From NCBI GenBank assembly GCA_034509925.1, contig CM067528.1, positions 5,352,501 to 5,416,500 of the forward strand: a stretch of DNA of 64,000 nucleotides, written 5' to 3'. Shown here piece by piece: positions 1 to 64,000 of this stretch (its first letter is position 1; every line of letters starts with the position of its first letter). Source of the DNA: Hirudinaria manillensis. Lineage: Eukaryota; Annelida; Clitellata; Hirudinida; Hirudinidae. The notes beneath the pieces are model-generated. The model was not told the DNA's origin and ran no database searches. It saw nothing but the letters and a program-made list of their open reading frames with translations. The position numbers and the translations under genes are program-made.

Positions 1-50
1 AGCTTTTTTGGACTATTGATTTTTATTTTGTAATCTATTTTTATAGATAT

Positions 51-129
<79 letters not shown>
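51..129 (+). repeat. ATA trinucleotide microsatellite
   Basis: Perfect run of AAT-type units near the window start. Confidence 0.95.
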
Positions 130-3100
130 TATCAATTATTATTATTAATAAATAAAATTTTACCATTTATTACAGTCAGGAAATGTAATCGCAATTTACT
201 CAAAGTGATGAACGTAAACATCTTTCCACCAAAATTTGTTTTCAAAATATAATTTAATAATAAAATAAATAAAAAATAATTTCAAAGCCCCGATGAAATT
301 GAAATAATTTCTCGGAAGAACATTTTTTTAAATAAATTTTTCTCTGACAAACGACCAAGTTGTAAGAGCCCGTCTTGGAGGGCATTTCTCACCGAAAGAA
401 CTGCGAACTACGATGGCCGTCTTAAAGGAAGAAGAGAGACGAAAAAAAACATATTTGGTCGACGATTTACCGCGAAATGCAAACATTTTTGCAGACGTTA
501 AGACGTTCTGAAGGAGGATTAAAAGTGGATGAAAACCCGGGAATTTAACTCGGGAACAGGTGCTCGTCAACAGCCGTTTCACTGGTCAAGTTTACGAGGG
601 TCTCTGAGGCATCCAGGACCGGAGTGAAAGCAAACGGCGTCAGAGAACTTCGATCGTAAACTTCAAGTCGTTCGCGGGTGTTTTTGAAATCTAGAAAATG
701 CCTTCGCTCTGCCGTTATTTACGTCGACTTCTGCTGGAGACGAATGCACGGAGCCGCCTGGAAATGCATTTCGTCGTCTGCTATCAATCGTGTCTTTCTG
801 CCATTTCCTCTGCGAAAAGGCGCGCATAATTTAAACGTGTCCGGACTTTTTTTTCCTCAACACCTCAACTTCCAGAGATACTTTCAACGCCATCGAGAAG
901 TGCTTTTCTTCTGCGTTTTGTCTGTTTTCGTTGAGAGTTATCGTGCCAGTAAACGATTAAATTCATCAGACGATTCTTTTCCTGATTAACTTTTTCAATT
1001 CATTTCCACCTTTTCTCCTCCCCTGTTCTTTCCTGTTTTCAGAACATTTAAAGGCGGATATTCTATGCTTTTGCTCACAAAGGGGTTGCTGCCATCACAG
1101 AAATTATTTTCATCATCTATTCATATCGATTTCAACAGGCCTTCCACGATAGGAGAAATTATTGTTAAAGTTTATGGATTTAAATTTTATAAATTTACAA
1201 TTTATTCCAGTCGGATGCTGAATTATCACTCTGTGATTTGATTGACAATGCGTGTGTGTGTGTGCCTGTGTGGTTTTAAAAGCATTGGAAAGCAACAAAT
1301 CAGCTCTGCCATCTGCCGACAAGTTGGAGGATGAATGCTTTCCAGGTTTTTTTTTACGTTGAAATCGATGGATCTCAAGGGAAGGAAGGAATGTGGAAAA
1401 AAAAGGTAAATTTGATTTTAAATCGACATGAATGGAATAAATAATGTTCACCTGTGAATCTGTATCCTTGGAGTATCATTGGAACAGGTATCCACGTATC
1501 ATTGGAAGATCATTGATCAGGCAATGATACCTCACAGATACTCGTAGATGCCGTTGAACTGAAAGATTGAAATAAAATTTCCGAAATTAACTTTCGTTTC
1601 ATGAAGAATGATACATTTCTCATGATCCTCATGGTAGGCTCATAAAACGAAACTGGAATTAAACTTGGCTTTCCCTAAGAGCATCCTATTCTGAAAATTC
1701 CATTATTCTTTATGGTGCTATTTATTTTATATTTATTATTTTAATTGCCACTGGATGGACATCTTACGAGAGGAAGTTAACTGGCCACGCCATGATTTCC
1801 GATGGCCTTCTCCTGCCATCTGCCGAACGAAAGAATTTCAAGAATTTTAAAATGAATTTTTTTTATTAAATAATTTATAGCCATGTGACGTTGCTAGGAT
1901 GTTGAAAAAGAAGAAGAAGAAGGTGATCTTATTATGCATCATCATCATCATCATCACCACACTGTTATTAACATTGTCTGTACTTTTTTTGATGGGTTTT
2001 AGGAGCGAATGGATGATGGAGAAGGAGACTTAAGCCAAGGATCACGGGTTCAAACCCTGTTTCGGGTGCAGAACTGAAACTGTTCAAGTCTTGACACTGG
2101 TTCTATTGTGTTGCCACAAGCCGGACTCTTTCCTCAAGTGGTCGACTCTGATGCTCTGGCACCAGAAGCATTAAACCTATTTAAATTCATTTATGTAGCG
2201 CTCCATTCTTCTTCGATGGCTTATAATTATTCGGACGTTATTTTACATTTATATACAAAAATCGATGTCAACGTTGAATTGTACTTTTGGCCATTTTCCA
2301 CGACAATAATGGATGGCATTGTTTGCTGGGAAATCAATTTCTTATGGGAACTTCCAAGTCATACATTTAGGTGAATTTCGAATTTTCATCGAACTTATTC
2401 AACAATTTAATATAATAAAATAAAATTAAAATTGAAATTAAATGAATTAAATTGAATTAAAACACTTTTATTCAATAGATAATATAATGAACATAATAAA
2501 ATAATAATATAACATAATAAAAATGAGCTAATATTAAAAGTAGAAAGTGCACACATCTTTGATATTATTTTTCCTAGCAGCAAAAAGAACCAACTTTTGA
2601 GCATTCAGAGATTTCATGAAAATTTTTCTTTCACAACATCACGATGTCCATTCCTTATTCTGCTATAAAAATCTTGCAAACGTAACAGCCACGACACAAC
2701 AGCAACAACACCAACAACACAACACAACCTTGACCATCTTTTTTTTTTATAAAACCATCATCATCATCATCATCAACATTGCATACAACAACTTAAAACT
2801 AACAACACTTTCCACGACACAATAACAAGAAACAACAAGCAACACAAACGATACTTCTGAGACATACAAGAGCGGAGGGAATTGTAAAATATTGCATCAG
2901 TTCTGATGAAATTTACTTGAAAATATCGCATTACTCTGCCAAAGGGTTGCAACGTCCCAAAACTGAGCGAAGGCATACCACGTGACACACCACGTGATAC
3001 ATGGCAGCAATCCATCAATTAATTCGATTAATTTAAAAAAATCGCATTAATTCACCGCTTAATGCACCACTTATTCTTGCAACTCCGGTTTAAACGCTTC

Positions 3101-3907
3101 CAATATTTTCCACATGGAAAATGCATCCGTACAGACAGTCCGTTGCCAGGCAACCGAGAAGCATTTTGTTGTTTATGCCTTATTAACAGATTATTAAGCT
3201 AGGGACGGAATATAAATCACGTATTGCAGGGAAATTATTCTAACGAAGTTGAATAATTACGATATTATAATTACACGAATTATGGACATTCAAATATTTT
3301 CAATATTTTTGCATTTATAATCAGAAATTAAACCACTTTTGGAGCTTTTCTTTGAAATGGAAATGCATTGAAATTGATTTTTTTTCTCTCGGTCCTTTCA
3401 TCTTTTTATGCTTCAATCTGCTGAGCTGAGATAAAGATTTTAAAGATTTTAAAGATTTTATTATTAGCAGATAATGTCCGAGACTTTTTTCAAATCATTT
3501 GCCAAACTCAGAAGTTTCTTTGCAATGTTTGTCCTTCGTTTATCTTTAATTTATCAGAGTTTATCTTTATTTGCACTTCCTGCCACGGACGTGTTGACAG
3601 TTTGGGGGGTATTTTTTGTATTTAAAATACGCTTCTCTGACGTATTCTCACGTAAGTGCTTTTCAATCATTTCAATGCTTTGCATAATTTATGGGGATTC
3701 ATATATTCAACTGATGCATAAACATAACTTTAATATTAAAATTGAGACCTTGAATCTCATGAAAGTTAAATAAGTCTTTAATAAATAAATAAATAAATAA
3801 ATAATTAATTAATTAAATAAATAAAAAAATGATTTCCTTCGATGACCTCAGTCAACCATTACCCTGCACCGGGCCACCCTAAACATCGGCAACCACTTGG
3901 CAGATGA

Positions 3908-3936
3908 TGACGTCATGAAATGGAATGATGACGTCA
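3908..3936. promoter_or_regulatory. Two perfect CRE palindromes 21 bp apart
   Basis: TGACGTCA occurs at 3908-3915 and 3929-3936, each inside ATGATGACGTCAT, so the flanks are also repeated. The spacing is two helical turns. A third perfect copy is at 4805-4812; others are at 34171 and 55580. These are full CREB/ATF consensus sites. They lie downstream of the 3' end of protocadherin gene 1. Confidence 0.4.
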
Positions 3937-4707
3937 TTTCTTTGAGCGGAACAGGGAAATTAGTGTTGTCACGCAAGGCGTCTTGGGATAATTTCAATAT
4001 ATTTTCATTTATTTCAATATATTTTATGTATAATAATAATAATTTACATTAATAATTTATAATATTTATAATAATAATTTAACATAATTTATAATAATAA
4101 TAATAATTATTATAATTATTAATAATAATATAATAATAATAATAATAATATAATAATTATTATTATTAATGCTTTATTATTATTATATAATGTTTTTAAT
4201 TAAATATTTATCTTTGATTATGCGATGTGACTTTATAAATTTTTATAAAATAAATAAATACATTTAAATACACTTATATCCAATTTAGCTGCAAGCCTTC
4301 CTTTTAATATCTTCTTCTTTTTTCCCTCATAAAGTAATTTTTTTTTTTTCGTTTCCTAAAACATTGTTGAACATTTGAAGTTTTAACTTTTAAATATTTG
4401 AATTAAATGACATTTCTCTTTAGGCAGTAAAATCACTTGAAGAGAAATATATCTATTTTTATAAAAATTAATTTCACAATTAAATTAAATATTTTTTTAT
4501 GAAATTTAATTCAGAATTAAGTGAAATATTCAACAAAAAATAATAATAAATATATAAAATAAATAATTATTCACGTTGAGACAATAAAATCTTAGTCTTA
4601 GAGATCTTTCTGCTCGTAATCATTCCCTCTCGACATCCCTCAAGCCACGCCCACCTTGCATCTCATTAGACGTGACATTCTGTCGGACGTGAATACGTTT
4701 TCATTCA

Positions 4708-4712
4708 TTTTT

Positions 4713-4747
<35 letters not shown>

Positions 4748-5158
4748 TTACAGCACGATTGTTGATTAAATTCTAAAAACAAATTCAAAACATAAACAAC
4801 TATCTGACGTCAACTTAGCGTCACGTGATCGTAATCGTAATTTGTTGTTGTTGTCAATAATTCTCAAAAAATAAAATAAAAAAAATAATATTATTATTAT
4901 TAGAGAATGAAATGTCGGCTTTGGAAAATAATGACGGTTGTCTTGTCGGAAGTTATGAAAATCAATCGATCAATTGAGAAGAGAATTTGCCTGCGATTCT
5001 TTCTAAATGGAAGTTGATATGCCATGTAGAAACAAAAAAAAGGAATTCAAAAGAACGACTGCGTATCTTTTGTGGACCTGGAAATGATTCGGAGTTGCTG
5101 ACAAATAGGGTGTAGAAAAGGAGCATTAATCAGGAATTGTTCTTAAAATAGTAAATAG
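4708..5158 (-). other. Probable 3' untranslated region of protocadherin gene 1
   Basis: This is non-coding sequence directly after the TGA stop. The first canonical AATAAA signals in the sense direction fall in an ATTT-type tetranucleotide run at 4708-4751, so a 3' UTR of about 0.4 kb is plausible. The run by itself creates AATAAA, so the end is uncertain. Confidence 0.3.
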
Positions 5159-5962
5159 TCAGACGATGTCGTCGTCGTCTTCGTCGCCAGCACCTTTGAA
5201 GGATTCTTCGATTCTGACCTTCTTCGGTGGTCGTCTTTGCGGGTTCGAGTGCGATTTGTTCACCTGAACGTCTTCGGTTTTCTTGAGTGTCGAATGACCG
5301 GGTAAAAACGAAGATTTTTTTACATTTCTCCGGGTTTGAAGCGTCAGATAGGATCCCGCCGTAGGCATTTTTTGCTGAACCACGTGACCGGAACAACTGC
5401 AGGCGCTATTTATGGCGTCGTCGAAGCCGATAACGTTCGGAAGAATGGAAAGCGATCTGTTGGCGATGAAGGAGGAGCTTCTGATTGGTGGGAAAGAAAA
5501 AAGTTCTTGAAAGTCGTGGAGGTGTCTGTGGCACGCCTGCGATTCGGTCGAGTGGGCGCGGGAACAGAAGGAAATCTTCCTCTGATTGCTCTTCGAAACG
5601 GTTGGCAACTGAACGAGTTTCTGGTTCGTGGCAGATGTTTTGTTCGTCGGCGAAAATCGAACGCTGTGCGGGGAGTCCCTCGGCGGAGGCGGCGGAGGGG
5701 GAAAACTCCTCTCCCTGTTGTGGCTCACGTGACCCGAGTTCACTTCCGGTCGTCCCTGATCGGCCTGAGAAGATTCGAGAATCTTCGCCGGAAGTTGCTG
5801 TTTGAGAATTGAAGTTTGAGTTGATTTTTTTATCTTTCCTGCCGTTCCAGGAGGAAATTGAAAGTTTTGTCTTCGAGCGAAAATCAGGGAGCCTTGGCAC
5901 GTGCTTTGTTGTTCGAGAAGTTCTTTTGACAGCCTGCTTGGCTGGGCATCACCGCTGCTTTT
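5159..5962 (-). CDS. Protocadherin gene 1, exon 3 (cytoplasmic tail)
   Basis: The exon encodes 267 residues, from [11 protein letters not shown] to a C-terminus ending DEDDDDIV and TGA. The assignment rests on an open 0.8-kb frame in a GC-richer patch, phase-0 compatibility with exon 2, a CAG acceptor at its 5' end and a composition typical of cytoplasmic tails (Ser, Gln, Lys, Pro rich, no membrane segment). Visible motifs are a run of seven prolines, HSVRF (5654-5668) resembling the protein phosphatase 1 docking motif, a basic patch RRPPKKVRI, an acidic end and a C-terminal D-I-V that fits a class III PDZ ligand. I cannot align it to vertebrate CM1/CM2 motifs. It could belong to a separate transcript, but orientation, phase and position make the tail the best reading. 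Confidence 0.65.
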   Translation of the reverse strand, partial: KSSGDAQPSRLSKELLEQQSTCQGSLIFARRQNFQFPPGTAGKIKKSTQTSILKQQLPAKILESSQADQGRPEVNSGHVSHNRERSFPPPPPPPRDSPHSVRFSPTNKTSATNQKLVQLPTVSKSNQRKISFCSRAHSTESQACHRHLHDFQELFSFPPIRSSSFIANRSLSILPNVIGFDDAINSACSCSGHVVQQKMPTAGSYLTLQTRRNVKKSSFLPGHSTLKKTEDVQVNKSHSNPQRRPPKKVRIEESFKGAGDEDDDDIV

Positions 5963-8900
5963 CTGAGAAATTTCACGAAACAAGATGTCATTTAGCTATT
6001 TATTAGAAAAAAAAGTTCTTTATTTACGAAAGTATATTTTCATAAAATTACAGCACCTTCCTCTACGAAAGCAAATGCGATTTGATAACATTATTCGTGA
6101 AAATTCTAGAATAAATTTCACTGAAAATCTGCAATGGATGATTGAAGGTAGCGATGTTCAACTTCCGAGTGGAGGAAATGAAACCGAATGTGGTGGAAAT
6201 GCCGCGTGGAAAGTTTCCAGGATTCTCGGTTAAAAAGGTGAGAATGACTTGGAATTTCCCAGTAATGCATCAAGCAAGTTGAAAACTTGTGAATTACCAT
6301 GTCCTTCATGTACGGGTGGATGGATGGACAGAGGGAGGGATGGATGGATGGACAGAGGGATGGATGAATGGATGGAGAAAGGGATGGATGGATGGATGGA
6401 TGGATGGATGGATGGATGGATATCTCAGTCGTTATGGGTGATGACTCACTCCGAGGCAAGTGATAGAAACATAAATACTTATAGCTTTGATATATGACAA
6501 TCATTTGGACATTTATAGGCAACGAAGAGGACTACGACGATGTCGGGAATGGTGATTATGATAATGATACGTATTGTGGTGATAATCTTGATTGTGGTAA
6601 CGTCAAACTCTGATTGATCGGTTGAAAGTCCTCGGCAGACAAAGGATTGATTTCAATCATTTCCGGATGTTCTGCGAATTACTCTTACATTTCACTATGA
6701 TTAGGTTTATTATAAGCTTTCAGGTTAATTAAATATTTTTATTTCCCTAAAATTTTGTTTTACAGTCGAAAAAGAAATTTTCCTGCTAATTTTGCGCAGA
6801 TATTAGATCACAAGTAAGACCCGTGTAATGTGATTTCCTGTAAGAGTTTTGTACTAATTACATTACAACGTACAAATTACATTACAATGTACTAATTACA
6901 TTACGATGTACTAATTACATTACGATGTACTAATTACATTAAAATGTACTAATTACATTACGATGTACTAATTACATTAAAATGTACTAATTTCATTACA
7001 ATGTACTAATTACATTACGACGTACTAACTGCATTAGTAGCTACAACAAAGTTAACCAAAACATGTTTTAGTGAATTTACGATTTCAAGAGAATACTTGA
7101 ATTAGAGAACACTTCGTTCGATATTGATTTCAGTTTGCTTGCAGAACACAGAGTTTGATTCGTTTTAAAAATATATTCCATGCAGAATGAGTTGCACGAG
7201 ATCGACTGACAAAACAAGTGGATGGAAACTGTTGAGTTGTTGTCGGAACAAATGAACAACAAGAGCACAGGAACCAAGTGAATTTGAGGAAAGGAAAATG
7301 ATTTATATGCGACGTGATTAATGCATTTTTCCATCGGTGTTGACAAAATTATGGCGGGATGTGACCGTGTTTTCCAGACTGGATTGAAGCAGACGACTGC
7401 GTTCAACCACTCCTGTGCCTCTGCAAGCACTAAAATTTCTCCCTCTCCACGTTTATGTGTCCTCAAATCTCCCTAAACATGTCTTCGCTTCCTGCTTCTC
7501 TAACGTCGTTCAAATTCCAGCATCTCGATTGAAACTCTTAACCGACATTCCGATAATTTGAAGTCAGAATTGAAAATCTTCTAATGATTTGTGGCTGGTT
7601 TTATTCGTTTATTGTTTTATTTAGGATTTAATTCGGGTAGAGGAGGATGATTCCGACATCTTGAGATTCCTGGCTACGTGCTGCCATAAAAATGGCCATT
7701 TTCTTTTCATCAGAGCTTCATACTTTCATGCGTTCCTCATTCATTCAGCCCGAATTCTACAACCCGAGTCGGCTGCCCTACCCAATACCATCATAACCAT
7801 CATCATCATCATCGCTACCGTTCTCATCGGCATCATCATCGTTTTCATCGCTAAAGTAATATGGACAGATTTGAGCGAGAAATTGAAATGCTCAATCCCA
7901 TGCGATGACAAGTTTAAAACCTGCCAACATTGCAATAAAGTCAGATGGTCAATTCCAGTCAATTGAATTTTGAATGCCTGTTGATAATTTCTATGACTGT
8001 TCGGCTACGTCCTCTGGCAAATGCAGATTCGAGGAGATCATCTCATCGCCGGGAAGTTTCAATTTCAGTGGCGGGTTTCAATCCGACTTTCCTGACGATC
8101 TGAGCATCTTAAATAGTCTCTTCGCAGACGGGTTTGAAGTTGTTTTTTTTTTGCGCGCGCAAAGCACTCGTGGCAGAAGAGAATGGAAAAGGAAAGAAAA
8201 CATGAATTCGAGTGACTCTCTTTGGAACTCCTTCAACTCGACAATATTTCAATTTCCTTTTATTTTCTTAATTTCCTTTTCTTTCTTCCAGCAAAGGAAA
8301 GTTCGGATTTATTTGACGTTCTGTGTGCAAGTCCCGGTCAAAAGAGTAGCCGAATATTTCCTTGTGATTTCTCTCTTGGATTGGAATAAATAAAAGCCAA
8401 CATGGTGAATGCCTTTCATATTATGACATTCGTAACATTTTTTTTTCTGTTTTTTTCCCTAGAAATTACATCTCATTACGCTTGTGGCACTTAGAAGATA
8501 ATTGTGTATCAGAAAAGATTTTCCTGGCACCAACGCTTAGGGACGTGCGAACTTGGTATTCGCGTACGCTTTCGCTATTTACATCGGCGGTCGTGTGTCG
8601 TCGGGCTCATCCAATCGAGGACGGGTCCGTGCAATAAGGTTTTCAACGATTCTTTCTGAATTGGAGCTTTTTCGCCGAATATTTTATTACGATTCGATAT
8701 TTAGAAAGCCCAATAAACTCACTTCTGATTGGCTGATTTCGAGCAGGGGAGACACGCAAGTGGCATCGTCTGCTAGTTTTGCCTCCGCCATCGAAGAGAC
8801 CTTGTAAGGAGATCCTTCCCTTCCCTGTTCGTTGCTGCTTAGCATTCTGAGAGCTTCCGACGATGTGGCATTGAATTTGCCTCTCTGATCTTTTCTCTGA

Positions 8901-11717
8901 TCTCTCCTTCTTAGAACCTTGGCAACGAGGAGGAAGAATATGACGAGGATGAGACATCCAAGGAAGACGGTGGTCGAGATGATGACGTGATAGAGAGGCA
9001 CCCATTCCTGGTTAGAGGCAGACGAGTCTTTGAAGTAGGGAGACTCGAATCCGTCCAATTCTCGACTGGCAGTTACGTAAGCAATCGACTTGTTAACGTG
9101 GATGTTGAGCACCGCTGGAGAAGCACGCCTGGAAGGAAGGCCGCTGTCCGTGACGAGAATCGTCAGTGGGAAGATTTTTCCGTCGAAATCCAAGAGGCTG
9201 CTGACGACTTGAATCTCTCCGGATAATGGATCGATTTTAAAGTAAACTCTCGTCTCGTTCGTTCGATCTTCCAAGATCTTAAAGTTCAGTTGAGCGTTTC
9301 TATCGCTGTCAGCGTCCCTGGCTATGATCTTGCCTACGACGTGGCCTGACGGTATCCTGTTCGAGATGAAAATATAATCGTCAGAAAGACTCGGAAAGAT
9401 TATCTCTGGATTGTTGTCGTTTTCGTCGATGACTTCAATGGAAACCGAAGCCTCGTCGCTCAGAGAAGGCAGTTGCTTGTCCGCCACGATGGCCGTCAAT
9501 CGAAACGAGGGGTTAACTTCCCGGTCGATGGACGCGGCGGTGCTAATCATCCCCGTGTCTCGGTCGATCGAGAAGAGTTTCGATCGTTGCTGGTTCGAGT
9601 TTAGCTTGAGGGTAGGGGAGGGACCCAGTGCCCCCGAGCCGTGAACGAGAGAGAAAACGAATTCGTTAAAGCCGGGACCGTCTTTATCGCTCCCAATCAC
9701 TTGGCCGACTTGGGTTCCAGGCGGCTGGTTCTCAATGACCGTGAAGCGGTACAAGGACTGAGAAAACTGCGGCCTCTCGTCGTTCACATCTCCGACGGTT
9801 ACGAGAACCACGGCCGAACCACTCCTTCGCGGTACACCACGGTCGACGGCATAGACGAGGAAGTTGTACGAGTCCTGGCTTTCTCTGTCCAGCGAAGTTT
9901 GAGCGCTTATCACTCCCTTCTGATTGATGCGAAAATATGGAGACATGGAGTCGTGCAGGAAATATTCCAGATGAGAATTAACGCCAGCATCGTCATCGGT
10001 GGCCGTAACCTGGTCATGAAGATTGAATCGCTTTCTTATACTTTTGGAAAATTCGAATCCATCAAAAATACGTGACTGCTTCGCAAGGTGTTCAAATGAA
10101 ATATGACCGAGGAGAGCTTTCAAAAGTAAACTTAAATGCATATAAATATGTAACATTCGAATGTGAGGGTGAATTTCAAACCTGAAGGAGCGAAATACCG
10201 ATCAAGTTATTCTCGTTGATCAAAGCTCTGTAGGTTTTCTGGGAGAAGGAAGGCGAGTTGTCGTTGACATCTGTGACCAGGACTTGGAGGCTTTTCTCGC
10301 TGATCCTCGACACGACAGCTCCGTCCTGACATCTGAGGACGACGTCGTAAACTTCCACCTTCTCCCTGTCCAGTTGTAAGGCAACTTCCAGCTGATATTC
10401 TGTCGGATATTTACGGACGAGGGAAAACGTCCTATCGATGACGGTGCAATTGACTTGACCGTTGATTCCAGAGTCGATATCCACCACGGACACCTGAGCC
10501 ACGAAAGCTCCGACGGCAGCGTCCTCCGGGATTTCGACCCGGGAAGGACCGAATGAATCGTTCCTCGTCTGCGTGCTCAGCGTATGGAAAGTGATTTGAG
10601 GTGCGTTGTCGTTGATGTCTTCGACCTTCACGACCACCGTCACCTCCGATGAGAGCGGATCGGGGCTTGCGTCGTATGCCACGACGACCAGCTGGAAATA
10701 ATGATTCTTTTCCCTGTCGACGAGGCCTTTGATGAAGATTTCTCCGGTGTCGTTTCTTATGCCGAAAAGGTTTCCGTGCGTATTGCTCGTCCGCGTATTG
10801 AACCTATAGGCGATCTGACCGTTGAGACCTGCATCCGGATCCATGGCCTGTAGTCTGATGAGTTGACTTCCGATTGCTTTGTTCTCGGGCACCGTCACCT
10901 CGTAGCGGGAGCTGTTGAAGCGCGGCTGGTTGTCATTGGAGTCCGTGACGACCACGTCCACGAATAGACTTCCGCTTTTTGGCTCAGGACCGCTGTCTAT
11001 AGCCACGATTAGGAGCCGATAGCCGGAAACCGTTTCCCGGTCGAGTTTTACGTTTAGGAGCAGTTTGAGCTCGAGCGAAGAATCCAATTTCGGTAGAACT
11101 CCGAGGGCAAATTCTTTCGGAGCGTTGATGAGTTCGTACTTTTGGATGCCGTACGAAGGGCTGTCGTGATCGACTGCAGTTGGAAGCAGATAGGAGCTGT
11201 TGACCGGAGCTGCTTCGTTGATGTCCATGACGATGAGGGAGTCTCTGAAGACTGGAGAATTGTCGTTGATGTCGAGTAGCTCGACGACCAGTTTGATTAT
11301 CTGGAAGTGCGTGAACGGTTGCACGATGACGACGTCGGCATTCAATTGGCAGTTTTCCTTTTGCCTGCACAGAGACGGATGATCTCTGTCAATTTCGACG
11401 CTCGTTTCGACGATGCCGGTACCGCTTCCTAGACGGAACCAGGTCGAAGATTGCTCGGAGAGGAACCTGAACTTGAGTTGCTTTGCTTCGGACTGACTGA
11501 GGTGGAGACCGATCTCTTTGACGAGATCGCAAACGAACGTACCGCGCGGTCGCTCTTCGAATATTTGATATCTGAATTGTAAGTTGGAAGGCATCGACGA
11601 TACTTCGAAACCGAAAAAGAAAAAACCCATGAGAGTCTCCAGCGTCTCTAGTATCAGTTTCGTTTTATCACCACTGCTTATCCATGATTTCGATCCATGA
11701 AGATTAAAAATTTTCAT
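5159..11717 (-). CDS. Delta-1-like protocadherin, seven cadherin repeats, three exons
   Basis: The spliced coding sequence joins 11717-10182, 10009-8723 and 5962-5159, all phase 0, giving about 1,208 residues from the first ATG. It encodes a type I membrane cell-adhesion protein: seven extracellular cadherin repeats (EC1 about 48-157, EC2 158-267, EC3 268-375, EC4 376-491, EC5 492-594, EC6 595-715, EC7 716-825), one membrane span (849-877) and a tail of about 331 residues. Calcium-binding linker motifs are visible (DINDN, DSNDN, DVNDN, DENDN, DxDxG, LDRE). EC1 has the C-x5-C cysteine pair (C117, C123) typical of protocadherins. Seven repeats are the delta-1 number (PCDH1/7/9/11 type); delta-2 and clustered members have six. 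Known family role: calcium-dependent, mostly homophilic adhesion at cell contacts, often neuronal. Orthology to one vertebrate gene cannot be assigned. A paralogue lies divergently at 62585. The exact start is uncertain. Confidence 0.9.
6312..6422 (+). repeat. Degenerate TGGA/GGAT array in intron 2
   Basis: GGAT units are interrupted by GACAGAGG and GAATGGAT variants. The array lies within the second intron of protocadherin gene 1. Confidence 0.85.
6851..7040 (+). repeat. 19-bp minisatellite, ten units, with TAATTA cores (intron 2)
   Basis: The unit GTACTAATTACATTACGAT is repeated ten times with no length change. Seven units keep the homeodomain core TAATTA, and most also keep CATTA. It lies inside intron 2 of protocadherin gene 1, about 1.1 kb from exon 3. 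Confidence 0.9.
8683..8689 (-). promoter_or_regulatory. Candidate intronic stop and poly(A) signal for a short-tailed isoform
   Basis: If intron 2 is not spliced, translation continues 11 residues and stops at TAA (8689-8687). AATAAA (8688-8683) overlaps that stop. Delta protocadherins are known to make short-tailed isoforms. Here the signal is seen directly, its use is inference, and no clear U/GU-rich downstream element is visible. Confidence 0.4.
8723..10009 (-). CDS. Protocadherin gene 1, exon 2 (EC5-EC7, transmembrane, tail start)
   Basis: The exon encodes 429 residues. EC5 ends at DVNDERPQF and EC6 at [11 protein letters not shown]7 runs to about 9070, has DADSD and a TDSG segment, and lacks a canonical final linker, as expected for a membrane-proximal repeat. 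The membrane span (about 8912-9001) has a hydrophobic core rich in V, I, L and F, followed by a basic stop-transfer run [12 protein letters not shown]. The tail begins [13 protein letters not shown] and continues to ISQSE, where a strong donor (GAA|GTGAGT, 8722-8717) ends the exon in phase 0. Without splicing the frame runs 11 more residues to TAA at 8687-8689. Confidence 0.9.
10010..10181 (-). other. Intron 1 of protocadherin gene 1 (172 bp)
   Basis: The GT donor is at 10181-10180 and the AG acceptor at 10011-10010. The join [14 protein letters not shown] restores an unbroken EC5 strand of canonical length, which fixes both ends. CAGGTT is present at both junctions. The acceptor has a weak pyrimidine tract. 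Another AG about 70 bp upstream would also stay in frame but would add 22-24 residues foreign to the cadherin fold. Confidence 0.85.
10182..11717 (-). CDS. Protocadherin gene 1, exon 1 (N-terminus, EC1-EC4, start of EC5)
   Basis: The frame is open from an in-frame TGA at 11751-11753; the first ATG is at 11717 and a second at 11630 (MGFFFFGF). EC1 starts at [10 protein letters not shown] and carries C-x5-C. Linkers end in [27 protein letters not shown] and DVNDNSPSF, marking EC1 to EC4, and the exon ends within EC5 at ...LIGISLLQ. The donor is CAG|GTTTGA; reading past it hits TGA at once. The N-terminal signal peptide is poor from either ATG, so an unseen upstream signal exon is possible. In the first four repeats the paralogue at 62585 has no intron before EC4, where it has one and this gene does not. 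Confidence 0.9.
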
Positions 11718-12030
11718 AATTAACACCTCCGCATAGAAGCATGGATTTGGTCATCAGACTTTCAACCGCTCCTCCCAAATGCATCCAACTGGGAGAAATA
11801 ATTTTAATTATTCAAAACATTTCCCGGATAAAATCAACGCATTGAATAAATTAGAATAAATTAGCAATTATCATAATTTATTTACAATTTGTAGAAAATG
11901 CGGAGGCGTTCAAATGCTTCTAGATAATCCAATTAAGAAGCAGACACTGAATTGATTCCAAATCTACATCTGCTTCAAGAAAATAATTTTCTCTCATCAC
12001 CAACTTCTTTCTGCTCGCAAGCGGAGGACG

Positions 12031-12066
12031 ATGATGAAGATGACGATGATGAAGATGATGAAGATG

Positions 12067-12124
<58 letters not shown>

Positions 12125-12130
12125 CGATGA
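12031..12130 (+). repeat. GAT microsatellite upstream of protocadherin gene 1
   Basis: GAT units with GAA and GAC variants give a poly-aspartate artefact frame. It lies about 0.4 kb upstream of the first ATG. Confidence 0.9.
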
Positions 12131-12501
12131 CCTTGGACTCAAACAAAGCAGAAAATTAGGAATATCCCAGATTTGAAGCGGATAAATGGATGCTGCATTG
12201 GAAGTTGTGGTTTCTGTAATGATTTAGGTGTAATATTTAAACATATTTTTAAAAATATATTTTTAAAATATATTCTTTCTGTGCATGAGCATGACAACTG
12301 TCCAAGAGTCCGACCGATTTCTCTTGCGACCACTTGTTCTGAATTTTTATTTATTTTATGTTTTATTCTTGTGAATTTAAATAAATGTCTTTTTACTCGT
12401 GCCTTCCATGGGCAAAGATTTTTCCAATAAAATGTTTTCTATATTTAAAAATATCATAAAATTGTTTCTACCTAGTTATAAATGATTGTTGATAACTAAT
12501 A

Positions 12502-12595
<94 letters not shown>
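12502..12595 (+). repeat. AAT microsatellite
   Basis: About 31 perfect units. Confidence 0.95.
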
Positions 12596-13811
12596 GATTA
12601 CTGTTATTTAGAATTTATCTCATTCAAGACTCATTAAACGTTTAGAAAATGACAGAATTCCTTCCTGTCTTCAATTTTTAAAAACTGGTTTGAAACGTTT
12701 TGTTGCCTGCTTTTAATTAGGAAGCATTCATTGTAACTGATCGACAGAAAAGTGTGCGAATGAATTTAATCTTCCAAGAATTTTATATTTTATTATTTTA
12801 TTTTTTAACTTTTAATTTAAATATTTTAATATTTTTAGAGTGGCCATTTTTCCGAGGAAATGTTTGCAAATAAAATTAAATAAAATTAAATTGCGAAATA
12901 ATTTTAAAAATTTTAACGCTTAAAATTTGAGGATTTGTCGTCCAATGAAATATGAAGTGACAGATTTTTAAAATAATTTTGAAGTTTTTCAATTTAATTC
13001 CATCAATATTCCATCATCGATCTACGATTGTACAATACAAGCAACACCAAAGTGATGTTAAGTGTAATTTTGATTAACGGAATAGCACGGCCGTATATTT
13101 TAATGACATTATATTCGATTAAATATTAATTCCAATTAAAACAAAGATATAAACAAATGCTTTTGGACTCAGGTAAGGTGTTGTTTTATGTTTAGTTTAT
13201 CTTCTGAAATGATTGCGAACGTTGAAATCTTTTATTAAAACGTTGACAATCAGGTCGGCATGTAATAAATTAAAATTTAATTCTTAAATAATATTTAAAT
13301 TGTTCGTTCATTATTTAAATAAATAAATCTCAAATAAACGTTTAAAATGTTTTTGTTGTAATTTCAAATTTTAATTTGATTAATTATTATTGTGATCAAT
13401 AAAATTATATATTCCATCATTAAATGTAGATAAAATATATTTTAAAGATAAAATAGGAGATAATAATAAATGAATTAAATAAATAAATTCAATAAACAGG
13501 TCGGGTCGGGTCAAAGGTCGATGGGAATCGAATGACAAGAAATATAAACAGAAAGAGTTAATGCAAGAACATTAACATAATGAAGTTAAATAATAATATA
13601 ATATAATTATAATTATATTATTCTATAATTATATTAAAACAACAATTATAAATAATAAACAATAACAATAAACAAGTCATAATTACAAGTTAAATGATGA
13701 TAATCTCCTGTCAAAAGACGAGTGTTGATGGCAAATCAGGCTTTTGGCAAAAAAAATTCTTTGCCATGTTGGAGAAGAAGAAAAAAAAAATAATAAGAAA
13801 AAGAAGAAGGA

Positions 13812-13952
<141 letters not shown>

Positions 13953-15867
13953 ACAGTCGAAAGAAGATTTAAAGTCAACGAATTATTTACGGGATTAGCT
14001 GCTTTTGTTTACAGAACTTGGCGGGAAAAAGCAGAAAAAATGCAGGCGAATTGGCATTCACTTATCAGGAGTGGTTGAGTTTCGTAATGAGAGTGTTTGT
14101 CGGAACTATTAATAGATGTAATCACGTGCTCCGTGCTATTTATAAGCTCCTGCTTAATTATTCATATACCACGGGTTTCCAATTAGTGAAGTCTCTCTTT
14201 AGCTCATGAATAATTCATGCTAATTAATTCATTAATTTAAATATTCATTTTGCATATCATTACCTGGTGTATTAATATTAATAGCTTATTTTATTGAATT
14301 ATAAAACTTATTTATGCCATAAAAAATGATTATTTATTTAAAACGCTTTAAATTTTAAAGTTTAAATTCTGAAAAATCGTTGGAGACGTGCTTGAATTTA
14401 AAAAAAATATGTCTGGAAAATAATTTTAAAAATTTAAAACTATTTTTGAAGCTCCAAACGACTTTAACACGCTCCTTCATTTTAATTATTTGCATGACAT
14501 ATTTATATTTATATTTATTTATTAATATTTATTGATATTTATTAATTTTATATTATTGATATTAATTTTATTAATATATTATTATAATATATTTTATTAA
14601 CATATTTTATTGATATATATATTGCTTTCATCTTTCTTTAAAGTAAATTCCATTTTTTTTATACAGGTTCAGCTCAAAATCATTTCGACAATTATGGGGA
14701 AAATTCACTTTTAAACGATATAATTGCTTCGCAATTTCGAAAATGATTTCATCAATTGAGAAACAATTGATTAAAAAAGAAATCACTTTTAAGATTTATT
14801 TTGCAATATGTTCTCTGAAATAGCTGCAATGTGAATCCAAATGATGAATGTCATAACATTACAATATAACCTTCTTTATCATTATCATAAAGATTTATTA
14901 TAATATTATCATAATATTTAACATAATCTCGTATGTTATAAAATCTTAAAATAATCATAACATCATATCATGACCTCGTAAGTCATAATATCATGATATA
15001 ATCTTCTAGTGCAATGCATATTTATAACAAGCAGTGTCACGTAATATTTATTAAAGCACATTTCATAATAATGTAATTAATAAATAAATAAATAAATAAA
15101 TAAATTAATTAATTAATTCATTCATTCATTCATTCATTAATAATGTAATTAATGTCAAAAAACAATTGTAGTCAATTGTTAAACGGCCGCACCTGCGCTT
15201 GTATTGGAGCAGGTTGCTTATGTTTATTCATGTTTATTCATGCCGTGCGAGAACGATAATAAAATACAATGCAAGCAATGAGCAGTCAGTGAAAGGCGAC
15301 GACGACGACGATGACCGCGCCATTTTACGAGGGCCTGCTAAATGTCCTCAACTCGTTAATGCCAAGGTCGCGAAGGACCACCCACACTCTGATTGGCATC
15401 CGGGGCACGGATGGGGCATGGGTGGGGAGTTGGTTCGTTGGGTGGTTGGTTGGCGGGAAGTGGGAGGAGCGTGATACGAAGTAAGGGGAGTTTCTGCATG
15501 AATTTTATGACGTACAATAAAGTCGTCAGTACAATTTAAGCGTCTCCTTCTGCTTCAATCCATACCCAGCGGTTGTCATGGGAACCACGTAAAATGCAAA
15601 TAAAGTTGAAATTTCAACTTTTAATCTCTACCTAATTCCTTGCGACCGCCAAAAACAGAGGCAGTGGTCCGCGGTGACGAATGCCGGGGATGTCGGTTCG
15701 GCCATTATGTCCCCGAGGATGACATTAAAAATTAAAGTGTAAATAATTTTTTTTGGTTTTTGTTTTCTTTTTCAACTAATGAAATCGTGGTTACAACAGA
15801 TGTCAAAGATTTATTGTTTCTGAGGTGATGTGAAAATTGAAATGCTTAAAAATCAATTCGTGGAAAA

Positions 15868-15990
15868 CAATAATAATAATAATAATAAAAATAATAATAA
15901 TAATAACAATAATAATAATAATAACAATAATAATAATAATAACAATAATAATAATAACAGTAATAATAATAATAACAATAATAATAATAG
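15868..15990 (+). repeat. AAT microsatellite with regular AAC interruptions
   Basis: Blocks of four to six AAT units are separated by single AAC units, a higher-order pattern of about 15-18 bp. Confidence 0.9.
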
Positions 15991-16522
15991 TAATTAAGTA
16001 GCGAAGTGTCCAATCGAACCCGTGGTGACAAACATGAAACCCGGTTTGAAATTAATTTCTGGGTGGTCCCTGAAATTGAAGCAGACGACTTTGTATTAAC
16101 CTAAGTGCAATCCTTCACCGAGCTTTCTGCTCATTTCCCGCCAAAAACACCCATCCACTCATTCCATCTTGGAAATACCCACGCCTGGAATTTATTTTTA
16201 TTTTTCCAAAGAATTTTTACAAAAATACTCGCCGTGCAGTTTAGGTCTGCATAATTGCATGGGAGGAAATATTACATAATTTATAATTGTTATTATTTAT
16301 TATTATTATTATTGTTATTGTTGTTGTTGTCGGTGCTATTATACACAATATATAAACATAACAGAGTTATAGTTTATATTGTAAGAAATAAATTTAAAAT
16401 ATATTAAAAATAAATATTCTTAAAAATAAAATAATTATTATAAGTCATTACTTATGCGTGTGCCTGCTGGCCTTGACTCGAGAGAAGAGAAATTGATTTT
16501 AGAATTGTTGATGTCATGGACA

Positions 16523-16635
16523 TGGATGATGATGGCGATAATGGCGTTGGCGTTGGTGATGATGATAGTGACGATGATGATGACGACGACGACGATGACG
16601 ACGATGATGGAGATGATGATGATGATGATGATGAA
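16523..16635 (+). repeat. GAT/GAC microsatellite
   Basis: Mixed GAT, GAC and GGC units. A second shorter run lies at about 16737-16796 and an ATT/GTT run at 16862-16905. Confidence 0.9.
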
Positions 16636-16861
16636 AAAGTCTTAAGATGCGGTTTGACATCTCAGTTGAGAAATAAATCAAGAGAAACATCAATTTTTAT
16701 TTACTTAAACAAATGGCGCTCGATGACAGATACGATGGATCATGGTGAAGTTGATGATGTTGGTGATGATGATAATGATGATGACGACGATGACGATATA
16801 GTTTCGCGTCCAGACATATCCCAGCAAGTCACAGGAAATTCCAATATTTCTTCGCAGAGTA

Positions 16862-16897
<36 letters not shown>

Positions 16898-17616
16898 GTT
16901 GTTGTTTTTGTAGTTGCTGCTGCTTTTGTACTGCCACAACAGCATAGACAACAACAACAACAACACGAAGAAACAAAGAACTCAGATTCGTGCTTGTGAA
17001 TATCAACACGGCTGACCTTTAACCCCGGCTTCATTAAGCCCCAATAAACTTTCCTCCTAATTGACATGGCGAAACCAGTAAAAGGGGTGGTGGTTCCTTA
17101 TGTTTCGTGCGCAACCTTTTCCAGCCAAGGAATTGTAATGTGGATGGATTTTCACAATAATTGGCTGACATTTCTTTCTCAGTCGACGTCACACCATCGT
17201 CGTCGTTTGTCGACATCACCACCACCACCACCACCACCACCATCACAACCACCATCATCATCTCCATCATCATCGCCATTATAGTCTCCTTAATAACTAG
17301 AACGATTTCTAGATGAATATTTTGAATTTTGAACATTTTTTTCGCAACATTTCAAAATGATTTCTGAATTTATTTGCAGTGTGTTTTGGAAAATAGAAAT
17401 GAATATTTGGTAGCCGTACAACAAAATCCATCGGTCGGTTGGTTGTTATTATTAATAATAATTATTTTAGTTACTATTATTTATTATTATTTATTATTAA
17501 TTATTATTTTAATTGCTTAAAGTAAGCTTTGATGAACCATTCATTGCATACTTCCACGTAAAAACATCCATTGAAGAAATAATAAGCGGAAGTTCAGATC
17601 GATGAACGCCACCAGT

Positions 17617-17690
17617 GATGACGACAATAATGACGACGACGACGATGATGATGATGATGATGATGATGATGACGATGACGACATGGACTA
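17617..17690 (+). repeat. GAC/GAT microsatellite
   Basis: GAC units flank a pure GAT core. Confidence 0.9.
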
Positions 17691-19186
17691 CATTTGACGA
17701 TGTTAGAGGTGATTCGAATGTTGATATTGACTGATGACGTAGCAAATGATGAGTGATGTCATCATGTCTTGAAATCATTCAAATCGTTGAATGACTGAAC
17801 GTTTGAATGGTCTTCTGGTTTTTAATTAAGTTTCAAATCGCTGAGGGTTTTTACATTGGAACAGTAATTATGTTCAACTGTTATTACAATGATGATGATG
17901 ATGATGATGACGATTATTAATATTAATTTTATAATTGCTATTGTTCATAAATTTATTCTGTTATCACGTCATTAGCATTACAGTTTTGGCAATTACATCT
18001 AAGTGGCAAGTCTCGCATATTAAATATTTAAACTAATAATAATGATAATAATAATAACAATAATAATAATGATTATTTATTTAATATACCGCTTGTTAAG
18101 CTGCAACTGCTTACCTTAACCACAACAAAGCCAAATATCGATAAATTAAAATTCTTTGTTTCTGAAATTGTAAACATTTTCAGGGAGTAATGTTCTTACG
18201 AAGCAATAGTTTGTTTATTTTCGAAGTTGAAAAGAACCGTCTGAAATATATTTGCTCGTGAAAGCAATAAGACTGCAGTCTTAATCTCTCTTCTATGATG
18301 AAAATGAGTAGTACAATTAAGCTTTTATTAGCAAATCCTTTAAGCACAAACAACAATACTGTAAATCCTTTGCTGCGTACCAACGATGTACTACAATATA
18401 ACACGATGTAATTCAAAGTGTACAAGTGTTTTTATAAATCCCTTGCTTATAAATAATCTTGAGAAGTAATCTTGAGATGTTGCAAGCGATGCCACGTAAT
18501 TTCCAACTCCGTTGCCAGAAGCATGGACTTGAATTCAATGAAAATGAATTCATTGTGAAAGAATTGAAACTTTCCAAGTCCCGCGAGAACTGATTAAAGA
18601 TGAGATTACCTTATTTCGTGATCTAACTGGCCTGATGGTGACGATGCTGCTGCTGCTGCTGATGATGGTGATGATGATGTTGTCACGACGACGACGATGA
18701 TGATGATGATGGGATTGGGTCATCATTGGATTAGGTGAGGAAGATATCACGATTTGGAAGAATAAAAGTCAACCGTTGAAACGGTGAAACAGTTCGAAGC
18801 TGAAATGGAGAAAAAATAGTCGCATCAGTGTTTAGTTCCACTAACGATGTGACAGACAGCACAGTTGGGTATAAAATTAGGACCAACATGGCAGGCAAGG
18901 GAGGAATTTCGTCGTAAGGTCTGGCAAATTGTCTCCTAACAGCAGACCCCATGAGTTTGATCATCTCAGGGAACCACTACCGCCACTAATAACAACAACA
19001 ACGACGACGACAACGATATCATCATAAACAACGACATCGGGGGCAACAAAGGCAGCGTACAACAGCAACATCATCATCATCATCATCGACAACAACCGGC
19101 AACAACAAATACATCTCACGGAGAATCACTCGCTTGAGAATTTCAGCACTGAAACAACTGCAAGAGGACTTTTTTGGTGACAATGA

Positions 19187-19282
19187 TGTCACCACGACGA
19201 CGAGGGTGATGACGACGATGAAGATGATGACGACGACGACAATGTCGATGATGATGATGACGATGATGATGATGATGATGAT
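19187..19282 (+). repeat. GAT/ACG mixed microsatellite
   Basis: Interleaved GAC and GAT triplets follow a CAA/CAT-rich segment (about 18985-19100). Confidence 0.8.
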
Positions 19283-19460
19283 AACATCAAGACGACAATA
19301 TGGCGCTGTTTATATTGTTATAAAAAGTGCTCCAGTCGTGTCACCTTTTGTCGATCTGAGGTCGTTTTTGGCGCTGAGTTGGGACCATCTTTGCTGGCTG
19401 ATTTATGGCTCACTGCTGGCATTTCCTTGCCATCATCATCATGATGCTCATAGGCATGCC

Positions 19461-19640
<180 letters not shown>

Positions 19641-22600
19641 CGAAAGTATCCTGCAATTAAGTCCATGGAGTTGAAAAAGTCCAAAAAGGCGTTGAATGAA
19701 ATTGAAAAGTGGACGAGATAAAAACAAAAGAATTTTAACGATTCCAGGTTCTCGTGTAATCGCGAGGCGGAGGTTGAAGTGAAAAAGGAATGAAACACAG
19801 AGAATGAAATCAGAGGTCGAAAGAATGTTGTCTTCTTCAAGAATTACTGTCCATCTTGTCATCTCAGAGCAGGAAACAACGTGGATTTATGATCGGCGGA
19901 TATCTTTTTAATGAGCCATTTTTCCCATCCTCTCCGGACGGATCTGCTTCTAATGTCACATGACGATGTTTGTGCCAGCTAAATTGACTCTCAATCTTGC
20001 TCTATTACTCGGTCTTACGGATAGGATAATCTGCAGTCTTTCTTGGCGAAGCTTTGAAAATGTTTTTGCATTCATTTTTTGAGCGGATCTGGAAATTAAT
20101 ATCAATTTATAGCCTCTCATCACTTTTCGGCTTCATATGATCGAGCGTTTTTCGACATTTTTCAGAAAATTAATAAAAATGATTAAATCAATATCAGCAG
20201 GCGATGGTTCGTGCCTGAAAAAGGTTTTCATCGAGATCGTATTTTCTCCATTTCGAGTAATAAACAATAATTTCATGCAATCGACTTCTTCAATTTTTAA
20301 TGAGCGAAATTTACGAAGCTTAGGAAAGAAATACTGAAAGTGAAAGGGATGAAGGAAAGTATCGGCTTCTTGGCGGAGTTGCTGACCTGGAAAAATCAAT
20401 GGAGGATGAAGTTGGAGGAGGTGGATGGCATTTCCGGGAAGAATGAAATTCGAGATGAAATTCACGGATTGAAATCCCTGCGTTTGTCTGTCGATAAATA
20501 ATGGAGGAATCGGTAAAAGAATTGGTGCCCGAGAGCTAACTGGACTTGCTCTTCGGATTAGCATCGGCTATGAAAGATGGCTTCTACTGACTGCTGGAAA
20601 TGATGATCGATCGCGCCATTAAGACGCTGCCACGATAACTCTTTCCAAAGTCAGACCCTTCCTCTTTTCCGGGTTCACTCCATAAAACCACCCTCTCTTG
20701 CCGTGGCGAATTAATTGCAGGCCAGTCTAGCGTGGGATTGCAATTCTCTAATGAATATTCAATAAATTCTGACGCCCCCTGATTCGCAGGACCCAATCAA
20801 TGCCAGTCCTTTCCTATCAGAAAATGCCATGAAACCTTAACGGCTCTCAGTCATTGGGAAATTATTTCACTTTAAAACGCATAAAATCGCATTTTATTCA
20901 TTCCGAAAATGTTCCAGAATTACTTTAAATAATTGAATTTCAAATTTGTCATTTTTTCCAAATTTTTTTTTAATTTGCGGATTTTGAGGAATTAAAGTAA
21001 AAGATTATTTTTGCAAAAATTTATTTTTCAAAATGACTCGAACGTCTTTCTTGCATAAAAATAAAAATATAAAAAAAGTAATAATAATAAATAATTTGTC
21101 AATTATTTCATTAAGTGGGTGCTCATACTTCTTGCCAGAAGAAATAAGAAGAAATTACAATTGATCTGCAGGAATAATTTGTTGCCGGAATGGTTCCAGT
21201 TGCATTCCAGGGAGGAAAATAAGTTGCACTGCTTGGTGTCTACACCTGGAACCGTTGGAAAGATGGATGAAAGTTAAAATAGAAACACGTCTGCCTCCGA
21301 AACCCAAAAAGGCGCCAATTTCTGAGGACACCACCCATTGGTTATTCAGCTTTCAAAAACTGTTGCTTGATTTGACTGGTCTCTCAGGAACTTGCGGGAT
21401 GATGAATTAATTAAAATTTGGAAAATTAAATAAAATAAATTCATTTGAAAATAAAATTATCGCTTCATTCTCTCAACATTTCCGACTTACTTACGAATCA
21501 TTTTATAAACAACGGCATTTTTGGTTTTTAAATTTAAGGTTATAAACAAGAAAAATATTTACGTCTGGAAAAGAATTGAAAAATCATGACATGAAGAATA
21601 TCGATGAAGATGAAGAAGTGCCCGGTTGTAGCTCTTTGGACGGCGATTATGGAAGCTTGGAAAACGTTCGGGAAAAGTCCCAAAACATCTCTTAACGTTC
21701 TGCTATGGATTCCTCGCTACCAAGACTTCAGAACTTTGTTCGTGTTTCTCGCCGGAAATCGAATCATTTTCTGCCATTTCAACCGTAATGATTCCAAGAA
21801 AGTTCTAATCGTAATTAACAGTTCAATTTTAATTCTTCCGTAACTTCTCAGTCTCCTCCAACTTGAGAAACAACTTCAAATCTTGATTCGTGTGACTTTC
21901 CTTTTTGAACATTTAAAATTTAAAATTCAACTTTTATTTTCAAGTTTAGTTTTAACATTAAACCTTATTTACGACCGAATTGCGCATCACTCGGTACAAA
22001 AAAAGAACATTCCGCAAGACTTTCACTCCCAAACTCTTTGGATGGCAACGAGCGCGTGGCATGACGGAGAAATTGCTGATAATGTTTTTATTTCCAACGG
22101 CAAAATGGACATTTAAAGAAAAATGGCGGGGATTTTGTGAGTGACTTTTGAATGCATCCAAGTGAAGTGATAAGGAGTTCCATCAATTCAGGTTGAATCG
22201 ATGATCGTCATCTTTTTCTTTTTACCCAGCATTTCAATCTCACGATCGAACATCAGTTGTGAAGTTTTGTAGACGCTTAGGTTTGCAAATTGCTTCAAAC
22301 CGGGAAGATTTCCAAACGTGTTTCGCTAATTTCATCGACTTTAACGAACTTGTGACATTTTTGGCACATTTAAGTTTTGCTCAACGAAAAGGTTTCTTGG
22401 AAATTCAAAGTTTAAAATCCACTTCTCGATAGCATCTCTTTTTAAAATCATTATTTTCAGCCTTTTTCGGTGAAAAGTCACAAGTTGTTTTTGCAAAGTT
22501 TGCAAGTGCAAATTCGTAACGGACCAATTACAGCGCCATTAACGGCGGCTCGAATGACTCTTTCACTGGACGAATGGCAAGAATATGATAATTCGATTTA

Positions 22601-23669
22601 ATTTTTAATTTAATTTAATTACAAATTCACGTAATTTAAGTGTAAATTCAACTAAAAAAAGTTAAAAAATCGGAATTCACTCGGTGAGGAATGGAAAATG
22701 ATCAGGTGATCTCATAAAATGAACGATGGCGTCACGGAAAATTGTGGATTATTTGGAGTGACATATTTATATAATAGTTTTATTTAATTATAACATATTA
22801 TTAACATATTAATGTTATATATTTATAATTTAATTAAATATTAAAATATTAAATATAAACACAGGTATAATCGTACATACCAAGAAAAAGTACCTTATGA
22901 ATGTACTTTGTATATGTTGTGTATGTATTATTTGTTTGTGAGCAACAACATTGCATGGTATGGCAGGCAGATTGTATTGTATGCTACAAAGTGTATAATT
23001 TGTGTTAAAAAAAGATTTACAATCTCTGGTGTGTAAGAAACAAATAGTAATTTAATTTAATCAGAGAAACATGCTTCAATTATAACTTCCGACTACCCAT
23101 ATATTAAACAACAACAACAACAGCAACAACCTCTAGCATCAAGAAGCGAGTTGAACCACGTCTTGTAATTTAAGGCAGTCCACGTTTGTTGCCAACGACA
23201 CCGGGAGGTTGTGAATGTTGCGTGTTTCGGAGAAAATGAGTTTCAATGTTGAGAGAAGTTGCTTTGTGATTGCATTTGCACCTCCATCCTCTGCTCGTAA
23301 CGACAACAACAGCAACAACAACAACAACAGCAACAGCAAACATATGATTACGACTGATAATGTAATTTTACCAACTTATCGACAGATTAATTACGGAATA
23401 AATTAAGGAGTTTAGCAGACAACAAAAAAAAAAAGAAAAAATAAATAAAAAAATAAATAAAAAAATAGAGCATAAAACGTTTAAGGAACGCACAAACGTT
23501 CTTTAAAAAAGTCGAATAAAACATTCATTCGCCTCTCTAATTGAACTTTTGGACATCACGTGATCATTTTTGGATCCATGGAAAATTATTCTTGTCGGGC
23601 AATAATCAAAATTAATCATTTTCATTAACACAACAATAATTTGTCACTCCTTTTATCCGTTCACCGTCC

Positions 23670-23975
23670 GCCCATCCATCCATTCGTCCATCCATCCATC
23701 CATCCATCCATCCATCCATCCATCCATCCATCCATCCATCCATCCATCCATCCATCCATCCATCCATCCATCCATCCATCCATCCATCCATCCATCCATC
23801 CATCCATCCATCCATCCATCCATCCATCCATCCATCCATCCATCCATCCATCCATCCATCCATCCATCCATCCATCCATCCATCCATCCATCCATCCATC
23901 CATTCATCCATCCATTCACCCATCAATCCATCCGCCCGTCCTTCCATCCACCCGTCCATCGGCTCAGCCAGCCAT
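23670..23975 (+). repeat. CCAT tetranucleotide microsatellite
   Basis: The core at about 23687-23903 is perfect CCAT; both edges decay (CATT, CGTC, CACC units). The same unit and strand occur in the array at 37837. Confidence 0.95.
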
Positions 23976-25357
23976 CAGTTGACGTTAATTTTTGAAAAAA
24001 GCTGGCATGTTATGAAATTGTTAGAAATCCGGCAAGAAAGTCTTGATTAAAAGAGCATAAACCAGCTGTCAATTAAGTCCAGGCCATGAATAATTCAGGA
24101 CTTTTGAGGAACAAAACGTGATTGCAGCTAAATTGAGTCCATGATTCAGATGTGCTTCGGAGTTTCTTCGTGAAAATATCAATTTCTCGCAAAAATGAGA
24201 AAGAATTATGAACAGAAATATTATTCCAGGACTTGTTAAATTATTGACAGCAACATAAATATCATTCAATATCATACGAATCTCGCGCCTCAATCTGCGT
24301 TTTTCTCGCTGCGCGAGGTAGGTAAGTTTCACGCTGTTCTTGTCGTCGTCGTCGTTGTTGCTGTTGCTGTTCTTGTTGTTATTATTGTTGTTGTTGTTGG
24401 CACAAGTCTGGCAATGTTGCTATGTTGTCGTTGACGCTGGTGTTGTTTGCCGCTGCGGAAGAGGAAGTGGGAGGTGGGAGGTTGGATCTGATATTTTCGA
24501 CTCATAAACTGGGAATGTTTCATTTCGCCGGTTGTCATGGCAACTCGTGATGGCCCGTGAGTGGAATGCAATAATTTTCCTTGGAAAGTAATTTCTCAGA
24601 CTCAGCTTCAAACGATGTTGGAAGCCAAAAAGAGGAAAATTTTCTGTCGCTCGAGGCATAACATGACGCTTGTGATGAGACGGTAATAGAGCTCTTGCTG
24701 CTACTACTTGCAGATGATGCTGATGGTGATGATGATGATGGTAATGATGATGACGGTGATGATCACTGCCATAGGGATGTCATGATAGCGTAGATGGTGT
24801 TGGAGACGGCTGTGAAGCCAAGGAGATGATGACGATGACGATGACGTGATGGCGCACATGACATGCGCAGGGAATAACTTCGATTTAAAGCGCTAATGAA
24901 CTGGAAAATACAAATTGAGGCGCGAATCGATTTGATGCCCCGTGAAGTCCACGAGCTCTGAGTTCAAACCCTGGCGAGGTTTCCATTCTCGGAATAAATT
25001 ATGACAATACTTTTCAAACTTTGGTGCTTTTTATTCTTGGAATAAATTATGATAATTATTATTGTAGCGCTTTGTTTTTTAACGCTCGACGTTCACGTGA
25101 TCTACCGACACTGCCATAATTTGAAACTTAACTTAATTAACTCGAATTAAATGAACGAATAAATGGCATTTAAATAAATATTGAATTAAATTTAAATAAA
25201 TATTTTAAAGGTGGTAACGCTATTAATCATAATAAACGTGAATTATTCACGGAATAAAATGTAAAATAAAATAAAATAAAATTATATGTGAAATGTTTGA
25301 AGTCCCCTTTTCAACGTTTTTTAAATTTCATGACTTCGCAAGTAGACATCACCGAGT

Positions 25358-25445
25358 GGGCCATGGCTGGAACATCAGTGGAACATCGCCGGTACATTAC
25401 TGGCACACTACCGGCACGTCAATGGCTCATCGCCGGCGTATCGCT
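25358..25445 (+). repeat. Degenerate 11-bp repeat with fixed GG, eight units
   Basis: Eight consecutive 11-bp units each start GG, for example GGAACATCAGT, GGAACATCGCC and GGCTCATCGCC. Sequence otherwise varies. Confidence 0.7.
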
Positions 25446-25806
25446 GAACTGGAATTATCATAACAAGCAGCTTTTGTGTTCCTAGTCAGTGCAGGTTGCT
25501 TTAAAATCCACACTCGTTCAAAGATTGTTATATACTTGTTACCTGAGGATGGAATTTGACAAAAGTCCTGCATTTCAATATCTTATTTTTGAACATATCG
25601 AAGCTAATAGATTCTTCTCAAGTTTTTTAAAATGTTTTTTTACCCTTTAATTCTTCGTGAATAAACTTTCAATTTTTTCTTTTTTTTAAATTCAAACATT
25701 CAACGATGTCGTTTGATGTTGTATGAGTGCGTAGTCTGCGTTGTTCCTAAGAAATCTGATGATCCATGTTCGTAGGGCCTCGAAAGAAATGGATACAAGA
25801 CAACCT

Positions 25807-25949
25807 ATTGTGCATACCTACTGGGTACATCTACTGTGTACAACTATTGGGTGCATCTATTGGGTACATCTATTGTGTACAACTATTGCGTACGCCTATT
25901 GTGTGCAATTGTTGAGTACAAACGATGAATACACGAGTTGAGTACATGA
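25807..25949 (+). repeat. Degenerate 13-bp minisatellite, about eleven units
   Basis: Units resemble ATTGTGTACAACT or ATTGGGTACATCT with a 13-bp period kept for about 143 bp; the last three units drift. Confidence 0.8.
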
Positions 25950-26182
25950 GGTATCCATTCCTTTGAAAGGGATCACATATTTTCTTGTCATCTCAAATTC
26001 GAAATATTTTTCAGCTTTTAGATAAGAAATATTTTAAATATTTCACGAAAAATGGTTTTAAATTTCTTTTACAGAAACAACGAAAGAATTATTTGCCCAT
26101 AAAATCAATAAAACTACCAAGATTGAATGAGTAACTTCATCACGAGTGTTTTACTGGTTAGTTTAATTTAATTCATCTGACT

Positions 26183-26183
<1 letters not shown>

Positions 26184-26247
<64 letters not shown>

Positions 26248-26248
26248 C
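26184..26248 (+). repeat. AAT microsatellite
   Basis: About 21 perfect units. Confidence 0.95.
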
Positions 26249-26358
26249 AACAGCATAATAACATGTAAAGAAATAATATATTAATATGAACAAATAATAT
26301 ATTAATATGAACAAATAATATATAGATTCAATAAAGCCTGTCAAACGTTTCGCGACCG

Positions 26359-26506
26359 GATGTTGTGATGTTGTGGTGTTGTGGTGTTGTGATGTTGTGA
26401 TGTTGTGGTGTTGTGGTGTTGTGGTGTTGTGATGTTGTGGTGTTGTGGTGTTGTGGTGTTGTGATGTTGTGGTGTTGTGATGTTGTGGTGTTGTGATGTT
26501 GTGATG
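26359..26506 (+). repeat. 8-bp repeat TTGTGRTG, about 18 units
   Basis: TTGTGATG and TTGTGGTG units alternate irregularly with no length change, giving a His-Asn-Thr-rich minus-strand artefact translation. Confidence 0.9.
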
Positions 26507-26995
26507 ACGCAAAAGTGTTCATTTTATTTAAGCTGCTTCGCCAACCACCTCGAATCCACAATCCCCATTTTTTATGACGAATATTTTATATTTTATATAT
26601 TTTAAATTTCACATTTTATAATATACATATTTTATATTTTATGTATTTTATATTTTATATTTTACATATTTTATATTTCATATTTTATAATATATTTTAT
26701 ATTTTACAATATATTTCATATTTTATAACATTTGCATTATGGTTTCTACATTTATGGTGTTATTAATAATTTAAATGGAACAATTACTGATAATAAATCA
26801 GTTCAGTGCTGCCATCTTCATCATAGTTGAATTAGTTGTGGATTTCACAAAAGACTTTGAAATCTGAGATTTAAGGATCCCATGGAACTTGTGCCGTGAC
26901 CTGATCACAGAATATTTTTAGTTCATTTTATTTTGCCAAAGAATCCATAACCCATGTAGACTTTGGATGAATTTAACTTATTACTAGTGCTATTA

Positions 26996-27111
26996 ATAAT
27001 ATAATATAATATAATATAATATAATATAATATAATATAATATAATATAATATAATATAATATAATATAATATAATATAATATAATATAATATAATATAAT
27101 ATAATATAATA
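26996..27111 (+). repeat. ATAAT pentanucleotide microsatellite
   Basis: About 23 perfect five-base units. Confidence 0.95.
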
Positions 27112-27941
27112 GTGGAAATATTATCTTTTTGTAAATTTATAAATAATTGAATTAATTTAGGAATCGTGAGTGATGTCCAGCATGCAGCCTCTTTGATCTT
27201 CTTGAAATTATTTTTCCTTTTAACTTTTTCCGTTCATTTAATCATTTAATTTAATTTATTTAAAAATGTTTTTATTTCGCCTGGAAATCATTTTTAACAT
27301 TTAATTAAAAACACATTCAAATATTTTTCCGTGGAATTAATTCCCAAGAAATCACTTCCGAGAAACTATTTTCAAGAAATTATTGTCTTGAAATTATTCT
27401 TTTTTGCACAATAAATTCGGCCATAATACAAAATTACGTATCGTAAGCCCTCATTTGTCATAGGCATAGTCATCATCATCATCATCATCATCGTCGTCAT
27501 CACCATCGTCATCATCATCATCATCATCATCAACATGTGAAAGTTGGAATTATTTTAAATTCGATATTTTTAAAATAAAAACTTTTTAAAACTTAATCAA
27601 TGAAATGGAATGTACGTGCAATTATTAAATTATTGCTTAAATTATGCAACACCAATTAGACAAATTTGAAATAATATTTTTCATTTAACATGAAATTAAA
27701 ATTAAATAGAATTTTAATTAAAAGAAATCTTCAGAAAATGACATAAAATTAATTATATTTACAAAACCTTTAAGTCGTTATTTCTCAAGGTTTTGCTTTA
27801 AAAACGTACCACTTCTTTCTTGGAAATTTTTAGATTTTAAAGGAAATAATTGCAAATTATTGAAAATTATTGAATAAATCCGATCAAATTGGAACTGCTT
27901 TCTTTTGTGCTTCAAAAATAGTTTTGAATTAAATTCATCAA

Positions 27942-28070
27942 CGTCGTCGTCATCATCATCATCATCGACGTCGTCATCATCGTCGTCGTCGTCATCATCA
28001 TCATCACCATCATTATCGACGTCGTCATCATCATCATCGTCGTCGCCGTCATCATCATTATCATCATTGC
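27942..28070 (+). repeat. CAT/CGT/CGA microsatellite
   Basis: ATC-type triplets with regular CGTCGT interruptions. A related run is at 27473-27533. Confidence 0.9.
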
Positions 28071-28630
28071 AACTTTTAGTCGCTATAGTTATTTATAAGA
28101 TAATTTACAAGCCACGATTTCAATTGCTTTTCTGATGTTATGTTATTAAATATTTTTAAATGTTTATTTGTAAAATGTGTTGCTGTTGTTGTTGTTGTTG
28201 TTGTTGCCAGTCATTGTTTCGCATCGACACGTGGGTGTTGTTGGGCGTTGCAGGAAGATTATAAATATTTATGAATGTATTTGCAAATATTTACGATTCC
28301 ATGTAAGGTTCAATGAATATTTCAATGTATTTTTCGTTTAAATAATTATTTTTACTTTAAATATTTATTTTTAATTTATTTATCTAGAAACGAATAACTG
28401 ACAAAAACCTTCTTGACAAAATCATGGATAGGATTTGATGTCTTAAAGAATTATTTCTATTTGATGATGAATTTGTAATAAATGTTTAATAAATGTTTAA
28501 TAAATGGTTAATAAATCAATGTTACTTCATTTCCATGAATCTTTTATTATTTATTTGTTTTAACATTTGTAACCAATTGTTTCAAAAGTATAGAATTACT
28601 TTCTCATCACAGTTTAAAACTATAAATGAA

Positions 28631-28661
<31 letters not shown>

Positions 28662-28903
28662 AAATTATTTTTTTAATAACCTAAAATATAATAAAATATG
28701 AATTTATTAAAATTCCATCCACTTGAACATTGCGAGAATTTTAATTTCTAATTTCTAATTTTAATTATTATTTCTATAAATCAATTTGTTTTTATTTTTA
28801 ACTTTTAAAATGTTAAATTAAAAATAAAAAATGGTTTGAAATGAAAACATTTCACTGAAAGGACTTAGGAAAGTAGTGCAATCTATCTTCCTCCTCATTT
28901 TCT

Positions 28904-28960
28904 TCAGCCATCATCGTCATCGTCGTCCTCTTCCTCCTCTTCCTCCTCCTACTCCTCCTC

Positions 28961-28992
<32 letters not shown>

Positions 28993-29027
28993 CATCAACA
29001 GAATCATCATCATCATCATCATCAGCC
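28904..29027 (+). repeat. CAT/CCT mixed microsatellite
   Basis: CCTCCT-type units pass into CATCAT units. Confidence 0.85.
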
Positions 29028-29204
29028 ACGTCTTCTTCGTCATATTCATGCTCCACGTCCCCAGTACTTGAAAATTCATAGAATTTGTGTTTAAAGCAAA
29101 AGAAGTTTTGGAAAAGTTTTTATTTTTATTTAATTTGTAAATTTAAAATTCTCGTCGATTTGCTATTTATTCGAGTAATGGAGAGGCATTTAAATATGTT
29201 ACGA

Positions 29205-29395
29205 ATCGTTGATGGATTGAAGGATCGAAAGATGGATTGAAGATTGAAATGAAGGAGCGAAGGGGTTGGATTGAAGGATCGAAAGATGGATTGAAGATTG
29301 AAATGAAGGAGCGAAGGGGTTGGATTGAAGGATCGAAAGATGGATTGAAGATTGAAATGAAGGAGCGAAGGGGTTGGATTGAAGGATCGAATGAG
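29205..29395 (+). repeat. 54-bp tandem repeat, three full copies plus part
   Basis: Starts of AGGATCGAA recur at 29221, 29275, 29329 and 29383, exactly 54 bp apart. Because 54 is a multiple of three, minus-strand frames stay open and repeat an 18-residue motif. I do not regard this as coding. Confidence 0.9.
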
Positions 29396-30040
29396 GGATG
29401 AGAAGCAACTGGGTGGGTCAATGATTTTTGAGTGTCGTTGGAAATATTCTCGACACTCCAATTGTTTTGTTTCTTCGTTGCCATGGCGACGCGGATGTCA
29501 ATGGCTTCTGGAATTAGAAGATCTTTGTGTTCCAACTCTCCTTTGTCTGTCCACGTGACGCGAAAGTTTCTGCCGGAATTGATTCTTTAATCTTTTTATT
29601 TACTCAGACATTTATTTTTGACATTTTATTTCAGAAAAAGAAAAAAATAAAATAAATATATAAATTGTGTTTTGAAAATTTATTTGCAAGACTTTAAAAT
29701 TCAACTCAACTGATCAGGAAACATAAACAAACATTCCCAGAATTAAAATTTGAACTTTTTCTATCGTCGGAATAATTTTTTAAAGTTTAAATGGAATTAA
29801 AATCGTTTTATTAAGTAGGAATCCATCTCGTCGTCATCATCATCGTCATCATCATCATCATCATCATGCATTTCCAGTCATTAAATTCATGAATAACAAT
29901 GAGGCAACAAACAACAACAACAACAGCAACAAGAGGCTGTCCGTTTTCGTATCAACGATCGATGTTCGCTAAGAAGTTGAACCACGTTTTTCTTTCATTG
30001 TTGTGACAGCATTCCGTGAAATTTGTCAGACAGGCTTTTA

Positions 30041-30392
30041 TGTTTCAATCCCTCTGCATAGATGTTTCAATCCCTCTGCATAGATGTTTCAATCCATCTG
30101 CATAGATGTTTCAATCCCCGTGCGTAGATGTTTCAATCCCTCTGTATAGATGTTTCAATCCCTCTGTATAGATGTTTCAATCCCTCTGTATAGATGTTTC
30201 AATCCCTCTGCATAGATGTTTCAATCCCTCTGTATAGATGTTTCAATCCTTCTGTATAGATGTTTCAATCCCTCTGTATAGATGTTTCAATCCCTCTGTA
30301 TAGATGTTTCAATCCCTCTGTATAGATGTTTCAATCCCTCTGCATAGATGTTTCAATCCCGCTGCATAGATGTTTCAATCCCTCTGTATAGA
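30041..30392 (+). repeat. 22-bp minisatellite, 16 units
   Basis: The unit TGTTTCAATCCCTCTGTATAGA is repeated sixteen times with no indel (352 bp). Main variation is GCATA versus GTATA. No unique spacers are present, so it is not CRISPR-like. Confidence 0.95.
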
Positions 30393-30861
30393 TGTTGCAC
30401 TCCTCACCGCGATCCTCCATCTTCTTCCATCACCATCCATCCATCATCCACCTGGTCACGTGGTTCACTTTAATGACGCCTGTGCATCCATCAAGCGTGA
30501 ATTAATTCACTTCAGGCAGGTTCTGAATTGTTGTTCGTCACTTGCAATGAATTGTTTCAAAAACCTTTCAAAGCCTTTGTTTTGTTTGCCCTCTTTGTTT
30601 GGGGTTGTTCGTGCTTTGCAAGCTTTTACGTTTTCCATGTTTGCTTCTTTGTATGTGTATATATATTGTATATATATATTCATAGTTTGTAATTATATTA
30701 TATTAAATGTAATATATAATATATATATATAATATATAATATATATATATATTATATTTTATATTTTAAGTTTTCCACGTTTGGTTCTTTTGCATGTGTT
30801 TGTATAAATATCATAAAACCATTTATGAGTTAACTTAATAATATGTCTGGCGCTATTTTGC

Positions 30862-31031
30862 TTATTTGATTGTTTAATTATTTGATAAACATGATATACA
30901 AATATAAACAATTTGTATACTTTAGTATTTAATACTTTTATTTTGATTATTTGATTGTTTAATTATTTGATAAACATGATATACAAGTATAAACAATTTG
31001 TATATTTTAGTATTTAATACTTTTTATATAT
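30862..31031 (+). repeat. 85-bp tandem duplication
   Basis: Two near-identical 85-bp units (TTATTTGATTGTTTAATTAT...) sit side by side, starting at 30862 and 30947. Each contains TATAAACAA, a forkhead-like core. Confidence 0.9.
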
Positions 31032-31964
31032 TCTTATATATATATTGCATGATGTATATCCTTCAGCCGATATATATATACATAAGTATCGACCAGCCGA
31101 CCAAAACGCATGAAAGAGATTTCAAGGTTTTGTGCCCGGATGGAATCTAATTTATTTTTTATATGCATTTCATTTAAAATTTACTTAATTTTAATGTATA
31201 TTCCATTTATTTAACTGTTGAAAAGTTAATTTCCTTCTTTCTTGTGGACTTTGAGTTCCTGTCAAAGGATGGACGTATGAAGATGCATGACTTCAAAAAC
31301 TATTGTCCACCTCTTTTACTATGAAGGCGATGTTGATGATGATGATGACGATGTTGATGACGATGATGATGATGACGACGATAATTATGTTTTTGTAAAA
31401 ACTTGACCGATGATTGTTCAACTCGACATAGGAAACTAATTAATATCCACTCAGGTAAACAACAACAACAACAACAAACATTAGCAACAACTATTCATTC
31501 ATTTTTCTTCAATTAATCTTTTGTTTACATCTTATGTAGGTCACGACAAGGAAATCCCCAGGCTGCCCCATGATTCTGATCACCTGATTGGCTGGTTCTT
31601 CCTCTTTCATCGACTTCTTTTAACCTGTCCTTGAAGAACCTCTTGCATCGTTCTCAGTGCTCCTCAGACTTTGTCGTGTTCCACGGTGGTTTTCTTAAAA
31701 TTTTCACTTTTCTTTTAATTTGTTGACTCAAGAATCGTGTTCTTCAAATTATTTTTTTTGCTTCTGTACTTCACCAGCAGTGGTTTTGGCCCTGAAGGAT
31801 GCTCAGTTTTTTTGCCAATTTTAAACACTTCTACGATTTCCTCGTCGATTTTCTTTCCTGTAACTTCATCCAAGAGTTTCAGAACAGGTTCTTTGTTTCA
31901 TTAATTGAATTTGTAATATTATAAATTCAAATATGTTCTGTTAAAATTATAAACTGCTATGTTC

Positions 31965-31998
<34 letters not shown>

Positions 31999-32080
31999 CT
32001 CTTTATCTTTTCCATGACTTCAATCTTTCTTTTTGTACATGTGACTGAATCTTGAACGCTTTCCAATGTTTAATCATCGC

Positions 32081-32156
<76 letters not shown>

Positions 32157-32290
32157 TAATTATTATAATAATAATATAATTATATTATAATATTATATTA
32201 TAATAATTATTATAATAATATAATAATAATAATAATAATAATATAATTATTATAATAATAATAATAATATTATTATTATATTTTTAAGAA
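32081..32290 (+). repeat. AAT run and AT palindromic tract
   Basis: A perfect AAT run to 32155 is followed by interleaved ATAAT and ATTATT blocks that are largely self-complementary and could extrude a cruciform. Confidence 0.85.
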
Positions 32291-32537
32291 TTACAAGATT
32301 ACTATTGACTCTATGCTCTTAAACAGCAACAACAACTATAATAATAATATTAATAATAATAATAGAAATAATTTCTCAAAAATCACAAAAGGATGACAAA
32401 GTGCGCATGAATATCATTGGTCATTTGATTGATGGAACCTGCAATATGCAGTCGAGCAGTTTCTGACGCCTGCAGCTATTCACATCGAGTCTGACACTTG
32501 CTTCCCGCCGTAAAACCTGGTCTTACCTCGTCCTCGT

Positions 32538-32650
32538 CTGGCAGATATTAGATAGCAAGCCATCACTATCATCACCTGGCAGATATTAGATAGCAAGCCA
32601 TCACTATCATCACCTGGCAGATATTAGATAGCAAGCCATCACTATCATCA
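32538..32650 (+). repeat. 38-bp tandem repeat, three units
   Basis: CTGGCAGATATTAGATAGC begins units at 32538, 32576 and 32614, essentially identical. Confidence 0.9.
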
Positions 32651-33097
32651 CTATCATATAGTTCGTATGAAAACATAGTTTGTTTGTTTTTTGTATAACC
32701 ACATAAGTGCATTCGTCTGGCATGAGTTACGATTGTTTTTATGAATTGTTTGTGAATTGTTAAGAAATTAAATAAAATCCCGACCAAAGCAAAGCTTTAA
32801 AATCACTTTGGCGAGTGGTAAAGTTATGATGATATTATTACGACTTAAGTGATGATATCGTCATATCTAGCCAGGTACTATCAAAGGTTGATTGCCTAAA
32901 TGCTTGACTGGATGAGGTACTAAATGTTGAACTGGAACGGATTTATACGAAAGAACTTCAGATTGAATTCCGTCCAAGTTCTCCACGCTCGAATGATTTC
33001 TCGGATCATAATCATAATCCGTCATGACACCTCAACGTGACGGGATTTGACATTTCAAGATACCGGGACAACTTTAAGACCGTGCCTGGATGCATTG

Positions 33098-33311
33098 TTG
33101 CAGCCGATGACGATGATGATAATGATGATGACGATGGCGATGACGAAAACGATGATGATAATGATGACGACGATAGCGATGATGATAATGATGATGACGA
33201 CGACGACGGTGATGATAATGATGACGATGATAGCGATGATGATAATGATGATGACGACGACGACGATGATGATAATGATGACGATGACGATGAGGATGAT
33301 AATGAAGAGGA
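33098..33311 (+). repeat. GAT/GAC array with 57-bp higher-order unit
   Basis: Triplets GAT, GAC and AAT recur with an AGC triplet every 57 bp. The translation is Asp/Asn-rich and not a gene. Confidence 0.85.
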
Positions 33312-33595
33312 TGTAATAAATTAACCCAGTAATACATAATAAATTAACTTCTTAATCGAAATGAGTGACAAAGTCGTTCAATAATTGAAGAACACGAAAT
33401 CCAAGACCTCATTCGTTACGCCATCTGTCAATTCTTCAATATTTAAAAGTGTCGGGTCACTGGAATGAATTATGATAATGACCCTTATGCATAAACATGA
33501 CTCAACTTATCGTCCATCAAACCGAACTTCCATTAGTTTGTCCGTAGCATCAATAAACAACTGAACGGCATTTGCCTTACTGTCGAAGCTGCTGG

Positions 33596-33740
33596 TGATA
33601 ACGATGATGATGATGATGATGATGATGACGATGACGATGACGACGACGACGACGATGACGATGATGATGATGATGATGATGACTATGATGTCGATGGAGG
33701 CGACGTCGACGATCGTGATGATGACGATGATGATGATGCG
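33596..33740 (+). repeat. GAT/GAC microsatellite
   Basis: Mostly GATGAT with GACGAC blocks. A CAT/CAC run of opposite polarity lies 0.1 kb further on (33830-33930), so the pair forms an imperfect inverted repeat. Confidence 0.85.
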
Positions 33741-34335
33741 AAGGTGGAGGAAGCGTAATTGACAATGGCGATAGCTAAATTCTCATCGCCTGATTTCATC
33801 AGATTGCAACAACATCTTGAACTCATCCTAACCACCATGACCATCATCATCACCACCATCACCACCGCCATCATCACCATCATCATCGTCATCATCGTCA
33901 CCATCATCATCATCATCGTCCAAGCCATCATCACAATCCGTGCAGTGGAGTCGTTCCAAATGCTTCCACAAATGTAAGTTGTTTAGAAGTGGTGAATGAC
34001 TCATCATGCGAATTGATTCATAAATTATTCATGCATATTAATTCATGCATATTAATTGATGCATATTAATTGGGGCAGGTCAACAACTTAATGAATTCAA
34101 TAAATCAGCGATGGGTTTAAAGCGAAAACCTTTTTAAATAAAAAATGCAGTTTTTCTTTTTGCACGGATGTGACGTCATGGAAATGGTTTAAAGTTTAAA
34201 AGATTAAAAGTTGAAAGATTATTTTTGAATTTATTTTTGAATTTATTTTTGAATTTTTTTTTTAAATCTTTCCGAATACTTTCATGACAATTTAGGCCAT
34301 CATAAATTGTGAAATAAATACTATTTCATCAGCGT

Positions 34336-34336
<1 letters not shown>

Positions 34337-34377
<41 letters not shown>

Positions 34378-34378
34378 G
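34337..34378 (+). repeat. CAT microsatellite
   Basis: Pure CAT run of about 13 units. A GAT-type run follows at 34778-34885. Confidence 0.9.
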
Positions 34379-34615
34379 AGTGGAAAAGAAGTTAAAGCTT
34401 TGACCCAAGCGGAATAAATCGTAATCCTACTAAAGTAGAGAAGCGCTAAATAATAATTACCGTCATGAATATTCAGTAAATAAATTAATAAATGAATTCC
34501 ACCTCACTTGGTCAAAAGTTGAAGCCAGCCATCTGAGCACCCAGCCACTCGTCATGAAACGCGGGAAGGAGGCAACAGTTGATCTCCATAGCAACCTGCA
34601 CGCATCCATCAAGCT

Positions 34616-34625
34616 GTCACGTGAC
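34616..34625. promoter_or_regulatory. GTCACGTGAC palindrome (TFEB/MITF/USF-type E-box)
   Basis: This perfect 10-bp palindrome matches the extended CACGTG E-box bound by bHLH-zip factors. An identical site is at 56658-56667. Function is unknown. Confidence 0.3.
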
Positions 34626-36416
34626 TGCATGCTTTCTAATTATTTATGCTAATTGGATTTTAATTATTCATGCCAAATTTCATTTAATAGAATATGCTAA
34701 TTTCGTTTAAAGTTTGTTTTGAATAAGTATGGCGAAGATCCATTATCGCATTCTTGTTCAGTTGACACATCACATTGCGATGATGATGATGGTGATGATG
34801 ACGATGTTAATGGAGATGATGATGATCATGACGTCGATTCTAATGATGATGATGATAATGATGACGACGACGACGATGATGAAGAGAGAGGAGGATGAAT
34901 GTTCGAGGACAAAGACACTTTTGTTGCGAACGACGTGCTTATGAAAATCTTCTGTTCTGAAAAATGAAGATGAACCTCCTTTCCTGCGCTTTCCACTTAT
35001 TTTGAACAATTTTTATTTTTGGTTTAATATGTTATATATAATAATAATAATAATAATCGATATAATGATAATTATTATAAATATAATACCACTTAATAGA
35101 TATAATCTGGATATTTGGATACGTTTTGATGATAATATAATACCTTGTAACCCAATAACGACTCCTTTTAAAAATTCCTGACTGTGTAGGAAAAACAAAT
35201 ACAACGATTCGCCCAAATTTCTTCTTTTATTCAGTTGGCATCATTAGGATCTTTGGTTAAGGCCCTTTAAAAATATCCAGTTTCACTTTCCAAGAAGAAG
35301 CAAATTGCTCCGAGGATGAATGTACTTACAACCGGCCAATGGCAGGCTTTGTCACCGATCACGTGACTGACCGATGATTATCAGATGGTCATGGTTTGTT
35401 GAGTCCACACGGGGTCACCTAAACCACCATAAACAAACCATCTTTTATCTGTCTACTCATCCATCCAGCCATCCATCCATCTAATCATGGATCATCATCA
35501 TCATCATCATCATCATCATCGTCATCGTCGTAGCGTAGTAATCATCGTCCGTCGTTCACGTGATGTCTTACATAATTACTTAGAAGCACAGCATAAACCC
35601 GTAAATAATGTTTTAATGTTAACAAATACATTTTTCATCTTCTGCAGAGACACATTTGCTCCGGTGATGTCTTCATTATTACGATGACCGGCATTAAAGT
35701 TCAAAGTGGCTCACTTTCAACCGGTCGGCAATGTCCGCTTGTCCTTTCACGTAGAAGTCTTGCAAACAGGAAACTTCCTTGTTTCAATGGAAACTCTAAA
35801 ATTTCTTTTCAACTTTGAAAATGATTTCAAATTGCAATACCGCTCAATAATTCATAAGGCAGGCCTTTCTGAAGAATGCATGCCGTGAATTACTGAATGC
35901 GGTGGCATTGCACGTGTTGTAATGCATGTTGTGTGAATTGTGTTGTACCTTATGAGGGTGTTATGTGTTTCTTATGGTGTGTTCTTGTGTGTGCTTACGT
36001 TTTGTTATGTGCAGTAATAATGCAAGATATCAGTTATATATCAATATAGAGTTCTTTGTAAGAGACCGAGAGTAAGGTACACAACATGTGAAGGTTCTGA
36101 TCTGATTAAATATTTTATGTTTTAATAATTATTAACAATTTTTTTCTTAAATTTCTTAATTTAAATATAACATTTTAGTATTTGCATGGTCTCAGAATTT
36201 CATCAAAATTCATGTGATATCAGAATTCATGGTTTACAAAGGCTGCACAACAACAAGGTCATAAACGTGGAATATGATTGTATTCAAATATGGCTCCATG
36301 TTTATAAAAATAATTTAATATTAAACGATCACTTGATTATTTATTACTTAAAAAACTATTTAATAAATAATTATTTAATTTTCGTTTCGTAATTCTTTTA
36401 ATTTAATTTTTAATTT

Positions 36417-36545
36417 AATAAATGCAAAACATTTAAATTTTAACTTTGAAATTGATGTGTCATTCGAAAGAAATTGAAATAAATTTTTGTTTTTGCTGCT
36501 TTGGAAAGAACTTAAAAACTCAATTCAAATTCTTATATTATTTTC
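36417..36545 (+). repeat. 129-bp direct repeat, copy A
   Basis: It begins AATAAATGCAAAAC and ends near TCTTATATTATTTTC. It matches copy B (37666-37794) with only a few mismatches and no net length change, starting 1,249 bp upstream of it. It has no terminal inverted repeat and no TG...CA ends, so it is not an LTR I can support. It looks like a local duplication or a short dispersed repeat. Confidence 0.8.
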
Positions 36546-36769
36546 CATTTATTTTATTATTTATTATATAATAAGCGTTAAATCAATATTTAATTTTAAT
36601 ATTTCATAATTCTTTTAATAATCCATTTAATAGCTCATTTAACGATTCATTCAATAAATCATTCAAGCGTGAGGCAGGTTCCGTCAGAACTTTTTCCAAA
36701 CAGGAAATCAGGGAGGGAACCAATTTGAGACATGCTTCGTTGATTTGAAATTCTCCAGAGTTTTAGTGA

Positions 36770-36900
36770 GTCGCTGGATAGATGGACAGACCGACGGATA
36801 GAGAGGTGGACGGACGGACGGACGGATAGACGGATGGACAGATGAATGGATCGATGGATGGATAGATGGATGGATGGAGCGATGGATAGGTAGGTGGGCG
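36770..36900 (+). repeat. Degenerate GGAT/GGAC array
   Basis: These are mixed GGAY units, in effect the complement of the nearby CCAT array 0.9 kb away, so the two could pair as an inverted repeat. Confidence 0.8.
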
Positions 36901-37408
36901 AAAGGACAGACGTACGACCGATGATTTAGGGAGGGATAGACGTGTGGATGATCAAATGGGAGGTGATGTCTGAGATGGATGGACGAATTGAATTAGGAAG
37001 GAAAATGAATGAATGAAGGGAGAAATGAATGAAGGGAGATATGAATGAATGAAGGGGTGGACACGTTGAGGATGGAAAGGATGAATTGGAATGATTCAAT
37101 TGAAGTAATCGTCAGCCAATCCTACGTTTGAATGTTTTCCACTCACGACGACAAATGGTTGATCAATTTCTTTTTTGTTCTTAAAATTAAAAGAAAAAAA
37201 ACAAAACAATTTATTCAATAAAATAAGATAAAATACGTTGCTTGTTTCGTCTGTCATTTAAAAATAAACTGAGTGACTGGACATCGAAACCGAACGGCAT
37301 GTTACGTCAACTGCTCCATCCATAATAATTGGATGAATCTTTAAAATATCTTCCAACATGATCGATGGAACGCCAGTGCTTCGAACACGCACTGAGAAAA
37401 TTAATTAA

Positions 37409-37543
37409 TTTATTACTTTATTTATTATTTTATTTATTTATTACTTTATTTATTATTTTATTTATTTATTACTTTATTTATTTATTACTTTATTTATTAC
37501 TTTATTTATTTATTTATTTATTTATTTATTACCTTATTTATTT
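37409..37543 (+). repeat. TTTA tract with TTAC interruptions
   Basis: TTTA units with ACTTTA and ATTTTA variants, just before direct repeat copy B. Confidence 0.85.
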
Positions 37544-37665
37544 CAACTTCATTCTCAAAGATTTCCTTTATTTAATGAATTGCATTTCATAAATAATCTG
37601 AAATTAAACTTAAAACATGATAAGATGTTTTTCTGAGTCAAGTGCAACGTTTGCAATTTTTCTGA

Positions 37666-37794
37666 AATAAATGCAAAACATTTAAAATTTAACTTTGAAA
37701 TTGATGTGTCATTCGAAAGAAATTGAAATAAATTTCTGTTTTTGCTGCTTTGGAAAGAACTTAAAAACTCAATTCAAATTCTTATCTTATTTTC
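37666..37794 (+). repeat. 129-bp direct repeat, copy B
   Basis: This is the second copy of the repeat at 36417-36545, ending about 40 bp before the large CCAT array. The segment between the copies contains a GGAT/GGAC-type array and TTTA-type runs. Confidence 0.8.
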
Positions 37795-37836
37795 TGGGGC
37801 TTTCTTCATCCATCCATTCGTCCATACGTCCTTTCG

Positions 37837-38700
37837 TCCATCCATCCATCCATCCATCCATCCATCCATCCATCCATCCATCCATCCATCCATCCATCCA
37901 TCCATCCATCCATCCATCCATCCATCCATCCATCCATCCATCCATCCATCCATCCATCCATCCATCCATCCATCCATCCATCCATCCATCCATCCATCCA
38001 TCCATCCATCCATCCATCCATCCATCCATCCATCCATCCATCCATCCATCATCCATCCATCCATCCATCCATCCATCCATCCATCCATCCATCCATCCAT
38101 CCATCCATCCATCCATCCATCCATCCATCCATCCATCCATCCATCCATCCATCCATCCATCCATCCATCCATCCATCCATCCATCCATCCATCCATCCAT
38201 CCATCCATCCATCCATCCATCCATCCATCCATCCATCCATCCATCCATCCATCCATCCATCCATCCATCCATCCATCCATCCATCCATCCATCCATCCAT
38301 CCATCCATCCATCCATCCATCCATCCATCCATCCATCCATCCATCCATCCATCCATCCATCCATCCATCCATCCATCCATCCATCCATCCATCCATCCAT
38401 CCATCCATCCATCCATCCATCCATCCATCCATCCATCCATCCATCCATCCATCCATCCATCCATCCATCCATCCATCCATCCATCCATCCATCCATCCAT
38501 CCATCCATCCATCCATCCATCCATCCATCCATCCATCCATCCATCCATCCATCCATCCATCCATCCATCCATCCATCCATCCATCCATCCATCCATCCAT
38601 CCATCCATCCATCCATCCATCCATCCATCCATCCATCCATCCATCCATCCATCCATCCATCCATCCATCCATCCATCCATCCATCCATCCATCCATCCAT
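37837..38700 (+). repeat. 864-bp CCAT tetranucleotide microsatellite
   Basis: This is about 216 units of CCAT, virtually perfect, with one irregular unit near 38050 where a single C is missing and the phase shifts. Every frame on both strands is open or nearly so, giving artefactual Ile-His-Pro-Ser and Met-Asp-Gly-Trp translations. It is not a gene. Confidence 0.97.
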
Positions 38701-38876
38701 TCAACTATATATCCATCTTTCCTTCAAAAGGCACTTAACTTATTAATAACCAAGAATATATAACCTAAATTTTAAAATTTAATTTGCCTGTTTGGTGAAA
38801 ATGAAGTTGTAAATATTTTTGAATTTAATAAGGAAATACGAAATAAATGTTAAATTTAATAACTGAATGGTTAACA

Positions 38877-38877
38877 C

Positions 38878-38931
<54 letters not shown>
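38877..38931 (+). repeat. ATT microsatellite
   Basis: About 18 perfect units, 0.2 kb after the CCAT array. Confidence 0.95.
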
Positions 38932-38934
<3 letters not shown>

Positions 38935-40466
38935 AATTAGTTTTATTACTGCTTTATAATAATGAAAACATTAATAATATTAATAATAATAATAATAAGA
39001 AATTAATAATTATATTAATAAGTAAATTCTAATAATAATTATTGCAACATTTAACCACCATAGATGGCATTTTCTTATTATAAATATTAAAATAATATTT
39101 GAAATAATAGTTTGATTACCCCTTCTTTAATCTTAAATCGAATTTTTGGCCAATTTTTATGAATTATCTTTCCGAATTACTTCAAGAAACGTTCGTAAAT
39201 AAGATTTAAATTGTGTTTGAAAACATATAAATCCTTCAATTAGTTACATTTATTTGCGACATCTTGCGATCAAATCAGAAATATTGAAGGACAGAACACC
39301 AATTGAACATAAAGAAAAAAAGATTATTAAATATTAAAAAAATTAATTTTAAAAATTACTGTTGAAAATACCAATATTAAAGTCATTTATTGACATTAAC
39401 AGGTTATCAAGTTTATGGTTAAAATTTTTTGAAATCATGTGATGTGCATTCATGTATAAATTTTACTTTATGAGGAGACATTTGTGAAGTTAAAAATATT
39501 TGTTTGCAGAAATTTTTATTTGTTTTTTTTTGTTTGAAATTTCAAATTTAATTATAAAATTATTATATTAATAAAATTAATTATTATATGAAATTAATTA
39601 GAATTTCCAAATTTAGAAATAAATTCCATGAAATCCAAATGTCTTTGTTGAAGAATTGTTTTCTTTTTCAGGAATGAAAATCCAATCTTTATTGTGGCAA
39701 ACGTCTCTTCTTTTTAGGTTGAACTTCAATAATTAAAAATATTTTAAAATATTTAAAAACATTTAAAATCTCAAAAGGACATTTAAATTCATCGGTTTCG
39801 GTTGAAGAAATCGTTTTAATCTCCTAGTTGTTCAACTTCATGAATTGACCTTGAAGTCGTGAATGAAGGATTTTACTTGCTCATTAAATATTAATAAATA
39901 AAAAAAATAAATAATAAAATAATAATTATCAAATGTTTTCAATCAATACAACCTTTTGATCCTACGTGAGTAATCCATTTCTGCAGGTTTTTTTTTATAA
40001 GTACTTGTAGAATCAGAAGTTCAACCGAGCAAATCTGATCTTTTTTCTCAACGCCTGTCAACATACATTGCAAGTGAAATTGCAAACCAGAAAGATCAAC
40101 TTATGCGAAGGTGAAGGTCAAGTATTTCCTGAGATTTTGTTTTAAAAAATATTAAAAATTAATTTCTGAAACTTTCAATTATTTAAGCTGACCTCGTCTC
40201 CAGCAGAACCTGTCGCATCTAATCTGACATTTAATCGCATTTATAAATCGAAATTTAAACATGGAAATTCTAAAGAAAAATTAAAGCTAAAATTGTCTAA
40301 AATGAAAACTGAAAATTAATTAAATTAAAAGCATAAAAATGCAAATTAAAATTCCTGTGCGCCCTCCAATGAACGACTTGTTTATTTTCCTGGTGACCAA
40401 ATTCTATTCCAGGAGTTTACAATGGAAGCAGGTGCACGGAGCTGGATGGAATGCCGTGGAAAATCC

Positions 40467-40536
40467 TATAAAAGGAAGTGGATTGACATTTGACATTTTC
40501 AGCTCCCACTTCCGGATGTTGCGAGAGCGCATGCGC
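40467..40536. promoter_or_regulatory. Promoter-like cluster: TATA box, ETS site, NRF1 site
   Basis: TATAAAAGG (40467-40475) is followed by a pyrimidine-rich CAG start-like site (about 40500), CACTTCCGG (40507-40515, a GABP/ETS site in reverse) and the NRF1 palindrome GCGCATGCGC (40527-40536). Such spacing is typical of animal core promoters. No recognisable protein follows on either strand: the downstream frame (to 40641) is short and unlike any family I know. It may drive a non-coding RNA or an untranslated exon, or be fortuitous. Confidence 0.35.
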
Positions 40537-41751
40537 ATCAGAGAAGTGAAAAATAATTCTCTCCTTGTAACGAGGGACTTGGTTTTCATCCGCTCAGTCC
40601 CATCTTCGTTCGTTCAACAACGTGGGTGGTTCAACTGCTGATGGTCTGAAACTATGAAATGAGGTAAAACCATCTTTTTTTTCGAATGAATTTCTGTCAT
40701 TTCAACATTTAAAGTCATTATTTTCAATAATTCAATGTTTTTGTAATATAAAAAGTGATTGAATTTCGTCTCTAAAACATTGAAAATGCGCCTGCATGTG
40801 GATCTGATTTCTAAGGTCCCCGGCAAGAATTGGCATCGTTACGCAAGAGTTGTTGGCTAAAATTTTGTTTATCGCTCAGAAAATCATCTGAGCGAAAACT
40901 TTGCAGATGTATTAACCACTTATTCTGATTTATTTCTACCTTTTACGGGCGCATTTCGTTCGAAGATCGATGTTAGCATGTGTCGGTTTAAGACGATATT
41001 TTCGTCATTCATTGACGAGCGCAATATGCACTCGGTTAAATGATTTTCTCCTAAAATTCCTCGAAAATGAGGAAAAATCGATCAAGAAAAGCGATTGTCC
41101 GAGGGAATAGATGCGTGTGTCAAGCGGTTTGTGGGCTTGTAAATGTCCGACTCATTTGTCTGTTAGGATGAGGAGAGGCAAGAATTGCTTGCTCTGAGAT
41201 TCCCAGCGAAATCATTTCTTTTCTGCATTTTCAATTTCTTTGCTCTCGAAATTTTTAAAAATAAGTCGCGATTTGAGGAGGGACTTCGATGCATTACGTT
41301 GGCTTCATTTAATTTTAAAATATTTAAAATGCCATTTGTTATGATTTCCGCGAAAATGGAGGGAAAAAGTCTGAAAGAAATTTTAACGAGAGGTTCCGTC
41401 CGGGGTCAATTTGCAGCTTCGAGGACATTTTCTGAACGTCACTCAACCTGGTTTCAGTTGATGTCAATGAAAGCGTCCAACGATGCACGTCCAGCGATTG
41501 GTTTTTGAGAAAATATTTGAACTCATTATGACAAACATGGACTCGAAAGGAAGGAATATACTTCAGATTCCTGACCTTAGATCAAATTAAATTAGGAAAT
41601 AATGAAATTGATTAGTTGTCTTTAACCTGGAGTTTCATTTCTTAATAATAAATTTTTATTAATTTCATTGTCAAGACCAAATCTTAATAGTTAATTATGT
41701 GTAAATCTGTCGGTACATTTTGAACTACGTGTTTTGGCAGTGCATATTAAC

Positions 41752-41796
41752 TAACATATTAACAAGTAACATATTAACAAGTAACGTATTACAAGT
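41752..41796 (+). repeat. 15-bp repeat, three units
   Basis: TAACATATTAACAAG is present twice, followed by a slightly altered third unit. Confidence 0.8.
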
Positions 41797-44700
41797 CTAA
41801 GATGAGTTAAGCTCATTTCAAAGTAATATTTATAAAATTAAATGTTTATAAAACGAAGTGTAACAAAATTTCAAAAGTCGTCCTTGTAACTGACCTTGTA
41901 GATTCCTGCTTAAATGGATTGAAAACTAAAATTGACCCCTTAACCTTTAACCTTAAGCCTGGCAAAACTGTTGACAACTGACCTCAAAGCATCGGACGTC
42001 ACAATGCCATGGAGTTGTTTCATTCACAGTTTGTTCTTTTCTTCAGCTGAACATTTTATTCTTTTAATGCTTTAATCAGCGCTGAGTGTCATGGCTTCGA
42101 CTGTAAAATCCTTTTCAATTTGATCTCAAGCAGGAGATGGTGGACCATGACTTCCATGATTTAAACCTTCTGCTGGTCTGGTAGTGAACTATTTTTCGGA
42201 ACGTCATCGAAGCCTTTGCTAAAACAACAACAAAACAACAACAACAACAGGACATACAACAAGCGATGACATACAAAGACCCGGGCAGCAAAAGTGCAGC
42301 ATTCAAAAGAGTTATTGTGAACGTCAAAAAGGGCAGCCAACCACAAAGGGATTGGTAAAACTGGGAGTCATCTGAAAAGGAAGAAAGATAGAAATTGGTT
42401 GATTAATAGTTAATATAATAATAATTTATAATTAATTTGATTGAATTTATAATTGTTGGTTAGAATTTCTTTCAAATTGAAAAGCATGCTGGATTCGCAT
42501 CTTGGATACAAAAACTCCAGAGAAAAGAATTTCATCAAAATTGTTCAAAAAAACATCACAATTTCAAAAGATTGTTATCATCAAGATATATTTCTTCGTA
42601 AAATTACTTCTATGATAATTGAATCCATTCCATCCGAATATTGGAAAATAATGGAACATACGGCGTTCCAACCTCAAACGTTGTAGAAGACATGGCCAAT
42701 CATTTGTGATCTCTCCATTCTTCTAAGCTTGTTGTTGTTGTTGTTTGTTGTTGTTGATAATGAAGTCATTAAAGAAAATGTAATCACGTTGAACGAGGAA
42801 GCACGGCAAGCGAACAAAGGCAAGTTGTTCCCAATAAATTTGAACCACTTCAGCACTTGTACAACATGAATATTTTTTATTTCAACGTCCTTCCAGCATG
42901 TTTGGAAGTCCAATGTGAAGACCATGTTAAGGATTTCCAATTGTAATGATGGTGACGACGACGACGACGATGATGATGATGATGGTGGTGGTGATGTTAA
43001 TGAAGATGGCTCTGCCATTCATCAGAGAATGTCGAGGTATTTGCGTTAAAAATATTTAATTTATTCACGCGCGAACATTTTACGCCGTTTTAGAAACTTA
43101 GATTTTGTCAGAAATATTTCTAAAATAATTTAATTATCGATATAATTTAAATTAAAATCCCTCTCTGCTCAGATTCCCTTCATAAAGAAGCGAATATAAA
43201 ATTAAATTCGGTTGTAAATTCATATCCGAGGTAATTAAGTTACAGTTAATAATAATAAATAATAATAATAATAATACTTTTAATAAATAATCGAATTTCG
43301 TATGATGGATGTTAGGATGCAATGCTTGATAGACGGTCTTCTATTCCAATCCTGACCAATTATATGAAAGACTCATGACATGTTTTCCTCAAGTCATCCT
43401 GGAAAAAGATTTACGTGCGACTGGTTTTATTAATCCGGAGGCTTCCCGGACCTACAATTACGGCTACAATTCTTCCGGATATTCCGTTCAGAAAATTCTA
43501 TTTCCGGTTATTAGTTACCAGTTGTAATTGGTGATTTTTTGGAAAAAGAGAGAAAAAAAAGGCACATAATCTCGTGCAATGTAGTCTCCAAATTGGACTT
43601 TGAGTGCCATTTCGATGTCTCGTTATGACGTTAGTGTGATGTCATGAGACATTTTCAATTATTTATTTCGTCGTGCGTTTCATTATTTTTCATAATTGGC
43701 CTTCAGGTTCATTTTAATCAAATAATTTGAAATTCTCCATAATTCGGCAGGAAGAATGGCTCATTATTAAGGTTAATTCAATCGTAATTCAGGCCATCAT
43801 TTGGAGAAAGAAGTTGTCATTTGATTTTATTCGCATCTTCGTTTTCCAAAAATCAAATGCATTTGTACTTGTTGCAACCCGCGATGATAAACCGATGGAG
43901 TAACAAAGGAAGAAACGATGATTTTTTGTCCAATTATTCATTAAAATACAGTCATAAAAGAGGCACGTAACTCGGGCAACATTTGTACTGCCATCTGGTG
44001 CCATAAAAATGGAAATTTCTCTGAATTTGTCTGTGAATTTATCAAGCTACTACCGCTATATTTGCTTCTTTCGTGGAACGATGTGTATAATAATCGATAA
44101 ATTGTATATTTATAACAATATAATAATTAATAATTTATACATTTATAGCTTTATAATAATTAGTAATTTATATTTTCATAACATTGTAGTAATAATTCCT
44201 ATGTTACAATATTTACATCCAATGTTGGGCCTCGGCAATATCTTCTAAGAGTAAAATGACATAACTTGTAAACATAACATTAGCAGCAGCATTTACAAAC
44301 AGTGACAGCTGAATAGATTGTAATTTAAAAGTTGCAGTTTTTTGGAATATAAAAACGCATATTTAAAATGTAATTCCCATTGAAATGCAGCAAAATGCAG
44401 TGTTCATATCCTTGAATCCATCCTCGCCATTCTTGCAAGTTTTGTCCAAAAATATCGAATTTTAAGTGAACTCCAAAAACAGGCCTCGTGGGCCATTCAA
44501 AGATGACTTTGTTTTTTGCTGGGTTTTTTTTTTGTAATCTGATGCAAGAATTTATGCGCCTAAAGCCAGTCTTGTTACTTTCTTTCAACTCACGACCTTC
44601 ATAAAATCTCATAAAATATTGAAAATTATATTTTTTTCTCTCCTAAATTCCGAGCTGCAGTTCAAAAAGATCAATTAGGTTCAATTTTAGCTGATTTAAA

Positions 44701-57303: not shown

Positions 57304-60300
57304 TTTTTATTTATTTTTATAACTTTGACGTTGTTAATTAATAAATAAATTAATTAATTAATTAATCAAACAATCCCACGCGTTCATTTCATGTCGTCGG
57401 GCTTTGGAAAATAAATGTTTTGTTAATTATGCGACTCATTAATCAGGTAAGTCGTGAATATAATTCATAATCGTTCAATTCTTAATATCATTTTACAGCA
57501 CCATTTTGCGCCAAAACGCTTTTGTTATTATTATATATTATTATTATAACAATATTATTATTATTATTATTATTATTATTGTCATTATTATCATCATTAT
57601 CATTATCCTCCATTACCAACATCAACAGTTCAATTCAAATTCTTCGTGTTTCAAGTTCATCTTTAAAGAAATAATAAATAAATAAAAATTATTTAACCGT
57701 TTTAATTTTCGTTCCACTGCAATAAAAATTGCCTTTATTGTTTTTACTAATCACGGTTCTCCAAAAAGTACCTGTAAGGCTTAAAAATAGTCTCGATGTG
57801 CCAAATTCATACGAAGCCGCTTCTCAGAAGGACCCGTGAAACTGTCATTTTCAAGTTTTAAACTCCTGGCATTTGTCACACATCTCGAAAGCTCAAAAAT
57901 TGAGAAGTTTAAAAAAAATAAAAAAAACACGAGCACAAGTCCAATCATTGGCTCCAACGTTTTCACTTCATTTTCGCTTTTCAAGGAAGTAACTCCTCGT
58001 AAAAGAAACGGTCGACCAATCAAATTGAAGTCTTGTAATGAATCCTAATTTCTGAGTTCTGCCCGTTAAGTCGATGTCAGGTCCACAATTTGCGGGAAAA
58101 ATCAAAAGTGGAAGAATTTCTTTTCCAGAGGAATGGTGGATCGACAGCGGAGGAATCGAGGTGGACGAGTTTTACGAATTACGAAAGATGGATTCTCAGA
58201 TGTTTCCGTGCATTTCCATGGATTGGAATCCTCGGCCATTTTGTTGCTTTTCAATCGTATTCTAAATTTAATTATAAATTTTAAGCGAAGACGTTTTGCT
58301 ATTAATAAAATTTAAAAACATTTTTCTATGACCTATTCTTAATAACTTTTATTATTCTTATTATATTAGTATAACCTTTGCAAATCTTTACATGTCTATT
58401 TTAATAACTTAAAGTGGAAATTAAAATCATGAATCGCATCGCGGAATAATAATATTATAATTATTATTATTAGTTGATAGTTATTTGCAAGCGAAAGTTG
58501 AAAATTCATGCAGAGGGCTAAAAGCCATATTTTTATAAAAACATGGAATGCAAGTTTAGAAAGTTGCAAAAGCAACAAATGCCTAAAAATTTGTTCAAGG
58601 AAGGTTTGGATGTTCACATTTTTAACTTCTCACGACTTTAGCAATCGCCTGGAAAGTTTTTATGAATAAAACGAAAAAATGTTCGGTCCTGAGTAACGTA
58701 GAATCGCTACATCAATTTCAAGGAAGGGACATGGCAAAGCTTATTTAAGCCAACTTTCAACTCTCTTTTTTCTGAGAGAACTTAAAGAAAACAAGAGAAT
58801 AAGAGAATGCCAATAATTAAATTAACCCGAATCCAAACAAAGAGCCTCTTAGTGCAATCACATCCAAGGTATCAGACGATAATGCAGACAAAATGTCGAC
58901 AGGAAAAAAAGGAGTCTTCGTATAAATTTGTCTTTTTTGGCTGAAATACGAGAGAAAGTGATTTAGACCCGCATTTGTCCCAGAAGGGGGGCAGGTGTTA
59001 CAAAGATTTACACGCGAATTTCAAAGAACTCTTCTGATTAGCAGGGATGAATCGCGCGATTTCCAAGCACTAAAAACAGATTCTCCTTTCGACCTTGTTC
59101 GGGTTGATTTCCAGGCAAATTCAAACGCATTCACGGATGGCCGAATTAATTCGCCAGAGAATTTCATTAGTTCAGAAGATCAATATTTGTAGAGGACTTA
59201 ATCTTATAAGCACAACTTGGATATAATCTCGTTCTGAAGGATTTTTGGATTTATTTACGAATTATTTAAACTCTTAGAATTCCTCTCGTACCTGACGAAA
59301 GAAAACATGTCTGAGGCTTGATATGCGTGACCAAATCAATGCAAAGATTTGGCTAGAATAAAGGCAAATCAAAAGTAATTGAAGAATAATTCTCTTTTTT
59401 TCATAATTTCTGTCAAACTCATTTAATATTGGCAATAGATTTTTTTTTTTTAATATTTCGTCAACTTCATCTTTTCGATTCAAATTACAAAAACTCAAGC
59501 CAAAGGACCAGAGTTTCTTCCATGCCAATGAGCATTTGATTCTATGACATTTTGACTTTTTTGCGAGAGACCAACATTTCGTCTCTAGAGAAAGCTCAGC
59601 TTTAAGATTATGACAGAGTGGCTTTTTCTGGGACAGGTGTACCGTCGGAGGCATAAATCAAACAAATGTTGTGCTTGTGTGCAGATGAATGGCTAGTTGG
59701 ACGAGTATGAATATGATGCATTCGTTCAGGCCGGACAGGAATTCACTTTGATTTCAAGCATGGATCATCGTTTCTACGCCCGAACGTAGAGGAGTGTAAA
59801 ATATGAAGGATCTCATCAAAATGCAAATTGTTCCGATATTCATTGAATGCTTATCCCGATAATTCTTCACCTTTTCCATCGGCAGCACATCTGGACTTTT
59901 TAGTCATCATTTGAAAACGTGAATCAATCAATCTTCCGAGGGGATGGAAAATAATTAATGAGATTTTTTTCATCCTTTGTCCATAATTTCCTGTTTGTCG
60001 ATTTAATAAAAAGAAATCTCACAAAATGGCGTAAAAGCTTATTTTACTTTTTCCTTCCTTGCCACTGAAACTCTCCGATCCGTCATCATCAGATGCACAA
60101 CGTCTCCAAATGGCTAAGCAGGTTTCAATGGAATCTTCCATTCCGTGTTCGCACCATTCCAGTTCTCGGTCATTTGTCAAAGGCTTGACGTCGGAAAAGC
60201 ACTCTTAGCACATCGCAGACGTTTTCGTCGACTCGAGCAACCTCAACTTTAAAATTTCAATAACTCAATAATTTCTTATAAAACGAGTATTAAGAGTATT

Positions 60301-61499
60301 ACTTCAAAGCAGCCACTTTGAGATTGTTTCACTTTTAATCTGTAAACGATTTCATAATATCTTGAAAATCAATTTTTCGTCTGAAGTTCATTTTAGTTGG
60401 CCTGTCATGCAGAATTAGAAAAGAGATTTTTGAATAAAAGCCACACCCCTTTGCGGTAAAGTGTTGGATGGCATGAAATATGCTTTTCCGCCTTGAAGAA
60501 GATGCTGCTCTCGGCATTCCAGGCATCATTTTTCATCTCCGCTATGTTAACTTGACGACAATGATGAGGTGGATACAACGCCGGGCTTTGTCTCGAGTAG
60601 ACCTCCTCAACAGGAGATGCCCAACCACTTTCAGCAATTCGAAATTCTTGGAAATCTTTGCAAGAGAATGACTTCTTTTTTTTTTTTGTTCTCCATTCAA
60701 ATTACACGTTTCCTCTCAAAGACAAATACGAATTGCTTGTCCAATTGTCCTGCCAGCAACAACATCAACAACAATGGCTGCGTTTCCCGGGATTTTGTAA
60801 GAAATTTATTTCTTATGCCTCCATTCAAGTCGTCTTTTGCTTCGATAAACTTTTAACTCGGATAAAACATAAATTTGTTGCAAATGTTTCGGAGGAGATT
60901 GTATGCTTTTAAAGTTTCGGTACTGAATACTTTTATAGAATTGCCACATGAATTAGTCATGTTAGTGTCGTGCAGTCAAAGACGGTCAAAAAAGATGAAG
61001 AATGCCAGCTTTACAAAGGCCTCGATAAGACTATAAAGGACATTCCAAAATAATACATGGACGTGTGCCATCCTTACAAAGGAGGTGCGAAGTGCATCCA
61101 AATTCCAACTTTTCCATCCGGAAAAGACTGAAGTGATTGCATTATGATGAAAAGTCGGGGATGAAAAGTCCAGTTCTAAATCCCGCCGGATATTAAGTGG
61201 TAGATTCTTTTGCTCGTCTGAGATTAGAAGCCGACTTCAATTATAAAGAACAACCACACTGCCGTGTTAACGAAACGCTTGTCTGGCTTTTTGTCAACAT
61301 TTTTGAATATATTTTAAATGCTTTTACGCTTGTAAGTTATAAATAGTGAAAATCTGTTTTTGAATAAATTTCGCGAAAAATAAAATTTATCTCCGACTTG
61401 ATAACTCGGGGGAATTCTAAAGTACAAATTAAGCTCAAACCCAGCCTTAAATAACTTCAAATTCTTCATGGAAAGGATGGGGCATACAGACATCCATGA

Positions 61500-61579
61500 C
61501 AACCTGGGGTTTCCATAGCAACCTGGGGTTTCCAAAGCAACCTAGGGTTTCCATAGCAACCTGGGGTTTCCATAACAAC
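61500..61579 (+). promoter_or_regulatory. Four tandem RFX X-box-like motifs in a 19-bp repeat
   Basis: The unit CAACCTGGGGTTTCCATAG is repeated four times with few changes. Each unit junction makes an X-box: GTTTCCATAGCAAC at 61509 and 61547, GTTTCCAAAGCAAC at 61528 and GTTTCCATAACAAC at 61566. All fit the RFX consensus (RYYNYY, 2-bp spacer, RRNRAC). The array lies about 1.0 kb upstream of the ATG of protocadherin gene 2. RFX factors control ciliary and sensory-neuron genes in animals. The repeat and motif match are seen; binding and target gene are inference. Confidence 0.5.
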
Positions 61580-62584
61580 TTGCGTTAACGAAATAACATT
61601 CTGGGAATTAACAGTCTGAAATCTAATTAAAATCCTCTTAAGAAATAAATCTCGAGGAACGTATTCTCTTTTCATATCCGCCGAGGCGTTGTTTTCTTCT
61701 GGAGTTGTTTAATGAAGAAATGAGATTAATTAAAATGATGAATGAGAATCTAGGATCCTGTTGACGAAAGAAATCATTGGCGTCTTTATGGTCTCCCGTG
61801 TTTATTTGAAACAAGTGTCCAATATAAATGCAAATGAGCGTTTCAGGCCCTGCTTTAATACGAAATTTACAAGTCGTGATGCTCATCGCTCGTATTTATG
61901 CCGCTTCAGAGCCCGGAACTTGCAGCGTGAAATACGCAGAACATTCTTAATGTTCTTGCGATGGGGTCTTCGGTAAAGTCAATTTTCGAGTTGGCTTTCT
62001 TTTGATTTCTTTCAATTCCTCATCCTTCATTCCGTCGCCTGATTTTTACTCTTGTCTCCAGAAAATCTTAGGAAGACGAAAAGTTCTCGAATAATCTTTT
62101 AAGTGAGACAAGCTCAGGACGCACAATTTATCGTTCAAACCGCTTATCCAGGAATTTATGTCGCCATGAAGGCTAGTAATCAAGAAATGGTTCCATTTTG
62201 ATGCCGTTTAGAGAAACTTTCAGAGAAAGTAAAGACTTGTTTATTCTCTTTCGTGAGTTTTTATCGTCGCCTCTGTGCCACTAAGCAACATTTCCTGGAT
62301 GGAAGTTGAGAATTCGGAGACTTTTAGGCGATTTCCATGATGCTTCCATATCGTGCCTAGTGAAGTTATTATGTCCATTCCACCACTCGAGAGGAAAAGT
62401 AAAAAAAATATTAAAATTTTTATGTGCCACGCACGTTTACGTCCGTGAAAATTTTAATTGATTTAACGATTGGAAAATATTCGTTATTCAGACTCCTCTG
62501 ATAAATGAAGCTCGCACCAACAGGAGAATGAACAGAAATCCTAGACTGAATAACATGGAGTAGAAACACGATAAAGTGATTTCC
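61580..62584 (+). promoter_or_regulatory. Upstream region of protocadherin gene 2
   Basis: About 1 kb lies between the X-box array and the ATG. No clear TATA box is seen. An in-frame TAG at 62561-62563 limits the coding start. The promoter and any 5' UTR exon probably lie here or further upstream. Confidence 0.4.
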
Positions 62585-63841
62585 ATGCATCTCATATGGC
62601 TCTCGTTCATTTCACTTGTTTCGACTTCTTCGTCGACGAAAACATCAAATCCTCTCAATGCTGCCAATAAATTTCGGTTCCAAATTACCGAAGAGTTGCC
62701 CATCGGAAGTTTGGTGGCAGACATGAAAGAAGAATCGAGATTCGCCAGCAGGTATACTAGCCAGGAATTGCTCCAGTTAGAGTTCAGAATCCTCACTTCT
62801 CCCCCGCTACCGTTTGCTGTGGAATTGACGACTGGAAGGATAATCACCGAGGGAAGCATCGACAGGGACAGTCTGATGCAATGCAAAGACAGGGAACTCT
62901 GTCAGGTACAACTCGACATCACAGTGAAACCGATAAAGTTCTTTGAAATCCTCAAGGTCGTCATCGAAATCGCCGACATCAACGACAACGCTCCATATTT
63001 CAAAGAATCCTCGATAAACCTCTCCATACGCGAGTCGATAGCAGTCGGCAGCACGTTGCAGTTACCGGCAGCGTCTGATCTCGACAGTCCCCGGTTTGCA
63101 GTGAAATCCTATTTGTTGGTCGACTACGAAATATCACATTTTGGGCTCAGCGTTTTCGAAAGGAAAGACTCCGTTCTCGATCCGAGACTCGTCGTTCTGT
63201 CTGCTTTGGACCGCGAGACGAAGGACAAGTACGAAATGAAGTTGATAGCCTCTGATGGCGGTTCACCTCCTCTGACTGCAACTATAGACATTTTGGTTCA
63301 CATCGCAGATGCCAACGATAACAGTCCGAGGTTTGAATTCCCCGCCTACGAGTTGAACGTCACCGAGGATGTCAAGCCGGGAACGGTCGTTCTCACCGTT
63401 TTGGCAACTGATAAAGACAGCGGTCTGAATGGACAGGTGGTTTATCGCTTTTCAGACCAAACCTTGGAATTTTCCGGTGCTTCTTTTGAATTGGAGAGAC
63501 GCACAGGAATCATAAAAGTCATTAAGAATTTGGACAGAGAAACACAAGCCTCGCACCAACTGACCGTTTTTGCTGAAGATCTCGGACCCGATTCTGTACC
63601 TGTAGATACCACCGTTCTCGTCAGAGTCATTGACATCAACGATAACAAACCCATCATCACTATCAGCACCTTCACTTCGAGAAAAGCGGATTTCGCCGAG
63701 GTCTGGGAGAATCAACCCCCGAATACGTTTGTTGCCCACATTACAGTCGAAGATCCCGATGATGGACTCAATGCCGAAGTCAAATGTCATTGTACGAATC
63801 AACACTTTGTCATGCATCAGAGATATTCCACCCAATATCAG
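62585..63841 (+). CDS. Second protocadherin, first coding exon (signal peptide, EC1 to part of EC4); truncated by window end
   Basis: The exon encodes 419 residues to a donor CAG|GTTGGA at 63842. The first ATG after an in-frame TAG (62561-62563) gives MHLIWLSFISLVSTSSS, a credible signal peptide. EC1 (about 30-138) begins FRFQITEELPIG, has the protocadherin C-x5-C pair (C100, C106) and ends DINDNAPYF. EC2 (139-250) ends DANDNSPRF, EC3 (251-357) ends DINDNKPII, and EC4 is cut by the intron after RYSTQYQ. Aligned by eye it is clearly paralogous to the gene at 5159-11717, with the same repeat order and the same spacing in EC1. The remaining repeats, membrane span and tail lie beyond the window. 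It is likely also a delta-type protocadherin; the repeat number cannot be seen. Confidence 0.9.
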
Positions 63842-64000
63842 GTTGGACACAGAAATTTAAAGAATATGTCAATTAAAATGAGTTTTTTACGACCACTTAA
63901 TCGCTTTTTAAATGTCAGTAGTGACATAATTGAGTTAATAAAAATTATAAATTTATCAAAAACAATAATCTGCGGATAATCTTAGAAATTTACTTAAAAC
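63842..64000 (+). other. Start of an intron in protocadherin gene 2
   Basis: After the GT at 63842 base composition turns AT-rich and cadherin similarity stops abruptly, although the frame stays open by chance to a stop at 63977-63979. Gene 1 continues without an intron at this site (EYQ then [10 protein letters not shown]). Confidence 0.75.

What the first reader, a model, noticed from the sequence alone, without database searches (positions are those of the whole stretch)
61500..61579. Four tandem RFX X-boxes upstream of a protocadherin
A 19-bp repeat has copied an X-box four times (GTTTCCATAGCAAC type), about 1 kb before the gene 2 ATG. Genomic X-boxes are usually single or paired; a homotypic array made by a minisatellite is unusual and could make the gene strongly RFX-responsive, for example in ciliated sensory neurons.
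Basis: partly seen in the sequence, partly recalled or inferred. Interest (0 to 1): 0.7.

Follow-up and report, generated by a model that had tools for sequence, protein, structure and literature searches.

The report
Minisatellite copies of an RFX-like site
Upstream of a leech cadherin gene, a short tandem repeat has copied a probable RFX-binding site four times; the sites look genuine, but such arrays arise in this genome about as often as for a control sequence, so the array is largely ordinary.

Summary
Window 61500-61579 is a 19-bp tandem repeat (4.2 copies, 91% match) with four X-box-like 14-mers at 61509, 61528, 61547 and 61566. A degenerate fifth unit lies in register at 61490-61503. 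The array ends 1,005 bp before the ATG (62585) of a protocadherin-like gene. By assembly statistics the genome is the leech Hirudinaria manillensis.

The X-box reading is supported. The 14-mer class is about 59-fold over-represented (592 vs 10 reversed-pattern matches). RFX DNA-binding domains are encoded. One of two B9-gene upstream stretches read has an X-box 27 bp before a presumed ATG.

That the array is unusual is not supported. The genome holds 71 same-strand X-box-core pairs at 52 places, one with ten sites. X-box cores cluster no more often than a reversed control 10-mer: 52/3323 vs 7/529, Fisher p = 0.85. No evidence found here ties the array to ciliated neurons or shows selection. 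Best reading: a neutral minisatellite expansion around a real RFX-type site, with unknown, probably modest effect. Orthologues could not be examined.

The parts
61500..61579 (+). 19-bp minisatellite, 4.2 copies, consensus CAACCTGGGGTTTCCATAG
   Evidence: TRF
61490..61503 (+). degenerate fifth unit (ACATCCATGACAAC) in 19-bp register; reverse strand carries an RFX monomer-like GTTGTCATGG
61509..61522 (+). X-box-like copy 1, GTTTCCATAGCAAC
61528..61541 (+). X-box-like copy 2, GTTTCCAAAGCAAC
61547..61560 (+). X-box-like copy 3, GTTTCCATAGCAAC
61566..61579 (+). X-box-like copy 4, GTTTCCATAACAAC (weakest right half-site)
   Evidence: absent from the list
62585..63841 (+). first coding part of gene 2: hydrophobic N-terminus (signal-peptide-like by eye), Cadherin_2 and Cadherin domains; gene continues beyond the window
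   Evidence: continuation in L014; the 3' end given here is approximate (exon boundary not mapped)

Best explanation
A single X-box-like RFX site about 1 kb upstream of a protocadherin-like gene was copied by local tandem duplication (a 19-bp minisatellite) into four full units plus one degenerate unit. The sites are probably recognisable by the leech's RFX proteins (inferred). The array arose at about the genome's ordinary rate of tandem duplication, and nothing found here shows that selection built or keeps it. If it acts, it most likely acts as a promoter-proximal or short-range enhancer cluster that recruits RFX and modestly changes expression of gene 2 (inferred, not tested).
For: Array structure. 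Motif over-representation: 592 vs 10 for GTTNCCATRGYAAC, 178 vs 9 for GTTTCCATAGCAACC at up to one mismatch. The GTTT form is common: 44 of the 100 rows listed of 592 (counted by eye). Of 27 perfect 15-mers outside the window, 20 have flanks that look unrelated by eye and 7 share one flank. RFX DNA-binding domains: four matches above cut-off at three genomic places; the C7 one aligns to human RFX1 1dp7 at E 1.4e-25. One B9 gene (C8) has GTCACCTTGGAGAC at L054:691-704, 27 bp before a presumed ATG. Baseline rate: 52/3323 clusters vs 7/529 in the control, Fisher p 0.85; three of the 52 are copies of one duplicated sequence, and with 50 the p is 1.0. Arrays of three or more sites: 8/3323 vs 2/529, p 0.64 (two of the ten multi-match clusters dropped as palindromic double counts; counting a ninth with 9-bp period at C1:2615536, p 0.65). 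The DNA search with the array and its flanks finds only itself, so it is not a dispersed repeat as far as that search can tell.
Against: All four full copies still match the degenerate consensus, which could reflect constraint, but there are only two motif changes among them, so this has no statistical weight. Half of the X-box pair places with flanks in hand (8 of 16 distinct) are not TRF tandem repeats, and only about 1.1 same-strand pairs are expected by chance genome-wide, so some X-box clusters may be selected homotypic pairs. Only one control 10-mer was used; it resembles simple-repeat sequence and may overstate the baseline. Copies 1-3 deviate from the strict consensus in the left half-site, and copy 4 deviates more. 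The other B9 upstream stretch read (L053, 1 kb) had no X-box.
Confidence: 0.62

Rival explanations
1. A functional homotypic RFX enhancer: the array was kept by selection because multiple RFX sites give stronger or cell-type-specific expression of the protocadherin gene, for example in sensory neurons.
For: Genuine-looking X-boxes, RFX domains present, and a distance of about 1 kb that would lie inside the -2300 to +1400 permissive TSS window reported for human X-boxes (PMC5838959, passages), though the leech TSS is unknown. For the exact 15-mer at up to one mismatch, the window array is the only cluster among the 100 places listed of 178. A Hirudo protocadherin is expressed in P and N neurons (PMC7992859, passages); whether it is the orthologue was not tested.
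Against: Cluster frequency of X-box cores equals the control baseline; the 1.2-kb stretch upstream of the neighbouring paralogue (L055) shows only one poor match; no conservation data; P and N neurons are not known to me as ciliated (recalled).
Confidence: 0.2
2. Inert minisatellite: the motif resemblance has no regulatory role at this place and RFX does not occupy it in vivo.
For: The window is rich in tandem repeats (235 TRF rows at score 40, overlapping rows included); baseline rate of clusters; 5-bp gaps between adjacent 14-bp sites may crowd RFX dimers (inference).
Against: The motif class is about 59-fold over-represented, so the founding site is unlikely to be a random match.
Confidence: 0.15
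3. The repeat is a target of another factor or a chromatin-level repressor rather than an RFX activator site, as with MORC3-restricted tandem repeats in mammals.
For: Analogy only: PMC13373173 (abstract).
Against: No leech MORC or accessibility data were examined.
Confidence: 0.03

Closest known systems
X-box (RFX binding site) of animals
   Same: Imperfect inverted repeat; RGYAAC right half in copies 1-3, 2-bp centre; RFX domains encoded in the genome
   Different: Left half reads GTTTCC instead of GTNRCC; four full copies at 19-bp spacing; about 1 kb from the ATG, whereas most known C. elegans X-boxes lie within 250 bp (PMC1794439, passages)
Tandem-repeat homotypic motif clusters restricted by MORC3 (IFNB1 element)
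   Same: A tandem repeat multiplies one transcription-factor motif
   Different: That element has 45 PU.1 sites and shown enhancer activity (PMC13373173, abstract); here four sites and no functional data
Other X-box arrays in the same genome, e.g. C10:9524658-9524928 (29-bp period, 10 sites), C7:433711-433783 (21 bp, 4 sites), C6:9346304-9346367 (18 bp, 4 sites)
   Same: X-box core repeated by a short-period tandem array
   Different: Different unit length and spacer sequence, so independent origin is inferred

Membership tests
RFX X-box | Two inverted half-sites GTNRCC N0-3 RGYAAC (PMC10530576, passage) | tested here: inconclusive
   Copies 1-3 one mismatch each, copy 4 not listed at up to one mismatch (only the 2-bp centre was tested); all four match the looser RYYNYYWWRRNRAC
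RFX X-box | Motif enriched over background in the genome | tested here: met
   592 vs 10; 3323 vs 529 for the 10-bp core
RFX X-box | Cognate RFX factor present | tested here: met
   Four PF02257 matches over cut-off at three places; 1dp7 match of one of them
RFX X-box | Bound by RFX protein | not testable with these tools
   Needs EMSA, DAP-seq or CUT&RUN
Minisatellite | Head-to-tail copies of a unit of roughly 10-60 bp (definition recalled) | tested here: met
   Period 19, 4.2 copies
Selected homotypic enhancer | Cluster frequency above the tandem-duplication baseline | tested here: not met
   52/3323 vs 7/529, p 0.85, one control word
Selected homotypic enhancer | Conservation of the array in related species | not testable with these tools
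   No relatives of this genome are held
Protocadherin | Cadherin_2-type first domain, further cadherin repeats, transmembrane segment | tested here: met
   PF08266 and PF00028; three more Cadherin stretches downstream; a hydrophobic segment in L014:2218-2955 seen by eye, no TM predictor run; exon joins inferred

The most novel reading that the evidence does not exclude
In this leech genome, minisatellite expansion repeatedly turns single RFX sites into homotypic arrays (52 pair or array places, at least eight with three or more sites), supplying lineage-specific RFX enhancers, of which the protocadherin array is one.
Probability: 0.1. Interest if true: 0.5.

Novelty: new member of a known kind. 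Interest (0 to 1): 0.22.

Why it matters
It shows how ordinary tandem duplication can multiply a transcription-factor site and gives a set of natural X-box arrays with different spacings in one genome. It also shows that a striking motif array needs a genome-wide control before it is called functional.

Tried and rejected
Dispersed-repeat origin: the array with flanks matched only itself (that search skips very common words). A repeat-borne X-box was seen elsewhere (7 of 27 perfect 15-mers share a flank), but the window copy does not share it. Rfam at gathering scores: no match in the window. Bacterial promoter and terminator scan of 61400-62600: nothing, and not suited to an animal. Another gene between gene 1 and gene 2: a Pfam scan of 73 of the 75 selected ORFs between about 15 and 63 kb gave no family (ORFs of 50 aa or more with G+C above 0.42, two repeat-coded ones left out), so gene 2 is the nearest gene recognised. 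Motif-versus-spacer divergence inside the array: too few changes to test. Literature: 'homotypic cluster' with RFX and X-box gave 0 papers; X-box, RFX and annelid gave 1, a tapeworm paper; RFX, X-box and protocadherin gave 4, seen as a listing only. The weight matrix was written from recall and is rough; its counts (65 hits vs 11 reversed in 290,741 bases, partly sites chosen for the motif) are used for no p-value.

Full report
What is there. The window lies on C3 of a 148.4-Mb, 23-contig assembly. C1 (14,755,599 bp), C13 (8,303,845 bp) and C6 (11,463,318 bp) fit the 14.76-8.30 Mb range and the 11.46-Mb N50 printed for Hirudinaria manillensis in PMC10671345 (passages; contig sizes), so I take the organism to be that leech. 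The identification is by assembly statistics only; 23 contigs would fit that paper's 13 chromosomes, 9 small scaffolds and a mitochondrial genome, but the total is about 0.16 Mb below its 148.59 Mb. At 61500-61579 a 19-bp unit is repeated 4.2 times. Each full unit holds an X-box-like 14-mer followed by a 5-bp spacer, and a degenerate fifth unit precedes them in register. The ATG of gene 2 is at 62585.

The gene. The ORF from 62585 carries Cadherin_2 and Cadherin domains (that Cadherin_2 is typical of the first domain of protocadherins is recalled). It continues past the window in L014, where one ORF has three more Cadherin stretches and a further ORF has a hydrophobic segment by eye. Exon joins are inferred. 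Related genes lie at 10176-11750 (minus strand) in the window and at C3:5429013-5430182 (minus); 137 matches to the gene 2 protein were found genome-wide, a lower bound (100 of 309 candidates scored). A Pfam scan of 73 of 75 selected ORFs between gene 1 and gene 2 found no other family.

Are the sites X-boxes? All four copies match the loose nematode consensus. Copies 1-3 are one mismatch from the strict GTNRCC-N2-RGYAAC; copy 4 is further off. The strict consensus and the RFX monomer sequence GTTRCY come from PMC10530576 (passages). The genome supports the motif: GTTNCCATRGYAAC occurs 592 times against 10 for the reversed pattern (palindromic sites count on both strands), and GTTTCCATAGCAACC at up to one mismatch 178 against 9. 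Of 27 perfect 15-mers outside the window, 20 have unrelated flanks by eye; 7 share one flank. RFX DNA-binding domains are present at three places. The C7 domain matches human RFX1 1dp7 at E 1.4e-25; frames for the C12 and C10 domains were read, not searched further. As a positive control I read upstream stretches of two of the three B9 genes: one has an X-box 27 bp before a presumed ATG, the other has none in 1 kb. This is thin support.

Is the array unusual? A same-strand search for two CCATRGYAAC cores 3-32 bp apart gives 71 matches at 52 distinct places, one with ten sites and two with four. Three of the 52 (C1:7065917, 7134154, 7217475) carry the same sequence and are probably copies of one duplicated locus, which leaves 50. 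About 1.1 pairs are expected if sites were placed at random. The reversed control core gives 15 matches, at 7 places by my count, against an expected 0.03. Per single site the rates are the same: 52/3323 and 7/529, Fisher p 0.85; for arrays of three or more, 8/3323 and 2/529, p 0.64 (singles). With 50 places p is 1.0. So tandem duplication in this repeat-rich genome suffices to explain the clusters. Limits: one control word only, and it resembles simple-repeat sequence. The pair pattern sees only copies 1 and 3 of the window array, so counts are lower bounds for both words.

Against the neutral reading. Among the 20 loci cut, which reduce to 16 distinct places, TRF finds a tandem repeat spanning the pair in 8 and none in 8 (a TTA run between the two sites of L046 is not counted as one). 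The non-tandem pairs hint that some X-box pairs are placed by selection; the same could not be tested for the control. The window array is of the tandem class. For the exact 15-mer at up to one mismatch, the window array is the only cluster within 200 bp among the 100 places listed of 178, so this particular variant is rarely arrayed.

Neighbourhood of other X-boxes. From 164 selected ORFs I scanned 143: 15 families matched, among them PAX, Ion_trans, protein-tyrosine phosphatase and a phosphodiesterase N-terminus; none is a family I know as ciliary. Many ciliary proteins have generic domains, so this does not exclude cilium genes.

Verdict. The effect on gene 2 is unknown. I rate the finding an ordinary member of a known kind.

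Noticed in passing
G000 C1:10.09-10.26 Mb and C12:2.94-3.09 Mb (L004, L005, L006, L028, L029, L030): A duplicated or dispersed segment family shares the flank of a perfect X-box 15-mer (7 sites); L029 also holds reverse-transcriptase and HECT-domain ORFs.
   Followed up: partly
G000 C10:9524658-9524928: A 29-bp-period array with ten X-box cores, larger than the window array.
   Followed up: no
G000 C3:5437881-5437905: A further X-box-core pair about 7.7 kb beyond the paralogous cadherin match at C3:5429013-5430182 (minus strand), on its upstream side.
   Followed up: no
G000 C2:1979828-1979841: A full X-box about 0.95 kb before a cadherin-like match at C2:1980795; significance not tested.
   Followed up: no
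window 37774-38700: A long 4-base-type tandem repeat that leaves several frames open on both strands; by its look not a gene.
   Followed up: no
window 15572, 24531, 29477: Other X-box-like sites in the long gap between genes 1 and 2 (the last two also).
   Followed up: no
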